Shown here: piece after piece, positions 1-64,000 of the stretch
How positions within the stretch are numbered: position 1 is the first letter of the stretch
Layout of the letters: every line of letters starts with the position of its first letter
Assembly (NCBI RefSeq): GCF_002742335.1
Contig: NZ_MDGR01000007.1
Coordinates: 4,096,501-4,160,500, forward strand
Origin: Reichenbachiella sp. 5M10
Lineage (GTDB): Bacteria; Bacteroidota; Bacteroidia; Cytophagales; Cyclobacteriaceae
Direction: 5' to 3'
DNA: 64,000 bases
Notes under the pieces: generated by a model
The model's database searches: none
What the model saw: only the letters and a program-made list of their open reading frames with translations
What the model was told of the DNA's origin: nothing
Made by a program: the position numbers and the translations under genes

Positions 1-443
1 AAAACAAAGAGCGTGAACTGGTCCGTTTGGAGGAAGAAATCGAATTTTGTGAAAGTTATGTTTTTCTATTGAAAAAACGCTTTCCAGAGAATTTTCACGT
101 CGATATACATGTGGGTCCCTCTCATCAACAACTCTACATCGCACCACTCACCATCCAGATGTTGATTGAAAACGCAATCAAACACAACACCGTATCCAAA
201 AACCATCCACTATCAGTGAGTGTCCAGATAGATGAAGCAAACCATGTGATAGTCTCCAATACTTTACAACGAAAAACATCCCTAGAAAAATCCACCAAAC
301 TGGGACTCGACAACATCCAAAAGCGCTATGCATTGTTGGGTAAGCGAAAGATCGACATTTCACATGACGCTAACTATTTTACCGTCAAAGTTCCATTGAT
401 CGAACTGATCTCCGAAGTAGAGCACCTCCAATCCACCGTATAA
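1..443 (+). CDS. LytS/YehU-type sensor histidine kinase, C-terminal part (5' truncated)
   Basis: The gene enters the window already open; reading from base 3 gives a continuous frame to the stop at 441-443. The visible ~146 residues are the end of a LytS/YehU-type kinase: a helix rich in E/L followed by CESYVFLLKKRF (typical of the His_kinase region just after the phospho-acceptor), then the ATPase N-box LTIQMLIENAIKHNT and a weak G-box near LGLDNIQKRYALLG. The phospho-accepting His and any membrane or sensor part lie upstream of base 1. The stop is 2 nt before the start of a LytTR response regulator, so the two form a classical LytS-LytR pair. The apparent TTG start at 27 is only an artefact of the cut edge. 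Confidence 0.88.
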   Translation, partial: NKERELVRLEEEIEFCESYVFLLKKRFPENFHVDIHVGPSHQQLYIAPLTIQMLIENAIKHNTVSKNHPLSVSVQIDEANHVIVSNTLQRKTSLEKSTKLGLDNIQKRYALLGKRKIDISHDANYFTVKVPLIELISEVEHLQSTV

Positions 444-445
444 TC

Positions 446-1204
446 ATGAAAGTACTCATCATAGAAGATGAAGCGCCAGCCTTTAGGCGACTGCAAAAAC
501 TCCTAACCGAAATCGACCCTACAATAGAAATCGTAGAAGTACTCGATGGTGTGAGCGACACCATCGAGTGGCTCCATACATATGAGTCTCCCGACCTCAT
601 CTTCATGGACATCCAGCTCAATGATGGGATCAGCTTTGAGATATTCGATCAAATAGAAGTCAAAAAACCCGTCATATTCACCACCGCATTTGACGACTAC
701 ATGCTCAAAGCCTTTCGTGTCAACAGCATCGACTATCTCCTCAAGCCAATCAAGCAGTCGGAGCTCCAACGGAGCTTGGAGAAGTATCAAACACTCAAAA
801 CACAGCTTAGCGACTCCCAACCCAAGCTACAAGAACTCGTCAAAAACATCCAGCTCGTACAAGCCAAATACAAATCGCGCTTCCTCGTCAAAATGGGAGA
901 AAAGATGATGTCTGTCGAAACAGACAACATAGCTTGTTTTCAGGCTTGTCATGGACTCGTCCACCTCATCACCCATTCGGGCAAAAAGTACCTGATCGAC
1001 CTGACCCTTGACGAAATCAGTAAACAACTCAACCCAGAAAAATTCTATCGTGTCAACCGTCAATACATCCTCTGCTATCACTGCATAGCTGCTGTGCACA
1101 AATACGGCAAAAGCCAACTCCTGATCGAACCCAAGCTCACACTCGATGACCAAGTCATCGTCAGTAGTGAAAAATCCACCGCCTTCAAACAATGGCTTGG
1201 ATGA
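446..1204 (+). CDS. LytTR-family response regulator
   Basis: A 252-residue protein of normal length for the LytR/AlgR family. The receiver domain (about 1-120) shows the acidic pair in IIEDEAPA, the phospho-acceptor Asp55 in IFMDIQL, the TTAFDDY segment and Lys100 in DYLLKPIK. A LytTR DNA-binding domain follows (about 145-250: FLVKMGEKMMSVETDNI, then KFYRVNRQYILCYHCI). It would be phosphorylated by the kinase encoded just upstream and bind DNA as a regulator. The ATG at 446 begins 2 nt after the kinase stop, so translation is probably coupled. The target genes cannot be inferred from the window. Confidence 0.93.
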   Translation: MKVLIIEDEAPAFRRLQKLLTEIDPTIEIVEVLDGVSDTIEWLHTYESPDLIFMDIQLNDGISFEIFDQIEVKKPVIFTTAFDDYMLKAFRVNSIDYLLKPIKQSELQRSLEKYQTLKTQLSDSQPKLQELVKNIQLVQAKYKSRFLVKMGEKMMSVETDNIACFQACHGLVHLITHSGKKYLIDLTLDEISKQLNPEKFYRVNRQYILCYHCIAAVHKYGKSQLLIEPKLTLDDQVIVSSEKSTAFKQWLG

Positions 1205-1313
1205 GCTTTTGTCTAAACATTAAATATTTAACAAATTATTGCGATTTTGATAAAAATATGAGGCTCGGACTTGATTTCAGCTAAATATGCGACCTATTTA
1301 TCAAAAAGCAATC

Positions 1314-1321
1314 TATCTTTG
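1314..1321 (+). promoter_or_regulatory. Candidate -7 box upstream of the cysteine-rich leader
   Basis: TATCTTTG matches the Bacteroidetes -7 consensus TAnnTTTG and lies about 50 nt before the leader ATG at 1371. No TTG stands at the expected 17-23 nt upstream, so this is only half of the usual signal. The rest of 1205-1370 is AT-rich and shows no gene. Confidence 0.35.
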
Positions 1322-1370
1322 AACCCCATTTAGGTCTAATGCGTTTAGCATATACCCAAAGGATAAAACA

Positions 1371-1466
1371 ATGACTATTAACACATTATATACCTCAAGA
1401 ATGATGGGCTGTTGTCAGCCGTGTTGTTGCTGTGCGATCACGAGCACCAGTGGAGATATATTTTAA
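1371..1466 (+). CDS. Cysteine-rich leader peptide (31 aa) upstream of sulfite reductase
   Basis: A short ORF from ATG 1371 to TAA 1464-1466 encodes 31 residues with six Cys in eight codons: RMMGCCQPCCCCAITS (the Cys codons lie in 1410-1433). An AAGGA sequence 9 nt before the ATG is a better ribosome-binding site than most genes here have; ATGs at 1401 and 1404 are alternative starts. It is followed by an intrinsic-terminator hairpin (1514-1550) and then the siroheme sulfite/nitrite reductase at 1573. Polycysteine short ORFs that act as cysteine-responsive attenuators are known upstream of sulfur genes in mycobacteria; the same role here is inferred from architecture. A small metal- or redox-binding peptide is the alternative. 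Confidence 0.7.
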   Translation: MTINTLYTSRMMGCCQPCCCCAITSTSGDIF

Positions 1467-1529
1467 TGCGTTATTTGGATACAGCAGTTAATCAATAACA
1501 ATAAAGAAACATTAAAAAGCCTCTCCCAC
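1450..1529 (+). promoter_or_regulatory. Candidate antiterminator pairing for the cysteine attenuator
   Basis: GTGGAGA at 1450-1456, inside the last codons of the leader ORF, can pair with TCTCCCAC at 1522-1529, the 5' arm of the terminator, with one bulged C. A ribosome stalled on the Cys codons (1410-1433) would leave 1450-1456 free and favour this pairing. A ribosome reaching the stop at 1466 would cover it and let the terminator form. The base complementarity is seen in the sequence; the switching logic is inferred. Confidence 0.45.
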
Positions 1530-1550
1530 ACTATAGGAGAGGCTTTTTTT
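1514..1550 (+). terminator. Intrinsic terminator / attenuator upstream of sulfite reductase
   Basis: A perfect 13-bp inverted repeat (AAAAAGCCTCTCC at 1514-1526 with its complement at 1536-1548), a 9-nt loop and a run of seven T (1544-1550). It stands between the leader ORF and the reductase start at 1573, so any transcript from the leader promoter must read through it to reach the reductase. Confidence 0.85.
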
Positions 1551-1572
1551 AGATTAAAACGAAAAGCATACT

Positions 1573-3693
1573 ATGCAAAGTTTCAGAACAGAACTCGAAA
1601 ATCTAGACAACCCAGTCGTCCAACAAGACATCATTGATCTTGCAGCCAAGATCGAAAAATTCCACGGTGGAGACATCGATCCTGACAAATTCAGAAGTTT
1701 AAGACTGGCTAGGGGCGTATATGGGCAGCGTCAGCCTGGCAACCAAATGGTCAGAATCAAAATCCCTTTTGGTAAGATGACCATCCAGCAGATGCGACGT
1801 ATCGCTGATATCTCTACAGAATATGGCGGAGGCAACTTGCATGCTACAACTCGTCAGGATATTCAGATTCACTATGTGAGTCTAGACCGTACCCCAGAGT
1901 TATGGGCCAAACTAGAGCAAGATGACATCACTTTGCGAGAAGCTTGTGGAAACACGGTGAGAAACGTAACGGGATCACCCATCGCTGGGATTGATCCAAA
2001 TGAACCTTTTGATGTATCTCCCTACGCTCAGGCAGTTTTCAAATACTTCCTGCGTAACCCAATCTGTCAGGCCATGGGTAGAAAGTTCAAGATTTCTTTC
2101 TCATCAAGCGAAAAGGACACAGGGATTTCTTTCATTCATGATATTGGTTACATCCCAAAAATCAAAATGGTGGATGGCAAAGAAGTTCGTGGGTTCAAAG
2201 TAATGATCGGTGGTGGACTCGGTGCACAACCTGCTGCTGCGGTCAAAGCCTACGATTTCCTCGAAGAAGATCAAATCATTCCGTTCGCAGAGGCGCTATT
2301 GAGAGTATTCGATAGATACGGTGAGCGCAAGAGAAGAGTAAAAGCAAGATTCAAATTCTTGTTGGCGGATATCGGACTGGAAGAAGTGATGAAACTCATC
2401 CAAGAAGAGTGGAAATCGCTCAGCACGAAAAGCTACAAAATAGATACGAATGCAGTGCCTAAGCCTGCTTTGCCAGCGACAATTGCATTCTCTGACAAGG
2501 CATTGATCAACCCAGAGCGATTTGCGCTATGGAAAGAGACCAATGTTCATCCGCAGAAGCAAGAAGGCTACTACTATGTGGAGGTTAAAGTGCCTAATGG
2601 TGATATTGGCGCAGCAAAGGCTCACAAGTTTGCAGACATCATTGGCAAGTATGCCGCAGATGACATTCGTGTGACGGTCAACCAAGGCTACATCCTCAGA
2701 TATGTCAAAGAGGATAGTTTGAAATCGCTCTTTACAGAGCTAGATGACTTGAATTTGGCAAACCCAGGGTTCGACAGTACTGCCGACATCATCGCTTGTG
2801 CAGGTACGGATACCTGTAACCTTGGGATCTCCAACAGTACACGTGTCGCTTTGGAACTCGAAAACGTGATCGAAAGAGAGTTTCCAGAGCTGATCAAAAA
2901 CAACGACATCAAGATCAAGATCAGTGGGTGTCCTAACTCATGTGGTCACCACGGGATTGCTTCCATCGGTTTCCACGGTTCGTCTTTGAAAAACAAAGCC
3001 AACAAAAAGGTCTTGCCAGCTGTGCAAGTGCTACTCGGTGGAGGTATCGACAAAGACGGAGATGGCTACATCGCTGAGAAAGTCATCAAAGTGCCGAGTA
3101 AGAAAGCACCGGATGTATTGAGAGTCTTGTTCAACGACTATGATGACAATGCAGAAGAGGGTGAGTACTACGCGACATACTTCAGAAGACAAGGCAAAGA
3201 TTACTTCTACCAATTGCTGAAATTCTTGGCAGACACGGACAATCTCGTAGACTCTGACTATGTGGACTGGGGCAAAGACCAGCAGTTCAAAGTAGAGACT
3301 GAGGTCGGAGAATGTGCGGGCGTGATCATCGATTTGTTCGCGACACTGATGTTCGAGGCAGAAGAGAAAGCAGAGTGGGCCAAACAAGCCTATGAGCTCG
3401 ACCACTATGCTGATTCGATCTATCACGCTTACAACGTCTTCATCAACGGAGCTAAGGCACTATTGGTAGACAGAGGTGTCTCTGTCAATACCCAAGCAGG
3501 CATCATGCAGAGCTTTGACGAAGAGTTCGGTTCTGATTTCGAAGGAGTTGTGGGATCATCCTACACAGATTTTGTTTTGAGAATCAAGCAAAACGAACCG
3601 ACGAAAGAATGGGCGGAGAAATACATCGCAGAGGCAGACGCATATTTGGCGAGAGTCAAAGAAGTACAAGCTGCTGAAGCAGAAACCGTATAA
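1573..3693 (+). CDS. Siroheme-dependent sulfite/nitrite reductase with C-terminal HEPN-like domain
   Basis: This 706-residue protein contains the nitrite/sulfite reductase fold: ferredoxin-like half-domain (about 50-130, with TTRQDIQIHYV), first siroheme region (130-300), and a second half-domain before the 4Fe-4S/siroheme ligands Cys409-x5-Cys415 (CAGTDTCNLG) and Cys453-x3-Cys457 (SGCPNSCG). It would reduce sulfite to sulfide (or nitrite to ammonia) in the cytoplasm. Sulfite is preferred because of the polycysteine leader upstream and because no nitrate reductase is near. The last ~150 residues (YADSIYHAYNVFINGAKALL) are a helical extension that looks HEPN-like and is not part of the usual ~550-residue enzyme. 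Siroheme genes cobA and met8-like follow. ATG 1573 lies 23 nt after the T-run of the attenuator. Confidence 0.9.
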   Translation: MQSFRTELENLDNPVVQQDIIDLAAKIEKFHGGDIDPDKFRSLRLARGVYGQRQPGNQMVRIKIPFGKMTIQQMRRIADISTEYGGGNLHATTRQDIQIHYVSLDRTPELWAKLEQDDITLREACGNTVRNVTGSPIAGIDPNEPFDVSPYAQAVFKYFLRNPICQAMGRKFKISFSSSEKDTGISFIHDIGYIPKIKMVDGKEVRGFKVMIGGGLGAQPAAAVKAYDFLEEDQIIPFAEALLRVFDRYGERKRRVKARFKFLLADIGLEEVMKLIQEEWKSLSTKSYKIDTNAVPKPALPATIAFSDKALINPERFALWKETNVHPQKQEGYYYVEVKVPNGDIGAAKAHKFADIIGKYAADDIRVTVNQGYILRYVKEDSLKSLFTELDDLNLANPGFDSTADIIACAGTDTCNLGISNSTRVALELENVIEREFPELIKNNDIKIKISGCPNSCGHHGIASIGFHGSSLKNKANKKVLPAVQVLLGGGIDKDGDGYIAEKVIKVPSKKAPDVLRVLFNDYDDNAEEGEYYATYFRRQGKDYFYQLLKFLADTDNLVDSDYVDWGKDQQFKVETEVGECAGVIIDLFATLMFEAEEKAEWAKQAYELDHYADSIYHAYNVFINGAKALLVDRGVSVNTQAGIMQSFDEEFGSDFEGVVGSSYTDFVLRIKQNEPTKEWAEKYIAEADAYLARVKEVQAAEAETV

Positions 3694-3716
3694 GTCACAG
3701 ACACAAAACGAAACAC

Positions 3717-3763
3717 ACCCTTCTGTATCCCTCACTGAGGACGCTATGGAAGGGTATTTTTTT
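3717..3763 (+). terminator. Terminator-like hairpin after sulfite reductase
   Basis: ACCCTTC (3717-3723) pairs with GAAGGGT (3749-3755); an inner CCTCACTGAGG element sits in the loop, and a T-rich tract follows (3757-3763). It could end or reduce transcription before cobA. Confidence 0.55.
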
Positions 3764-3845
3764 ATTTCCTATTCAGGAAAGATTGAATTAGTGTATTGAA
3801 TAACCAAGTGCGTTTCCAATCCGCTAATTAGCATAAATTTACCGT

Positions 3846-4604
3846 ATGGCACGCAAAGCAAAACTCACACTCGTAGGTGCTGGTCCCGGAGATCCGGATT
3901 TGATCACGCTCAAAGGCATCAAAGCACTCGAAGATGCAGATGTCGTACTCTACGACGCGCTGGCCAATGAGAGTCTACTCGACTATTGTAAAGAGGGAGT
4001 CATCAAGACTTTCGTCGGTAAGCGGGCAGGCTTCCACGTGTATCAGCAAGACAAAATCAACGAAACAATCGTCAGTGAGGCCTTGGCTCATGGGCATGTC
4101 GTTCGTCTCAAAGGGGGAGACCCTTACGTCTTTGGTAGAGGACACGAAGAACTAGAGTATGCCGAAGCGAATGGTGTAGAGGTAGAGATCGTACCAGGTG
4201 TGACGAGTGCCATCTCGGTGCCTGCCCTCAACCAGATTCCCCTCACCCGTCGTGGGCTCAACGAGAGTTTTTGGGTGATGACAGCCGTCAAAAGCGATGG
4301 TAGTCTGGCTGCAGACATAGAGCTGGCCACACAATCCACCGCCACCGTCGTGATCCTGATGGGGATGAAACGACTCGAAGAAATCATGGCTGTGTTCGTC
4401 AAGCATGGGAAACAAGATACGCCGGCCGCAGTGATCCAAAACGGTTCAAGAGAAGACCAACAGATCGTTATCGGTACCGTAGAGAACTTGGTGCAGCTGG
4501 TGTTGGAAAAAGACCTCCAATCACCCGCCATCATCGTCGTAGGACAAACCGTCCAACTCGGTCAGGCCAAACTCAACAAGGAAATCAACAAGCTCAATTT
4601 ATAA
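3846..4604 (+). CDS. cobA: Uroporphyrinogen-III C-methyltransferase (SUMT)
   Basis: A 252-residue single-domain SUMT of normal length. Visible signatures are the N-terminal SAM-binding loop VGAGPGDPDLITLKG, the VRLKGGDPYVFGRG motif near residue 85, and the VPGVTSAI motif near residue 118. It methylates uroporphyrinogen III twice with SAM to give precorrin-2, the branch point to siroheme and cobalamin. The gene lies 150 nt downstream of the siroheme reductase and 21 nt upstream of the dehydrogenase/chelatase that takes the next step. No other cobalamin genes are in the window, so siroheme supply is the likely job. HemC, which feeds this pathway, is encoded at 28512. Confidence 0.95.
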   Translation: MARKAKLTLVGAGPGDPDLITLKGIKALEDADVVLYDALANESLLDYCKEGVIKTFVGKRAGFHVYQQDKINETIVSEALAHGHVVRLKGGDPYVFGRGHEELEYAEANGVEVEIVPGVTSAISVPALNQIPLTRRGLNESFWVMTAVKSDGSLAADIELATQSTATVVILMGMKRLEEIMAVFVKHGKQDTPAAVIQNGSREDQQIVIGTVENLVQLVLEKDLQSPAIIVVGQTVQLGQAKLNKEINKLNL

Positions 4605-4625
4605 TCTATCTCGAATAGTGCACAC

Positions 4626-5207
4626 ATGACTGACACAGGCAACAATCTTTTTCCAGTATTTTTCAAACTCGAAGACATGAACCTACTCATCGTAGGCGGA
4701 GGCTATGTGGGTCGTGAAAAGCTCGGTGCAGTACTCAAAAACAGCCCCAAAGCGACCATCAGGATAATCGCCATTGAGATGAGTGCCGAAATCAAAGCAA
4801 TGGCGAAGGGCTACCCAAATATTTCGTTGGTCGAAAAGCCATTCGATCCTTCTGACCTAGCGGGAATCAACTTAGCTATCGTCGGTATAGATGATCCAGA
4901 GACCAGTGCGAGCATCCAGGCTATATGTCGCCAACAAAACATCCTCGTCAATGTAGCAGACAAACCTGCGTTGTGTGACTTCTATCTTGGTTCAGTTGTC
5001 AAGAAAGGAGATCTCAAAATCGCCATCTCCACCAATGGAAAGTCACCAACAGTCGCCAAACGTATGCGTGAAATGCTCACCGAGGTGATCCCCGAGACCA
5101 TAGATGATGTCCTCGACCAAATGGCCAAAGTCCGAGACAAACTCAAAGGTGACTTTGACTACAAAATCAAAAAATTGGATGAAATTACAAAGGATTGGAA
5201 GGCATAA
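4626..5207 (+). CDS. Precorrin-2 dehydrogenase / sirohydrochlorin ferrochelatase (Met8/CysG N-terminal type)
   Basis: This 193-residue protein matches the stand-alone Met8/CysG-N family: Rossmann glycine motif LIVGGGYVGREKL near residue 20, then VVKKGDLKIAISTNGKSPTVAKRMRE (split here as DLKIAISTNGKSP and AKRMREML) typical of the dimerisation/catalytic part. It oxidises precorrin-2 to sirohydrochlorin with NAD and in Met8 homologues inserts Fe2+ to give siroheme. Together with cobA it makes the cofactor of the upstream reductase. Whether this protein does the chelation step or only the oxidation cannot be told from sequence. Confidence 0.9.
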   Translation: MTDTGNNLFPVFFKLEDMNLLIVGGGYVGREKLGAVLKNSPKATIRIIAIEMSAEIKAMAKGYPNISLVEKPFDPSDLAGINLAIVGIDDPETSASIQAICRQQNILVNVADKPALCDFYLGSVVKKGDLKIAISTNGKSPTVAKRMREMLTEVIPETIDDVLDQMAKVRDKLKGDFDYKIKKLDEITKDWKA

Positions 5208-5421
5208 AGGGCTAAACCTTTCGATAATCTTTCCTTGCTAGCAAAGTAGATATATACCGTCCATCGTTTTCAAACGTTTCCTATATTCGTTATATTCAAC
5301 GTCTTAATCACCCTGTTAATTTAAATCACAAGGCTCAAACCACTTATGGTGTAGACTAGTGAAAATAGCTGTCTGAACATTTCGTAAAAAACTACAGTAT
5401 AACGACATCCAAAAATAGACC

Positions 5422-5829
5422 ATGAACGCACCAATAGACTGTATCTTGTTGATTGACGACAATCCAGATGACAACTTCTTCCACGAACGCGTTATTCGCA
5501 AAGGAAATTATGCAAAATCAGTCGTTGCTATCCAGTCCGGACAAAAAGCACTCGACTACCTCATCAGCCGAGACGCGCACCCAGACAAACACCCACAACT
5601 CATTCTATTAGACATCAACATGCCAGGAATGAATGGGTGGGAATTTATCGAAGAGTATAAAAAACTAGACTTAAAGTTCCAGTCCCAAATCATGGTTATC
5701 ATGCTGACCACTTCAACCAATCCAGACGATCAGACCAAAGCGGAATCACTAGATCTACTCTCAGAATTTAAAACTAAACCTCTCACTACTGACATGATGG
5801 ATGAAATAGTCAAAAAGCATTTTAGCTAA
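5422..5829 (+). CDS. Single-domain CheY/Rcp1-like response regulator
   Basis: This 135-residue protein is a receiver domain alone. The acidic pocket is in [10 protein letters not shown], the phospho-acceptor is Asp64 in [16 protein letters not shown], and Thr97 (MLTTS) and Lys119 (FKTKP) complete the site. The IDDNPDDN start and the RNY-like segment resemble the Rcp1 subgroup that pairs with phytochrome-like or hybrid kinases. No output domain and no kinase gene are adjacent, so it is an orphan; it probably acts by protein-protein contact. It is preceded by 214 nt without a gene, in which I see no clear promoter. Confidence 0.9.
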
Positions 5830-6110
5830 AAAAGTTATTAGATGTTGACTTTGCCCCAGTTTGAATCAAAATATGAACGATTGCTTCTCATTCATTTTTG
5901 ATCAAATTATTAACCCTACAAGAAACTAATTGACCCAAATGGGTTTCAAAGTACTACGAGACACTGGATTAGTTTCGTAAATCATGAATCAACCTTACCT
6001 GACATCTCCACATGAAAGTATTGGTCTACTTTAAATACCTATAAATCCCCATCCCTCTAAGGAACTTTTTCGTAATGGTATCAAGTTATCATTAACAACA
6101 TTTGTTCATC

Positions 6111-6590
6111 ATGAAATATACAAGCATCGTACTCCTCGTTCTGATCACTGCCTGCAACACTCAGGGACAAGACAAGAAAAACACTGCTCTTAGCCGCTAT
6201 ACCGTAGACAAAACGGATGCACAATGGAAGTCCGAATTGAGCGAACTAGAGTACTATATTCTCCGTCAAAAGGGCACCGAACAGCCAGGGACCGGAGTAT
6301 ATACAGACCACAAAGAAATAGGGTTATACTCCTGTGCGGCTTGTAACAATCCTCTGTTTAATTCCAATGCCAAATTTGACTCACACTGTGGCTGGCCCAG
6401 CTACTTCGAATATGCTACAGACAGCAGCGTAGTACAAGCCAAAGATACTTCTCACGGCATGATACGTACTGAGATCATGTGTGCCCGATGTGGTGGTCAT
6501 CTAGGCCATGTCTTCAATGACGGGCCTCCTCCTACTGGCCTACGATACTGCATCAATTCTGGAGCTCTTTCATTCGACAAGCAGGACTGA
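6111..6590 (+). CDS. msrB: Peptide-methionine (R)-S-oxide reductase, lipoprotein
   Basis: This is a 159-residue MsrB. The ATG at 6111 gives a clean lipoprotein signal (MKYTSIVLLVLITAC, lipobox before Cys15); the TTG at 6102 would only add residues in front of it. The structural zinc is bound by two CxxC pairs (SCAACNN and MCARCGGHLGH), and the catalytic Cys is in RYCINSGAL near the C terminus. The GWPSYFE and HVFNDGPPPTG motifs are intact. It repairs methionine-R-sulfoxide in proteins, here tethered to a membrane facing the periplasm. It ends 11 nt before the end of a convergent gene. The 281 nt upstream (5830-6110) hold no gene and no recognised site. Confidence 0.95.
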   Translation: MKYTSIVLLVLITACNTQGQDKKNTALSRYTVDKTDAQWKSELSELEYYILRQKGTEQPGTGVYTDHKEIGLYSCAACNNPLFNSNAKFDSHCGWPSYFEYATDSSVVQAKDTSHGMIRTEIMCARCGGHLGHVFNDGPPPTGLRYCINSGALSFDKQD

Positions 6591-6601
6591 CTCTATCCTC
6601 A

Positions 6602-6994
6602 TCATACCACGACCTTATACAGCGTATCTGCTATACGGGTCACGAGGATCTGAATAATTCGCTTGTTGTACTCGTTATAGTGCAAGTGGTAGCCCGAGAG
6701 CTCCTCAAGGGTCATCATCCCCACGATTACTCCTAACAGCTGGTTCTTGATTTTGGGGCGCTTCTGTAGCCAAATACCTATCCTGTTGCGGTATTCCTCT
6801 TTGTTTGGAGCATGGACAACCGCTAGTTCGAAGGTTTTCTCCTTGGCCACCAAGGCCATGACAAGCTCATGTTGTAACTTAACGATGGGCCTAATGATGC
6901 CATTCTGAAACCTCTCCGCTTCCCCACTTCGCCTCGTAGTGGCCACTGGTATCTCGGGGCGAAGCTCTACTATCTCTTGGTCTGGACGTGTCAT
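6602..6994 (-). CDS. Small conserved protein of unknown function
   Basis: This ORF of 130 residues starts at ATG 6994-6992; the longer ORF from a TTG at 7006 would begin inside a terminator hairpin and is less likely. It has no signal peptide and no membrane segment. The visible pattern RFQNGIIRPIVKLQHEL followed by a helical middle and a hydrophobic C-terminal helix resembles a small Bacteroidetes family whose members are sometimes auto-labelled glyoxalase, but I see no VOC-fold metal ligands and do not support that function. The gene starts only 7 nt after a perfect 19-bp inverted repeat that would terminate the upstream DUF4834 gene, so its expression may depend on read-through. Confidence 0.6.
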   Translation of the reverse strand: MTRPDQEIVELRPEIPVATTRRSGEAERFQNGIIRPIVKLQHELVMALVAKEKTFELAVVHAPNKEEYRNRIGIWLQKRPKIKNQLLGVIVGMMTLEELSGYHLHYNEYNKRIIQILVTRIADTLYKVVV

Positions 6995-7000
6995 GGCTAG

Positions 7001-7042
7001 AAGCAAAAAACGAGGATCAATGCTGATCCTCGTTTTTTGCTT
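7001..7042 (-). terminator. Perfect 19-bp inverted repeat, terminator of DUF4834 gene
   Basis: The arms at 7001-7019 and 7024-7042 are perfect complements around a 4-nt loop. A and T runs inside the arms make it a terminator in both directions. It lies 9 nt after the DUF4834 stop and 7 nt before the ATG of the next gene on the same strand. Confidence 0.85.
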
Positions 7043-7050
7043 TATGGTTC

Positions 7051-7299
7051 TTATACTTCTTCGTAATCGACATAATCACCCCCTTTGAAATCGTGCTTAT
7101 CCACCTTTCCCTTCTTCTGCTTGGGTACATAGTCGATATGTACATTGCCCTCCGACGGTTGGCGTTGTTGATAGTTCTGTTGTGTTGTGTTTTGTCTTGA
7201 TTGATTGGCCATGTTGCCAAAAAACATCCGAACCAAGAACCCTCCCAGCTTGAATACAATCCAAAAGAACAGAAAAAATATGACAATAAACTTCAACAT
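7051..7299 (-). CDS. DUF4834 family small membrane protein
   Basis: An 82-residue protein with one N-terminal transmembrane helix (residues 1-25, MLKFIVIFFLFFWIVFKLGG) and a polar, Gln/Asn-rich linker leading to a conserved acidic/basic end (GDYVDYEEV). This matches the Bacteroidetes DUF4834 family, whose function is unknown. It is the next gene after carB on the same strand, 14 nt downstream of the carB stop, and is followed by a strong terminator, so carB and this gene probably form one transcript. Confidence 0.75.
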   Translation of the reverse strand: MLKFIVIFFLFFWIVFKLGGFLVRMFFGNMANQSRQNTTQQNYQQRQPSEGNVHIDYVPKQKKGKVDKHDFKGGDYVDYEEV

Positions 7300-7313
7300 A
7301 AAATCACGGGTGC

Positions 7314-10127
7314 TTAACGACTCAAATACAGGTTACGCTCGCTGTACAACTTGAGGAAATAATCATCCATCAAATCGTCAATGAAATAGATCGCTTCACC
7401 TGTAGATTTCATCTCTGGTCCGAGCTCCTTATTGACATTCGGAAACTTATTGAACGAGAAAACAGGCTCTTTGATCGCGTATCCTTTTTTCTTTGGGTTG
7501 AAATCAAAGTCTTTGACTTTTTTCTCCCCCAGCATCACCTTCGTAGCGTAGTTCACATACGGCTCATCGTAGGCCTTGCAAATAAATGGAACGGTACGAG
7601 ATGCTCTAGGGTTTGCCTCAATGATATAAACTTGATCGTCTTTGATCGCAAACTGGATATTGATCAAGCCTACTGTATTGAGAGCTTTCGCTATTTTCTT
7701 GGTATAATCCTCAATTTTTCGAATCACCAAATCACCCAAATTGTAAGGAGGCAATACTGCAAACGAATCTCCTGAATGAATCCCGGCTGGCTCGATGTGC
7801 TGCATGATTCCAATGATGTACACATCCTCTCCATCACAGATCGCGTCTGCCTCTGCCTCTTGAGCATTTTCTAAAAAGTGGTCCAGTAAGACTCGGTTAC
7901 CAGGAATGGTTCTGAATATCTCCACCACATGCTCCTCAAGTTCCTCCTCGTTGATCACGATTTTCATCCCTTGCCCTCCGAGTACATAAGACGGTCTCAC
8001 CAACATAGGAAAGCCAATCGTTTTGGCTAGTTCCAATGCTTCGTCGGCATTTTCAATCACTCCAAACTCTGGGTAAGGGATTTCATTTTCTTTGAGCAGA
8101 TCAGAGAACGACCCTCTGTCTTCTGCCAAATCCAAAGCCTTGTAACTCGTTCCTAAAATCTTGATACCATATTTGTCTAGCTTTTCTGCAAGCTTAAGAG
8201 CAGTCTGCCCTCCTAATTGAACGATAACTCCTTCTGGCTTCTCGAGTTGGATAATCTCGTAGAGATGCTCCCAAAACACAGGTTCAAAATACAGCTTGTC
8301 GGCAATATCAAAATCTGTCGAAACCGTCTCAGGGTTACAGTTGATCATGATCGTCTCGTATCCACACTCCTTGGCAGCCAAGATGCCATGTACACACGAA
8401 TAATCAAACTCAATGCCTTGTCCGATACGATTAGGCCCCGAACCCAACACGATTATTTTCTTTTTGTCAGAGGGCTTGGATTCGTTCTCCTCTCCAAACG
8501 TAGAATAATAGTATGGTGTTTTCGCGTCAAACTCTCCCGCGCAAGTGTCCACAGTCTTGTAGGTTCTTTTGATCCCTAACTCCATTCGTTTCGCAAACAC
8601 TTCGCTCTCCAAACAGCCCATCAAGTGACCAAGTTGTCTGTCCGCATAGCCTTTCTTTTTGGCCGTCATGAGGAGTGTCTTCGGGACGTCCGTCAACGTG
8701 TATTTCTCTATTTCATTTTCGAGAGCGATGAGCTCTTCGATTTGATACAAGAACCAAGGGTCGATCTTGGTCAAATTTCGGATAGTCTTGTACGGAATTC
8801 CTAGTTTGAAAGAATCATAGATATGAAACAATCTATTCCAACTTGGATGTTTCAAGCTCTCCAATAGTTCATCGTGCGACTTGAGCTCACGGCCATCTGC
8901 CCCTAAACCATTCCTTTTGATTTCCAAAGACTGACAAGCCTTTTGCAAAGCCTCTTGGAAATTACGTCCGATACCCATTGCTTCTCCTACAGATTTCATC
9001 TGCAATCCGAGATGTCTGTCAGCTCCTTTGAACTTGTCAAAATTCCATCTTGGCACCTTTACGATCACATAGTCGATCGATGGTTCAAAGAACGCCGAAG
9101 TAGTTCCTGTAATCTGATTATTCAATTCATCAAGATTGAAACCTATGGCCAGTTTAGCTGCAATCTTGGCGATGGGATACCCCGTCGCCTTAGATGCCAA
9201 TGCCGACGATCGAGACACACGTGGATTGATCTCAATCGCTATGATGTCGTCATTTTCCGGACTGACCGAAAACTGTACGTTACACCCACCCGCAAACTCT
9301 CCAATAGAGCTGATCATCTTGATCGCATGATTTCGCATCTTTTGATACACCGTGTCTGACAGAGTCATGGCAGGAGCTACCGTGATAGAATCTCCTGTGT
9401 GTACACCCATCGGGTCGAAGTTTTCGATCGAGCAGATGACGATGAAGTTCCCAATGCTATCACGCATGATCTCCAACTCGTATTCTTTCCACCCAAGGAT
9501 ACTCTGCTCGATTAGTACCTCATGAATCGGCGAAGCATGTAAACCATCATTGAGTGCTTTGTCAAAATCCTCTGGCTTCTCTACAAATCCACCTCCTGCT
9601 CCACCGAGCGTATATGAGGATCGGATGATCAATGGGAATCCTATTTCTTGTGCTATTTCTTTTCCTTCTAGAAATGAAGTCGCCGTACGCCCTTTGCACA
9701 CGCCGATTCCTATTTCTTCCATTTTCATTCTAAATTTCTCACGATCCTCTGTAGTCTCGATCGCGTCAAAGTTAGAACCAATGATTTTGACGTTGTATTT
9801 CTTCCAAATCCCTGCTTTGTCGCAATCCATCGCCAAGTTCAATGCCGTCTGACCTCCCATGGTCGGCAATACTGCATCGATATCGTGCTTCTCCAAAATT
9901 TCTCGAATCGAAGCTTTGGTTAGGGGTTTGAGGTAGATATTGTCAGCCGTCACCTTATCGGTCATGATCGTTGCAGGATTGGAATTGATCAAGGTTACCT
10001 CAATCCCTTCTTCTCTCAACGACCGAGCGGCCTGTGATCCTGAGTAATCAAACTCACATGCCTGCCCAATGACGATGGGTCCACTTCCAATAATTAAAAC
10101 TGATTTGATGCTATTGTCCTTTGGCAT
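7314..10127 (-). CDS. carB: Carbamoyl-phosphate synthase large subunit, short form
   Basis: This 937-residue CarB makes carbamoyl phosphate for pyrimidines and arginine. Two ATP-grasp halves are clear: the carboxyphosphate half starts with [20 protein letters not shown] and contains [13 protein letters not shown] and [18 protein letters not shown]; the second half starts near residue 550 with [20 protein letters not shown] and contains [12 protein letters not shown] and [12 protein letters not shown]. The protein stops just after [19 protein letters not shown], where E. coli CarB (1073 aa) goes on into its MGS-like allosteric domain. That domain is absent, as in other Bacteroidetes CarB, so control by UMP or ornithine through it is not possible. 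carA is not in the window. Confidence 0.96.
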
Positions 10128-10168
10128 TTTCCGACGACTTTTGTTTTTTTATGGGGTATAAAATTCTG

Positions 10169-10176
10169 CAAATCTA
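10169..10176 (-). promoter_or_regulatory. Candidate -7 box for carB
   Basis: On the minus strand this reads TAGATTTG, a full match to TAnnTTTG, 42 nt before the carB ATG. No TTG is found at the expected upstream distance, so support is partial. Confidence 0.35.
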
Positions 10177-10194
10177 GGTTCAAATGCGCGTAAT

Positions 10195-10229
10195 AAAAAG
10201 GAATATCCGAAAGGGATATGCCTTTTTTT
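10195..10229. terminator. Terminator-like hairpin between divergent genes
   Basis: AAAAAGG at 10195-10201 and ATATCC at 10203-10208 pair with GGATAT (10214-10219) and CCTTTTT (10221-10227), with one A-G mismatch and a GAAAG loop. A and T runs flank it on both sides. It lies in the 160-nt gap between divergent carB and a lipoprotein gene, where no gene ends. It may be an attenuator in a leader, or may end a short unseen transcript. Confidence 0.6.
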
Positions 10230-10287
10230 CGAGCAAACTCTCAATTACCTTGCAACAAACTTATCATAGCAACCCTAATCATTGGTC

Positions 10288-10734
10288 ATGAAAAAAAACA
10301 TCACAACCTCTCTTTCCATTGTCCTATTGTTTTTTGCATGGGCAGCATTCTTTGCCTGTGAACAAAAATCCAAGGATTCACAAAATGCAACCGTAAACAA
10401 TTCTCCCACAAACCTCATCGGGCAATGGGACGTCCAATGGGTAACCTACCCAGACAAGAACGCTCCTTTGGACCCCAACATCAACTTGACCATGAACGGC
10501 AAGATGGACCTCAAAAAGAATGGTCAAATCACCATAAGTGCCTACGGCTATGACAACTGCATCTTTGGCAAAGACACGCTCATTCATTCCCTCACGTGGG
10601 AAATCCTCGGCGATACACTCAATGTCAAAAACCAGGGAGATGAGTTTGGCATGCCCTACGTCATTCTCGAATCTTCAGAAAACAAAGTCAAACTACAACT
10701 CGTAGAAGACGTCTTCCTCTTCCTTACAAGATGA
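10288..10734 (+). CDS. Small lipoprotein, lipocalin-like size, unknown function
   Basis: A 148-residue protein. ATG 10288 follows a TTG that also opens the frame at 10282; the ATG is chosen because it gives a standard signal (MKKNITTSLSIVLLFFAWA, lipobox FFAC). The mature part (GQWDVQWVTYPDK, LTMNGKMDLKKNGQITISAYG) has the alternating pattern of a small beta-barrel or lipocalin-like sheet, with the common opening 'W-x-V' of Bacteroidetes META/lipocalin-like lipoproteins. I cannot assign a function. It is likely anchored in a membrane facing the periplasm. The AsmA-like gene follows after 74 nt. Confidence 0.7.
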   Translation: MKKNITTSLSIVLLFFAWAAFFACEQKSKDSQNATVNNSPTNLIGQWDVQWVTYPDKNAPLDPNINLTMNGKMDLKKNGQITISAYGYDNCIFGKDTLIHSLTWEILGDTLNVKNQGDEFGMPYVILESSENKVKLQLVEDVFLFLTR

Positions 10735-10808
10735 TTTGACCTTCTACATTGACACTCTTTGTCTATTAAAGTTTAAATTAGAATACTCAACACAAATTCA
10801 ACTCATCA

Positions 10809-13478
10809 ATGAAAAAGTTGCTTATCATTTTAGGGGGGGGTATCACCCTCATCGTTGCACTACTCGTCCTCATCCCTGTCCTCTTCAAGGACGACATCCA
10901 ACGAGCCGTTGATGAAGCCATCGCTGACAACATCAATGCACGGGTATTCTACGACCGAAACGGATTTTCTCTTTCTTTGATAGAAAACTTCCCCAACTTC
11001 ACCTTGGGTATTGACAACTTTGGAATCGTAGGCACGGCTCCCTTTGATCAAGACACACTAGTTCAGGTAGGTTCTTTTGGGTTTGAAATCGACCTCATGT
11101 CCGTCATCAAAGGAGAACAAATCCAAATCAACAGTATCCTACTCGATCGACCAGAGATCCTTGTCCTAGTACTCCCGGATGGCACTTCCAACTACGACAT
11201 CACCAAGCCTAGCACTGAGACAGACACACTTCCAAGCGAAGAAGGAGAGGCCGCCAACTTTGCTATTGCTATCAAACAATGGGCCATCCAAAACGCCAAC
11301 ATCATCTATGTCGACCAATCATCTCAAATGATAGCTACCCTACTTGGTCTCAACCACAGTGGAAGCGGAGATTTCACGCAAGACAACTTTGACATCACCA
11401 CTCAAACCCACGTGGACGGACTCTCATTCGACATGGAAGGCATCAACTACCTCCACAACAAAACCTTACATGCAGACCTTGTGCTCAACATGGACCTGCC
11501 CAATGCCAAGTATACCTTCAAGGAAAATAAAATTTCACTCAACGATTTTGGCGTTGGTTTCGATGGCTATGTCGCCATGCCCGGTGATGACATAGACATG
11601 GATTTAACCTTTGGAGGGAAAGACATCTCTATCAAAAGCATACTCTCGCTCATTCCAGGAGTCTATCACGAATACTTGGAAGGTGTCGAGACCAGTGGCA
11701 AAATCAACTTTACAGGGTCTGCCAAAGGCATTTACAACGACCAGCGGCTCCCAGATATAAAAGCCACCCTAGATGTCGATGACGGCAAAGTAAAATATGC
11801 TGAATACCCAATCCCTGTAGAAAACCTCACCCTTCGCACTGCACTTCACGTGCCTGGAGACAACATGGATGCTTTGACTTTTGACATGTCTAAGTTCTCA
11901 ATGCTCCTCGATGGAGAGACTGTCATGGCTCAACTCAAGTTTAGCAACCTCCAAAATTACACTTGGAATTTTGGTCTTCACGGAAACCTAGACCTAGAAA
12001 AACTACTGAAAGTAGTACCCCTGGAAGGCATAGACCTCAAAGGACGTCTGACTGCCGACCTAAGTACGTCCGGACACATGAAATTGATCGACGAAGAACG
12101 CTATGACGAAATTCCAGCGGAAGGAAGCCTAGCTCTCGAAGGGTTTGAGATGATCAGCGAAGATTTGCCTCAAGGCATGAGCATTCGCAAAACACACATG
12201 AGCTTCACTCCACGACTCATCACCCTACAAGATTTTGACGCGAGTCTCGGCAAAAGCGACATCCAGCTGGACGGAACACTCTCCAATTTTATCGGCTATG
12301 CCTTGAGCGAAAACGAAACACTCTCAGGCACGCTCAACCTAACTTCAACGACTTTTGACTTGAACGAATGGATGACCGACGAAGTAGAAGAAACGGAGCT
12401 TGACACTACTTCCGCACCCTTAGAAGTCATTCGTATCCCCTCCCAAATTGATTTTAAACTACAATCCAAAATCAATACGATCCTCTATGATGGCATGAAA
12501 ATCCAAGATCTAGACGGGCTCATCACCGTCAAAGATGAAATCGCCCGACTCAACCAAGTCGGCTTCCACTTACTAGACGGAGACTTCATCATGAACGGCA
12601 CATACAACTCCGTCGAAAAACAACCATTCTTCGACTTTGATTTCAATATCAAGAACCTTTCCATCTCCAAATCCTACGAAACCTTCAACACAGTAAAAAA
12701 ACTCGCTCCAGTAGCCCAAAATGTAGAAGGCAAGTTTTCGGCCCAACTCAAACTAGATGGAAACATGGGAGATGACATGATGCCGATCTACGAACACCTC
12801 AACGGCAAAGGTATCGTAGAGATCGATGACGCAGCACTCAAAGGAGACAACCTCATGAAAGCCCTATCTGCCGTGAGTAAGTTCAGCGGAGATCAAATGG
12901 AAATGAAAGATGTTAAGCTCAAAGTAGAGATCAAAGAAGGCCGACTCTACGTGGACCCATTTGATGTCTCCATGAAGGGACAAAAAGCTACAGTCTATGG
13001 CTCCAATGGCTTGGACGGCTCGTTAGACTACAACATCAACACACTCGTCAAAACAGGTGCTGCTGGCAGTGCAATCAATTCAGCTCTCGCTCAATACACA
13101 GGAGGAAAAAATATTGTGGACGAAACACTTCTTGTAAAGCTCAAGGTCCTTGGCTCCTACGAAAAACCAAAAATCAGCATCGCAGGTACAGAATCAACAG
13201 ATGGAGGCAGCCCTGCACAATCCGCCAAAGCTGCAGCCAAAGCGGAAATAGACAAGCAGATCAAAGAAGCGGAAGAAAAAGCCAAGGCCGAGTTGGAGAA
13301 ACAAAAGAAAATCGCAGAAGCAGAGTTAGAAAAACAAAAAAAAGCAGCAGAAAAAAAAGCAGCAGAAGAAATAGAAAAACAGAAAAAAGCAGCGGAAGAA
13401 GCTGCTGAACGTGAGGCCAAAAAAGCAGCAGAAGAAGCCAAAAAGAAAGCCGCCAAAGCGCTCAAGAAAATGTTTTAA
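10809..13478 (+). CDS. AsmA-family protein with charged coiled-coil tail
   Basis: An 889-residue protein with an N-terminal membrane anchor (MKKLLIILGGGITLIVALLV), an AsmA-type N-terminal region (DDIQRAVDEAIADNINARVFYD, SLIENFPNFTLGIDNFGI) and a long beta-rich body typical of AsmA-like bridge proteins that act between inner and outer membrane. The AsmA-like C-terminal region lies about 690-800 (LNGKGIVEIDDAALKGDNLM, YGSNGLDGSLDYNINTLV). Residues ~810-889 are almost only K, E and A (for example AEEAAEREAKKAAEEAKKKA), a single charged helix resembling TolA's central domain. A run of eight G (10833-10840) encodes part of the membrane helix. A TerB-like gene follows after 20 nt. Role in envelope maintenance is inferred from the family. 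Confidence 0.85.
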   Translation: MKKLLIILGGGITLIVALLVLIPVLFKDDIQRAVDEAIADNINARVFYDRNGFSLSLIENFPNFTLGIDNFGIVGTAPFDQDTLVQVGSFGFEIDLMSVIKGEQIQINSILLDRPEILVLVLPDGTSNYDITKPSTETDTLPSEEGEAANFAIAIKQWAIQNANIIYVDQSSQMIATLLGLNHSGSGDFTQDNFDITTQTHVDGLSFDMEGINYLHNKTLHADLVLNMDLPNAKYTFKENKISLNDFGVGFDGYVAMPGDDIDMDLTFGGKDISIKSILSLIPGVYHEYLEGVETSGKINFTGSAKGIYNDQRLPDIKATLDVDDGKVKYAEYPIPVENLTLRTALHVPGDNMDALTFDMSKFSMLLDGETVMAQLKFSNLQNYTWNFGLHGNLDLEKLLKVVPLEGIDLKGRLTADLSTSGHMKLIDEERYDEIPAEGSLALEGFEMISEDLPQGMSIRKTHMSFTPRLITLQDFDASLGKSDIQLDGTLSNFIGYALSENETLSGTLNLTSTTFDLNEWMTDEVEETELDTTSAPLEVIRIPSQIDFKLQSKINTILYDGMKIQDLDGLITVKDEIARLNQVGFHLLDGDFIMNGTYNSVEKQPFFDFDFNIKNLSISKSYETFNTVKKLAPVAQNVEGKFSAQLKLDGNMGDDMMPIYEHLNGKGIVEIDDAALKGDNLMKALSAVSKFSGDQMEMKDVKLKVEIKEGRLYVDPFDVSMKGQKATVYGSNGLDGSLDYNINTLVKTGAAGSAINSALAQYTGGKNIVDETLLVKLKVLGSYEKPKISIAGTESTDGGSPAQSAKAAAKAEIDKQIKEAEEKAKAELEKQKKIAEAELEKQKKAAEKKAAEEIEKQKKAAEEAAEREAKKAAEEAKKKAAKALKKMF

Positions 13479-13498
13479 ACAAACCGAACCCTAACCCT

Positions 13499-13891
13499 AT
13501 GATCAAAAAACAAATCACCGCATTGGTCAACCTCGCCAAGAGTGATGACAATATCGATGACCGAGAGCTCAAACTGATCTTTAGGATAGGGCGCGCACAC
13601 CAATTGGAACACCAAGAGATACAAGAGATCATCGACCACCCTAGCAAACTCGAAGGGGTGGCGGAGCTCAGTCCGGACGAAAAATTCGAATTTCTCTACA
13701 GCATCATCCAGCTCATGAAAATCGATGATGAAATCATCAATGAAGAAGTAGAATATTGCAACATGATCGCCGACAAACTCGGCTATAGCTATGGGGCCAT
13801 TATGGAAATGTACCCCCAAGTACATAAAAACTTAGTCATCAAAGAAGAAAAAATGGCCCTAAAAAAGAAAATTTCCGCATTTCTCAAATAA
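13499..13891 (+). CDS. TerB-like protein
   Basis: A 130-residue all-helical protein with two repeats of the acidic TerB/metal-binding style loop: LVNLAKSDDNIDDRELKLIF near the start and IIQLMKIDDEIINEEVEYC in the middle. This matches the TerB-like (tellurite-resistance TerB N-terminal type) superfamily, with two Asp-rich sites that bind metal in known members. It ends with a Lys-rich helix. It follows the AsmA-like gene by 20 nt and precedes a secreted CarboxypepD_reg-like protein, so the three may be one transcript. No other ter genes are nearby, so a direct role in tellurite resistance is not supported. Confidence 0.75.
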   Translation: MIKKQITALVNLAKSDDNIDDRELKLIFRIGRAHQLEHQEIQEIIDHPSKLEGVAELSPDEKFEFLYSIIQLMKIDDEIINEEVEYCNMIADKLGYSYGAIMEMYPQVHKNLVIKEEKMALKKKISAFLK

Positions 13892-13943
13892 TTGAGCCGT
13901 CATTTCAAGCTAACATTGCATTTGTCCCTGTAGCAGCGCTACT

Positions 13944-14744
13944 ATGAAACACACATTTTTTGCCCCCTTTCTTTTACTCTTTGCGGTGAGCAGCTTGCAA
14001 GCACAAGAGCTCGTCGTACGCGGCTCCATTGTAGATGGAGAATCCCTCGAAGCACTCCGTGATGTTCACGTCTATGTAGAGCTCACCCACGGTACCTACG
14101 CAGATATCGATGGCAACTTCGCCATCCTTGCTTCGATCGGAGACACCTTGCACTTCTCCAGCCTGGGCTATCAAATCGCCAAAATCGGAATCAACGACTC
14201 CACCGAAACGCAAAACATGATCATCAGCCTCAAACGAGGCACGGTCGTCCTCGACGATGTGCAAATCAATAGCATGTACCAAGCCAATACCATCATCAAA
14301 AATCCTCGGCAACAAACCATGGAAGTCTCAGGTGTGGTATACAATGAAAAAACGGAAGCAGATGATTATCATCTGGGTGTTGCTGGATCTATCTTTAGCC
14401 CTGCAGAAGCGGTCTACCGCATGACCAGCAAGAAATACAAACAACAAAAACGCGTCTACCAAGAATCTCAAGTCAGAGAAAAACAAGATGAGAAGTACGA
14501 GCTGGCCAAGAAAAAAATGGACGAAGTACTAGAAATCATAGGAGAACGCCTCGACGAATACTACTACCTAGACTTCATCCACTACTCAGGAATGACCTTG
14601 GACACCTTCTCACGTCGCAACGTATACGAGCTCGTTCAGATCATGCCCAACAGCCTTGACCGCTACTACGAGTATCTCGACGAAAAACTTAAAAAAGAGG
14701 AGCGCATCAAAAACGGTGGAGAGCAAAACCCAACTTTTCACTAG
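13944..14744 (+). CDS. Secreted CarboxypepD_reg-like domain protein
   Basis: A 266-residue protein with a signal peptide (MKHTFFAPFLLLFAVSSLQA, cut before QE). Residues 24-105 are a CarboxypepD_reg-like beta-sandwich (LVVRGSIVDGESLEALRDVH, YADIDGNFAI, LHFSSLGYQIAKIG, ISLKRGTVVLDDVQI) as found at the N terminus of TonB-dependent receptors. The rest is a helical, Lys/Tyr-rich tail without a plug or barrel (KYKQQKRVYQESQVREKQDE). It is probably periplasmic. Proteins of this form are common in Bacteroidetes and have no agreed function. A strong terminator follows. Confidence 0.8.
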   Translation: MKHTFFAPFLLLFAVSSLQAQELVVRGSIVDGESLEALRDVHVYVELTHGTYADIDGNFAILASIGDTLHFSSLGYQIAKIGINDSTETQNMIISLKRGTVVLDDVQINSMYQANTIIKNPRQQTMEVSGVVYNEKTEADDYHLGVAGSIFSPAEAVYRMTSKKYKQQKRVYQESQVREKQDEKYELAKKKMDEVLEIIGERLDEYYYLDFIHYSGMTLDTFSRRNVYELVQIMPNSLDRYYEYLDEKLKKEERIKNGGEQNPTFH

Positions 14745-14775
14745 CCTCCAACTAAAGATCTACTACTAAAGACAC

Positions 14776-14808
14776 AAAAAAACCCAACAGTTGCCTGTTG
14801 GGTTTTTA
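14776..14808. terminator. Bidirectional terminator between convergent genes
   Basis: AACCCAACAG (14781-14790) and CTGTTGGGTT (14795-14804) form a perfect 10-bp stem with a TTGC loop, flanked by an A run on the left and a T run on the right. It serves both convergent genes. Confidence 0.9.
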
Positions 14809-14838
14809 CTTTTTCTCCTTTTGAGAGACCTTTTCTTA

Positions 14839-15834
14839 TTATGGCTGAACTTTAATGTCGATAGTTATTTTTGCCTCTGTACCAAAGCCTTCTACTAACT
14901 CGACAACCTTAATTACTCCTTTTTTTCCGTAGTTGTCAATAAATTCAACTTCGTCTCCAACCGAAAGCATATTTATCGCTTCTGAATCTGAAGCGCTAAC
15001 ATTACTCAAATCACTAGCTTTCGTGACATCATCAAAACTTATCGTTGAAACCGCAAAATAGGTGTGGTTCAACTCTTCTTCAGTCGTACTAGCCACCGTT
15101 GGTATATCAATAATTGATTTTGGGAAGTCAAACGCTGAAGCTAATGAAGCTTTATTTGAATTTCCGTAATAGTACCCAAAATCCCAAAATGCTGCAAACT
15201 CCTCTCCTTCGTCCACTCTATATACCTCACCATCCAATAGCGAAATGAAAGTCTCAGAAGAGCCATCAGCTAAAGGAGCTGCGAGAATAGTTGCTGTATA
15301 TTCTTTTACATCAGAAGCGGGGTTGTTTCCACCATAGTCCACGGTGATTGTACCAATACCTACAGCCAATCTTTTGTCTGTATCTCTGAAGTCTCCTCGA
15401 CCAGAGGTCGCCCAAAGCGTATATACCACTTCTCCTTGTGTACTAGTGTTGTACACTTCAAATGGAATGTCAAACGAGAAACTTTCTTTGTAGTCCTTTT
15501 CCAAATCAATCGAACCATCTCCTTTGTCATCGACAGACACTCCTTTGAGCTCATATGGCTCATCACCTGCTCCGAAATAGTTCTCCGTCACATACAATCT
15601 CTTCATGCTCGCATCAGAAGAGGTAAACTCTACTTTAGCCGTAAAGGAAGTCGCACCGCTCTCCAAGTCACTGACATAAACTGTCACATCCTCAGACACC
15701 ATGTCATTGACCGTCAATTCAATGTCCTCATTCCCCAAAATCTCGTCAACGAGATCATCATTCGTATCACACGCTACGTTGAAGGCCAACAGACCTACAC
15801 AAGCCACTCTGGTAAAATTTTTTAATAAATTCAT
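14839..15834 (-). CDS. Lipoprotein of unknown function
   Basis: A 331-residue protein with a lipoprotein signal (MNLLKNFTRVACVGLLAFNVAC, acceptor Cys near residue 22). The mature part is beta-rich and acidic, with two immunoglobulin-like blocks (about 40-165, containing TSFTAKVEFTSSDASMKRLY and VYTLWATSGRGDF; and about 170-331). The second block, with FISLLDGEVYRVDEGEEFAA and IIDIPTVAS, resembles the N-terminal parts of Bacteroidetes cell-surface lipoproteins. No enzymatic motif is visible. It is monocistronic: a terminator lies downstream and 398 nt without a gene lie upstream. Confidence 0.7.
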   Translation of the reverse strand: MNLLKNFTRVACVGLLAFNVACDTNDDLVDEILGNEDIELTVNDMVSEDVTVYVSDLESGATSFTAKVEFTSSDASMKRLYVTENYFGAGDEPYELKGVSVDDKGDGSIDLEKDYKESFSFDIPFEVYNTSTQGEVVYTLWATSGRGDFRDTDKRLAVGIGTITVDYGGNNPASDVKEYTATILAAPLADGSSETFISLLDGEVYRVDEGEEFAAFWDFGYYYGNSNKASLASAFDFPKSIIDIPTVASTTEEELNHTYFAVSTISFDDVTKASDLSNVSASDSEAINMLSVGDEVEFIDNYGKKGVIKVVELVEGFGTEAKITIDIKVQP

Positions 15835-16232
15835 ATTTACTATAGGTTTAATTTTTGATAATTAATCTCCAAGCCTATTGGCAAAAGTCATTCCGAAATA
15901 CCTCCTTGGATCAAAATAGTTTTGACTTTCGACGAAAGAAGCCTCCCAATCTATGAATCAATCGATCTGAAAGATGACTACCTGTCATCTACTGCCTCTC
16001 CACAAAAGTCACTCAGACACTCCGTCACTAAAAAAGGAAAAACCCCGACGATTTACATCTTCGAGGTTTTCCAAGTGGTGACTTCCAAGTCTAGGTTGAA
16101 GTCCTTTCCAACTACAATATGAGAAAACTACTTCTCCTTCCATCCTCACCTCACGGCACAAATGGTCATTGTATTGGGGTCACGCTGTATGCAGCGGCAG
16201 TTTTTCCACCGCTACGGTACTGCTTCACTAAA
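15835..16232. other. Intergenic stretch with gltD terminator and little else
   Basis: This 398-nt gap lies between the start of the lipoprotein gene and the end of gltD, both on the minus strand. The only structure I support is the hairpin at 16031-16071. Plus-strand ORFs that can be read here have no ribosome-binding site and no recognisable product. No clear TAnnTTTG box was found for the lipoprotein gene. Confidence 0.5.
16031..16071 (-). terminator. Terminator of the gltBD transcript
   Basis: On the minus strand AAAACCTCGAAGAT pairs with ATCGTCGGGGTTTT (13 of 14 positions, arms at 16057-16070 and 16039-16052, GTAA loop), followed by TTCCTTTTTTAG. It lies about 160 nt after the gltD stop. 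Confidence 0.75.
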
Positions 16233-17648
16233 TCAAGCAGTCAAATATTTGTTGACCGAATAGGCAGCCTTTCGGCCTTCGCTGATCGCCCATACGACAA
16301 GCGATTGCCCTCTACGACAGTCTCCTGCTGCAAAGATATTTTCCTTATTCGTTCGGTACATTTCGTCTTTGATATTGCCTCGCTCATTGGTCTCGATACC
16401 GAGTTGCTCCAGCAAGCCCTCTTTCTGCGGGTGCATAAACCCGATCGCTAGATATGCTCTATCACATGGTAGGATACGCTCCGAGCCAGCCACTTCATTG
16501 AACTGGAACTTAGACTTGTCCGTCCACTCTACGTCTACGACTTTGAGTCCTGTGACCTGTCCTTGCTCGTTTCCGATAAACTCCTTGGTGAGGATAGACC
16601 AGTTTCGCTCCGCACCTTCCTTCTGAGAAGTCGATGTTCTGAGTACCAAAGGCCACTCTGGCCAAGGATTGGTCGCTTCTCTGCTCTCGGAGGGCTTATC
16701 AAGTAGCTCAATTTGTGTCACTGTTTGTGCACCTTGTCTGATGGACGTACCCACACAATCAGAGCCCGTATCACCGCCACCGATCACGATGACGTGTGCA
16801 TCTTTGGCATTCATCTCGTCTACGATCTTCGCGTCCTCACCAGACACCACTTTATTGGAGTTCTTCAAGAACTTCATCGCCAGATGAATTCCCTCTAGCT
16901 CTCTCCCAGGTATCGGTAGATCTCTCGCTACCGTACTACCCGTCGTGATCGTGATTGCGTCAAATTTCTCCTCGATCTCTTGGGCATCTATGTCTTTGCC
17001 AATCTCCACACCACACTCGAACTTCACACCAGAGGCTTTCATCAGGTCAACACGTCTCTCGACTACTTTCTTGTCCAATTTGAAATCCGGAATACCAAAC
17101 CTCAACAATCCACCAGGCTGTGTATCACGCTCGAACACTGTCACGTCATGGCCTTGCTTGCACAACTGCTCGGCAGCAGCCAATCCAGCAGGTCCTGAAC
17201 CAATCACGGCCACAGACTTTCCTGACTTGACCATAATCTCATGTGGTGTTTCCCAGCCATTGGCGAAAGCCTCCTCTGCGATAGTCTTCTCGATGTGCTC
17301 GATACTAACAGGGTCTTTGTTGATCCCAAGGACACATGACCCCTCACATGGAGCGGGACAGATACGTCCTGTAAACTCTGGAAAGTTGTTGGTGCTTTTC
17401 AAAATCCCCCAAGCTTCCTTGAAGTCCTTGCGGTACACCGCATCGTTGAAATCAGGAATTTTATTACCTAAAGGACAACCGCTATGGCAAAAAGGAATGC
17501 CACAATCCATACAACGGGCCGCTTGCTCGTTGGTCTCTTGCTCAGAGACAGGCTTCACAAACTCCTTGTAATGCTTCGTTCTCTCGTCGACCTCTTCGTA
17601 TTGCAATGCGTGTCGGTCGTATGTCAAAAATCCGTCTACTTGTCCCAT
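16233..17648 (-). CDS. gltD: Glutamate synthase (NADPH) small subunit
   Basis: This 471-residue protein is the NADPH-oxidising subunit of glutamate synthase. The N-terminal ferredoxin-like cysteine cluster is clear (RCMDCGIPFCHSGCPLGN, then CPAPCEGSCV), followed by the FAD dinucleotide fold at about 150 (VAVIGSGPAGLAAAEQL) and the NADPH fold near 290 (VIVIGGGDTGSDCVG). The C-terminal FAD motif IFAAGDCRRGQSLVVWAISEGR is intact. Electrons pass from NADPH through FAD and 4Fe-4S to GltB, which makes two glutamates from glutamine and 2-oxoglutarate. It starts 2 nt after the gltB stop, so the two are one operon. Confidence 0.97.
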   Translation of the reverse strand: MGQVDGFLTYDRHALQYEEVDERTKHYKEFVKPVSEQETNEQAARCMDCGIPFCHSGCPLGNKIPDFNDAVYRKDFKEAWGILKSTNNFPEFTGRICPAPCEGSCVLGINKDPVSIEHIEKTIAEEAFANGWETPHEIMVKSGKSVAVIGSGPAGLAAAEQLCKQGHDVTVFERDTQPGGLLRFGIPDFKLDKKVVERRVDLMKASGVKFECGVEIGKDIDAQEIEEKFDAITITTGSTVARDLPIPGRELEGIHLAMKFLKNSNKVVSGEDAKIVDEMNAKDAHVIVIGGGDTGSDCVGTSIRQGAQTVTQIELLDKPSESREATNPWPEWPLVLRTSTSQKEGAERNWSILTKEFIGNEQGQVTGLKVVDVEWTDKSKFQFNEVAGSERILPCDRAYLAIGFMHPQKEGLLEQLGIETNERGNIKDEMYRTNKENIFAAGDCRRGQSLVVWAISEGRKAAYSVNKYLTA

Positions 17649-17650
17649 CC

Positions 17651-20600
17651 TTATGCGATCTCTTTTTTAGCTAACTTTTGTTTCTCTAGTACTGCCTTGT
17701 ACTCTGTCGGGATCACCTTGACAAATTTGCCTTTGGCTGATTCCCAGTTGTCCAGTAGTCCAAAGGCTACTTTGCTGTCTGTAAATCTCTGGTGCTTGTT
17801 GATCATCTCATGGATGAAATCAAAATCCTCCGCACTTGGCGTTTCTAGCTCCACCATCTCCATGTTGCATCTTGACGCAAAGTCAAAATTGTCTACATAG
17901 ATGTAAGCGATCCCTCCACTCATACCTGCAGCGAAGTTTTTGCCCGTCTCACCGAGTACGATCACACGACCACCAGTCATGTACTCACACCCGTGATCTC
18001 CGAGCCCTTCGGTGATGGCTGTAGCGCCTGAGTTTCTCACAGCGAATCTCTCTCCAGCCTTACCGTTGGCATAGAGTTCGCCAGAGGTCGCTCCGTATAG
18101 GTTCACGTTACCCACGATGATGTTGTCTGCTGCCACAAGATCAGACTTCTTATTTGGTGAGACGATGATTCGTCCACCTGACAGACCTTTTCCTACATAG
18201 TCATTGGCTTCCCCTTCGAGGTTGAAGGTAATCCCGTGTGCGAGGAAGGCACCAAAACTCTGTCCTGCCGATCCGACGAACTTCACCTTGATGGTATCTT
18301 CTGCCAGTCCGTTGGGCCCATGCAGACGAGCCAATTGGCCTGATAGCATTGCACCTGTCGTTCTGTTTTGGTTGTTGATCGGATACTCTAGTTTCACCTT
18401 CTCCTTGTTGTCCAAGGCTGGTGCAGCATCTTTGATCAGTGTATTGTCAATCACGATATCCAATTCGTGATCTTGGTTTTCTGTTTTGCAAGACAGGCCA
18501 TCTTCTGCTGAGTGGAATGGATTCTGAAGCAAGGCTTCCAAATCGATGTTGCCCGCATGCTCTGCTGCCAACGAACGATCGAAAGTCAACAAATCCGTAC
18601 GTCCGATCAGTTCATCCACTGATTTGACACCCAACTCTGCCATCACCTCTCTGAGTCCCTGCGCCAAGAACTGGAAGAAATTGACAATGTGATCGACCTG
18701 ACCTGAGAACAATTGTCTCAAGGCAGGGTTCTGCGTCGCGACTCCCACTGGGCAAGTGTTCAAGTGACATTTTCTCATCATGATACAGCCCTCTACGACG
18801 AGTACTGCAGTAGAAATACCCCACTCCTCTGCACCGAGGATAGCCGCAATGGCCAAATCACGTGCTGATCTCAACTGACCATCTGTCTGTAGCTTCACTT
18901 TCTTTCTGAGGCCGTTCTTTTCCAGAGTCTGGTGCGTCTCCGCTAGACCAATCTCCCAAGGAATGCCCGCATGGTGTACCGAACTGATCGGTGATGCTCC
19001 TGTACCGCCATCGTGTCCAGCGATGAGGATATTGTCTGCCTTTGCTTTGGCCACACCTGCTGCAATCGTCCCTACACCAGATTCAGAAACCAACTTGACG
19101 TTGATGTCTGCCTGCTGGTTGGTGTTCTTCAAATCATAAATCAACTGCGCCAAATCCTCGATAGAGTAAATATCATGGTGAGGAGGCGGTGAGATCAAGG
19201 ATACACCCGGTGTACTGTGTCTGATACGACCGATGGTCTCATCGACTTTCTTGCCCGGCAGCTGTCCACCCTCTCCTGGTTTCGCTCCTTGCGCAACTTT
19301 AATTTGTATTTCGTCTGCGTTGACAAGGTAATGAGCTGTCACACCGAATCGTCCCGAAGCAACCTGCTTGATCGCTGACCTAGACAAGGTACCGTCTGGG
19401 TTTGGCTCGTACCGAATGGCGTCCTCTCCACCTTCTCCACTGTTGGATTTTGCGCCGATCTTATTCATCGCCTTGGCGATTGTCGTATGTGCCTCCTCAG
19501 AGATCGACCCGAAAGACATCGCTCCTGTCGCAAATCGTGGCAAAATATTCTCTATCGGCTCTACTTCGTCTATGTTGATAGCTCCCTTCGAGTTGAAGTT
19601 GAACATACTACGCAGCGTGATGTTACGCTTCGCTTGGTTGTCCACTTCCTTTTGATAGGTCTTGAACAGCTCATAGTCGCCGAGTCTCGTGGACTTCTGT
19701 AGCGCATGGATGACCTCTGGAGAGAAAAGGTGACGTACGCCATCTCTTTTCCACTGGTACAACCCTCCCGTGCTGAGTGCTGGAGATTCGTTGACTGATT
19801 TGAATGCTATGTTGTGATCCTCGAGAATCTCTTTTTCCAATTGCTCGAATCCCTTTCCTGAGATTCTAGAAGGAGTCCCTTTGAAACACATATCGGATAC
19901 TTCTAAATCCAACCCGAGGATTTCAAATATTTGAGCCCATTCGTAAGATTGGATAGTTGAGATACCCATTTTAGACAAGATCTTTCTCAAACCATACGAT
20001 ACAGCCTTTCTGTATTGATCAAACAGCTTGGCTGGATCAGACTCCCCGAGGCGATCCCCCTCGCTAAGCATCGTCTCTACGGCCATGAATGGATAGATCG
20101 CCGTAGCGCCAAAACCTATCAAAGTAGCAAAATGATGCGTCTCTACAACGTCCCCTGCTTCGACAACCAAACTTGCTTTGGCACGGAGTTGTGTATTGAG
20201 TAAGTGATTGTGTACCGCTCCTGTAGCGAGAAGTGACGGGATTCTCACTTTGTCTACATCTACTGCACGGTTAGACAGAATGACAATACTAGCTCCCGCA
20301 TTGATCGCCTCCTCTACTTCGATAGACACATCTGCCAAAGCCTGCTTGAGATCCTTTTGACTATTGTCATATGTCGCATCGACGACCGCAGATTTGAAGC
20401 CTTTTACTTTGATATTTTTGATGTATTCAAACTCCGCTGTAGAAAGCATCGGGCTTTCGATTCTGAGTTTATGCGCATGATCTGGGATATGATCCAACAC
20501 ACTGTGTGATGCTCCGAGATAGTTGACCAGAGACATGACAGCTTTCTCACGAATCGGGTCGATTGCTGGGTTAGACACCTGTGCAAACAATTGCTTCACA

Positions 20601-22147
20601 TATTGAGAGATATGTGTGCTATGCTCTCTAAATACCGCCAAGGCTGTATCGTTGCCCATCGAACCTAGCGGTTCGGTACCTCCTTTAAGCATTGGCTCCA
20701 GTATGAACTTCACGTCTTCATTGGTAAACCCATATGCAATTTGCTTTTGGGTCAACTCATCCTCTTTTAACTCTCGATCGAAAGTCTGTGTTTTCACCTG
20801 CTCCGCTACACGCACCAAGTTTTTGTCCACCCACTCTTGATAGGGCTGGGCTTTCGCCAAATACTCCTTTATTTCTTTATTGTATGAGATCTTGCCAGAC
20901 TGCAAATCTACCATGACCATTTCGCCTGGTCCTAATCTTTCGTTCTTCGCTACGTTCTCTGGAGCGATATCAACCACACCTACTTCTGAGCTAAGTACTA
21001 GTCTATCATCTTTCGTGAATACAATACGAGAAGGTCTCAATCCGTTTCTGTCGAGGGAAGCACCTATCGTATATCCGTCCGTGTACACCAACGACGCAGG
21101 ACCATCCCATGGTTCGAAGATCGTCGAGTGAAATTCATAGAATGCTCTTTTCTCTGGACTAATGACTGTTTCTTCTTGCCAAGCTTCTGGCACAAGCATC
21201 GCCATGGCATGCTGGATGTTGGTACCACCCATCACCATCAGCTCAAGCATCGCATCGAGGTTGGCCGAATCCGAAAATCTACCGTTGCATATCGGCGACA
21301 GCACGGCGATTTCCTCTTCCGTAAAGTTCGTACATGTAAAGAGCGCTTCCTTGGCGGTCATCTTGTTGATGTTTCCTTTGATGGTATTGATCTCACCATT
21401 GTGAGCAAGGAACCTAAAAGGCTGTGCCAGTCTCCACTCTGGGAAAGTGTTGGTAGAAAACCTAGAATGTACCAACGCAATCGCCGAAGTGTATCTCTCA
21501 TCTCTCAGGTCCACATAGAACTCTGGGATCTGCCATGTTCTCAACTCTCCTTTGAAAATGATCGTCGTAGAAGATAGAGAAGGGATGTAAAAATCACTCA
21601 CTGGATATACCTCTCTAACTTTGTGCTCAATTGATTTTCTCAATACATACAATGCGCGATTGAGGTCAAGCCCCTTTAATTTCCCCTTCTTAACGAACAC
21701 ATGGTAGATTGTAGGCTCTGACTGCTTGGCAATCCTTCCTAGTTTTTTATCATTGACGGGCACCTTTCTGAGCCACAGATTCTCGAACCCAAGCTCTTCT
21801 ATTGCCTGAGAGACAATATCCAAATGACCTTGCTCTTCTTCGTGATTTTTAGGCACAAATAGCACCCCTACACCGTATCGCTCTTTCTTGGGCAGTACGA
21901 TGTTTTCCTCTTGGGCGATTGCACCAAAATAATCATAAGGCACTTGCGTCATGATACCCGCGCCATCACCTGTCTCACCATCGGCAGCTACCCCGCCTCG
22001 GTGCTCCATCTTCTCGAGCATAATGAGACCATCCGAAACGATCTTGTGTGAAGGCTTATTCTTTATCTGTGCAATAAATCCTATTCCACACGAATCTCTC
22101 TCAAACTCGGGAGAGTATAATCCTGTATTTTTTATATTTTGCTTCAT
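17651..22147 (-). CDS. gltB: Glutamate synthase large subunit
   Basis: A 1498-residue GltB from ATG 22147. I chose this start because it leaves a propeptide of ~20 residues (MKQNIKNTGLYSPEFERDS) before the expected N-terminal nucleophile Cys of CGIGFIAQI; the frame also opens at a GTG (22228) and ATGs at 22210 and 22153, which would lengthen the propeptide unusually. Domains in order: class II glutaminase (1-~400, with HNGEINT), central region, FMN-binding synthase (about 830-1200, with GEGGEDAIRY and GHDGGTGASPISS), 3Fe-4S cysteines near CIMMRKCHLNTCPVGVA, and the C-terminal beta-helix (GGRIIV, GATSGELYANG). It is the first gene of gltBD. Confidence 0.95.
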   Translation of the reverse strand: MKQNIKNTGLYSPEFERDSCGIGFIAQIKNKPSHKIVSDGLIMLEKMEHRGGVAADGETGDGAGIMTQVPYDYFGAIAQEENIVLPKKERYGVGVLFVPKNHEEEQGHLDIVSQAIEELGFENLWLRKVPVNDKKLGRIAKQSEPTIYHVFVKKGKLKGLDLNRALYVLRKSIEHKVREVYPVSDFYIPSLSSTTIIFKGELRTWQIPEFYVDLRDERYTSAIALVHSRFSTNTFPEWRLAQPFRFLAHNGEINTIKGNINKMTAKEALFTCTNFTEEEIAVLSPICNGRFSDSANLDAMLELMVMGGTNIQHAMAMLVPEAWQEETVISPEKRAFYEFHSTIFEPWDGPASLVYTDGYTIGASLDRNGLRPSRIVFTKDDRLVLSSEVGVVDIAPENVAKNERLGPGEMVMVDLQSGKISYNKEIKEYLAKAQPYQEWVDKNLVRVAEQVKTQTFDRELKEDELTQKQIAYGFTNEDVKFILEPMLKGGTEPLGSMGNDTALAVFREHSTHISQYVKQLFAQVSNPAIDPIREKAVMSLVNYLGASHSVLDHIPDHAHKLRIESPMLSTAEFEYIKNIKVKGFKSAVVDATYDNSQKDLKQALADVSIEVEEAINAGASIVILSNRAVDVDKVRIPSLLATGAVHNHLLNTQLRAKASLVVEAGDVVETHHFATLIGFGATAIYPFMAVETMLSEGDRLGESDPAKLFDQYRKAVSYGLRKILSKMGISTIQSYEWAQIFEILGLDLEVSDMCFKGTPSRISGKGFEQLEKEILEDHNIAFKSVNESPALSTGGLYQWKRDGVRHLFSPEVIHALQKSTRLGDYELFKTYQKEVDNQAKRNITLRSMFNFNSKGAINIDEVEPIENILPRFATGAMSFGSISEEAHTTIAKAMNKIGAKSNSGEGGEDAIRYEPNPDGTLSRSAIKQVASGRFGVTAHYLVNADEIQIKVAQGAKPGEGGQLPGKKVDETIGRIRHSTPGVSLISPPPHHDIYSIEDLAQLIYDLKNTNQQADINVKLVSESGVGTIAAGVAKAKADNILIAGHDGGTGASPISSVHHAGIPWEIGLAETHQTLEKNGLRKKVKLQTDGQLRSARDLAIAAILGAEEWGISTAVLVVEGCIMMRKCHLNTCPVGVATQNPALRQLFSGQVDHIVNFFQFLAQGLREVMAELGVKSVDELIGRTDLLTFDRSLAAEHAGNIDLEALLQNPFHSAEDGLSCKTENQDHELDIVIDNTLIKDAAPALDNKEKVKLEYPINNQNRTTGAMLSGQLARLHGPNGLAEDTIKVKFVGSAGQSFGAFLAHGITFNLEGEANDYVGKGLSGGRIIVSPNKKSDLVAADNIIVGNVNLYGATSGELYANGKAGERFAVRNSGATAITEGLGDHGCEYMTGGRVIVLGETGKNFAAGMSGGIAYIYVDNFDFASRCNMEMVELETPSAEDFDFIHEMINKHQRFTDSKVAFGLLDNWESAKGKFVKVIPTEYKAVLEKQKLAKKEIA

Positions 22148-22246
22148 AGACATATCCGATAAAATATAATGTTGTTTGGCTGTGCCCAATTGGAAGTCCT
22201 CTTCCAACATAGGGTTGTCGGGAGGCACAGATCATTTTCGAGTTTA

Positions 22247-22254
22247 CAAATCTA
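22247..22254 (-). promoter_or_regulatory. Candidate -7 box for gltBD
   Basis: The minus strand reads TAGATTTG, matching TAnnTTTG, 100 nt before the chosen gltB ATG. A TTTG lies 13 nt further upstream, shorter than the usual 17-23 nt, so the call is tentative. Confidence 0.35.
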
Positions 22255-22378
22255 AATTTTTCTTTTTCAAAGATTTTGTTACATTAGCATAAGCATATCA
22301 AATCCAAATTCCTAGACTTTACTATTAACTCACTGATGTACAGTGTTTTAACACATTAAAAATAATGCCATTAATATC

Positions 22379-23920
22379 ATGTCCAAAAAATCTAACGCAC
22401 AGCCTCTCTTCCAACTTATCAAGTCACTGACCAAGTCCGAAAAGCGAAGTTTTAAGCTTTACGTGAGTCGCATCAATGATGAAAGTGAGGTCAAGTTCAT
22501 TACGCTCTTTGATATCTTAGACAAATTAGATGAATATGATGAAAAAATCATCATCAAGAAGATGTCAAATATTAGCAAAGCACAATTGGCCAACCTAAAA
22601 TCCCACCTATACAAGCAGGTCCTGCTTGTACTACGGATTAGTCATCTCAAATCTGACGTGGATATTCAGCTCCGAGAAAACCTTGATTATGTGCGCCTTT
22701 TGTACAAAAAAGGGCTCTATGACGAGAGCATGAAGCTTCTCAATAAAATCAAACTGACCGCCAACAACTACAAAAAAAATATTTTTAAACTCGCACTTCT
22801 CAACTACGAAAAGAACATAGAAAATCAGCAGATGCTGACTCTAGACACCACTACGACACTCAAACTCGACCGTGAGACCAAAAGTATCCTCAACAAAATC
22901 AATGTGGCTCAGTCGTTTTTTTCAGTGGCTCTCCGCATGAAGGCACAATTCCTCAAAGGCGGCATGGCACGCAGCGAGGACGAGTTAGAAAAAATCAACA
23001 AACTATTCTATTCTAGCTTGCCTGAGTATGACAAAGCTCACCTGTCCTTCAGTGAACAGTACAACATGTGTCGCGCCTACTATTGGTACTCTTACTTGAT
23101 CCAAGATTTCGAATCATGTGTCAAGTATACGGAGATTTGGGTCAGTATTTTCAAAGAAAATAACCTGACACACCTCCGCCACGCGGAGTTCCTAAGAGGA
23201 CTAAATCGCCTCTTGCAATCACTCTTTCGTATCAACGACCGAGACCGGTTCAACATGTACTATGAAGAGTTACTAGAGTTTGAAAAGCTCTACATGAAAG
23301 CCATCGATTCGAACAGCAAGCAGCTACTTCTTCGGTGTCTTACGATACAGACTCTCAACAAATGTTTTATGGACGGGGAGTTCAAGAAACATGAGCACAA
23401 CCTCGGCAGATATCTCCTCAAGATCGAAGACAGCCTAGAATACATCGATAGAAACAACCAACTGGTAATCTTCTACAAATCCGCCATTCTCTATTTCGGA
23501 CTACAGCAGTACGACAAATGCATCGACTATCTCGATCGTATCCTCGCCGATCACGATGAGCATTTGAGAGAAGATCTCAAGAGTTTCTCATACATCATCT
23601 ACGTGATCGCTCTTTACGAAATGAGAGATTTCAAGAAGTTGGAAAAGATTCGTAAGCGTGCATTTGTCTACCTCAGACAACGCAACATCCTCGGGCAATT
23701 CCACAACATCATTCTACAGTTTATCAAGCGTTCTGAGAGCATCATGCCTTTGGATCTCAAAGGAGAGCTGAAAAACCTTCGTCTCAGCCTAGAACCGCTG
23801 CAAGATGACAAATTTGAATCGAAACCCCTGTTGTATTTTGACATCATGAGTTGGTTGGAAAGCAAGATTTCAAGCCGTCCCTTCTTGGAGGTAGTCAAAG
23901 AAGCTGCGGACAACAAGTAA
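22379..23920 (+). CDS. Large helical protein of unknown function (TPR-like)
   Basis: A 513-residue protein without signal peptide or membrane segment, so probably cytoplasmic. It starts with a conserved-looking element (LFQLIKSLTKSEKRSFKLYV) and continues as almost pure alpha helix with TPR-like helical pairs (YVRLLYKKGLYDESMKLLNK, YFGLQQYDKCIDYLDRIL, YVIALYEMRDFKKLEKIR). I recognise the type as a Bacteroidetes-restricted hypothetical, not a named family. It is divergent from gltB, with 231 nt between the two starts, and is followed by its own terminator. A scaffold or protein-binding role is only a guess from the fold. Confidence 0.75.
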   Translation: MSKKSNAQPLFQLIKSLTKSEKRSFKLYVSRINDESEVKFITLFDILDKLDEYDEKIIIKKMSNISKAQLANLKSHLYKQVLLVLRISHLKSDVDIQLRENLDYVRLLYKKGLYDESMKLLNKIKLTANNYKKNIFKLALLNYEKNIENQQMLTLDTTTTLKLDRETKSILNKINVAQSFFSVALRMKAQFLKGGMARSEDELEKINKLFYSSLPEYDKAHLSFSEQYNMCRAYYWYSYLIQDFESCVKYTEIWVSIFKENNLTHLRHAEFLRGLNRLLQSLFRINDRDRFNMYYEELLEFEKLYMKAIDSNSKQLLLRCLTIQTLNKCFMDGEFKKHEHNLGRYLLKIEDSLEYIDRNNQLVIFYKSAILYFGLQQYDKCIDYLDRILADHDEHLREDLKSFSYIIYVIALYEMRDFKKLEKIRKRAFVYLRQRNILGQFHNIILQFIKRSESIMPLDLKGELKNLRLSLEPLQDDKFESKPLLYFDIMSWLESKISSRPFLEVVKEAADNK

Positions 23921-23943
23921 AGGAATCAACACATCACACACTT

Positions 23944-23972
23944 AGCCACGGGAACTACTCGTGGCTTTTTTG
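23944..23972 (+). terminator. Intrinsic terminator
   Basis: AGCCACG (23944-23950) and CGTGGCT (23960-23966) form a 7-bp stem with a 9-nt loop, then six T. It ends the 22379-23920 gene, which is convergent with the RemB/Wzi-like gene. Confidence 0.85.
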
Positions 23973-24001
23973 TTTCTGAGCACTTTGAACACCTAGCCAG
24001 T

Positions 24002-25672
24002 CTAAAAGCTATGATCCTTCGCTGCGATGTTGAGTCGAATGGCAAGCGAAGTAAAATTCGTCGTCTGAGACAGAGCAATATCGTCACTCGATCGCTCCCG
24101 ATAGATGTGACGTAGGTCCACAAAAAGATTGTGCCGTAGCATGTAGCTGGCCATCATGTCAACATACAACTGTTGGTTGCCGACACCTTGACCGATGGTA
24201 TTGCCATAATCTTGCGTACGCGTATTGTAATCTTTGAGCACATCCCCACCATAGTTTTCACCCACAGGGTCCGTGCCATAGTTACTGACTATGGCTTTGG
24301 CAGTCAGGTACAGGTATTTGATCGGCTGATAGCGTACGATGAATACCGCTTCTTGAAAGTTGGCGCCTAACGGGTGGGCCAACGGCTGCCTATAATGTGC
24401 GTAATTGGTAAAAATAGATTCGTGAGCATAGGTAAAAGGCCGTGAGACATTATACTCTCCCTGTAGGTCCAAGTTGCGTACTCCGAGAACATTCATGTAT
24501 TTGGCCCCCAATTGGAGCGAATACTTATTCCCCCACCATCCCTCACCTGACTTCAGCTCTCTCACGACCAACTCATCCAAAAGCCCTTGTCCATAGAGTT
24601 GTACGCCTTTCAGTACGTTCCACTTGAAATCCAAACCAAAGAGAGCATTGTCCGGGCTACCTGTAAACTGCTCAATCGAGCGATAAAACATGATCGGGTT
24701 GAGGTAGTTCCATTCGAAAGCTGAACTCGTGCTATCCCCACGGTGAAACATGATCGCCTCATAAACTCCTAGATTAAAGTTGTCAGTAATATTGATGCTC
24801 AAGTGGTGAGCAGCCATGAATTTCTTTGGAAAAGCCTCCGTCCCATTGGACCCAAAACTCGAATAAGGTGCATCTGCCACAAGCTCTGTAAACAAATTGG
24901 TGTATTGAATTCTCCATACCTTGGTTTGGATTTTCAAAAAAGTACTGGGGGCCGCAAAGTCCGACAGAAGCATGGATCGATAACCATTGCCTATGAAGTT
25001 TTTGTCATAGCCGAACTGCACACCTATATGTTTGGTTGCTTGGAATGTAAAGTATCCGCGAGCAGACAAAAAATCCACTCCACCAGTGTCTCCATATTTC
25101 TTCCAAAACGCCTCGTTGGGCACAACACCCCGATCTGCGATATAATCTTGGACATACTGTGGGTACACGGCTTGATTCTCCCCGACATAACTGTAAAAGC
25201 CCACTTTGTCATCGATGCTACCACGCAGTTCGATCCCACGTGTATTGATGTATAGAGTCGATGCTGCATTGGCATCATGGCCCGCCGAGAGATAGAGAAC
25301 AGGACTGACCTTGAGTAGAAAATCCTTGGTCTTGACATAGTACATGTCCGGTTTGCTCCTATAAAACCACTTCAAAAAAGGCTTGCGACTTGCTGCCATC
25401 TCCTCTCCCCCTTCGACATACTCCCAGTTGTCCTTCAACAAATAACTTTTGTTGGCTGGATTGACAGAGAGAGAGTCTACCTGCCGTACAATATCCACCC
25501 TACGATAAGGTTTGTCACTCGAGTGTATCTCTGGGCTAAAGCGCTTATTGAGCACCTCTCCACGATCTACCTTGTGATAATAGTCTTGATCGAGAGGAGC
25601 ATACACACTTTGCGACATACTCCACAGCGGCATCCCTAGCAACAACCCTATCAAAACATTCTTCCCTATCAT
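24002..25672 (-). CDS. Outer-membrane beta-barrel protein, RemB/Wzi-like
   Basis: A 556-residue protein from ATG 25672, preceded by AGGAG and giving a clean signal peptide (MIGKNVLIGLLLGMPLWSMS, cut before QS). The frame stays open for 64 more codons upstream, but these lie over the probable promoter region. The mature part alternates aromatic and polar residues through many amphipathic strands (VSPVLYLSAGHDANAAS, GIELRGSIDDKVGFYSYV, GYFTFQATKHIGVQFGYD, YLYLTAKAIVSNYGTDP), ending with a beta-signal-like LAIRLNIA region. This pattern and length fit the gliding-motility protein RemB / capsule-assembly Wzi group of Bacteroidetes. Whether it acts in gliding or in polysaccharide attachment cannot be decided; no gld or capsule genes are nearby. 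Confidence 0.65.
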   Translation of the reverse strand: MIGKNVLIGLLLGMPLWSMSQSVYAPLDQDYYHKVDRGEVLNKRFSPEIHSSDKPYRRVDIVRQVDSLSVNPANKSYLLKDNWEYVEGGEEMAASRKPFLKWFYRSKPDMYYVKTKDFLLKVSPVLYLSAGHDANAASTLYINTRGIELRGSIDDKVGFYSYVGENQAVYPQYVQDYIADRGVVPNEAFWKKYGDTGGVDFLSARGYFTFQATKHIGVQFGYDKNFIGNGYRSMLLSDFAAPSTFLKIQTKVWRIQYTNLFTELVADAPYSSFGSNGTEAFPKKFMAAHHLSINITDNFNLGVYEAIMFHRGDSTSSAFEWNYLNPIMFYRSIEQFTGSPDNALFGLDFKWNVLKGVQLYGQGLLDELVVRELKSGEGWWGNKYSLQLGAKYMNVLGVRNLDLQGEYNVSRPFTYAHESIFTNYAHYRQPLAHPLGANFQEAVFIVRYQPIKYLYLTAKAIVSNYGTDPVGENYGGDVLKDYNTRTQDYGNTIGQGVGNQQLYVDMMASYMLRHNLFVDLRHIYRERSSDDIALSQTTNFTSLAIRLNIAAKDHSF

Positions 25673-25782
25673 TACTCCTGTTTTTATAAACAATGATAGA
25701 TATTTCTCTCTGAGTATAGAACTAGCCCTTTCATTATTTGCAATAAAAGGCTGATAAACAGAAAAGTATTTACATAATCGTG

Positions 25783-25813
25783 TTTGTTTTTCCAAACTCA
25801 ATGCATAATTTTG
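25783..25813 (+). promoter_or_regulatory. Bacteroidetes-type promoter of rpmE2
   Basis: TTTG at 25783-25786, a 19-nt spacer, then TAATTTTG at 25806-25813. Both boxes match the Bacteroidetes consensus (TTG / TAnnTTTG) with ideal spacing, so transcription should start near 25820. Confidence 0.7.
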
Positions 25814-25816
25814 CAA

Positions 25817-25833
25817 TCCTTTTCTTAAAAGGA
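25817..25833 (+). promoter_or_regulatory. Small hairpin at the 5' end of the rpmE2 leader
   Basis: TCCTTTT (25817-25823) and AAAAGGA (25827-25833) form a perfect 7-bp stem with a 3-nt loop, at or just after the predicted transcription start. It could stabilise the mRNA or bind a ribosomal protein; no T-run follows, so it is not a terminator. Confidence 0.4.
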
Positions 25834-25857
25834 CTGGAATAACGAAATAATAGAGCC

Positions 25858-25899
25858 ATGGCAAAAACCATGGACAAAATCAAAACCATAATAAAATGA
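25858..25899 (+). CDS. 13-codon leader ORF overlapping rpmE2
   Basis: ATG 25858 opens a 13-residue frame, [13 protein letters not shown], whose TGA (25897-25899) overlaps the rpmE2 ATG (25896-25898) as ATGA. Two CCATGG repeats place ATGs at codons 1 and 5. The ORF lies wholly inside the predicted rpmE2 leader. The overlap suggests translational coupling, with L31 translation depending on ribosomes ending the leader ORF. No homologue is known to me; it could also be a chance ORF. Confidence 0.4.
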
Positions 25900-26141
25900 A
25901 AAAAGACATTCATCCAGAGTACAGAGATGTGATCTTCTTTGACACATCAAGTGACTTCAAGTTTATGACTAAGTCTACTATGAACTCAAACGAAACTATC
26001 GAGTGGGAAGATGGTAAGGAATACCCAGTAGTTAAAATTGAAGTTAGCTCTGCTTCGCACCCATTCTATACAGGCAAGAAACTATTTGTGGATACTGCTG
26101 GTAGAGTTGAGAAATTCAACAAAAGATACAAGAAGAAATAA
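25896..26141 (+). CDS. rpmE2: 50S ribosomal protein L31 type B
   Basis: An 81-residue type B L31: [16 protein letters not shown], the [11 protein letters not shown] motif and the end [11 protein letters not shown] are diagnostic. It lacks the CxxC zinc pairs of type A L31, and in organisms with both forms this is the zinc-independent paralogue. It has its own strong promoter, a 5' hairpin and a 13-codon leader ORF, and ends in a terminator at 26166. The start codon has no Shine-Dalgarno sequence but an A-rich leader, as usual here. Whether a type A paralogue exists elsewhere cannot be seen. Confidence 0.97.
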
Positions 26142-26165
26142 TCCTTTTTGGATTCAAAATATTGG

Positions 26166-26200
26166 AGTCTTCAAGATTTACTTCTTGGAGACTTTTTTAT
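26166..26200 (+). terminator. Terminator after rpmE2, abutting the next start
   Basis: AGTCTTCAAGA (26166-26176) pairs with TCTTGGAGACT (26183-26193), 11 bp with one G-U, followed by a T-rich tract. The next start codon (26210) comes right after the tract. Confidence 0.75.
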
Positions 26201-26209
26201 TTTTACCCC

Positions 26210-27391
26210 ATGAACATAGCTCTCATCGACCTGCCGTCACATCGGTCGAAATTATTTCCCTTGACACTCACACGCCCTATCGCTGATCTCCGTATCGGCA
26301 TACTCACCATTCGGGAAAAGTGGGAAAAACGCATGCAGCAAAAGGTTTCGTATCTCACTCACGAAAGTCTCTCCGAGCTATTTCCTCCCCAAAGCGACCA
26401 GTTTGAGCTACTCATCAATGCCTGTATATGCCCTAGTGACAAGTTGATCCAAGCTATCCTTGCGCTCCATGACGAAACTGCTTTATATCAAGGCGACTTA
26501 CTGATTGCTGTCAAAGGGCAATTCTCGTTGGCCAGCCATACCATTGGCCAAGAGAGTAAAAAAATTGAGTACAATGAACCCATCATACATATCCACAGAG
26601 CCTGGGACATCTTCTTGCGCAATGCAGAAGAAATCAAAGCAGATTTTGCGCTACTCACTGCTGGGAGACAAAGTACCCCAATCAGTGACCCACACACCAT
26701 CGTCTATGCACCCGAAAACGTCTTCATCGAAGAAGGTGTCACCATCAAAGCAGCCATACTCAATGCAGAAAATGGCCCTATCTACCTAGACAAAGACAGT
26801 GAAATCCAAGAAGGAGCAGCCATCCGTGGTCCTTTTGCTCTGGGAGCAGGCTCACGCATCAACATGAATGCCAAAATCCGTGAAGGAAGCACTGTCGGGC
26901 CTGGATGCAAAATAGGAGGTGAAATTTCCAATTCAGTCATTTATGGAAACTCCAACAAAGCACATGACGGATTTCTCGGCAATAGCGTACTCGGAGAGTG
27001 GTGCAACCTCGGCGCTGACACCAACAACTCCAATCTCAAAAACAATTACTCTCCTGTCGAGATGTGGGATGAAGTTTCTCAAAGCTACATCGATACTGGG
27101 CTTCAATTCTGTGGCCTGATCATGGGAGACCACTCCAAATCAGCCATCAACACCATGTTCAATACTGGTACAACTGTCGGTGTCTGCTCCAACATCTTTG
27201 GCTCAGGGTTTCCGCGCAAGCGTATCAAATCCTTCACATGGGGAGGAGATCGCTCCATGATGGCCTACGAGCTCGACAAAGCAATCGAAACCGCAGAAAT
27301 CGTGATGCAACGCAAGGGCAAGAGCTGCAGCCTCGCAATGCAAGCGCTACTAAAAAATATCTTTGACGAAAGCCAAAACAAAGCATCATGA
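26210..27391 (+). CDS. GlmU-like UDP-GlcNAc diphosphorylase / GlcN-1-P acetyltransferase (alternative Bacteroidetes type)
   Basis: A 393-residue protein from ATG 26210; the frame opens at a TTG at 26162, inside the terminator of rpmE2, which is rejected. The N-terminal half (MNIALIDLPSHRSKLFPLTL, RPIADLRIGILTI) is a nucleotidyltransferase-like domain without the usual GlmU glycine loop. The C-terminal half (about 190-380) is a left-handed beta-helix of hexapeptides (IFIEEGVTIKAAILNAENG, LGAGSRINMNAKIREGSTVG). This layout is that of the alternative bacterial GlmU found across Bacteroidetes, which supplies UDP-GlcNAc for peptidoglycan and other glycans. It overlaps holB by 4 nt (ATGA). Confidence 0.88.
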   Translation: MNIALIDLPSHRSKLFPLTLTRPIADLRIGILTIREKWEKRMQQKVSYLTHESLSELFPPQSDQFELLINACICPSDKLIQAILALHDETALYQGDLLIAVKGQFSLASHTIGQESKKIEYNEPIIHIHRAWDIFLRNAEEIKADFALLTAGRQSTPISDPHTIVYAPENVFIEEGVTIKAAILNAENGPIYLDKDSEIQEGAAIRGPFALGAGSRINMNAKIREGSTVGPGCKIGGEISNSVIYGNSNKAHDGFLGNSVLGEWCNLGADTNNSNLKNNYSPVEMWDEVSQSYIDTGLQFCGLIMGDHSKSAINTMFNTGTTVGVCSNIFGSGFPRKRIKSFTWGGDRSMMAYELDKAIETAEIVMQRKGKSCSLAMQALLKNIFDESQNKAS

Positions 27392-28515
27392 GGTTCGCTG
27401 ATATCCCAGGTCTAGAAGAAGCCAAAAGCCAGCTCATCAACGCCATCCGCAACAATCATGTCGCACATGCGCAGTTGTTTTATGGCAAACAAGGCTCAGC
27501 CAACTTGGCGCTCGCTCTCGCCTATACGGCCTACATCAACTGCCAAGACCGCAGCGAAGACGATTCTTGTGGCCAATGCAGCAACTGCGCCAAAATCGAC
27601 AAACTGATCCACCCAGACTTGCAGTTCGTCTATCCAGTCAGCTCTACCAAAAGCATCACTGGAAAAAACGTCGTGAGCTCGAGCTACCTAAAAGAATGGC
27701 GAACGTATCTCTCTGCCAACAAGTACGGTGCTCTTGAAAACTGGAGCAGCCACTACGGCGCAGAAAACAAAAACGCCAACATTTCCAAAGAAGAAAGTCG
27801 AAACATTGTCAAGTCGCTTTCTCTCAAATCCTTTGAAGCAGAATATAAAGTCCTCATCATCTGGCTCCCAGAGTTCATGCATAGTTCGGCTGCCAATGGC
27901 ATCCTCAAAATCTTGGAAGAGCCTCCAGAAAAAACACTGTTTCTGCTCGTGACCAATGATTATGAAAAATTACTGACCACTATTCTCTCTAGATGCCAGC
28001 TCTTCAAAGTCCCGTCATTCGATGATGCAGATGTCGCTCAATATCTAACTCATCATCTATCAATGGATGCCGACAAAGCGCAAAAGCTCGCCGTTCTCGC
28101 TGAAGGCAGCATCAAAGCGGCTCTCGAGAATGTCGACAGTGCTGAAGACGACGCACATGTACTCTTCAGAGATTGGATGAGACAGTGCTGGACCAAAGAC
28201 TATACGTCCATCAACCAAGCCAACGACCTGTTCTTCAAAATGAACAAAACGACACAAAAACTGTTTTTGCAATATGCCATTAACATGATTCGTCACTCTC
28301 TGGTATCTCAATACATGGTAGATGAAAAATTGAAATTGAACAACGAAGAACAAGGGTTCGTTACCAATTTTGGAAAAGCGCTCACCACAGACAAGCTGGA
28401 GAGCATCAGCAAAGAGCTCAACCAAGCCGCCTACCACCTCGACCGAAACGCCAACGTGCGCATATTATTCATGGACCTGTCGCTGACGATCGGTCGCATC
28501 ATGACTGCCAAATGA
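27388..28515 (+). CDS. holB: DNA polymerase III delta' subunit
   Basis: A 375-residue clamp-loader subunit. The N-terminal AAA+ fold starts with FADIPGLEEAKSQLINAIR. Its P-loop is degenerate (GKQGSANLALALA lacks the GKT/GKS), as expected for non-hydrolysing delta'. The zinc cysteines are in CGQCSNCAK, with another Cys before them. The sensor-like HSSAANGILKILEEPP and the SRCQLFKVP motif are typical of HolB/DnaX relatives. It works in the replisome to load the beta clamp. The start overlaps the glmU stop, and its own stop overlaps the hemC start by 4 nt, so these genes are translationally linked. Confidence 0.9.
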   Translation: MRFADIPGLEEAKSQLINAIRNNHVAHAQLFYGKQGSANLALALAYTAYINCQDRSEDDSCGQCSNCAKIDKLIHPDLQFVYPVSSTKSITGKNVVSSSYLKEWRTYLSANKYGALENWSSHYGAENKNANISKEESRNIVKSLSLKSFEAEYKVLIIWLPEFMHSSAANGILKILEEPPEKTLFLLVTNDYEKLLTTILSRCQLFKVPSFDDADVAQYLTHHLSMDADKAQKLAVLAEGSIKAALENVDSAEDDAHVLFRDWMRQCWTKDYTSINQANDLFFKMNKTTQKLFLQYAINMIRHSLVSQYMVDEKLKLNNEEQGFVTNFGKALTTDKLESISKELNQAAYHLDRNANVRILFMDLSLTIGRIMTAK

Positions 28516-29438
28516 ACATCAAAATAGGAACAAGAGGGAGTAAGCTAGCACTATGGCAAGCCTACTATGTCCAAAACCGCCTCGCCGCTCTGGGCGTAGA
28601 CTCGGAGATCATTACCATCGAAACCAAAGGGGACAAAATCCTCGATGTAAGCATCTCGAAGATCGGTAGCAAAGGCGTCTTCACCGAAGAAATCGAACAG
28701 CAACTGCAGTCTAGAACCATAGACATTGCAGTTCACAGTGCCAAAGACATGCCCTCTACACTCCCCAATGGCTTTGAGCTCATTGCCTTTAGTGAAAGGG
28801 AAAAAGAACACGATGTACTCGTCAGCCATCAACCGATCAGTTGGGACAAAAAAGATTTGGTGCTAGGCACCTCCTCTACGCGTAGAATTGCGTTTTTACG
28901 GAAGCATTTTCCTCAAGTACAAACCGTACCTGTACGCGGAAATCTCCAGACACGGATCAAAAAAATGAAAGATGGCGCATGTGATGCGCTGTGGCTTGCC
29001 TACGCTGGAGCTCATCGTATGGGGTACGACGACATGATGGTACACCACTTCGACCCGAACGAATTCGTGCCGGCTGTCGGGCAAGGCAGTGTCGCCATAG
29101 AGGTATATGGAGACATCTCTCCCGAAAAACGGGCCGTCATTCGTCAAGCCGTCAATGACGAAAAAGCGGAAACCTGCCTCACTGCAGAACGCAGCTTCCT
29201 CAAAGTCATGAATGGTGGTTGTAGCATACCCGTCTTCGGACGGGCCCAACTCCATGGAGACACTCTCTCGCTACAAGGAGGAATCATCAGTCTGGACGGC
29301 AAGACACAGGTCTCGAAGACCTGCACTTCTCTCCCTAGCTCTGCGACACAAGTCGGACAAACTCTGGCTCAATACGTGCTCGATCATGGTGGACGTGAAA
29401 TATTGGATCAAATAAGAAAACAACAAGCTGAAGAATAA
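28512..29438 (+). CDS. hemC: Hydroxymethylbilane synthase (porphobilinogen deaminase)
   Basis: A 308-residue HemC of normal length. Visible hallmarks are the start IKIGTRGSKLALWQAYYV, the active-site segment VHSAKDMPSTLPNG, the VPVRGNLQTRIKK loop and Cys237 in NGGCSIPVFG, which carries the dipyrromethane cofactor. It joins four porphobilinogens into hydroxymethylbilane, the precursor of haem, siroheme and cobalamin, and so feeds CobA (3846) and the sulfite reductase. hemD is not in the window. It overlaps holB by 4 nt and directly abuts the cyclophilin gene. Confidence 0.97.
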   Translation: MNIKIGTRGSKLALWQAYYVQNRLAALGVDSEIITIETKGDKILDVSISKIGSKGVFTEEIEQQLQSRTIDIAVHSAKDMPSTLPNGFELIAFSEREKEHDVLVSHQPISWDKKDLVLGTSSTRRIAFLRKHFPQVQTVPVRGNLQTRIKKMKDGACDALWLAYAGAHRMGYDDMMVHHFDPNEFVPAVGQGSVAIEVYGDISPEKRAVIRQAVNDEKAETCLTAERSFLKVMNGGCSIPVFGRAQLHGDTLSLQGGIISLDGKTQVSKTCTSLPSSATQVGQTLAQYVLDHGGREILDQIRKQQAEE

Positions 29439-30284
29439 ATGAAAAAACACATCGCACTACTCGCATTATCTCTTAGTATCCTGGTCTCTTGCGCCAGTGA
29501 CCGCAAAGACTATCTCGTCACGATACATACAACCTTTGGAGACATGAAAGTCCTACTCTATGACGAAACCCCTCTGCACAAGCAAAACTTCATAGATCTC
29601 GCAGAGTCTGGAGATTATGACAGCACGACATTTCACCGAGTGATTGAGGGGTTTATGGTCCAAGGGGGCGACATAGATGCCAAAACCGGAGAACGTAGCA
29701 ACAAAACGATCCCTGCAGAACTCAGCCAAGGGTACATCCACGAAAAAGGAGCCCTCGCCGCTGCGCGCCAAGGAGACAATATCAATCCTAAAAAGGCATC
29801 AAGCTGGTGTCAATTCTATATCATCCAAGGCAAAGTTTATAGTCCGGAAGAGATAGACGCCTACCAAGAACAAATGAACATGGGCAAAAAGAATGAACTG
29901 TTTGGTGAAATCATTCAAAAACCAGAAAATCAAGAGTATCTCGACAATGCTCGTACATTTCAAAAGGAGGGCAAACAAGCTGCCGTCGACTCTATCATCG
30001 CCATCGTCATGCAACAGGTAGACGAGATCTACAAGCCTACAGCACTCACCGATGAACAAAAAGAAGCCTACACTACCATCGGAGGAACTCCCCATCTAGA
30101 CAATGAATACACGGTATTCGGCAAAGTAGTAGAAGGCTTGGATGTGATCGACCAAATCGCTGCGGTTCAAACCGGTCGTGGAGACAAACCAACAGAAGAC
30201 TATTTCATGACTATGGAAGTAGAAATGCTCTCCAAGAAAAAAATCACGAAACTCTATGGGTACGAATACCCTTCAGAAAAATAA
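29439..30284 (+). CDS. Cyclophilin-type peptidylprolyl isomerase, lipoprotein
   Basis: A 281-residue protein with a lipoprotein signal (MKKHIALLALSLSILVSC). The cyclophilin fold begins at about 28 (VTIHTTFGDMKVLLYDETP), with FHRVIEGFMVQGGD as the active-site Arg/Phe/Gln segment and NEYTVFGKVVEGLDVID at the end. Between the halves there is a charged insertion of about 70 residues (MGKKNELFGEIIQKPENQEY onward), a form common in Bacteroidetes periplasmic PPIases. It would catalyse proline isomerisation in proteins crossing the periplasm. Its ATG follows the hemC stop without a gap; it is the last gene of the rpmE2-glmU-holB-hemC run. Confidence 0.92.
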   Translation: MKKHIALLALSLSILVSCASDRKDYLVTIHTTFGDMKVLLYDETPLHKQNFIDLAESGDYDSTTFHRVIEGFMVQGGDIDAKTGERSNKTIPAELSQGYIHEKGALAAARQGDNINPKKASSWCQFYIIQGKVYSPEEIDAYQEQMNMGKKNELFGEIIQKPENQEYLDNARTFQKEGKQAAVDSIIAIVMQQVDEIYKPTALTDEQKEAYTTIGGTPHLDNEYTVFGKVVEGLDVIDQIAAVQTGRGDKPTEDYFMTMEVEMLSKKKITKLYGYEYPSEK

Positions 30285-30298
30285 GCTAATCAAAACCT

Positions 30299-30328
30299 AG
30301 AAGACGGAGGACATCTCCTCTGTCTTCT
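30299..30328. terminator. Hairpin between convergent genes, no T-run
   Basis: AGAAGACGGAGG (30299-30310) and CCTCTGTCTTCT (30317-30328) form a 12-bp stem with one G-U and a 6-nt loop. It sits between the convergent PPIase and YfiT-like genes, but no T-run follows on either side, so termination is unproven. Confidence 0.45.
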
Positions 30329-30336
30329 GTCCCGAA

Positions 30337-30885
30337 TCACAGAAATTCTCCCCTAAAAGCTACCGCTTGACGCACATGGGCCAAATGATGGTTTCCATGC
30401 CAAGCATATAGCCCTATCGCTTGCTCCAATGCCACCCGACTATCAAACTCGGGGTGCAAATACCCACGCTTCAAATCTATGGGACTCAAACCACGCAGTA
30501 GCTTGACCCAGCGATAGTGCAATCCTTCTAAAAGCATCAACGAGTAACTCAAATCATCGTCCTGCCCATCGACCAGCTGTGCCCAGCGGTCCTCGTAGTA
30601 AGGACGAATCTTTGGTTCCTCCTCGGTCAGCGCAAGTTTGAACCGTACGAGGCTATTGAGGTGACTATCTGCACAGTGATGTACCACTTGCTTGATCGTC
30701 CATCCCTCTGGGCGATAACGCCAATTGCTCTGCTCAACCGAAAGGCCCTCCGTCAAGTCTTTCATTCGCTGAGGAAAACTTGCAATCTCTGCAATCCAAT
30801 TTTGGACTGCCTCTGCATCCACATGTATCGAATCATCGAATTCGCCCAAGGGAAACTTAAGTGCATAAAGTTGGGATTCATTCAT
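30337..30885 (-). CDS. YfiT/BstA-like DinB-superfamily protein
   Basis: A 182-residue four-helix protein from ATG 30885 (a TTG at 30912 would add nine residues). The metal-binding histidines of the DinB/YfiT superfamily are visible: VVHHCADSHLN near the middle and YAWHGNHHLAHV near the end. YfiT-type proteins are nickel- or zinc-dependent; BstA members transfer bacillithiol to xenobiotics. The opening LKFPLGEFD and the WRYRPEGWTIKQVVHH context are close to that subgroup. Whether this organism makes bacillithiol cannot be judged from the window. It is convergent with the PPIase gene and stands alone. Confidence 0.85.
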   Translation of the reverse strand: MNESQLYALKFPLGEFDDSIHVDAEAVQNWIAEIASFPQRMKDLTEGLSVEQSNWRYRPEGWTIKQVVHHCADSHLNSLVRFKLALTEEEPKIRPYYEDRWAQLVDGQDDDLSYSLMLLEGLHYRWVKLLRGLSPIDLKRGYLHPEFDSRVALEQAIGLYAWHGNHHLAHVRQAVAFRGEFL

Positions 30886-31060
30886 GTCACCAAAATACGA
30901 TAGAAAAACCAAATACTCTACAAATTGTCTCTAGGCAACACAAAACACCCGAAGAGCATTTCCTAAAGAAACCTTCCCCTTCTTAGTCTATATATGACGC
31001 TTTGGCGTAGGCCAAATTCAATTATTTTTTATAAGCTTGAGCAAAATTAAGAAACGCATG

Positions 31061-31834
31061 ATGAAGCAATTATTCACAACACTCCTTTTGGTCACCACGA
31101 TCAGTGCCTTCGCACAAGACAAAGTCATCACCACCAAACTCGACACGCTCGTTGGCAAAATCATCATTCAAAATGGCGGCAAGTATGATACAGACCGTGT
31201 AGCCGTCAAAAACAAAAAAGATAAACAACGGTTTCTGGCCTCAGATATAAGAGAGATCTACAAAAAAGACGACAAATATGTCACCGTCAAATTCAACGGA
31301 AGATACCAATTCATGCAAGTAGAAATTGAAGGAGATTATCTCAGCCTCTACCGCTACATCGATCTAGAGCTCAACAGCTCGGAATATGCCGGACAACTCC
31401 TCGTGACCATGGATGGTCGTCAGCACATCATCAGCAACATTGGCTTCAAAAAGCGTCTGGCCGAATTTCTTGAAGACTGTAAAGAGGTCTCAGTCAAAAT
31501 CGACGAAGGAGAATACAGCAAATCCAATCTGGAGCAAATCATCGCAGACTACAACAGCTGCATCGGTGCTCAATCAGCCGCACATGTAGAGCAAATAGCC
31601 GCACAGATCGATGCTTCAAAAATAGACCACTTGATCTCCTCAGTAGAGGCAACTGAGCTCGAAAACAAACAAGAACTACTTGATATGCTAGCCGATGTAA
31701 AGAGCAAATTAGAAGCTGGCCAAAGTATACCTAACTACTTGCAAGGTGCTATCCAAGAAAAACTTGCTGGACAAGATGCACTACTCAACGCTTTTGATGA
31801 AACCGTAAACGGATCAAACGCGAGTACAGACTAG
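31061..31834 (+). CDS. Secreted protein of unknown function
   Basis: A protein of 257 residues with a signal peptide (MKQLFTTLLLVTTISAFA, cut before QDK). ATG 31061 is used; ATG 31058 just before it is equally possible, while the TTG at 31037 is unlikely. The mature part starts with a beta-rich stretch (VITTKLDTLVGKIIIQNG, RFLASDIREIYKKDDKYVTV) similar in style to Bacteroidetes periplasmic proteins that respond to stress, followed by helices rich in A, E and Q. No enzyme motif is visible. An inverted repeat TTTGGC-GTAG-GCCAAA (31001-31016) lies 45 nt upstream and could be an operator. The 3' end overlaps the convergent THUMP-like gene by 21 nt. Confidence 0.7.
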   Translation: MKQLFTTLLLVTTISAFAQDKVITTKLDTLVGKIIIQNGGKYDTDRVAVKNKKDKQRFLASDIREIYKKDDKYVTVKFNGRYQFMQVEIEGDYLSLYRYIDLELNSSEYAGQLLVTMDGRQHIISNIGFKKRLAEFLEDCKEVSVKIDEGEYSKSNLEQIIADYNSCIGAQSAAHVEQIAAQIDASKIDHLISSVEATELENKQELLDMLADVKSKLEAGQSIPNYLQGAIQEKLAGQDALLNAFDETVNGSNASTD

Positions 31835-32995
31835 CACCCTTGGGCTGCCGTCCATCAACGTCGTAGCAAACAGGTATACAGAACCTCCGTCTTTGATGGA
31901 GGTTTTTTTTCGTATCTCCTGTATGGTGCTCGGGTAGTTTCGGACGGTGATATTGGCTTTATTGGCTGGCAAATAAGGCTTTAATTTCTTTTTGTTGAGC
32001 ACAGTCACCGCCTCAAGCAAGAAGCCCCTTCCAGGAAAATTATCCACCCACTCCGATGAGGTGTAGAGGTGAGAATTTCTCTGCAATTTTAGAAGCCCGT
32101 ATGCCCTAGCCACGGATTTGAAGCCACCCGCCTTCATGATGGATGCATTGGGTTCGTAGATGTAGCGAAGAGGCTCACTATAGCCCACAGCCTGCCCCTC
32201 CTCCGCATAGGTGAAGCGCAATACATCCGCTCCTGATTTGGTCAGGTTTACCGCCCGAACCACCGTCTCTCCGGCATATGCCGCCTCACACTTAAACAAC
32301 AATTCCTTGCACTCGTTGTGCAGCGAGACTACATGAAGTTCCGAGACATTGACCAACTGGCCCAGTGCTTGATGTATATCCAATAGCGGAGACAGTTTGA
32401 CCCACACCTCTGCTTTTCGTTTCAGGAGCCAGGGTACAAGTTCCAATATATTGGGCTGGCAATCTTCGATTCGATGGAGCTTTTGATTGGCATCATCCCG
32501 TCTTGCTGGATCTATAAAATAAGCTGCTGTTGGCTCGGATTCATTCTCGAGATAGTCAATAGCCTCCGCTTGTACGTACGTGATGTTTTGCACACCAAGG
32601 ACCTCAAAATTGTGTGTCACTACAGGTGTCAAACCAGGGTTCTTCTCTACAGCAACTACTTTTTCGAGCTCTCTCGAAAAATAATAGGAATCGATCCCAA
32701 AACCTGCCGTCAGATCAGTCAAAGACCTCCCCTCAATCAACCGTGCTTTGTATTGTGCTGTAGCTTCAGACGAACTTTGCTCCAAAGACACGCCCGCAGG
32801 ATATACAATCCCATCAGTCTCTGCAAAAGTTGGAAGCTTGACTTTGGCTCGCTGATAACACTTGACCTGATGTGCCACTAGCTGAGTAGGAATATCTGGG
32901 TACTTACTGGCAAGTAATGCCAACTGAGCTGGGTTATCCTCCCTGTGCTCATGGATAAATTGCCGTACGGCAGGAGTCAAGAGTGCTTTGATCAT
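31814..32995 (-). CDS. THUMP-like domain class I SAM-dependent methyltransferase
   Basis: A 393-residue protein from ATG 32995; a TTG at 33001 would overlap the terminator of asd. After a helical N-terminal region (1-90) comes a Rossmann methyltransferase core with SAM motif LTDLTAGFGIDSYYFS, acidic motif KVVAVEKNP and the catalytic-type motif YFIDPARRD. The last ~90 residues (RGFLLEAVTVLNKKKLKPYL, ANITVRNYPSTIQEIRKK) match the THUMP-like domain often found at the C terminus of this group. The target, probably RNA, is unknown. The ATG lies 5 nt after the T-run of the asd terminator. The 3' end overlaps the convergent secreted-protein gene. Confidence 0.85.
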   Translation of the reverse strand: MIKALLTPAVRQFIHEHREDNPAQLALLASKYPDIPTQLVAHQVKCYQRAKVKLPTFAETDGIVYPAGVSLEQSSSEATAQYKARLIEGRSLTDLTAGFGIDSYYFSRELEKVVAVEKNPGLTPVVTHNFEVLGVQNITYVQAEAIDYLENESEPTAAYFIDPARRDDANQKLHRIEDCQPNILELVPWLLKRKAEVWVKLSPLLDIHQALGQLVNVSELHVVSLHNECKELLFKCEAAYAGETVVRAVNLTKSGADVLRFTYAEEGQAVGYSEPLRYIYEPNASIMKAGGFKSVARAYGLLKLQRNSHLYTSSEWVDNFPGRGFLLEAVTVLNKKKLKPYLPANKANITVRNYPSTIQEIRKKTSIKDGGSVYLFATTLMDGSPRVLVCTRV

Positions 32996-33000
32996 ATACA

Positions 33001-33040
33001 AAAAAAGGCTGATCCAAATTTATACAAATCCGAACCAGCC
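33001..33040 (-). terminator. Terminator of asd, abutting the next start
   Basis: On the minus strand GGCTGGTTCGGATTT (33040-33026) pairs with AAATTTGGATCAGCC (33021-33007) over 15 positions, with several G-U pairs and a GTAT loop, then six T (33006-33001). The next gene starts at 32995. Confidence 0.75.
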
Positions 33041-33060
33041 CCTACTAAAATAGGAATGTC

Positions 33061-34053
33061 TTACAACACCAGGTTGTTTTCGGTGACGTACTGAGCGATC
33101 TGAACCGCATTAGTAGCCGCACCTTTTCTCAAGTTGTCAGCTACGATCCACAGGTTAAGTGCATTTTCTTTGGACTCATCCTTTCTGATACGTCCTACGA
33201 ATACTTCGTCCTTCTTGTGAGCCGTCAATGGCATGGGGTAGATATTGTTCGCCACATCATCTTGGATCACTAGGCCAGGCACTTTGGACAAAATCGCTTT
33301 CACTTCCTCCAAATCATATGGATTGTCAAACTCGATATTGACCGCCTCTGAGTGACCTCCCATCGTAGGGATCCTCACGCAAGTAGCCGATACTTTTACT
33401 TTTTCGTCTCTGAGGATTTTGACCGTTTCATTGGTCATTTTCATTTCCTCTTTGGTATAGCCGTTGTCTTGGAATACGTCGATATGGGGCAGTACGTTCA
33501 TGTCAATCTTGTGGGGGTAGACCATTTCTGGTGTCTCTCCTGCGCGCTCCGACATCATTTGATCCACCGCTCCTTTTCCAGAGCCAGTCACAGACTGATA
33601 GGTAGATACGATCACACGGTTGATTCCATATTTCTCATGCAATGGGCCCAACACCAATACCATCTGAATAGTAGAGCAGTTGGGATTGGCAATGATGCGG
33701 TCATCTATGGTAATCGCATCACCATTGATCTCTGGCACGACCAATTTCTTGGTAGGATCCATTCTCCATGCAGAAGAGTTGTCGATGACGATCGTACCTA
33801 CCTCGGCAAACTTAGGTGCCCACTCCAGAGAAGTCCCTCCTCCCGCTGAAAAGATAGCAATATCAGGCTTGGCTGCCACTGCATCTTCCAAACCAATCAC
33901 CGTATAAGTCTTCCCTTGATACTCGATCTGCTTGCCTGCTGAGCGGGCAGACGCGACCAATAACAATTCGTCGTATTCAAAATTTCTTTCTTTCAACACC
34001 TCTAGTATCTCTGATCCGACTAGTCCTGTTGCTCCTACTACTGCAAGTTTCAT
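33061..34053 (-). CDS. asd: Aspartate-semialdehyde dehydrogenase
   Basis: A 330-residue Asd of normal length. The NADP loop VVGATGLVGSEILEVL is at the start; the catalytic Cys is in ANPNCSTIQM near residue 130; the substrate-binding Arg/His segment is in CVRIPTMGGHSEAVNIEF. It reduces aspartyl phosphate to aspartate semialdehyde for Lys, Met and Thr and for diaminopimelate of the cell wall. A very good Bacteroidetes promoter lies 33-62 nt upstream and a terminator follows, so it is a single-gene unit, with possible read-through into the THUMP-like gene. Confidence 0.97.
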   Translation of the reverse strand: MKLAVVGATGLVGSEILEVLKERNFEYDELLLVASARSAGKQIEYQGKTYTVIGLEDAVAAKPDIAIFSAGGGTSLEWAPKFAEVGTIVIDNSSAWRMDPTKKLVVPEINGDAITIDDRIIANPNCSTIQMVLVLGPLHEKYGINRVIVSTYQSVTGSGKGAVDQMMSERAGETPEMVYPHKIDMNVLPHIDVFQDNGYTKEEMKMTNETVKILRDEKVKVSATCVRIPTMGGHSEAVNIEFDNPYDLEEVKAILSKVPGLVIQDDVANNIYPMPLTAHKKDEVFVGRIRKDESKENALNLWIVADNLRKGAATNAVQIAQYVTENNLVL

Positions 34054-34085
34054 GATGTTCCTTTTCGTTGTATTCTATCTGAGGA

Positions 34086-34115
34086 CAAAATTAGCTCAAT
34101 TCAGACAAGAAGCAA
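34086..34115 (-). promoter_or_regulatory. Bacteroidetes-type promoter of asd
   Basis: The minus strand reads TTG (34115-34113), a 19-nt spacer, then TAATTTTG (34093-34086). Both boxes match consensus. The start of transcription would be near 34080, leaving a leader of about 25 nt. Confidence 0.7.
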
Positions 34116-34270
34116 TTGATCTCTAGCGGCATCCTTAATAATTGTCAAAAAACGAACTGTTTTGTTAATATCTTAACCCAATACCTTGACTCTCTCAAGA
34201 TTCTAACAGATTTATTTCTATTCACACCTTGCTGATCTATATTTCCTAACTCCATCCAATCGCATACAAC

Positions 34271-34642
34271 ATGAAAGACATCCACTCCTACATCTATAGC
34301 AAACCACCCGAGCAAGCGGCAATACTCGAGCAGCTGCATCGCATGATCTCCCAACACCCAAAGATTCAAGGAAAGATCAGCTACAGTTTGCCCTGCTACA
34401 AAATAAAGAATCCTGTCTGTCACCTCAACTCCATGAAAGATGGAACGGTAGAGATCGTGTTTTGGCGAGCCAGAGAGCTGTCCAATGAATCCGGTGCTTT
34501 GGACTTCAAAGACAGAAAAAGAATGGCAGGCATCACCTATGGTTCTGTCGATGAAATCGATGAGTCACTACTCCACCCCATCCTACAAGAAGCTTACTTA
34601 CTCGACGAGACCGTAGAGCATAAACCCATGAAACTCGGATGA
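34271..34642 (+). CDS. DUF1801 domain protein
   Basis: A 123-residue protein of the DUF1801/YdhG-like fold: MKDIHSYIYSKPPEQAAILEQLHRMI start, KISYSLPCYKIKNPVCHL strand region, and a KDRKRMAGITYGSVDEID end. These small proteins have an unknown biochemical role and are very common in soil and marine bacteria. No signal peptide. It is divergent from asd across 217 nt and ends in a bidirectional terminator shared with the PL6 lyase gene. Confidence 0.85.
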   Translation: MKDIHSYIYSKPPEQAAILEQLHRMISQHPKIQGKISYSLPCYKIKNPVCHLNSMKDGTVEIVFWRARELSNESGALDFKDRKRMAGITYGSVDEIDESLLHPILQEAYLLDETVEHKPMKLG

Positions 34643-34655
34643 TGGCATTGCATAA

Positions 34656-34697
34656 AAAAGGTCTTGCCAAAACCATGCTTGACAAGACCTTCTTTTG
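34656..34697. terminator. Bidirectional terminator
   Basis: AAGGTCTTG (34658-34666) and CAAGACCTT (34683-34691) pair perfectly over 9 bp, with an A-run on the left and TCTTTT on the right. It serves the convergent DUF1801 and PL6 genes. Confidence 0.75.
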
Positions 34698-34718
34698 AGT
34701 AGGAGTACTCTTAGATAC

Positions 34719-37040
34719 TTAGTACACCAATGTCAGTTTTAGATTTTCCTCTACACGGATTTCGCCCGAATTCGTGATCGCATTGTTCGCGTGCGTATTG
34801 TTTTTCGCACCCCAAAGCAAAGCGACCAATTTGACTGGGTTATTGCGGAAAGTATTGTTTTCGATTCTCACATTGACGATCCCTCGCGTGTTGAGCAATA
34901 TCCCGTTACTCTCTTTTCCACCGCATTGGGTGAAGGTACTGTTGGCAACTGATAGGTTGCCACCAATCGTCGACTCGTCATAGCCCCCTCGGTAGTAGTC
35001 TATCACGTTGGCTTGTATTTGGCTGAATGCACAATTTTCGATCGTCAAGAACTCGACATTGTAATCTCCTTTGTCGTTGGTTTCCTGTGAAAGTTCCAGC
35101 CCGTTTTGACACTTGGCAATCGAAGTATTCATGAAAGTGATTTCCTCGGCGAAAGTCTGCTTATAGGCCTTCAAGACGTAATCAAAATCACTGATAGCAC
35201 AGCCGAGTACGGTCAGGTTGTAATGACTCGACATGTCTTTCTCCAAACTAGCAAAGGCCTGTTGGGCACCTGTTCCCTTCAAATTCACTTGAGACAAGGT
35301 CAATTCTCCCTGAGGATGCATGGCAAAGGCAGGTGTGCCTGGAGCTCCTGAATATAGGATCGTAGCTGCATCATTGTCATCCTTGGACTGGATGGTAATC
35401 GCTTTGTCAATCACCAATGATTCGGTGATTTCGTAAACACCAGGTGTCATCACCACGATATCTCCTGCTTGGGCTTCCGCCAATTTCTGCATCAAATCAG
35501 CCTCTTCTGGCTTCACTTCAAACAACGCTGGTTCTCTCATTGGCTTTTCATTGGAATACCACGTTGCACCGTATTTGGATTTATCCAAAATCATTGGGTC
35601 ACCCGCTGGTGCCTTGATCATTGCGCCAATGCTTGAATTGCCTCTACGTACATTTCCAAAAAGGTCGTTTGTAAACTGATCAAACTCGAAACCAACATAA
35701 GGCTCTACCTCTGGCTTATTGATTTGAGGAAAATACACATCCTGACCAACTTCCGTCAATAAGATATCTCCTGTAATCACCCCTTCTCTCTGAGGATACT
35801 CCACGCCTTGGTTTTCAATCACGTTGCTGGCGAAGGTCACACCATCCGCTTTGTCATGTTCTACGATTGGATTGGCATCTCCCTTTTCATTGTAGATGAT
35901 GTTGTTGGCCACCACAGTACGAATTGGCCGTGCGGACCGGATTTCTGATAGAGGTAGCACCTCTTTTTGGCTGATGTTGGTTCCTACTCCAAACTGCCAA
36001 GGCGAAGGGCAGTCAATGTAGGTATTGTATGCCACGATGACATCCGTCACCTGATTGTAGCGGTTCAGTGGTGACTTAGGTATTCCATTCATCACCGCCA
36101 GTGGGCTTCTGAAGCTTTTGCCCTTCAACTTATAAAAATAGTTGTTGGTCACAACATGCCCCGTATTGATGAGTCTGATTCCTCCTATGTTTTCGGAGTT
36201 TTCATCCCCGATGAAGTAATTGCCATCAATTGTACAATAGTTGCCGTGACGGGTAACGAGTGACCCTTCGCTTTTGTAAAATACGTTGTTTCGAAACTCA
36301 TTAAAGTTCGTCTTGCTCGAAATGACTTCCACCTCTCCATTGCACTCCTCAAAAAGATTGTTGGCTACTGTAGTGTTGCTCGGAGACATAGAACTAAAAC
36401 TATCCCCCAACTGAATCGTCTCCCCCTTGGGTCCTCCTTTTCTTGGGCGTGGGCCAAAGTGGTTGTTGACGATCTGATGAAAATTCTTGATGTTTCTTCT
36501 GCCTTTGATCTCTACCCGAACAGTAGGACCTTCGTTGGATTTGCCGGCAAGATAGCAGTGATCCATTTGGTTGTTTCGACCCCAAAACTCCACCCAGTGG
36601 TCTTTTCTATCACGACTCATCTGATTGAATCCCTCTATGACCGTATTGGTGATTCGACAATGGTTCGCTACTTGGTCTTTGTCAAACTTGAAGTCAACTA
36701 CCGCATTGGACGGAGTGTAGCCATTGCGAAAATACAATCCACTAACCACTAGATACTCTCCTCCGAATTTCAAATCTGACTCCCCCTCGATGAATACTTC
36801 TCCAGCGGTCTCGGCACGCAGGGTGATCGGTGCTTCTGCTGTTCCTTGACCCGAAAATCTGATCAGGACATCTTTCCATATGCCGTTGGCCATGATGATC
36901 TCATCCCCTGCCTTGGCCTTGTCCAATGCAGCTTGCAGCTCTGTCGCGTCGCTGACGAGCGAACCGCTATTGTTGGTGCTTTGTTGGCATGCGACAGCCA
37001 ACCATATCATACTTACTAGTAAAATAATATTCCTTCTCAT
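34719..37040 (-). CDS. Polysaccharide lyase family 6 (alginate lyase / chondroitinase B-like), lipoprotein
   Basis: A 773-residue two-domain PL6 enzyme with a lipoprotein signal (MRRNIILLVSMIWLAVAC). Residues ~30-420 form the chondroitinase-B-type parallel beta-helix (VDFKFDKDQVANHCRITNTV, GRNNQMDHCYLAGKSNEGP). The catalytic base Lys and acid Arg of PL6 are seen in VEVISSKTNFNEF and LVTRHGNYC. The second domain (about 500-773) is another beta-helix, as in dimeric two-domain PL6 alginate lyases. It would cleave alginate by beta-elimination at the cell surface or in the periplasm. It stands alone: no SusCD pair, no PL7/PL17 and no sugar kinase are near. A 6-2-6 inverted repeat lies 73 nt upstream. 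Confidence 0.9.
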   Translation of the reverse strand: MRRNIILLVSMIWLAVACQQSTNNSGSLVSDATELQAALDKAKAGDEIIMANGIWKDVLIRFSGQGTAEAPITLRAETAGEVFIEGESDLKFGGEYLVVSGLYFRNGYTPSNAVVDFKFDKDQVANHCRITNTVIEGFNQMSRDRKDHWVEFWGRNNQMDHCYLAGKSNEGPTVRVEIKGRRNIKNFHQIVNNHFGPRPRKGGPKGETIQLGDSFSSMSPSNTTVANNLFEECNGEVEVISSKTNFNEFRNNVFYKSEGSLVTRHGNYCTIDGNYFIGDENSENIGGIRLINTGHVVTNNYFYKLKGKSFRSPLAVMNGIPKSPLNRYNQVTDVIVAYNTYIDCPSPWQFGVGTNISQKEVLPLSEIRSARPIRTVVANNIIYNEKGDANPIVEHDKADGVTFASNVIENQGVEYPQREGVITGDILLTEVGQDVYFPQINKPEVEPYVGFEFDQFTNDLFGNVRRGNSSIGAMIKAPAGDPMILDKSKYGATWYSNEKPMREPALFEVKPEEADLMQKLAEAQAGDIVVMTPGVYEITESLVIDKAITIQSKDDNDAATILYSGAPGTPAFAMHPQGELTLSQVNLKGTGAQQAFASLEKDMSSHYNLTVLGCAISDFDYVLKAYKQTFAEEITFMNTSIAKCQNGLELSQETNDKGDYNVEFLTIENCAFSQIQANVIDYYRGGYDESTIGGNLSVANSTFTQCGGKESNGILLNTRGIVNVRIENNTFRNNPVKLVALLWGAKNNTHANNAITNSGEIRVEENLKLTLVY

Positions 37041-37112
37041 TGCTTTCCTTTTGTATTATAATCTTTGCTCTTGACTAGAACGCCTAAAACGTGTTTTTTT
37101 GGACGATCATAA

Positions 37113-37126
37113 ATTGGTCAACCAAT
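37113..37126. promoter_or_regulatory. Candidate operator upstream of the PL6 lyase
   Basis: ATTGGT-CA-ACCAAT is a perfect 6-2-6 inverted repeat, 73 nt upstream of the PL6 ATG, in a 237-nt gap without genes. The TGGT/ACCA half-sites resemble GntR-type operators. The gene for the regulator is not in the window. Confidence 0.45.
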
Positions 37127-37270
37127 ATAGATATATTATTCGAGATGAGAAAATAGAGACTGGAAATTGGCACGCTTCGTCCTATTATATCCCCCAAAAG
37201 CTACGAAGCCCATCCCTTGGATCACTCAGACAAGCATAAATGCATCTTCGCTGTTTGAAATAGTTTTACA

Positions 37271-37299
37271 TAAAAAAGCCAGCTCTTTCGAACTGGCCT
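37271..37299 (-). terminator. Terminator of clpB
   Basis: On the minus strand GCCAGTTC (37297-37290) and GAGCTGGC (37285-37278) form an 8-bp stem with a GAAA tetraloop, followed by six T (37277-37272). Confidence 0.9.
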
Positions 37300-37310
37300 T
37301 TCACTTATTG

Positions 37311-39935
37311 CTACTTGACTTCTTTCTCTATTTCGACCTCATCGAGATTGATAAACTCGATCTCCCTGTCGTCATTGAGTGTGATACCAATTACCGCCTC
37401 ATTGCTGATCTTGCCTCCGAGTATCTGTTTGGATAGCTCGTTGAGAATCTGCTTTTGGATGACACGCTTGAGCGGTCTAGCCCCATACTGCGGGTCATAC
37501 CCCAGCTCTCCCAATCGATCCAGTACCTCGGGCGAAGCTTCAAGCTTCACGCCGTTTTCAGCCAAACGCCTTTTGATTAGTCTAAACTGTATCTCGACGA
37601 TTTTTCGGATATTGGCACGATCCAGTGGTCTAAAGACGATGGTCTCATCGACCCGGTTCAAGAACTCCGGTCTCACCGACTTCTTGAGCATCTCCATTAC
37701 TTCGCGTTTGGTCTTATCGATGATCTCGTCCTCATTGTCAAAGTCCATTTGTGCAAAGTTGTCCTGAATCAACCCCGCTCCAATGTTGGTTGTCATGATG
37801 ATAATCGTGTTCTTGAAGTTGGCGATTCGGCCCTTGTTGTCCGTCAATCGCCCATCATCTAACACCTGCAACAAAACGTTGAAGGCATCTGGGTGAGCTT
37901 TTTCGATCTCATCGAGAAGCACCACAGAGTAGGGTTTTCTTCGCACCGCCTCAGTCAACTGACCTCCTTCATCGTATCCCACATACCCAGGAGGTGCTCC
38001 GATGAGTCTACTCACCGCATGACTCTCTTGGTACTCGGACATGTCGATCCGTACCATGGCATTTTCGTCATTGAAGAGGTAGTCCGCGAGGGCTTTGGCC
38101 AACTCCGTCTTACCCACACCCGTCGTACCGAGGAAGATAAACGAACCAATCGGGCGCTGTGGATCGTGCAAGCCTGCTCTGCTGCGACGCACCGCATCAG
38201 AGATACTCTCGATGGCTTCCTCCTGTCCTGCGACGCGTTTTCCCAACTCCTCTTCTAGGTGCAGAAGCTTTTCTCTATCGCTTTGCAGCATCTTTTGTAC
38301 CGGCACACCAGTCCATTTGGCAACCACCTCTGCGATATCTTCGGCTCCTACTTCTTCTTTGAGCAGGGTACTTTCGCCCTGCATCTCTACGAGTTTGACC
38401 TTCAGTTCTTCGAGTTTCTTTTCGCTCTCCTGAATCTTGCCGTAGCGTATCTCCGCCACACGCCCAAAGTCTCCTGCACGCTCCGCTTGCTCCGCTTCGA
38501 TTTTGAACTTATCGATGTTCTCTTTCTCTTGCTGGATACCGGTGATCACAGATTTTTCATTCTGCCACTTGGCCTTGAGGTCATCACGGCGTACGGACAG
38601 GTCCGAGATTTCTCGTGAGAGCACTTTTTCTCTTTCTTTGTTTTTCTCCCGACGGATCGCCTCACGTTCGATTTCCAACTGCATGATCTTGCGGTTGAGT
38701 TCGTCCAGCTCCTCGGGCATGGAGTCGATCTCGATCCGCATTTTGGCGGCAGCCTCATCCATCAGGTCGATCGCCTTGTCTGGTAAATAGCGATCAGAGA
38801 TATAGCGACTCGACAACTCCACTGCTGAGATGACTGCATCGTCTTTGATGCGTACACCGTGATGCAACTCGTATTTGTCTTTGATCCCGCGCAGGATAGA
38901 AATAGCATCTGTTTCGTTGGGCTCATCGACGATCACGGTCTGGAATCGACGTTCGAGCGCCTTGTCTTTCTCGATGTATTTCTGATACTCCTTGAGTGTG
39001 GTCGCACCGATCGTATGTAGTTCGCCACGTGCCAGCGCTGGTTTCAGCAAGTTGGCCGCATCCATGGCGCCTTCTCCGCCACCCGCACCGACGAGGGTGT
39101 GTATCTCATCGATGAACAGGATGATCTCTCCCGCAGAGTCTTGCACCTCCTTGATGACAGCTTTGAGCCGCTCCTCAAACTCCCCTTTGTATTTGGCACC
39201 CGCGACGAGCATTCCCATGTCCAAGGAAATCAAGGTCTTTGATTTCAAGTTTTCGGGTACGTCCCCGTCGACGATACGCTGCGCCATGCCCTCTACGATG
39301 GCAGTCTTACCGACTCCTGGTTCGCCGATCAGCATAGGGTTGTTTTTGGTCCTACGAGACAAAATCTGCAAGACACGTCGGATCTCTTCGTCGCGACCAA
39401 TCACCGGATCAATCTTGCCGTCCTTGGCCAGTTGATTCAGGTTCTTGGAGTATCGCTCAAGTGATTGATAGTTGGACTCTGCACTTTGACTATTCACGTT
39501 GTTTCCTCCTCTTAGTTCGTGTATCGCCGCTTCTAAATCTTTCTGGTTGAATCCCAATTCTTTGAGTAGCGCAGCGGCTTTATCTTTTCCGGCCAAGACA
39601 CCTAGAATCAAGTGTTCGATGGCTATAAATTCATCTTTTTGCTTCTTCGCAATAGCTTCTGCTTTTTGCAAAGCAGCGGCGGATTCATTGGATAGGTAGG
39701 GCTGTCCACCACTGACCTTGGCATAACTCGCCGTGACCTCATCTATCCTGATGCTAAGCTGTTCCTTGTTGATGCCCAGCTTTTTGACAATGAATCCTAT
39801 GACATTCTCATCGGTCTCCACGATGGCTTTGAGGATATGCGCAGGCTCGATGGCTTGCTGGCCATGCGCCAATACAATCTCCCCGGCCTTGTTGATGACC
39901 TCCTGTGATTTGACTGTGTATTGATTAAAATTCAT
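37311..39935 (-). CDS. clpB: ATP-dependent chaperone ClpB
   Basis: An 874-residue disaggregase. The N-terminal double Clp repeat covers 1-145 ([20 protein letters not shown]). NBD1 has Walker [14 protein letters not shown] and Walker [12 protein letters not shown]. The ClpB-specific coiled-coil M-domain (about 400-530) is rich in K/E/R. NBD2 has [18 protein letters not shown] and [13 protein letters not shown], then a C-terminal domain with [10 protein letters not shown]. No IGF/L ClpP-docking loop is seen, in line with ClpB rather than ClpA/C. It works with DnaK to rescue aggregated proteins. No CIRCE or CtsR-like box was found upstream. Confidence 0.97.
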
Positions 39936-40039
39936 TTTCTTCTTTGTTTATGTTGGTACTCATCCCTTCGATGTGAATGGCGATAGGGTTTCATCAATTC
40001 TTATTCCATTTTGATTTTTGACTCAAATCAAGTCATTGT

Positions 40040-40053
40040 GTCCGATATCGGAC
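40040..40053. promoter_or_regulatory. 14-bp perfect palindrome between clpB and TRAP gene
   Basis: GTCCGATATCGGAC is a perfect palindrome in the 262-nt gap between the divergent clpB and TRAP binding-protein genes. A smaller repeat GTGT-CTA-ACAC (40054-40064) follows directly. The pair could be a binding site for a dimeric regulator of either gene; nothing in the window identifies that regulator. Confidence 0.4.
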
Positions 40054-40197
40054 GTGTCTAACACAAAAACAAGTCAGGATGACAGATATGTAGCTCCCTG
40101 TTATCACGCATAGTCGTGGATACTTTAGAAAGTTAGAAAAAATGACCCGAGAACTAATAGGGCTTTTTCTTTATCTTCGATCCATTAATCGCATGAT

Positions 40198-41298
40198 ATG
40201 TCAGAACAGAATAGACGAAAATTCATCAAGGCAGGGAGTTTAGCCTTGGCGGCAGGAGTGACGGGTGCATTCGCATCCTGTACCACCGAGAAATCCCCCA
40301 TCGAAACCCCAAACATCAATTTCAACAATAACTACCAATGGAAGATGGTCACGACTTGGCCACCTAATTTTCCTGTATTGGGAGAAGGCTGTAAGCTCCT
40401 CGCCAAATGGGTGGAACAAATGAGTGGAGGTCGCCTCAAAATCGAGGTGTATGGAGGGGGAGAATTGATTCCATCCTTGGAGTGCTTTGATGCCGTGAGT
40501 CATGGTGCGGTAGAGATGATGAGTGGATCGGGCTACTATTGGGCGGGCAAGATTCCCGCAGCAACCTTCTTTTCGTCTATCCCCTTTGGGGTGTCTGCTC
40601 AGCAGATGAACACCTGGATACTCAATGCTGACGGACAAAAACTCTGGGAAGAAATATACGCGCCCTTCAACCTTATCCCACTACCTGGAGGCAACACCGG
40701 CCAGCAAGCAGGTGGCTGGTACAACAAAGAAATCAACACCATCGAAGACTACAAAGGCCTCAAAATCCGAATGCCTGGTATCGGAGGCAAGGTCATCAAC
40801 AAGGTCGGAGGCACCTCAGTCCTCGTGGCTGGAGGAGAGTTGTTCACCAACCTAGAGCGTGGTGTGATCGATGCGACAGAATGGATCGGCCCTTATCATG
40901 ACTACAAGATGGGGTTTCATCGGGTCGCCAAGCACTACTACTTCCCCGGCTGGCACGAACCTGGTACGGTATTAGAGATGGCCATGAACAAGGACAAGTA
41001 CAACGAGCTACCCAAAGACCTTCAAGAAATCCTCTATGCAACCATCATGCGCCTCAATCAATGGATGCTCCTGGAGTTCGATGCTCAAAACGCGATTTAT
41101 CTCCAAAAAATGATCGACGAAGGTGTCGATATTCGTGCCTTTTCGCCCGAAGTACTGGCGCCCCTGCGCCAAGCCTCCAAAGAGGTGATCACCGAGATGA
41201 TCGATACGGACCCCCAAAGCAAAAAGGTCTATGAGCATTTTCAAGCCTACCGCAAGAAAGCGGAGGTGTGGAGCAAGGTGAGTGAAGGGAAGATTTAA
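40198..41298 (+). CDS. TRAP transporter substrate-binding protein (DctP/TakP-like), Tat lipoprotein
   Basis: A 366-residue solute-binding protein. It begins with a twin-arginine signal (NRRKFIKAGSLALAAG) that ends in a lipobox (FASC), so it should be exported folded by Tat and lipid-anchored. The mature part matches TRAP DctP/TakP proteins: WKMVTTWPPNFPVLGEG, the AVSHGAVEMMSGSGYYW segment, LKIRMPGIGGKVINKVGG and the substrate-Arg region before ERGVIDATEWIGPYHDYKMG. Such proteins bind carboxylates such as 2-oxo acids. Membrane partners DctQ and DctM are not encoded nearby, which is unusual because TRAP genes are normally clustered. Confidence 0.9.
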   Translation: MSEQNRRKFIKAGSLALAAGVTGAFASCTTEKSPIETPNINFNNNYQWKMVTTWPPNFPVLGEGCKLLAKWVEQMSGGRLKIEVYGGGELIPSLECFDAVSHGAVEMMSGSGYYWAGKIPAATFFSSIPFGVSAQQMNTWILNADGQKLWEEIYAPFNLIPLPGGNTGQQAGGWYNKEINTIEDYKGLKIRMPGIGGKVINKVGGTSVLVAGGELFTNLERGVIDATEWIGPYHDYKMGFHRVAKHYYFPGWHEPGTVLEMAMNKDKYNELPKDLQEILYATIMRLNQWMLLEFDAQNAIYLQKMIDEGVDIRAFSPEVLAPLRQASKEVITEMIDTDPQSKKVYEHFQAYRKKAEVWSKVSEGKI

Positions 41299-41342
41299 TT
41301 TGAACAAAAACTCACCCCTAGATCAGCTTCTTTGCACGAATG

Positions 41343-42653
41343 TCAACTCCGCTGATACCACCTGAAACTCACATAGCCTACCCCCACGATCACCCAAAAA
41401 ATCAGCATCAACTCCAGGTTGTAAACGCTCATGGCGATCATAGCTACAACGGCAATCAAAAGAGCAATCGCCGGAAAATAAGGATAAAGCGGCACTTTAA
41501 AAGGACGCTCCATCTCTGCATGATTTTTGCGCAAAGCAAAAAATGCAACCATGGAGACTATGTAGAGTGTCAGCGCCCCGAAACATGCAATAGTGATGAT
41601 CTCACCTGTCTTGCCCGTCAATAGCGCGATGATCCCTATCAGCATATTCACAATCAGTGCATTGACTGGGGTTTGTGTTTTGGGGTGGACTTTACCTACG
41701 AAAGGAGACACATAACGCTCCCTCCCCAATTCTAAAGTCGAACGGCCAGCAGCCAAGATGATCCCATGAAAAGAAGCTATAAGCCCAAACAACCCTATGG
41801 TAATCAGAAGGTGATACAGCACATTGTTTTCACCCACGATGTGCGCCAAGGCTAACGGCAATGGAGAATCGGATGCTGTGGCTCCCGGTTCGGGATAGAC
41901 GACCGCTTCCCAGCCCGCTACTCCAACGGCGGCAGTGAAGGTCAAAACACACAGAACAACTAGCGTCACAATGGCTGATCCGAAACCTTTCAGTATATTC
42001 TTTTGCGGATTTTTAGTCTCCTCTGCCACGTTGGCCACTCCCTCGATCGCTAGGAAGAACCATATCGCAAATGGTATCGCCGCGAAAGCACCTCCCCAAC
42101 CATTGGGTAGGGCATTTCGCTTCAGGTTTTCAACATCAAATGCCGTAAAACTGACTCCTGAAAATATCAATAATTCTACCACCGCTAGCACCGTGACAAA
42201 CAACTCAAAATAAGCTGCCGAACGAACCCCTATCATGTTGAGCCCAGTGAATATCAGATAAGCCACAATGGCAATAGTCATCACGTCGACCTGAGGCAGA
42301 AACATATGAAGGTAGGCTCCTATCGCAGCAGCTATCGCTGGAGGCGCAAAGATAAACTCAATGCTTTGAGCCATGCCTGCTAAATAGCCCCAGTGCTTGC
42401 CGAGTCCCATTCGAGCATAGTCAAATGCTCCTCCTGCTTTGGGAATCGCACAAGCCATCTCTGTATAACTGAAGGTAAAGGTGACATACATCACAATGAT
42501 GAAAAAAGTCGCCACTGCAAGCCCCAGCGTACCGCCTTCGGCTAGGCCGAGGTTCCATCCAAAGTACATCCCAGATATCACATACCCTACACCAAGCCCC
42601 CATAACATCAAGGGCCCTAAGGTCTTCTTCAATTCACTCTTTTGTTCTGTCAT
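41343..42653 (-). CDS. eat: Ethanolamine permease (APC superfamily)
   Basis: A 436-residue membrane protein with 12 predicted transmembrane segments. It matches the Eat-type APC permeases: LKKTLGPLMLWGLGVGYVIS, SGMYFGWNLGLAEGGTLGLA, FFLAIEGVANVAEETKNPQKN and LGRERYVSPFVGKVHPKTQTP. ATG 42653 is chosen (20-nt overlap with eutC); an ATG at 42674 would add seven residues. It would import ethanolamine for the lyase encoded by the two genes upstream. It is convergent with the TRAP gene; no terminator is seen in the 44-nt gap. Confidence 0.9.
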   Translation of the reverse strand: MTEQKSELKKTLGPLMLWGLGVGYVISGMYFGWNLGLAEGGTLGLAVATFFIIVMYVTFTFSYTEMACAIPKAGGAFDYARMGLGKHWGYLAGMAQSIEFIFAPPAIAAAIGAYLHMFLPQVDVMTIAIVAYLIFTGLNMIGVRSAAYFELFVTVLAVVELLIFSGVSFTAFDVENLKRNALPNGWGGAFAAIPFAIWFFLAIEGVANVAEETKNPQKNILKGFGSAIVTLVVLCVLTFTAAVGVAGWEAVVYPEPGATASDSPLPLALAHIVGENNVLYHLLITIGLFGLIASFHGIILAAGRSTLELGRERYVSPFVGKVHPKTQTPVNALIVNMLIGIIALLTGKTGEIITIACFGALTLYIVSMVAFFALRKNHAEMERPFKVPLYPYFPAIALLIAVVAMIAMSVYNLELMLIFWVIVGVGYVSFRWYQRS

Positions 42654-43389
42654 AGTTGAGTAGTTGGTCCTCATATGTATCTTTCAAATCGACTCCCGAT
42701 AATTTTCTTCGTATTGCCTCCGTGATCAAAAAACAGAGTTTCTGAGCAGCCCTCTCATAACTGAGCCCCTCCGTTCGTATGTTTGAGATGCAGTTTCGTC
42801 TTTCGTCTGTCAAGCCTCCTTTGGGTGAGTAGGTCATGTAAGCTCCCATACTGTAGGGAGAGGTCAACCCAGGTCTCTCACCGATGAGTACCACACAGAC
42901 TTGACACTGATTATGCTGCCCAATGGGGTCACCAATCGCCACACGTCCCTGCTGCACCACAGCCAAAGGACCAATCGTATAGCCCTTCAATAACGGTAAC
43001 AAGCATCGCAAAAAAGGCAATGCGTGCTGCGCAATGGCCATGGCAGACAAGCCATCTACTAGGCAGATACTGATGTCATAGCCGGACTGTTGCTTCTGAA
43101 GACTCTCTTCGGACTCAGCATCTAGCAGCCGTCCTAAGTCAGGCCTTTGAATGTACTGCTCTCGATCAATCGCTTGACTTCTGAGCAACATAGTATCATA
43201 CCCCATCTCGTGGATTTGGGTCAAAAGAGACCCGGTATCCAGCTCAGACCATACTGCATCTCTAGCCAGCGCATGGTCCCTACGAAAAGCCAAGCGCTCC
43301 TCTGTGGTCAAGCTCCCCCCTGCTCTACCCAATGCGATTCGCGCTTTCGTAAAGTCTCGATAGCCTTTCCAAGGGTCTCCTTTACTCAT
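42634..43389 (-). CDS. eutC: Ethanolamine ammonia-lyase light chain
   Basis: A 251-residue EutC. The opening WKGYRDFTKARIALGRAGG, RRDHALARDAVW and the C-terminal cobalamin-binding part (VVLIGERPGLTSPYSMGAYM, TYSPKGGLTDERRNCISNIR) are typical. With EutB it forms the adenosylcobalamin-dependent enzyme that splits ethanolamine into acetaldehyde and ammonia. The start overlaps the eutB stop by 4 nt. It needs adenosylcobalamin, so the cell must make or import B12; no genes for that are seen here apart from the shared precursor step cobA. Confidence 0.96.
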   Translation of the reverse strand: MSKGDPWKGYRDFTKARIALGRAGGSLTTEERLAFRRDHALARDAVWSELDTGSLLTQIHEMGYDTMLLRSQAIDREQYIQRPDLGRLLDAESEESLQKQQSGYDISICLVDGLSAMAIAQHALPFLRCLLPLLKGYTIGPLAVVQQGRVAIGDPIGQHNQCQVCVVLIGERPGLTSPYSMGAYMTYSPKGGLTDERRNCISNIRTEGLSYERAAQKLCFLITEAIRRKLSGVDLKDTYEDQLLNYDRTKE

Positions 43390-44756
43390 AAGTACAACAG
43401 TTTATGACGCGATTTACCTTCTAGCATTTGGCCGTGTTCGTCGATTAGACTCATCCGTTGCAACCATTGCTCAAACTCTGGGGCATATTTCAGTCCCATC
43501 AATTGGCGAATGTACAGCTGATCATGAAAAGAAGTGCTTTGATAGTGCAACATCACATCATCCGCTCCAGGGACCCCCATGATGAAATTGCATCCCGCTA
43601 GCCCTAACAAGGACAGTAAGTTATCCATATCGTCTTGATCCGCTTGACTGTGGTTCGTGTAACAGATGTCACACCCCATAGGCAGTCCCATCAGTTTGCC
43701 ACAAAAATGATCTTCCAAACCCGCTCGGATAATCTGCTTCCCATTGTAGAGATACTCTGGACCAATGAAACCCACCACTGTGTTGACGAGCAGCGGATTA
43801 TAATGCCTCGCCAGCGCATACGCCCTCACTTCACAGGTCTGCTGATCGACCCCATGATGTGCTCCTGCAGAGTGTGCACTCCCCTGACCCGTCTCGAAGT
43901 ACATCAAGTTCTGACCCACAGTACCCCGGTCCAACAATTTCCCAGCATCATACGCTTCATCCAACAATTCTTTCGTCACTCCAAAACTTCGGTTCGTTCG
44001 TTCGGTTCCGCCAATGGATTGAAACACTAAATCCACAGGTGCTCCTGCATTGATCAGCGACAGGGTAGTGGTAATATGTGACAGCACACATGTCTGCGTA
44101 GGAATCTCAAAACGAACACGAAGTTCTTCCAGCATTTCCAGCAGGTTTCGGGTACTTTGTGCATGATCCGACACTGGATTGATCCCAATCACAGCATCCC
44201 CTACACCGTACATCAATCCATCTATTGTGCTCGCCATGATTCCCTTCGGATCATCTGTAGGATTATTGGGCTGCAACCGAGTAGAAAAATGTCCCTTTAG
44301 CCCCAAGGTGTTTCTGAATCGCGTCACCTTACTGATTTTAGAGGCCACAAGGATGAGGTCTTGGTTGGACATGATCTTGCTCACCGCAGCAACCATCTCT
44401 GGCAGCAACCCCTGGCTGATCTTTCGAATCCACTCGCCATCCGACTCATAGGCCAGCAACTCATCCCGAAACCCTCCTACTGTCAAATGACTGATAGGGG
44501 CAAAAGCCTTTTGATCCCAACTGTCGATCGCCAACCGTGTCACTGCGTCCTGCTCGTACGGAATCACCTGCTCCTCCACGAATTGCTTCAAAGGCATATC
44601 TGCCAACACGAGTCGTGCAGCCATTCGCTCCTTTTCGTTCTCAGCGGCTACCCCAGCCAACACATCCCCTGACTTCTCGGGCGTGGCTTTGGCAAGCACC
44701 GTCTTGAGATCAGAAAATGAGTAGGAAAAATTCCCTACACGGCTTTGGTATTTCAT
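43386..44756 (-). CDS. eutB: Ethanolamine ammonia-lyase heavy chain
   Basis: A 456-residue EutB, close to the usual 453. Visible hallmarks are the active-site segment LRRVEIPTQT-like region (ELRVRFEIPTQTCVLSHITT), FETGQGSAHSAGAHHG, VNTVVGFIGPEYLYNGKQII, and CDICYTNHSQADQDDMD. It is the first gene of eutB-eutC-eat. There is no microcompartment shell gene, EutA reactivase, EutR or two-component regulator in the window, so this is the minimal, non-compartment form. The 153 nt upstream hold no cobalamin riboswitch that I can recognise. Confidence 0.97.
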   Translation of the reverse strand: MKYQSRVGNFSYSFSDLKTVLAKATPEKSGDVLAGVAAENEKERMAARLVLADMPLKQFVEEQVIPYEQDAVTRLAIDSWDQKAFAPISHLTVGGFRDELLAYESDGEWIRKISQGLLPEMVAAVSKIMSNQDLILVASKISKVTRFRNTLGLKGHFSTRLQPNNPTDDPKGIMASTIDGLMYGVGDAVIGINPVSDHAQSTRNLLEMLEELRVRFEIPTQTCVLSHITTTLSLINAGAPVDLVFQSIGGTERTNRSFGVTKELLDEAYDAGKLLDRGTVGQNLMYFETGQGSAHSAGAHHGVDQQTCEVRAYALARHYNPLLVNTVVGFIGPEYLYNGKQIIRAGLEDHFCGKLMGLPMGCDICYTNHSQADQDDMDNLLSLLGLAGCNFIMGVPGADDVMLHYQSTSFHDQLYIRQLMGLKYAPEFEQWLQRMSLIDEHGQMLEGKSRHKLLYL

Positions 44757-44851
44757 GTCAATACGTTTTGGACGAAAGCATGAAAATGGGCATTAATTCA
44801 ATCAAAAGCAATGGTTTTTGGCAGGTCCAGAATCTCCCTCCTCCAAAACCA

Positions 44852-44889
44852 TAAAAAAAGGGCCATCGCCCCAAACAAGCCATGACCCT
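44852..44889 (-). terminator. Terminator of the M1 peptidase gene
   Basis: On the minus strand AGGGTCAT (44889-44882) pairs with ATGGCCCT (44866-44859), 8 bp with a G-U, followed by seven T (to 44853). It follows the peptidase stop by 21 nt. Confidence 0.75.
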
Positions 44890-44909
44890 ATCTGTTAATT
44901 TATTGTTAC

Positions 44910-47129
44910 TTATTGCTCTTGCTTGAATTGATCAAACTCCGACGGGTCTTCCACTCTGGGGAAAGCATTGTTGGACAAGTCTACATCAGGTAGCTCTTGA
45001 TCAGGGTCAATCGCCACACTAGCGACTTCCTTCTCTTTCAAAAAGGTCTTTTTGATCTCTACCTCGTTGAGCCTCCAAACCTCCGCCGGCAACCGATCGA
45101 TCTCTGTCGTACCGTCTGTATACGTCCATTCGATGATGACCGGCATGATCAAGCCTCCTTCGTTTTTGAGAGTCAACTCATAGATGTTTTTGCCCCCGAC
45201 TAGAGTGCGCATTTCTGCCTCATCCACACGACTGAGGAATCCGCCATAACTCTTGTCTGGGGTAGGAACCATCTGAAACGGCTGTGGTCCTGCTGAAAAG
45301 TCTTTCGCCGGCTTAGCTTGGTTTCCTTTGCCGCTGATTTTTCCTCCTACCTTTTTCCCTTTATTTTCTACGATGACAGGCTCTTCGCTCATCTGATACC
45401 ACTTGACCTCCGACAGATTGATGTCTACCTTGTCCGTGGTGAAGTACCACCCCCTCCAAAACCAATCAAGGTCCACCGCTGTGGCGTCTTCTAGCGTGCG
45501 AAACAAATCCGCAGGGTTTGGGTGCTTGTACATCCACCGCGTCGCATACTCCCTAAACGCCGCATCAAACAACTCTGGCCCAATCACAGACTCTCTCAAG
45601 ATCTGAAATCCAGCCGTAGGCTTGTCATAAAAATTGGCTCCAATACTAAACAGCGACTCCACATCAGAAGTCACCATAATCGGCCGCATCACTCTTTGGT
45701 CACCGTCCATGTAAGGAACCATGTCCTTGGGCGTCAAGCTATGAAACTGTGGGTAGCGTTCCGCCATCGTTCGCTGATCGAGAAAGGTATTGAGCCCTTC
45801 GTCCATCCACATCCACTTGCGCTCATCCGAGCTCACAATCATCGGAAACCAATTGTGTCCCACCTCATGCACAATCGTCCGGATCATGTTTTCTTTCGCT
45901 GCGTGGCTCATTTCCCCATTGACAGGACGTCCGCCGTTGAAACTAATCATCGGAAACTCCATGCCGATGTTGGACGTATTGACCGAAATCGCTACTGGAT
46001 AGGGATAGTTGAAAGTTGCCTCAGAGTACACCTCTAGTGCATGAATGACCGCCTGGGTAGATTCTTCACTCCAAACAGGCAATCCCTCTTTGGGGTAAAA
46101 GGACATGGCCATCGTCGTACGATTGGGCAACTTCACAGCCTGTGCATCCCAGATAAACTTTCGCGAACTCGCAAAGGCAAAGTCACGCACATTTTCTGCA
46201 CGAAACCTCCAAGTCTTGGTGTCCGTGCTTTTAGTCTTTTCATTGGCAACAGCCTCCTCTGGGGTCACAATCATGACGGACTCGTCATACGATTTGCGGG
46301 CTTTCGCCAAACGCTTTTTTTGATCCAATGACAGGACATCCTTTTCATTTTGTAATTCGCCAGTTGCAGCGACAAGATGATCCTCTGGTACAGTGATCTC
46401 TACATCATAGTTGCCAAACTCTAGAGCAAACTCCCCCAACTTCTGAAACTGCTGGTTTTGCCAGCCTTCGGTATCATTGTACACGGCCATCCGAGGAAAC
46501 CAGTGTGCGATCAGAAAGACACAGTTGTCATCCTCCGGAAAATATTCGTACCCTTCTCGAGACAATAGGAAGTTGGATCGATCGGTTACTGGATAGGACC
46601 ACTCCACCGAAAATGACACGGACGACTGAGGCTCCAACGGCTCCATAAGTAGCACTTTCATCATCGTATTGTTGACGAGAGCTTCCAGTTTTTGGCCTGA
46701 AGCATCTTTGACCTGCTGTATCGTATAGCCCGCAGGAAACTCCATTGGGCGAAGCAAGTATTGCATATGCTGAGAAGTCATCGAATCTTTGACACTAAAA
46801 ATACCGCCAAAACCTTCGTTCTCCTTTCGGTTGACATTTTGTTCCAACTGAAGCCAGAGGTAGGGCAAGACATCTGGTGAATTGTTGTAATATGTGATGG
46901 TCTCCTTTCCTGTGAGGACTCGTGTTTGCTCATCCAGAGACGCTTTGATTTGGTAATCGGCACGCTGCTGCCAGTAGTCCGCCCCTGATGCACCTGAAGC
47001 AGTGCGATAGGTGCTAGGTGGGTCAATCATTCTATCAATAGGCTCAAACTTGCCCTGCCAGGTTTTGTCTTGCGCTAAAGACATCCAAGAAACGGATGAA
47101 ATCAGCACTACTAGGGTCAATACTCTCAT
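44910..47129 (-). CDS. M1-family metallopeptidase
   Basis: A 739-residue secreted aminopeptidase-like protein with a signal peptide (MRVLTLVVLISSVSWMSLA, cut before QD). The zinc site is intact: HEVGHNWFP with the downstream Glu in WMDEGLNTF, and the preceding GMEFPMISFNGG segment replaces the GAMEN exopeptidase motif. This is the pattern of Bacteroidetes M1 proteins with a short C-terminal domain. It probably degrades peptides in the periplasm or at the surface. It is monocistronic with its own terminator. Confidence 0.92.
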   Translation of the reverse strand: MRVLTLVVLISSVSWMSLAQDKTWQGKFEPIDRMIDPPSTYRTASGASGADYWQQRADYQIKASLDEQTRVLTGKETITYYNNSPDVLPYLWLQLEQNVNRKENEGFGGIFSVKDSMTSQHMQYLLRPMEFPAGYTIQQVKDASGQKLEALVNNTMMKVLLMEPLEPQSSVSFSVEWSYPVTDRSNFLLSREGYEYFPEDDNCVFLIAHWFPRMAVYNDTEGWQNQQFQKLGEFALEFGNYDVEITVPEDHLVAATGELQNEKDVLSLDQKKRLAKARKSYDESVMIVTPEEAVANEKTKSTDTKTWRFRAENVRDFAFASSRKFIWDAQAVKLPNRTTMAMSFYPKEGLPVWSEESTQAVIHALEVYSEATFNYPYPVAISVNTSNIGMEFPMISFNGGRPVNGEMSHAAKENMIRTIVHEVGHNWFPMIVSSDERKWMWMDEGLNTFLDQRTMAERYPQFHSLTPKDMVPYMDGDQRVMRPIMVTSDVESLFSIGANFYDKPTAGFQILRESVIGPELFDAAFREYATRWMYKHPNPADLFRTLEDATAVDLDWFWRGWYFTTDKVDINLSEVKWYQMSEEPVIVENKGKKVGGKISGKGNQAKPAKDFSAGPQPFQMVPTPDKSYGGFLSRVDEAEMRTLVGGKNIYELTLKNEGGLIMPVIIEWTYTDGTTEIDRLPAEVWRLNEVEIKKTFLKEKEVASVAIDPDQELPDVDLSNNAFPRVEDPSEFDQFKQEQ

Positions 47130-47223
47130 GAAGTTGCTGTTTAAATGAATGATAAATCTAATTAATCAGTTGCGAAGACTGGCCACCAATTATTATGAAT
47201 GGTCTCCTCAGAGGTTAAATTGT

Positions 47224-48240
47224 TCAGTCTTCCTCTTTGGGTTCTCCATAGTTGTATTTGAAAAACTGCTCAAGGTCCAACTTCCAGTGCTGAGACAAAG
47301 CGTGCCGAGCACCAGACTCGGGATCATACCCTCCAAATACATGCAGAGCCCCCTCCAGCACGGCCGCCCCCATGTGGCGCCCTCCAAAATTCATCTGAAA
47401 GGTTTTTAGTTCCTCCGTTTGCGTATCATATACCAACAGCTGATCCAAGTTCTTGTAGTCCCCAACCAAAAAAAGATAGTGCTGGTACCGAACCAAAGCA
47501 TAAGCCGAACACGGCGCCTCTAGCTTCCCAACTTTCTCCCACTGCTCCGTGGACAAATCGAAGCGATGAATCTTGTCACTAGCCTCTTCTCCATATCCAC
47601 CCACCATGTACAAATGATTCCCGACGACTACCCCACGCGTCTCCTTCGCCTCTGGCAAATCTGGCAATTGCTCTAAGGCTCCCGTTTTGAGATCATAAAC
47701 ATACATGTCTTGGCTAAACACCAATTCAAACCCTCCGCTACGGGCTTGACTAGCTATAGACCCACCAAACATATACACCTTGTATTCATGATATACCAAA
47801 CCCATAGATTTGGCAGGGTTTGGGTTTTGACCCAAGCTTTTGGACCTGTAGTTGTTCATGTCGTAGTACTGCAAATCCTCGACTAACCTCACATGGTCAC
47901 GCCCTACGACCGTACCGCCAGCAAAAAGGACACTCTCATACTCATCCAGATACACAGCACTACCAAACAGTGTCCGTTTTAGCGGACTGGTGGAGGACAG
48001 GTCGAGCCATTCGTCGATGCGGGCGTCATAGGTGTAGATTTTATCTGAGTTGCCTGCCGTCTGCGACCGTCCGCCCGCCAGTATGGCCTTGGAGCCACTA
48101 GAGCAATACGCCATCCCAAAGAGTGGTTGGGGGACTTTTTTAGCAGCAGTAAACACCACATACTCATTGAGCTGAGCGAAAACGTCATGACACATTAATA
48201 TTCCCATAGAAAGGGACAGCAAGAGGGTTTTCATACGCAT
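47224..48240 (-). CDS. Secreted kelch-repeat protein
   Basis: A 338-residue protein from ATG 48240 (48234 is equally possible), with signal peptide MRMKTLLLSLSMGILMCHDVFA. The rest is five to six kelch repeats, each with a GG and an aromatic residue ahead: SSGSKAILAGGRSQTAG, ESVLFAGGTVVG, YKVYMFGGSIASQ, NHLYMVGGYGEE, GALHVFGGYDPESG. It should fold as a beta-propeller in the periplasm or at the surface and bind a ligand or protein. The gene stands alone between the M1 peptidase and the DUF58 gene. Confidence 0.85.
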   Translation of the reverse strand: MRMKTLLLSLSMGILMCHDVFAQLNEYVVFTAAKKVPQPLFGMAYCSSGSKAILAGGRSQTAGNSDKIYTYDARIDEWLDLSSTSPLKRTLFGSAVYLDEYESVLFAGGTVVGRDHVRLVEDLQYYDMNNYRSKSLGQNPNPAKSMGLVYHEYKVYMFGGSIASQARSGGFELVFSQDMYVYDLKTGALEQLPDLPEAKETRGVVVGNHLYMVGGYGEEASDKIHRFDLSTEQWEKVGKLEAPCSAYALVRYQHYLFLVGDYKNLDQLLVYDTQTEELKTFQMNFGGRHMGAAVLEGALHVFGGYDPESGARHALSQHWKLDLEQFFKYNYGEPKEED

Positions 48241-48344
48241 AGAATCTGACCTAAAAATACGGTCATACATGGCCCTGATCCAAAAAACCCCTGTTAATTC
48301 TAAAGCATTTGTCTGTTAAGACAGGAAGAAACATGCGACATACA

Positions 48345-49670
48345 TTAAATCAACCCTCGACCTTTGAGCTCCAAGTATTTGTTGATCACATCTATTGTCA
48401 GGTTTTGGGGATTGGTCAATAGCGCTTGGACCCCATGGGCACGAAAACGCTTGAGAATAAGGCGCTTCTCGAGATCAAACTTCTCTGCGATCCCGAGCTG
48501 ATAGACGTCTAGCAAGGTGTCAGGTGCCTGCTGAATATAATCTTTGAGTTCCGAGTTTTCAAACATGACCACCACCACAAGGTGTGCCTGATTGAGCCGA
48601 CGGATGAGTTCAAGCTGATGAGTCAGCGAAGACTCCGTCTCAAAATTGGTATAAAACAACAACAAACTCCGCTGCGTCACTTTGCGCTTGATCGTCGTAT
48701 ACAGATCAAAATAATTGGGCTCTTCGAAAGCGGTCCGCTCGTTGTAAAGGCACTCGAGAATGGTCTTGAGCTGAAACGAGCGATTGTCTGCCGCCAAGAA
48801 GGTCTGGGTCGTCTTTTCGAAGGTTATCAACCCTGCTTTGTCTCCTTTGCGCAAACTGACATTAGAAAGTGCCAGAGCCGAATTGATAGAATAATCCAAC
48901 AAACTCAACCCACCAAATGGCATCTGCATCGTCCGACCCTTGTTGATCACACAGTAGACTGGTTGAGATTTTTCTTCCTGATATACATTGATCATCAATT
49001 GGTTCTTGCGAGCCGTCGCCTTCCAATTGATCTTGCGGATATCATCTCCTGTCACATAGTCTTTGATTTCTTCAAACTCAAAATTGAACCCGGGTCTCCG
49101 TAGCTTTTTCAGTCCTTTACTATGGTTGGACAGAAGCAAAAATTCCGTCTCTCGCATGTGCTTGACACTCGGGTAAACCTTGATTGTCTCTGGTTCGGGT
49201 TGTACAAAACGTCTTCGAATCAAGCCCAACCTGGTACTGGTAAGCATATTGATCTGACCAAACGCATAGGAACCCCGGTTTGTGGGCTGCAGGGTATAAC
49301 TTATGATCTTTTCTTCCTGACCCAACCCAGGCAATTCGAAAAATAAATGACGCTCCTGAAAATCAATTGGCGCTTCGTCGATCACTGTCACCGACACAGG
49401 CGTGGCAAAATTGCTCCTCACATATATCTTCACCTCATTGGGATAACCCAAAGAATACACCGGACTGGTGATGCGTCGTGCCACCACGGTCCGTTTGGAT
49501 ACGAACAACCACAAAAAATCCACCCCTATCATGAGAACAAAAACCCACGAAAGTACTACGAAGGCTCCATACGCTGGCGACCAAATGAAGCCCACCATGG
49601 CCAATAGGGTCAATGCCATCCCCAAGTAATAAAATCGTGAACTGAGGTATATGTTTTTGAGCATAGTCAT
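48345..49670 (-). CDS. DUF58 domain protein of the MoxR cluster
   Basis: A 441-residue membrane protein: two N-terminal transmembrane helices (about 10-60), a beta-sandwich (60-190) and the DUF58 domain (RPGFNFEFEEIKDYVTGDDI, RKINWKATARKNQLMINVYQ) leading into a von Willebrand A-like fold. The usual MIDAS D-x-S-x-S is replaced by VINKGRTMQM, so metal binding may be lost. It is the last gene of a six-gene train. Its ATG directly follows the MoxR stop. MoxR-DUF58 pairs are thought to act as chaperone-like complexes for protein maturation or stress; the target here is unknown. Confidence 0.9.
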   Translation of the reverse strand: MTMLKNIYLSSRFYYLGMALTLLAMVGFIWSPAYGAFVVLSWVFVLMIGVDFLWLFVSKRTVVARRITSPVYSLGYPNEVKIYVRSNFATPVSVTVIDEAPIDFQERHLFFELPGLGQEEKIISYTLQPTNRGSYAFGQINMLTSTRLGLIRRRFVQPEPETIKVYPSVKHMRETEFLLLSNHSKGLKKLRRPGFNFEFEEIKDYVTGDDIRKINWKATARKNQLMINVYQEEKSQPVYCVINKGRTMQMPFGGLSLLDYSINSALALSNVSLRKGDKAGLITFEKTTQTFLAADNRSFQLKTILECLYNERTAFEEPNYFDLYTTIKRKVTQRSLLLFYTNFETESSLTHQLELIRRLNQAHLVVVVMFENSELKDYIQQAPDTLLDVYQLGIAEKFDLEKRLILKRFRAHGVQALLTNPQNLTIDVINKYLELKGRGLI

Positions 49671-50630
49671 CTATCTCGGGATCTCGACCTGATCTATGAT
49701 CAGTTTGATGATGTCGTCCGTCGTGAGTCCTTCCATTTCCTTCTCAGGCGACAAGATGAGACGATGTCTGAGTACAGGGTAGGCAACATACAGCACATCT
49801 TCAGGAATCACAAAATCCCGATCCTCTAGGATGGCTTTGATTTTGGCGGCATGCATGATGCCAATAGCAGCCCTTGGTGACGCCCCCAAATAGATGTCTG
49901 GAGAAGTCCTTGTCTTGTCCATGATACGTGCAATGAAATCCAGCAATTTGGCATCTATCACTACCTTTTTGGCCTCCGTTCGCAGCGTCATGAGTTCGGC
50001 AGTGGTAAGTACCGCAGTGATCTCTGCCTTCATCTTGCCTTCGTTGTGCAGCTCCATGATTTTGACTTCCTCCTCCAAGGTTGGGTAGCCTGTCACCACC
50101 TTGAACAAGAATCGGTCAAGCTGTGCTTCTGGCAAACGATAGGTTCCTTCTTGCTCCACTGGGTTTTGGGTAGCTAGCGCAAAAAACAAATCACTCATCG
50201 GATAGCAATGTCCATCCACGGTCACTTGACTCTCCTCCATGATCTCAAACAGCGCAGCTTGGGTCTTGGCAGGTGCTCGATTGATCTCATCGATCAGCAA
50301 TATCTCTGTAAATATTGGTCCCTTCTTGAACTCAAATTCGTTGGTCTTGAGGTTGAAAATGGAAGTCCCCAATACATCCGAAGGCATCAGATCAGAAGTG
50401 AACTGAATGCGTCCAAATTGTGCAGAGATCAACTTAGCTAGCGTCTTGGCAGTGAAGGTCTTGGCTATGCCTGGCACGCCCTCTATCAGCACGTGTCCTC
50501 CAGAGATCAAGCCTATGATCAGCTGATCGAGCATTTCTTCCTGCCCGACGATCACCTTTTTGATTTCTGATTTGACCTCTGCTACTTTGGCAGAGATGGC
50601 CGTGATTTGACTTCTATTTTCTTCACTCAT
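49671..50630 (-). CDS. MoxR-family AAA+ ATPase
   Basis: A 319-residue AAA+ ATPase: Walker A in LIEGVPGIAKTFTAKTLA, Walker B ILLIDEINRAPAKTQAALFE, sensor 1 FFALATQNPVEQEGTYRLPEAQLD (shortened here to ATQNPVEQEGTYRLPEAQ), and the C-terminal lid with GASPRAAIGIMHAAK. This is a full MoxR. It sits between the DUF4350 gene (4-nt overlap) and the DUF58 gene (abutting), the arrangement in which MoxR works on VWA proteins. Confidence 0.95.
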   Translation of the reverse strand: MSEENRSQITAISAKVAEVKSEIKKVIVGQEEMLDQLIIGLISGGHVLIEGVPGIAKTFTAKTLAKLISAQFGRIQFTSDLMPSDVLGTSIFNLKTNEFEFKKGPIFTEILLIDEINRAPAKTQAALFEIMEESQVTVDGHCYPMSDLFFALATQNPVEQEGTYRLPEAQLDRFLFKVVTGYPTLEEEVKIMELHNEGKMKAEITAVLTTAELMTLRTEAKKVVIDAKLLDFIARIMDKTRTSPDIYLGASPRAAIGIMHAAKIKAILEDRDFVIPEDVLYVAYPVLRHRLILSPEKEMEGLTTDDIIKLIIDQVEIPR

Positions 50631-51796
50631 CTCTTCGTTGATTTTTTGTAAATAACATTTAGTTTTTTGTCGAGCGCTATCAAAAGCTCGTCGTTGATGG
50701 CCTTTGCTCCTTCAACCTCCTGGATCACTTTCACCAGAGCAGTCACGTCCTCTTCTTTCACTCCGATTTTGGCGGCTAGTACACGATCATTGTCTTGATG
50801 CAAATGAGCGTGGTACTGCATTCGTATGTTCTCTTTGAAATAATCGATACGACTTTTGGCGACAGCCCTCTGGTCTCTCTGATGAAAATACAACAACCCG
50901 ACGGTCTTGATAAAGTCCATCGTCTGGTTGGGCAGTGCTCGGATCACTGGAATGGCTCGCTGCACCCGACGACTCCCCACGATCATGTGTAGCGCGATCA
51001 AGGCCAAAGCAAAATACAGAGCGTTTCGAAGGGGTGGGTGTTTCAGTACCTCTCGAAAAGGCGAAGAATTGGTCGCTACACCACTCTGGTAATAACTCGT
51101 CCACCGGACCCCCGAATCGGGCAATAGTGACAATACGCGTGCTGTCAATCGATGATTGTCACCATAAAGCATGAAATAATTCGTGAAAATAATGGGTGTA
51201 CTACAAAGTACAAACTCACCCTCTCCAAACGGGATACTTGCCACGACTGCTTGTCCTTCGGCATTGGTCACGTAGACCACTGCCGAAGGCGGCAAGCTAT
51301 CGATGTACTGGAGAATCTCCGTCTCCAAAAAGTACGTCCGAGGCATGCCCTCCACCTCCAAAAACGAGGAGTCACCATCACTGTCGTAATAGTAATCCCT
51401 CGTGTCGAAATAGATGGACAAGGTGTCAACGAGTTTTTGATCCAAGTAGCTTGTGCTCAGCAGTACCGTTTTTCCTTGTGACACTTGGGCAACCAACTCC
51501 TCGTAACTGGGGTCTCCCAATACGAGATCCTCAGAAATCGACAAGAGTCCTTCTCCCTCTTCGCTTCGCCTCAACACTTCGTAAAAGCTATGGTTATCCA
51601 TCTGCCACTCCTGAAACATACTCGGAGCTAATTCGGACAAGGCATACGCCCCGTATGGGTTTTGGTCAACGCTCGCATAGGTTTTGGTCCAGTTGGTCGG
51701 ACGCTCATAGCCACCCATCGCCAAGAGCAACAGCAGCGAAATCGCTACGATATACAAGATACTTCCTTTGCTCACGACAGTTGGTCTTTGATCCAT
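50627..51796 (-). CDS. DUF4350 domain protein
   Basis: A 389-residue protein with an N-terminal transmembrane helix (about 10-28) and a second one near 265-285 (YFALALIALHMIVG). Between them lies the DUF4350 domain (NPYGAYALSELAPSMFQEWQ, GDPSYEELVAQVSQGKTVLL, GEGEFVLCSTPIIFTNYFML). The C-terminal tail (about 290-389) is cytosolic and helical. The domain looks like a divergent glutamine-amidotransferase/BatF-like fold without catalytic residues. It is one of the SpoIIM/MoxR gene train; it overlaps DUF4129 by 25 nt and MoxR by 4 nt. Confidence 0.85.
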   Translation of the reverse strand: MDQRPTVVSKGSILYIVAISLLLLLAMGGYERPTNWTKTYASVDQNPYGAYALSELAPSMFQEWQMDNHSFYEVLRRSEEGEGLLSISEDLVLGDPSYEELVAQVSQGKTVLLSTSYLDQKLVDTLSIYFDTRDYYYDSDGDSSFLEVEGMPRTYFLETEILQYIDSLPPSAVVYVTNAEGQAVVASIPFGEGEFVLCSTPIIFTNYFMLYGDNHRLTARVLSLLPDSGVRWTSYYQSGVATNSSPFREVLKHPPLRNALYFALALIALHMIVGSRRVQRAIPVIRALPNQTMDFIKTVGLLYFHQRDQRAVAKSRIDYFKENIRMQYHAHLHQDNDRVLAAKIGVKEEDVTALVKVIQEVEGAKAINDELLIALDKKLNVIYKKSTKR

Positions 51797-52404
51797 TGAA
51801 AATCACCTTCCATTTGTGCACACATCTCGACTGACACCGGCAAGTGTCCGTACCAGATCTGCTCAAAAGACTTCGTCATCTTGCAAAACGTCTCCCGTGA
51901 CTGATGGCCAGCCAATTCGCTCAAATACTCGCGGTTGGTTTTTCGGATCTCGTACTGGATGAGTTCTTGATCAGAAAGGATCTGCAGTGCATGCAAATAA
52001 TAGTAGCGCACCACCATGAGGTGGTTGCCGTTGCGCTTGGCCTCCTCGATCAGCTGGCCAAAATCTAAACCCTCGATGTCTTCGTCAGTGAGCACATACT
52101 CTTTGGCCGGCACTTTTTTCTTACCAAACGGAAGCAAATAATTCATTTCAATCCCAAGTATCTTGAGGATCAAGTACAACATACCTCCCACCATAAACCC
52201 ATAAAAAAGAATCTCAAACACAACAGGAGGGATATGCCAATTCAGTTGCTCCGCAAAAAAAGACCCCAAACGACCAAACCAATAGTCCAAAAACACCGAA
52301 ACACGATCGTACCAACCGTAGCTCTTCTCTTGGCTATAGTATTCACTTGCAAACTCCTCCTGCAGCTGCGCTAGTTTCTTGCTATCGAAGCTTCGCCTAC
52401 TCAT
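51772..52404 (-). CDS. DUF4129 domain protein
   Basis: A 210-residue membrane protein from ATG 52404 (the TTG just before it is not needed). It has one transmembrane helix at about 66-88 (FEILFYGFMVGGMLYLILKI). The DUF4129 domain follows (GLDFGQLIEEAKRNGNHLMV, YYYLHALQILSDQELIQYEI, KTNREYLSELAG), similar to the C-terminal helical domain next to bacterial transglutaminases. The start codon shares one base with the stop of the upstream gene (TGATG). A role with the MoxR ATPase is inferred from conserved neighbourhood. Confidence 0.88.
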   Translation of the reverse strand: MSRRSFDSKKLAQLQEEFASEYYSQEKSYGWYDRVSVFLDYWFGRLGSFFAEQLNWHIPPVVFEILFYGFMVGGMLYLILKILGIEMNYLLPFGKKKVPAKEYVLTDEDIEGLDFGQLIEEAKRNGNHLMVVRYYYLHALQILSDQELIQYEIRKTNREYLSELAGHQSRETFCKMTKSFEQIWYGHLPVSVEMCAQMEGDFQWIKDQLS

Positions 52405-53285
52405 CAAGATGCTTGGTTCATCTCCTCGATGTTAGACATCAAGCCGACTGCTTCTTTTTGTTCTCTTAGGTTGAAATACTGAAACGAAATCGCGACCACT
52501 GAAATCGTATAACTCATCAAAATACCAAGGTAGGCAAAGGCCATAGTCCCTGACATCATGAGCATATTGGCGTTGGACATGTCGGTAAAAAGTGAATCAG
52601 GGTTAGCTTGATTCGCCAATATTTCACTAAACATGAAGCCATACATCGGCAGATAAAAAACCATCGCAATAGCCATCTGAATGAAATATAGTACAATCAT
52701 ATAACCAAAAGTACTCCACCAATGTCCTTGGATCAGCTTGAAAGACCTCCCAAACGAACGGAAGAGATTGCCCTTCTCAAAAATCACAATCGTAAACACC
52801 ATCGAAAAAGCCACACTGACATAAATCATCGGCACCACCAAAAAAAACATGGAAACAAAGACCATGATAAACAAAGGGATCGAAATCAAAAACAACTTGC
52901 CCCCGTCTTTGAAAATATGTCGAGCAATCAGGCCCGTCGTAATCTCCTCAGGAGGCATCTCTTGGTAGAGTGCGAGATAGCGCAATACGATCGCAAAAAA
53001 TGAATAGAACAAGAAGAAGCCCGAAATCATCATTCCCAAACTACTGATCAGCATATTGGTCGGGTCTACCTCCTCAGGTGCACCTCCTCCTGCAAACCCC
53101 ATGAGAGACTGCATATACATCGCATACGAAAAACCCACCAATAGCACAATAGGTCCGTCAATGATCAATATCGTCTTGAAGAGATGTTTGAAATTTTCTC
53201 GAATAAACTCGAAAGTCACATTGATGCGGTCGCCCAAAACGCGCTCTTTATAGTAGGGGATTTTAGGAACGTATTTGTTTTCCAT
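52404..53285 (-). CDS. Polytopic membrane protein of unknown function
   Basis: A 293-residue protein with about six transmembrane helices (near 37-58, 85-110, 130-160, 185-210, 245-270). Ends are charged (KYVPKIPYYKERVLGDRINV start; REQKEAVGLMSNIEEM end). It has no known domain that I can name; the middle Met/Phe-rich helices with proline breaks (FLISIPLFIMVFVSMFFLVV) resemble membrane parts of glycerophosphodiester-phosphodiesterase-like proteins. It lies second in the train after SpoIIM, overlapping it by 23 nt, and is coupled to DUF4129 by TGATG. Confidence 0.75.
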   Translation of the reverse strand: MENKYVPKIPYYKERVLGDRINVTFEFIRENFKHLFKTILIIDGPIVLLVGFSYAMYMQSLMGFAGGGAPEEVDPTNMLISSLGMMISGFFLFYSFFAIVLRYLALYQEMPPEEITTGLIARHIFKDGGKLFLISIPLFIMVFVSMFFLVVPMIYVSVAFSMVFTIVIFEKGNLFRSFGRSFKLIQGHWWSTFGYMIVLYFIQMAIAMVFYLPMYGFMFSEILANQANPDSLFTDMSNANMLMMSGTMAFAYLGILMSYTISVVAISFQYFNLREQKEAVGLMSNIEEMNQAS

Positions 53286-54231
53286 GCTTGAAAAGTTGAT
53301 TTGGATAAATAATCGTATAATAAATCACTCCAGCCAAAGTACCGAAGATAATAATCAGTTTGACAACCGTAGGCAAGTCGGTCATTCGTGTCACAAAAGA
53401 CTCCAGAAAACCGGCGATGATAAACAGCGGTACGAGCCCCACCACTATTTTGATACCTCGCTTGGCGCCTCGCTTGAAGGACTCCTTGCGCGTCAGTGTA
53501 CCTGGGAACATGATACTGTTGCCAATGACCAGCCCCCCAGCACCTGCGATCACGATCGACGAGATCTCGATCGCCCCATGTATCCATATCGTCAGTGCAG
53601 AAGTCGCCAACAGGCCCTGCTGATGAAAGAAGTACTGAAAAGCCCCAAGCATAATGCCGTTTCGCATGAGCATAAATGCCGCGCCGACCGACAGCATTAC
53701 CCCATAGGCAAAAACCATGAAGGACACCATGATATTGTTGACGGTAATACCCAAAAACATCGGCATCTGATGAGCCTCTTTGTAGACAGCCATCGGGTCA
53801 CCCTCCTCGATGTTTTGTAGGGTCATGTTGACATATTGATCACCCAAGATGAGCCGAACGAATGTATCGTCCAGCGCCACCGACAAGGCCCCAATCAAAG
53901 CAGAGACCATGAAAATGACAAACGAATAGATCAACTCTCGACGTGAATCATACATCACCTGAGGAAACTCCTCTTTCCAAAAAGTAATGAAGCGACTCTT
54001 AGACTCCTTCTTGTTGCGGTATAGTCTCTGATAGACCACCGATGCGAGCTCGTTGAGATAGGTGTGGGTCTTGGATTGAGGGAAATTGGATCGGACAAAA
54101 GAGAGGTCATCTGTAAGCCGAATATAATAGGCTGTCAACCTATCTGCCGACAGGGTCGTGCGCGCATTCAAACGATCCTCCATCTCCACCCACTCTTTTC
54201 GGTTTAGCTTGATAAACAACGCTTCCTTCAT
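53263..54231 (-). CDS. Stage II sporulation protein M-like membrane protein
   Basis: A 322-residue SpoIIM-family protein. The helical, polar N-terminal part (1-110) begins with MKEALFIKLNRKEWVEMEDR. Then come about six membrane helices (ELIYSFVIFMVSALIGALSV; NIMVSFMVFAYGVMLSVGAA; GLLATSALTIWIHGAIEISS; IVVGLVPLFIIAGFLESFV). In spore formers SpoIIM works with cell-wall hydrolases, but this organism is not a spore former, and the SpoIIM-like form with MoxR and RDD genes is a widespread cluster of unknown role. It is the first gene of the train, divergent from RDD by 112 nt. Confidence 0.9.
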   Translation of the reverse strand: MKEALFIKLNRKEWVEMEDRLNARTTLSADRLTAYYIRLTDDLSFVRSNFPQSKTHTYLNELASVVYQRLYRNKKESKSRFITFWKEEFPQVMYDSRRELIYSFVIFMVSALIGALSVALDDTFVRLILGDQYVNMTLQNIEEGDPMAVYKEAHQMPMFLGITVNNIMVSFMVFAYGVMLSVGAAFMLMRNGIMLGAFQYFFHQQGLLATSALTIWIHGAIEISSIVIAGAGGLVIGNSIMFPGTLTRKESFKRGAKRGIKIVVGLVPLFIIAGFLESFVTRMTDLPTVVKLIIIFGTLAGVIYYTIIYPNQLFKHGKQIRS

Positions 54232-54343
54232 TCTTGATTGGCCTTTTGTCTGTGCGGACGATGAAGCAAATCAACGAAGGCTTTGACAAAGAATAGTTTT
54301 TTTAGATATTGTACAACAGTTCTAGTTTCTAAAGTAAAGCAAT

Positions 54344-55066
54344 ATGTCTCATATAGGTGTTTACACTGCACAAAATATTTTTATTAACTTCAAGATCGCA
54401 GGCATCGGGGACCGCATCGCTGCCTTTTTAATCGACTTGTTGATACTCACTGCCTATGCGATGTTCATCTCGTTCGTCCTATCCACCACCGAATCTTTTG
54501 GCATAGGATCCGTCCTCTATCTGCCCATCCTATTCTACCATCCGCTGTTTGAGTATTTGATGAACGGTCAGAGCCCAGGCAAAAAACAAATGAAGATCCG
54601 TGTACTCAAAGAAGAGGGTGAACCCGTCACAATCTCCTCCATCCTTCTACGTTGGGTACTGAGCCCGATAGACTTCATGATGTCTGGCGGTATAGCCATC
54701 AGCTCGATCATCCTCACCAAACAAGGCCAGCGCCTCGGCGATCTGGCTGGCGGCACCATAGTCGTCAAAGAAAAGAAATTAGAAAACTACGACAAGGCTT
54801 TCATCCGTCACCAAGTCGAGGAAGGCTATGAGCCTGTCTTTCCGGCCGTCAAAGTCCGCTTGGAACAAAAAGACATCGACCTGATCCAAGACGTGCTCCG
54901 CGTTCGTCTCGAACACACCCTCAATGCGCCCGCCGAAAAAATCAGAGCTGTCATGGAAAAGAAACTAGAAATCAACTCTGACCGCTCCACAGTAAATTTT
55001 CTCCACACACTGGTCAAGGACTTCAACTACTACCAAAGCCAAGAAGAAGCCTACAACATCGTATAA
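54344..55066 (+). CDS. RDD family membrane protein with C-terminal extension
   Basis: A 240-residue protein. Residues 1-155 are a normal RDD domain: KIAGIGDRIAAFLIDLLILT with the Arg-Asp-Asp type residues, PLFEYLMNGQSPGKKQMKIR and LRWVLSPIDFMMSGGIA with three membrane helices, then GQRLGDLAGGTIVV. Residues ~160-240 are an extra helical, charged domain (LEQKDIDLIQDVLRVRLEHT, MEKKLEINSDRSTVNFLHTL) that is absent from minimal RDD proteins. It is divergent from the SpoIIM gene and belongs to the same conserved neighbourhood. A transport role is often proposed for RDD proteins but unproven here. Confidence 0.9.
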   Translation: MSHIGVYTAQNIFINFKIAGIGDRIAAFLIDLLILTAYAMFISFVLSTTESFGIGSVLYLPILFYHPLFEYLMNGQSPGKKQMKIRVLKEEGEPVTISSILLRWVLSPIDFMMSGGIAISSIILTKQGQRLGDLAGGTIVVKEKKLENYDKAFIRHQVEEGYEPVFPAVKVRLEQKDIDLIQDVLRVRLEHTLNAPAEKIRAVMEKKLEINSDRSTVNFLHTLVKDFNYYQSQEEAYNIV

Positions 55067-55072
55067 ACAGAA

Positions 55073-55401
55073 CTATTTGACTTTGCTCTCGGCATGAGCA
55101 ATACCTAGGTTGACATAGTACGCGAGCTCTGGCTCTGTGGCAAATCCCTCGGGTGCCACGAAAACCATCTCCTTCATCGGCTTGCCAGTGAAATCCATCG
55201 GACGAACACCCTCCTTCTGCAATTCGATTTGGTCATCGGGAGCCAGCACACGTACACAAAGATCGTCTTTGACGATCCCTACACTCATTTTTCCTCTGTA
55301 AAGAAAACTCAACCCTCCAAACATTTTCTTTTCCGTGATCCGTGCGCCATAGGGGCTAGATGTTGTCTCACTCGTACCGCTGTTTCTTCATTATATGCCA
55401 T
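55073..55401 (-). pseudogene. TfoX N-terminal domain protein, frameshifted
   Basis: The start at ATG 55401 encodes MAYNEETAVRVRQHLAP, the usual opening of a TfoX-N protein, but the frame is then wrong. From about 55350 on, the next frame gives YGARITEKKMFGGLSFLYRG and the rest of the domain to the stop at 55073. One missing base in or next to the GGGG run at 55352-55355 (CCCC on the coding strand) explains both parts; adding one base gives an intact 109-residue protein (329 + 1 = 330 nt). So this is a one-base frameshift in an otherwise well-kept gene, or a sequencing error at a homopolymer. It lies 2 nt after the acetyltransferase stop. Natural slippage cannot be excluded. Confidence 0.8.
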
Positions 55402-55403
55402 GA

Positions 55404-55847
55404 CTATATCATTAGGTGTAAATCGGTGTGCGGGATATCGTCTTCGAGGTACTCTTCAGAACAGACCTTAAAGCCAAACGATTCGTAATATTTCGTCAGA
55501 TGAGATTGCCCTTGTACATAGATTTCTTTGGCTCCCTCGACACCATGAATTCGTGCCATGGCAGCTCGTATCAGGTCTCCAGCGAGCCCTTTGCTCCGAT
55601 AGCGTACATCCGTGACGATCCTCCCTATCCCGTACACCCCTGGATCACGTAGGTAGGTGCGCAAGTAAGCCGCCAGCTTCTCGCCATCATAAAGCATGAA
55701 ATGATCAGACACCTTATCCAGATCACTCAGTTCTGGATAAGGGCAGTTTTGCTCCACGACGAACACATCCACCCGGAGTTTGAGTAGCTGATACAGCTCC
55801 GTGGTGTTCAGTTCTTCAAATGTTTTGATACCTAATTGATAGTTCAT
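55404..55847 (-). CDS. GNAT-family N-acetyltransferase, ElaA-like
   Basis: A 147-residue GNAT protein from ATG 55847. The frame stays open to 55973, but that extension has no similarity to the family and is skipped. ElaA features are clear: LYQLLKLRVDVFVVEQNCPY, the DHFMLYDGEKLAAYLRTYL strand, the acetyl-CoA loop IGRIVTDVRYRSKGLAGDLI, and QSHLTKYYESFGFKVCSEEY at the end. The natural substrate of ElaA proteins is not known. It is followed by the TfoX-like gene, 2 nt away, so the two were probably one transcript. Confidence 0.93.
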   Translation of the reverse strand: MNYQLGIKTFEELNTTELYQLLKLRVDVFVVEQNCPYPELSDLDKVSDHFMLYDGEKLAAYLRTYLRDPGVYGIGRIVTDVRYRSKGLAGDLIRAAMARIHGVEGAKEIYVQGQSHLTKYYESFGFKVCSEEYLEDDIPHTDLHLMI

Positions 55848-56042
55848 AATCGATCTCCCCGAGGGGCGGTTTGTTTGCTCACGACCTGGATATCGCTGGG
55901 GCGTAAATCTCCACAAAAACCAGCTAAAAGCCAATATAGCCCTCGCTTGCCACCAGAGCTGTATGCAAAACATCCTTCGAGAACTCTAGTCATAGGCTTC
56001 ACCACATGAAGATACTACTGAGGAAAAATCAAAAGTATACAC

Positions 56043-59000
56043 TCACAGCTCCCCTCCCAGCACCACGGTTTCTTTGATCACTTGCTTGTTGCCGCTGGGG
56101 TCATACACCTCAGCAAAAACAATGTAGTACCCTATAGGTGCCAAATCGCCTGCATCCGTCGTACCATCCCAAGTCACAAAGCCTGTCATAGAAAGCAATT
56201 GGTTCTCGGCAAGTGCTCTGATCGGGCGACCGTGCGTATCAAATACGGAGATATTGGCAAAGCCTCCCGGCTGATCCAGTACATAACGGATCGTCGTGAA
56301 GTCGGGCTGCCCCATAGTATTGGGCATGAAAACCTTCGGCTCTACTACCAGTTGACCTTGCCCTGCTCCTGCCTCGGTGTACTGAGAGTTTTGCCGTCCA
56401 GGCGTAGCATAAAATGCCGTGCTGGCTGCTGAGTGCCAACTGTTAGGGTCATTGGACGGAGCATCGTAGGCAATTCGCTCTAGGCTCACCCCTTCTTCAC
56501 TGTCCAACAAACGCGAATGATAATCCTCCCTGTATGCAAAATAATCCACGGTTTGCCCGACTGCATCGATCAGCGTCACTTCACCATCGCCATCGTTGTA
56601 GGCAGGGAAACTAGCCATCTCAAAGTAAGCCGATTCATCCCCCGACGGATACTGCGCAGCTAGCACCAGAGGGTCAGCCGTCAGCACCACAAAAGTCGAT
56701 GGCTCGACCAACCGATGATCAGTGGTGATCACTTTGGAGGTGATGCCCTCTCCTGATCCGCTGGCGAGCACCCAGTTTTGCAAGTCGATCACCTTGTCCG
56801 AATGATTATAGATCTCCACAAAATCCACTCCACCTGATTCGGGATTGAATAAGACTTCGTTGATCAAAACATCCAAACTATCCGCCAACTCTGGGACTTG
56901 TACGATGATTTGTCCAGCCTCCAAAGAGACAAGGTTACCGACGCAGTCTTTGACTCCAGACACAGTCAATGCATATTGTTGACGTGGTTGCAACTCCTCC
57001 AATAATGTGACGGTCATGCTCCGACTACCTGGAAGCACCAGCTCCGCCGATTCGATGACTCGATTCGGGTCGAAAACCATGTACTCCAACAGACCTCCCA
57101 TCGTCGGGTATAGTTTTTCATCCCAAGTGATCTCTATCTGCTGATTGCCTTCCCATACCGCCGATACGATCTCTGGTCCCCTGTGGTCAGGGTTTTCAGC
57201 CGATTGGGAATTGGCCATTCCTGGTGTGCCACCTATCTCCTGAGACCCTGTCCAATTCCTTTCTTCTCCACAAAAATTCGCCACGTCTACCATCTCCAAA
57301 CTCAGCCCCGTATGCTCCTCCACACCATACCAGTCGTCCGTATAACTTGTCGAAAACACCAGCTCATCCCCTGCATAGATAGACAAGGTCTCCCCTCCAT
57401 TGTTGAGTGTCAACCATGAAGAAAGACTCCCTACATTTTGAGCAAGGAAACTCGAGGGCTTAGCCGCCAGCAATATATACTCGCCAGGCTCAACCTCCCC
57501 AGACTCAAAGGTTGTTTGGCCATTGCCATCCTTCCAAACCAAGCCCGTCAGCTTCAACGACTGTTCAGAGGCATTGTACAATTCTATGTACTCCTCTTGA
57601 TCCGCAGTGGGAGCCGCCATGATCTCAGTAATAATCAGCTCACCGTACTGCGGTAGATACGGCATTTCGTAGCTGAAATTAACCGTAGTGTCCTTGATTT
57701 GATTTTGGGACAAGTCGTGTAGCGAATGTATCATCAGTGAATACTCCTGCTCTCCAATCGGGGATCCCAATGTGAGTATTACCGCTGTGTCTTGCGCCAG
57801 ATAAGTCGCTTGACCCCAAGCCAGTTCAGACGATTCATAATAGCCCAAAAACTCCGCAGCACTTTCATCCATCGGTTCGGAAAAATGGATGGAAAGCGTC
57901 TCAGCATCAAGAAGCCGTACTGTCTCCACGGTTGGTGCCCTGCGGTCTATCTTCACCGCTACACTATGCCCTGGCATGAGATTTCCAAACTGATTTTGGA
58001 GTACAGACCAGCCAATCAAATACAGCTGATCGGCTCTAAATTCCTCTTCAAAAACCAATTGCAAAACATGCGAGTCTTCTGAACTCACGACCACCGCCAC
58101 AGGCTGTATGTCTGCATTGAGCCAAAAATCCTCCTGGCTCACCGCGTCAAATGTGGTCTCAAACGTAAGTGCAATTGTATGGTTATTTTGAATTACAGCA
58201 TTTTCCAATCTTGGATCAAACACAAACTGACAACTCCCCGTTTGCAGCACTTGACCCTCCACACTTCTTAGCGCTGAAAAAAGCAATTCATAAGACGTAC
58301 CTGCCTCCATCCCCCCAGACAAATACAATGTCACAAACCTACCTACTGACGCTACAGAATCGACATCCAACGCGACTAAATCAAAATGCAACGGTTCGTC
58401 AAAGGACGTTCCCAACACCTGATTAAACTCCAAACGAACCTCATCCGCCGCTAAAACCTCAACTCCACTCAATCGAAAAGGGCCATGGTCTAATGCCAGC
58501 ATGAGCGGGTCAGTCATGGTGTTGCCTCGCTGATCAGCCAAACCCGCTACTCCCAATTCATACACTTCACTATTGAATGTCTCCTCCGCAAAATAAAGTG
58601 TTACTTGCCGGGCAAACTCACGCTCAACAACTGCTTTTGACGGAACCAAACCCAGTGCCTCCAGATGATAATGGTCGACCACTGCAGCCAGAGCAGTGTC
58701 CAAGGGCTCATGAAATAGAAGCACTATCTCGCTTGGAGATTTGACATAGGCACTGTCTAGCTGTGGTGGTACCTCATCATAGACAAAAGACCGACGGATA
58801 CGGGTTTTGATCACATTGTCAAACTGATCTGCTACTTGATCTATCAAAAGATCATATATCACCTCTGACTCAAACACTTCATCGAACTCCAGCCTCACTG
58901 TTTTCATTGCTGTATCTAGCTCGGCATAGTCTGGATAGTGGTCTTCGTACTCATAGTGATCCAATGTCACGGCACTCTGTTGCTCCACCTTTTCGGTAAA

Positions 59001-61334
59001 CCGGCATAACAAAGTCCGCTCATCAAGCACCTCCAAGGTGTCGACCTTAGGAGGAGCCGTATCGTAGACCAATGTCGCCGACGAACGAGGTAAACTCTCC
59101 CCTTCTTCGTCTACCAACCCTTCGGCATACAACGTCAACAGTTTGTTTTCATCAAGGCTTGTCTGAAAAATCAAATGGACCTGTAGCGTGTCATTCTTGT
59201 TGGCAAACACAGAAATCGGCCCTAGCTCCTCGCCTCCCAACCCATAGTGACTAGGGTCAAGCATGCTTTCTCTCTGAAGAGGAAATTCAAACGCCAACAA
59301 CAGATGATGACCCCCCAGCACCCAAACCGTATCAAGACTGGCCCGGTAGGAGAATGTACGATCATAAGAATCGGCAGAAACGTTACCTGCCAAATCAGAC
59401 AGCCCATGAGCAGTCACATCATAGGTCAAATCAGGAACAAAAGGTGCCTCAAAATGCAAATGGACTACAGTAGGCGTTCTATCATCTTGACTCAGCACTG
59501 ATGGGCTGCCTATACCGAACGTCGCTACAAAATTATCCTCCGAAACACCCTCCAAATCTAGCTCCTCATCAAAAACCAACTGCAATTCAGTATCCGACAC
59601 TACGATCACCTCTTCCAAAACAGGCGGCTCTACATCATAAGTCTCGCTGAGCATATTCACTTCCAGCTCATTACCCGCACAATCTTCAGCGCCAGCAATC
59701 GTCAAGGTATATGTCGTGCCACTCACCAAGCTTGGCATGACTCCTAACGTTGCCCCAAAGTAAGAAGGAGATACGCTGCCTATGGTACTACCCTGATTCA
59801 AGGCATAGGTAGCCATAGACAAAGATTGCTCGTCCATCGGTTCGTCAAAAGTTAGCTCTAAGCTCCTCTCATCTATAATGTCCAAAGCAATAAGATTAGG
59901 GCTAGTCGTATCGGGACTATCGTCCAAAACCGAATTTTGTTGACCAGGTGACCCTCCATCCATATGTCTAGAAGCTGTCCAGTTCGCGGAGTAGTTACAA
60001 GCCAGATACGGATTGATTTGCTCCAAGGAGAACCCACCATCATCCTTGGTCTCATCATGATACCAACGCGTAGAGTAAGTCAAAGAATCCACTACATTTC
60101 CTAAATTGTCAAGGAGCGTGAGTCTCATGCCACCATTTGTCAGCGCAGGAAAAGAAGCCACCGTCACCACGTCTCCGAAATCCTCAAACTCAGTCAGGTT
60201 AGAATCATCTGTCACGATTACATAAGCCCCCGATTCGAGGGTAAAACCTTCCAAAGCATTTCCATTCAAAGTGAAGTTCTCAACTTTAATCGCTTGATCT
60301 GATGTATTCAACAATTCGATGAATTCTTCGTCTGGAAGTCCCGTCGCTGAAGGATTAAAATCCGCATAAATCTCGTTGATGACAATATCTCGAAAAGCTG
60401 TGGCAGTCTCGATGCTGATAGGCTGCTCTACTTCGCTCAAGGTCTCGTCTTGATCGACGTTGCTGATGTTGTTAATTGTTAGGATATAATCGTTGTTGCT
60501 GAAGTCATCGGCGAAGGTGAGTAGCACTTGATCGGGATTACTGGCATCCATGAGGGCTGATGATGGGGTAGCATACCCGTTGCTCAACGTGTAGTTGCCA
60601 ACCGATTCGGCAGAAGTCGCATCCAAACCCTGCGTGAAATGCAGTCTTAGGGACTGACTACCCTCGACATCTACACTAGCCAATCCAAAAGGCGGATCAA
60701 ATGCTGAGACACCCACATCATCAAAATAAAAATTATATCTATTCGTCTTGGTATGAAAAACCACAAATCCGAAATAAGCTGTCGCAGCATAAGTATTGTC
60801 TACAAATTCGTCCCCTTCAGAAACAAAAGCTGTACCTCCCATGGGGTCGCACCAAACGGACCATGTGCCCAAGGCATCCCGCATGACTTTGATTCGCGCG
60901 AGCACCTCTCCTGAAAACTTCGTAGATCCGCTAAAAAGCAAACTTGACGAACTCCCATCCTGCCTATAAAAATCAATTTCATCCTCTCCACTTTGACCGA
61001 TCTGGATGTAGTACCCCTTGAGCTCTCCTTCCAGGTTCGATTCGTCTGAGACTAGATATATTCTGCTTTTGTTGCTGCCAGATGGAGCCAAGCGCATATC
61101 CACCAGAAACGTCCACTCCGTGTAATCCATCACGGTGTTGGGTGTAGAAAGGTGGAGCGTTTCGGTAATATCCGGACCATATGAGTGGAGTTGACCGCTT
61201 TCGATCTCAAACGCTGTGATGTCCCCAGACCAAGCGGGGTTGCTGGCGAAATCTCCATCCGAAAAGTCCTCTGTGATTTGCGAAAAAGCGTGCAGACTCA
61301 TCACGAGAAAGCACAAGAGTAGGGTTGGTCTCAT
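56043..61334 (-). CDS. Giant secreted protein with lamin-tail and Ig-like domains
   Basis: A 1763-residue protein with signal peptide MRPTLLLCFLVMSLHAFS (cut before QI). Order of parts: a laminin/concanavalin-like jelly roll (about 20-215), then an Ig-like domain, lamin-tail domain 1 near 315 (INEIYADFNPSATGLPDEEF), many SbsA/Ig-like repeats (about 480-1220, each with a 'D-x-x-x-LxLxFDEPxD' theme such as SLELTFDEPMD, ELQLVFDEELD, TLSIHFSEPMD), lamin-tail domain 2 near 1230 (ITEIMAAPTADQEEYIELYN), lamin-tail domain 3 near 1490 (INEVLFNPESGGVDFVEIYN), and a FlgD/T9SS-like C-terminal Ig fold near 1680 (TTIRYVLDQPGGFANISVFD). It is a surface or released protein, perhaps adhesive. It follows the TonB-like gene by 102 nt on the same strand. 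Confidence 0.88.
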   Translation of the reverse strand: MRPTLLLCFLVMSLHAFSQITEDFSDGDFASNPAWSGDITAFEIESGQLHSYGPDITETLHLSTPNTVMDYTEWTFLVDMRLAPSGSNKSRIYLVSDESNLEGELKGYYIQIGQSGEDEIDFYRQDGSSSSLLFSGSTKFSGEVLARIKVMRDALGTWSVWCDPMGGTAFVSEGDEFVDNTYAATAYFGFVVFHTKTNRYNFYFDDVGVSAFDPPFGLASVDVEGSQSLRLHFTQGLDATSAESVGNYTLSNGYATPSSALMDASNPDQVLLTFADDFSNNDYILTINNISNVDQDETLSEVEQPISIETATAFRDIVINEIYADFNPSATGLPDEEFIELLNTSDQAIKVENFTLNGNALEGFTLESGAYVIVTDDSNLTEFEDFGDVVTVASFPALTNGGMRLTLLDNLGNVVDSLTYSTRWYHDETKDDGGFSLEQINPYLACNYSANWTASRHMDGGSPGQQNSVLDDSPDTTSPNLIALDIIDERSLELTFDEPMDEQSLSMATYALNQGSTIGSVSPSYFGATLGVMPSLVSGTTYTLTIAGAEDCAGNELEVNMLSETYDVEPPVLEEVIVVSDTELQLVFDEELDLEGVSEDNFVATFGIGSPSVLSQDDRTPTVVHLHFEAPFVPDLTYDVTAHGLSDLAGNVSADSYDRTFSYRASLDTVWVLGGHHLLLAFEFPLQRESMLDPSHYGLGGEELGPISVFANKNDTLQVHLIFQTSLDENKLLTLYAEGLVDEEGESLPRSSATLVYDTAPPKVDTLEVLDERTLLCRFTEKVEQQSAVTLDHYEYEDHYPDYAELDTAMKTVRLEFDEVFESEVIYDLLIDQVADQFDNVIKTRIRRSFVYDEVPPQLDSAYVKSPSEIVLLFHEPLDTALAAVVDHYHLEALGLVPSKAVVEREFARQVTLYFAEETFNSEVYELGVAGLADQRGNTMTDPLMLALDHGPFRLSGVEVLAADEVRLEFNQVLGTSFDEPLHFDLVALDVDSVASVGRFVTLYLSGGMEAGTSYELLFSALRSVEGQVLQTGSCQFVFDPRLENAVIQNNHTIALTFETTFDAVSQEDFWLNADIQPVAVVVSSEDSHVLQLVFEEEFRADQLYLIGWSVLQNQFGNLMPGHSVAVKIDRRAPTVETVRLLDAETLSIHFSEPMDESAAEFLGYYESSELAWGQATYLAQDTAVILTLGSPIGEQEYSLMIHSLHDLSQNQIKDTTVNFSYEMPYLPQYGELIITEIMAAPTADQEEYIELYNASEQSLKLTGLVWKDGNGQTTFESGEVEPGEYILLAAKPSSFLAQNVGSLSSWLTLNNGGETLSIYAGDELVFSTSYTDDWYGVEEHTGLSLEMVDVANFCGEERNWTGSQEIGGTPGMANSQSAENPDHRGPEIVSAVWEGNQQIEITWDEKLYPTMGGLLEYMVFDPNRVIESAELVLPGSRSMTVTLLEELQPRQQYALTVSGVKDCVGNLVSLEAGQIIVQVPELADSLDVLINEVLFNPESGGVDFVEIYNHSDKVIDLQNWVLASGSGEGITSKVITTDHRLVEPSTFVVLTADPLVLAAQYPSGDESAYFEMASFPAYNDGDGEVTLIDAVGQTVDYFAYREDYHSRLLDSEEGVSLERIAYDAPSNDPNSWHSAASTAFYATPGRQNSQYTEAGAGQGQLVVEPKVFMPNTMGQPDFTTIRYVLDQPGGFANISVFDTHGRPIRALAENQLLSMTGFVTWDGTTDAGDLAPIGYYIVFAEVYDPSGNKQVIKETVVLGGEL

Positions 61335-61360
61335 GGTCTTGTGGGTTGGTTATGAACTGA

Positions 61361-61380
61361 TTCGTATTACAAAATACGAA
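61361..61380. promoter_or_regulatory. 8-bp inverted repeat upstream of the giant surface protein
   Basis: TTCGTATT (61361-61368) and AATACGAA (61373-61380) are perfect complements around ACAA, 27 nt before the ATG of the giant gene. It could be an operator or an mRNA hairpin near the start. No T-run follows. Confidence 0.4.
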
Positions 61381-61436
61381 ATTCATGTTCAATCCACAAC
61401 ACCTTAAAGACGCGATTCAGCCGGACCCACGGCTCT

Positions 61437-62756
61437 TTATTCCAAACTAAACTTGATGCGCAAGGTGATGACATCCTCGACAGATTGGTTGTCCCGAATC
61501 GATGGCTTCCAAGATGGCCCTTCCGTAATCAGGCGAATGGCCTCCTCATCACAGCCATAGCCTAAGCCTTTTTTGATCACAATATCGGATACATTACCAT
61601 AGCTGTCTACTGTAAACCGTACGGTGACTTTTCCTTCGACCTGCAGCTCTTTCGCTGCGACAGGGTAGCGTAGGTTTTCCTTTATATATCTTTTGTATTT
61701 CAAAAAACCATCAACGGGAGTTGCACCTGCGTCAGGCTTAGGGCGAGACTCACCATAGCCAATCACCACTACTTCATCGAGAGCGGCCATGTCGGTTTCC
61801 ATGACTGCAAGGATTGTGTCATTCGCGCCTATCCTGATCTGTTCGCTCGAATAGCCAATAAAGTTCACCTCCAGCGTCTCCCCCTCATGGGCATTCGACA
61901 CTTCAAACCGTCCTTCGATATCCGTGACTGTTCCTTCGCCGGTTTCTTTAATCCAAACTGTCGCACCCGGAATATCCTCTCCGTCGGATCCTACGACCTT
62001 GCCATAAACCGTTTTGCTACTGTAGCTCCCATCAGACGTAGCGACGGATTGTCGCTTTTTCATTCGCGCAGCTAAGGCTGGCTGAGAACTCATCGCCATA
62101 GATTCTTCTGCTGCCTGATTGATTGGTACTACGTCCTCTTCGACAGAATACACGGTTTCTGCCAATTCTTCATCAGCCAAAGAAGGGCTCTCTTCTTGTT
62201 CTGGCATGGGTTGACCCTCTGTTTCTACAGCTATCTCTAGCATGTCCTGCTTAGGTGTTTCCTTTGGAGGAGAAACCTTATGCTTAGGAGTCGGGGCTAC
62301 TATTTTCTTACTCGGCTCAACTGCTTCTATTTCTTCGGTCACAGGTTTCGAGAGAGGTGGTTGGGCTTGTTCCTTTTCTGGTTTCACTGGAGTATCTTCC
62401 TTCATGACGATAGTGTCTTCCTCCCTGAGCGTATCCATCACCATCCATATCGAAAACGACCCCATGAGCAACAACGCCACTGCAGCAGCTATCCGCATAG
62501 GATTTTTCCATATCGGCACACCCTTGGCGTCTGACTTGGCCATTGCCAAACGCTCAACCAGGGCCGCTACATCCTTTTCCATCTCTACGGACACAGATTC
62601 ATAGCCTCTCATGGCCTCCGCCTCAAAGGGATGATCCAGCAGATAGCGCTCTACTGCATGTCGCATCTCTGGTGAGAGCTCGTCGCGTAGATATTGTTGC
62701 ATCAGTGCAGGTGTCAGTTCTGACAGAGGTTCGATATGTGGACGGTCTTTATTCAC
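61437..62756 (-). CDS. Anti-sigma-like / CarboxypepD_reg / TonB C-terminal hybrid protein
   Basis: A 439-residue protein with an unusual set of parts. Residues 1-85 are a helical cytosolic part like anti-sigma factors (LTPALMQQYLRDELSPEMRH). A single membrane helix lies at about 88-108 (RIAAAVALLLMGSFSIWMVM). A Pro/Glu/Lys-rich spacer follows (to ~240), then a CarboxypepD_reg-like domain (about 250-330: YGKVVGSDGEDIPGATVWIK, FIGYSSEQIRIG) ending in LDEVVVIGYGES, which is the motif found at SusC TonB boxes. A TonB C-terminal domain ends the protein (YPVAAKELQVEGKVTVRFTV). The start is GTG and overlaps the sigma-factor stop by 8 nt, so it likely controls that sigma factor. Confidence 0.85.
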   Translation of the reverse strand: MNKDRPHIEPLSELTPALMQQYLRDELSPEMRHAVERYLLDHPFEAEAMRGYESVSVEMEKDVAALVERLAMAKSDAKGVPIWKNPMRIAAAVALLLMGSFSIWMVMDTLREEDTIVMKEDTPVKPEKEQAQPPLSKPVTEEIEAVEPSKKIVAPTPKHKVSPPKETPKQDMLEIAVETEGQPMPEQEESPSLADEELAETVYSVEEDVVPINQAAEESMAMSSQPALAARMKKRQSVATSDGSYSSKTVYGKVVGSDGEDIPGATVWIKETGEGTVTDIEGRFEVSNAHEGETLEVNFIGYSSEQIRIGANDTILAVMETDMAALDEVVVIGYGESRPKPDAGATPVDGFLKYKRYIKENLRYPVAAKELQVEGKVTVRFTVDSYGNVSDIVIKKGLGYGCDEEAIRLITEGPSWKPSIRDNQSVEDVITLRIKFSLE

Positions 62757-63306
62757 TTTCTTCCATGCATAGTTTCAAATTTCGCTTTCCGTTTTGGATG
62801 TAACTCTTTACTTTTTTGATCCCAAAACCAGTCTTTAATTCCACCTCTTGGTAGCACTTTCTTTCGAGGAAAAACAAACGAACGCAAGTCTGCTGCTCTT
62901 CTTTCAGCTTATCTATACAGCTTTCTAATTTTACGAGATTTTCTTCGAGTCTGGTTTCGTCATCATGATGCAAATCTTCACTCGATTCCATAACTGCCTC
63001 CGACAATTCTGACGATTGGCCTTTGGTTTTTTGTCTTCGCAGCTGCATCAAACAATGGTTTCTTGTCAAGACATAGAGCCAACTCTTGAAATTATCCACC
63101 TCGTGACCGGGCAACTTGACGACCAGTTCTTCGAATATATTGTGTACGGCATCCTGTGCCTCTTCCTTGTTTTTGAAATACTTCAACGCCACCCCATAGA
63201 CCAAGTGCATGTAGCGCTGGTATAACCTGCCGAGTACCGCTATGTCTCCATGCTGTTGGTACTGCTGCAAAATAAAATGGTCGCTATCAGTCGTGGAGTT
63301 TGTCAA
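62749..63306 (-). CDS. ECF RNA polymerase sigma factor
   Basis: A 185-residue ECF sigma factor. Region 2 is seen in LYQRYMHLVYGVALKYFKNK and EAQDAVHNIFEELVVKLPGH, with the FKSWLYVLTRNHCLMQLRRQ part that melts DNA; region 4 is in DKLKEEQQTCVRLFFLERKC and VELKTGFGIKKVKSYIQNGK. The only start that fits is TTG at 63306; an in-frame stop lies a short way upstream and there is no ATG before residue 33. It is followed by the anti-sigma/TonB-like gene with 8-nt overlap and divided from the VWA gene by 117 nt. Confidence 0.93.
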   Translation of the reverse strand: MTNSTTDSDHFILQQYQQHGDIAVLGRLYQRYMHLVYGVALKYFKNKEEAQDAVHNIFEELVVKLPGHEVDNFKSWLYVLTRNHCLMQLRRQKTKGQSSELSEAVMESSEDLHHDDETRLEENLVKLESCIDKLKEEQQTCVRLFFLERKCYQEVELKTGFGIKKVKSYIQNGKRNLKLCMEESE

Positions 63307-63423
63307 ATACGGGTTCTTTTTCTCGGATGAGAGATCAATCTATTCACTTTTTTCAAAAACTTTTATGGAATCCCAATCGAGGCTGCATCCTATGGTCAAA
63401 TGTTTTACCAAAAAGTTAAAATC

Positions 63424-64000
63424 ATGAGACAAATAGCCATTATCCTTTTCGCCCTATTGGTAGGTACAGCTGCCCAATCCCCCACAACGAACCGTACAAT
63501 CCAAGGTCGCGTCACTGACGCTGCTGACGGCCAACCGATCGCAGGGGTCACAGTCATCATCAAGGGTAGTTCTACCGGAACCATCACCGACATAGACGGC
63601 CTTTATGCTATCTCTGTCCCTTCGGACAAAAACTTCTTGACTTTCTCTTTCATCGGGTATGAGACACAAGAGGTTGAAATCAAAAATCAAAACACCATCC
63701 ATGTCAACTTGCACATGGACTCGTCTCAGTTGGAAGAGTGTGTCGTCATAGGCTATGGCACAGCCAAGTCTCGCTTGTTCAACAGCCGCACCAAAAAAGC
63801 CATGGCTGCCCCCATGTACTTTTCTGATAGAGAAGCCAACATACAACACAACACGGAGGACTATGATGCCATCGAAGAAAACATCTTTCATATGGCGCAA
63901 AACAAACCGCTCTCGACTTTCTCCATCGATGTGGATGCTGCGTCCTACAGCAACATGCGTCGCTTCATCAACAACGGTCAAAAACCACCCAAAGACGCCG
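63424..64000 (+). CDS. YfbK-like von Willebrand A protein with N-terminal CarboxypepD_reg domain (3' truncated)
   Basis: ATG 63424 opens a frame that runs off the window; the 192 visible residues have a signal peptide ([17 protein letters not shown]), a CarboxypepD_reg-like domain (about 25-100: [54 protein letters not shown]) ending in [11 protein letters not shown], and then the conserved N-terminal part of YfbK-type VWA proteins ([33 protein letters not shown]). The VWA domain itself is outside. It is divergent from the ECF sigma factor and shares its CarboxypepD_reg/VVIGYG unit with the TonB-like protein, so it may be the target or sensor of that system. Confidence 0.85.

Follow-up and report, generated by a model that had tools for sequence, protein, structure and literature searches.

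A predicted cysteine-codon transcription attenuator ahead of a siroheme-type sulfite/nitrite reductase gene in Reichenbachiella and other Bacteroidia

Leader-peptide attenuators and cysteine leaders described to date

Classical transcription attenuators, exemplified by those of the Escherichia coli trp and his operons, comprise a leader ORF rich in codons for the amino acid of the pathway, an antiterminator near the end of that ORF and a terminator before the structural gene. The same three parts occur in the same order before a reductase gene of Reichenbachiella sp. 5M10, within a 64-kb stretch of DNA (hereafter the window). The locus differs from the trp/his type in its amino acid, cysteine (often accompanied by Met codons), in its gene, a sulfite reductase, and in its host, a member of the Bacteroidota.

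Before the cys operons of actinobacteria, short ORFs with runs of Cys codons have been described (PMC1262725), and the leader considered here resembles these in having such codon runs ahead of a sulfur gene. The Mycobacterium smegmatis leader (Canestrari 2020) is reported to be cysteine-responsive, as cited in passages of PMC9031893, PMC9094748 and PMC13236596. However, the mycobacterial leaders are leaderless and are described, in the relevant passages, as acting on translation, whereas here a terminator is present and a predicted promoter box lies upstream of the ORF. The likeness to mycobacterial leaders drawn in the preliminary description of the locus goes only so far, since the latter have, according to the corresponding section of PMC1262725, no conserved terminator hairpin; the system in the window is therefore closer to classical enterobacterial attenuation.

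The uORFC-8-2 motif, located before cysS in Rhodobacterales, combines Cys codons in an upstream ORF with an intrinsic terminator, as does the present locus, and ribosome-mediated attenuation has been proposed for it in the section of PMC8632094 devoted to this motif. That motif, however, has two conserved Cys codons and belongs to a cysteinyl-tRNA synthetase gene in an alphaproteobacterial order, whereas the gene here encodes a sulfite/nitrite reductase. Leader-peptide attenuation has been proposed for amino-acid operons of Flavobacterium psychrophilum (PMC9723704), a member of the same phylum with the same general mechanism, although the relevant section of that paper names neither cysteine nor sulfite reductase. 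Leaders of B. thetaiotaomicron contain sORFs, as stated in the pertinent part of PMC7366714. A cysteine leader-peptide attenuator, whether before a sulfite reductase gene or in the Bacteroidota, was not found among the papers listed in a search of the open-access literature, subscription papers lying mostly outside that search, and little was found in the same literature on the control of cysteine synthesis in this phylum. As far as the search extends, the attenuator, which appears to be real and recurrent and is of a known general kind, is new for its gene and its phylum.

The reductase locus of Reichenbachiella sp. 5M10

The preliminary description had placed three parts ahead of the reductase ATG: a 31-codon ORF containing six Cys codons, a one-bulge complement of 7 bp and an intrinsic terminator. 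All three are present (Table 1), at positions that agree with those first given to within a base or two.

Table 1. Features of the reductase locus and its surroundings, numbered by position in the window
Feature	Position	Strand	Remarks
Predicted promoter -7 box	1314-1321	+	TATCTTTG; TAnnTTTG type
Leader ORF	1371-1466	+	31 codons, MTINTLYTSRMMGCCQPCCCCAITSTSGDIF; stop codon 1464-1466; six Cys codons
Putative regulatory Cys codons	1410-1415 and 1422-1433	+	All six inside the leader ORF
Antiterminator segment (predicted)	1450-1456	+	Partner 1522-1529, in the 5' arm and loop of the terminator
Inner antiterminator helix (predicted)	1461-1468 with 1510-1517	+	Similar inner helix in separate folds of 8/8 genus members
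Intrinsic terminator hairpin	1514-1548	+	13-bp stem, 1514-1526 with 1536-1548; loop 1527-1535; T tract to 1550
Siroheme-type sulfite/nitrite reductase, 706 aa	1573-3693	+	Scores below cut-off with the NirA, CysI and Sir family models
Terminator-like hairpin and U run	3717-3755	+	Fold of 3694-3790: -23.2 kcal/mol, z -2.54
Uroporphyrinogen-III C-methyltransferase (siroheme synthesis)	3846-4604	+	TIGR01469, 277.8 bits (cut-off 185)
Siroheme synthase N-terminal-domain protein	4626-5207	+	TIGR01470, 124.9 bits (cut-off 62.3)

The six Cys codons of the leader ORF fall within 8 codons; in dinucleotide-preserving shuffles of 1205-1572, with any of the three frames scored, a density of five was reached by 0/3000 and a density of four by 18/3000. 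Met codons lie close to the Cys codons (RMMGCC). Three close relatives share, without change, the reading frame and the six Cys codons (four genomes with that of the window), and a codon-position test over these four genomes gave no excess of third-position changes within the ORF. Together this is what would be expected of a leader that acts through its codons and not through its peptide; taken by itself, the absence of a third-position excess counts against the attenuator reading. The leader peptide matched no NCBIfam family, while the best matches of the Rfam 15 covariance models (riboswitch, T-box and others) in 1150-1700 lay below the gathering score, and 20 reductase loci gave no Rfam match either. 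The whole leader folds more stably than its own shuffles (z -2.31), and local folding was seen.

The terminator stem ends 24 nt before the reductase ATG (1573), and 11-13 of its 13 pairs are kept in each of eight genus members. When the leader was paired with the 5' half of the terminator, the complement of 1450-1456 with 1522-1529 was the best duplex found (-8.4 kcal/mol). By position, its upstream strand is free with a ribosome stalled at the Cys codons and covered with a ribosome at the stop codon. Taken alone, the window antiterminator appears modest: it is not clearly above shuffles (z -0.9), the terminator is bound better by 10/16 other leaders than by its own, and support comes from the relatives. 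In predicted folds the antiterminator holds until the polymerase is at about 1538-1541. It is also predicted to form without any ribosome, so that untranslated RNA might read through.

About 50 nt ahead of the leader ORF lies the predicted promoter box, which fits the TAnnTTTG pattern given as the -7 element of the Bacteroidetes primary sigma factor in the promoter section of PMC7366714; the transcript would thus start near 1327, ahead of the leader ORF. The pattern TAT.TTTGAACCC is common to 8/8 genus members in a MAFFT alignment, and TAnnTTTG was found upstream of 41/59 of the units described below, compared with 3/59 in antisense and 12% in mononucleotide shuffles. A conserved box at this position would argue against a transcript whose start invariably lies downstream of 1550.

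We consider that this arrangement is very probably a ribosome-mediated transcription attenuator, with the supply of charged tRNA-Cys as its signal. RNA polymerase would start at the promoter and a ribosome would follow on the leader ORF. With cysteine plentiful, the ribosome would reach the stop codon at 1464-1466 and cover 1450-1456, the terminator at 1514-1548 would form and transcription would end ahead of the reductase. With charged tRNA-Cys scarce, the ribosome would stall on the Cys codons at 1410-1433 and leave 1450-1456 free to pair with 1522-1529, aided by the pairing of 1461-1468 with 1510-1517; the 5' arm of the terminator would then be held, and the polymerase would read on into the reductase gene. 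The reductase would probably be made only when cysteine is short, and perhaps also when methionine is short. The parts, their order and spacing, their conservation and the match of antiterminator to terminator within a genome are taken from the sequences, and from them we infer the start site, the translation of the ORF, the stalling, the readthrough and the signal itself. The reading already offered in the preliminary description, in which stalling at Cys codons leads to antitermination, gains support from the recurrence of the layout across the class.

The reductase is 100% identical to that of R. agariperforans (L033) and 78% identical to that of R. versicolor (L034). It could also reduce nitrite, and the neighbouring siroheme genes do not decide between sulfite and nitrite. 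Because the reductase gene is followed by a terminator-like hairpin, it appears doubtful that the control extends to these siroheme genes, a possibility raised in the preliminary description. Elsewhere on the + strand of the window, at 7000-7043, a strong 20-pair hairpin was likewise scored terminator-like.

Recurrence in the genus and across the class

Conservation of the layout among relatives, on which the preliminary description had made its proposal depend, was found at two levels. Within the genus, the genome of the window was compared with seven others (seven among 59 genomes searched), and a Cys-containing leader ORF, a terminator and an antiterminator of similar shape, each sequence being folded separately, were present in 8/8 members; across the class, the layout recurs. 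The genus folds used the RNA up to the terminator loop with a ribosome placed at the Cys codons. The outer helix joins the stretch after the Cys codons to the 5' arm of the terminator (GUGGAGA, GUGGGGA, CGGGAGA or GGAGA with fitting partners), the inner helix is of the UUUAAUG/CAUUAAA kind, and fold energies range from -11.6 to -19.6 kcal/mol. The outer pairs of the window are broken or gapped in 6/8 rows of the MAFFT alignment of the genus, so what the genus members have in common is the shape of the fold, not the alignment columns that form it. Antiterminator-stage folds had z <= -1.5 in 6/8 members, the window (-0.9) and G004 (-0.6) being the others.

For the class, 208 reductase genes of Bacteroidia, Cytophagales included, were analysed over the 600 nt preceding each. 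These upstreams represent part of the reductase matches listed by three overlapping searches (59, 390 and 395 genomes), together with three loci, and include near relatives, L033 and L034 having been left out as duplicates of G007 and G006; genus and family labels (g117, f11) are numbers assigned by the search tool. ORFs with at least four Cys in 10 codons were found in 54/208 upstreams in sense and 7/208 in antisense, and ORFs with at least five in 34/208 and 1/208, respectively. A unit was defined as an ORF of 7-90 codons with a Cys pair (CC), followed 15-120 nt beyond the last such pair by an intrinsic terminator. By this rule, 60/208 reductase upstreams were positive, giving 70 units in total, compared with 0/208 in antisense and 0/624 shuffles. 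The same rule detected no unit in 50/50 upstreams of PF01507 (cysD/cysH-like) genes of relatives, an imperfect control in that some of the genes are preceded by others in their operon; the few weak Cys-containing ORFs seen before cysD/cysH-like genes were judged unconvincing. With the reductase upstreams positive and the controls not, the unit goes, in these samples, with the reductase gene and is no general feature of the genomes.

On both strands of the 64-kb window, the rule matched the reductase unit and four others, each with a single CC; these other matches were read as chance, and one of them, at 23805, lies inside a 513-aa ORF. Four Cys codons in a row occur at 49 sites in the genome of the window, compared with 27 for the reversed pattern. 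The sites other than the leader mostly overlap an ORF of at least 90 codons on either strand, by a loose filter, and were discarded. Three sites are free of such overlap, namely L090, which has no ORF, L091 and L097. L091 lies between murI-like and nuoH-like ORFs (by eye), lacks the leader layout and was rejected as a leader.

A set of 62 Cys leaders was assembled from the ORFs with at least four Cys in 10 codons, minus four judged otherwise (L035, L306, L145 and L180) and plus 12 identified by eye. A terminator follows 48/62 of them (31/35 genera), compared with 0.3% of shuffled regions. The unit rule misses some leaders, including most of those of the 62 that have no detected terminator and the second units of L284, L295 and L175. 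Leaders of genus g117 have up to ten Cys in a row and are mostly without a detected terminator, and several g117 loci, a group that also includes L055, carry a second Cys-rich ORF downstream. Seven poly-Cys leaders of this genus in which no terminator was detected (L049, L052, L053, L109, L110, L114 and L120) would suit control by Rho or at the start of translation, as proposed for mycobacteria, with the hairpin merely ending transcription from upstream. Such control is nevertheless very unlikely to account for the present locus, given the terminator after 48/62 leaders, the pairing of leader with terminator and the promoter box upstream of the leader.

The unit is absent, by the rule, from 148/208 upstreams. 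In family f11 it was found in 0/43 upstreams (e.g. L132, L140 and L171). At some f11 loci the ORF just upstream of the reductase resembles, by eye, the end of a CysN-like protein, so that control may sit elsewhere there. Among the 146 upstreams outside the 62-leader set, 40 have another ORF ending no more than 120 nt upstream of the reductase, which suggests that the reductase may be inside an operon in these cases, and 48 have a terminator-like site no more than 250 nt upstream, some following weaker CC leaders.

The proposed switch and its variants in relatives

The mutual exclusivity of antiterminator and terminator, statistically weak in the window alone, was found over the relatives in both the pairing and the spacing of the parts. 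One leader from each of 31 genera was paired, as a duplex, with the 5' half of its own terminator or with those of other genomes. The mean for own pairs was -14.93 kcal/mol, compared with -11.20 (sd 0.50) for swapped genomes (z -7.4), and 0/20000 permutations reached the real value. The own leader was the single best partner in 6/31 and among the best three in 13/31; a GCC-rich 5' arm of similar kind is common to many terminators. Between the last CC codon and the start of the antiterminator lie 5-20 nt in 94% of the 70 units, compared with 38% in shuffled sequences, and the median spacing is 13.5 nt (shuffled 20). In 58/70 units this spacing is 9 nt or more, enough to leave the antiterminator clear of the edge assumed for a ribosome whose A site holds the last CC codon.

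A small functional Cys-rich protein, binding metal or thiol and followed by a terminator through coincidence, would accommodate the Cys-containing short ORF of 8/8 genus members. This explanation is extremely improbable, as the Cys residues have no obvious common spacing (by eye) and the peptide no NCBIfam match, the distance from the Cys codons to the antiterminator varies little, the antiterminator is matched to the terminator of its own genome, and in some genomes two such ORFs occur, both followed by a separate terminator.

Under codon-reading attenuation, the position of the ribosome should decide which structure forms. A ribosome whose A site is at the stop codon would lie over the antiterminator in 48/70 units (the window included), beyond it in 18 and short of it in 4; for the latter 22/70 units, the moment at which the ribosome moves on or is released would have to be important. 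In folds with the ribosome masked in, from which the RNA up to the ribosome was removed and in which the terminator 3' arm was not yet made, the 5' arm was held by upstream pairing at 0.72 with the ribosome at the Cys codons and 0.11 at the stop codon (70 units), an effect that is overstated for units where the ribosome has passed the antiterminator, because all upstream RNA is removed. The antiterminator-stage RNA had a mean z of -2.37 (38/70 below -2), compared with -0.43 (9/70) for upstream control stretches. Once the 3' arm is made, the upstream hold falls to 0.12 and 0.02, respectively, and is above 0.5 in only 6/70 units. The completed terminator thus wins in most units, and readthrough would have to be kinetic, decided during transcription.

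Met codons are a frequent companion of the Cys codons. Within four codons of Cys pairs, Met accounts for 123/552 non-Cys residues (22%), compared with 69/1458 (5%) elsewhere in the same ORFs, and 62/70 units have at least one Met near the Cys pairs; with one leader per genus the counts are 57/301 and 24/747 (Fisher p 6e-16). Mixed leaders include MCMCMCMCCCM (L313), MMCMMMCCCM (L305) and MMCCMMCCC (L301). The pattern suggests a reading of both sulfur amino acids, and internal starts may explain part of it.

Two units in series precede the reductase in 10/60 upstreams (L259, L265, L255, L266, L277, L279, L313, L017, L048 and L057), and L284, L295 and L175 appear to be tandem too (by eye). In L259, MKMMNTACCCCC and a terminator are followed by KMKCCCCKSTERWE and a second terminator. 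Tandem attenuators are known from the Salmonella mgtCBR leader, where mgtM and mgtP sense different signals, ATP and proline (PMC3641672, in the section on this leader). As there, two short ORFs in one leader would each be part of an attenuator; the tandem units differ from mgtM/mgtP, as described in that section, in that both have Cys codons, mostly with Met, and each has its own intrinsic terminator. We tentatively propose, as a serious possibility short of a probable one, that attenuators across the Bacteroidia read Cys and Met in one leader, sometimes with two in series, the reductase being released only with stalls at both. As far as searched, the mixed Cys/Met leaders and serial units of the relatives appear to be new.

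A family of CACWFWCC-type peptides (core C-W-[FH]-W-C-C) occurs in L011, L012, L013, L024, L039, L040, L041 and L042 with synonymous codon changes, and is a possible candidate arrest sequence. Outside the order, CWFWCC was found at 9 sites in 8/395 class genomes, and the reversed pattern at 3; these sites were read as chance, none being leader-like before a sulfur gene. Maintenance of this family at the amino-acid level is what an arrest peptide would predict, i.e. a nascent chain that itself stalls the ribosome, possibly in response to cysteine or a thiol, with the terminator switch following. For the locus as a whole an arrest peptide is nonetheless unlikely: most other leaders share, by eye, little beyond their Cys (and Met) content, Cys runs vary from two adjacent to ten in a row, and the peptide of the window is of the plain type.

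If true, serial attenuators that read the same kind of codon would be uncommon, as would a leader of mixed Cys/Met content. The relatives constitute a natural series, the number of Cys codons ranging from two to ten, Met being present or absent and units being single or double, on which the rules of codon sensing would be measurable. A class-wide attenuator would give the control of cysteine synthesis in the Bacteroidota a defined and easily tested element.
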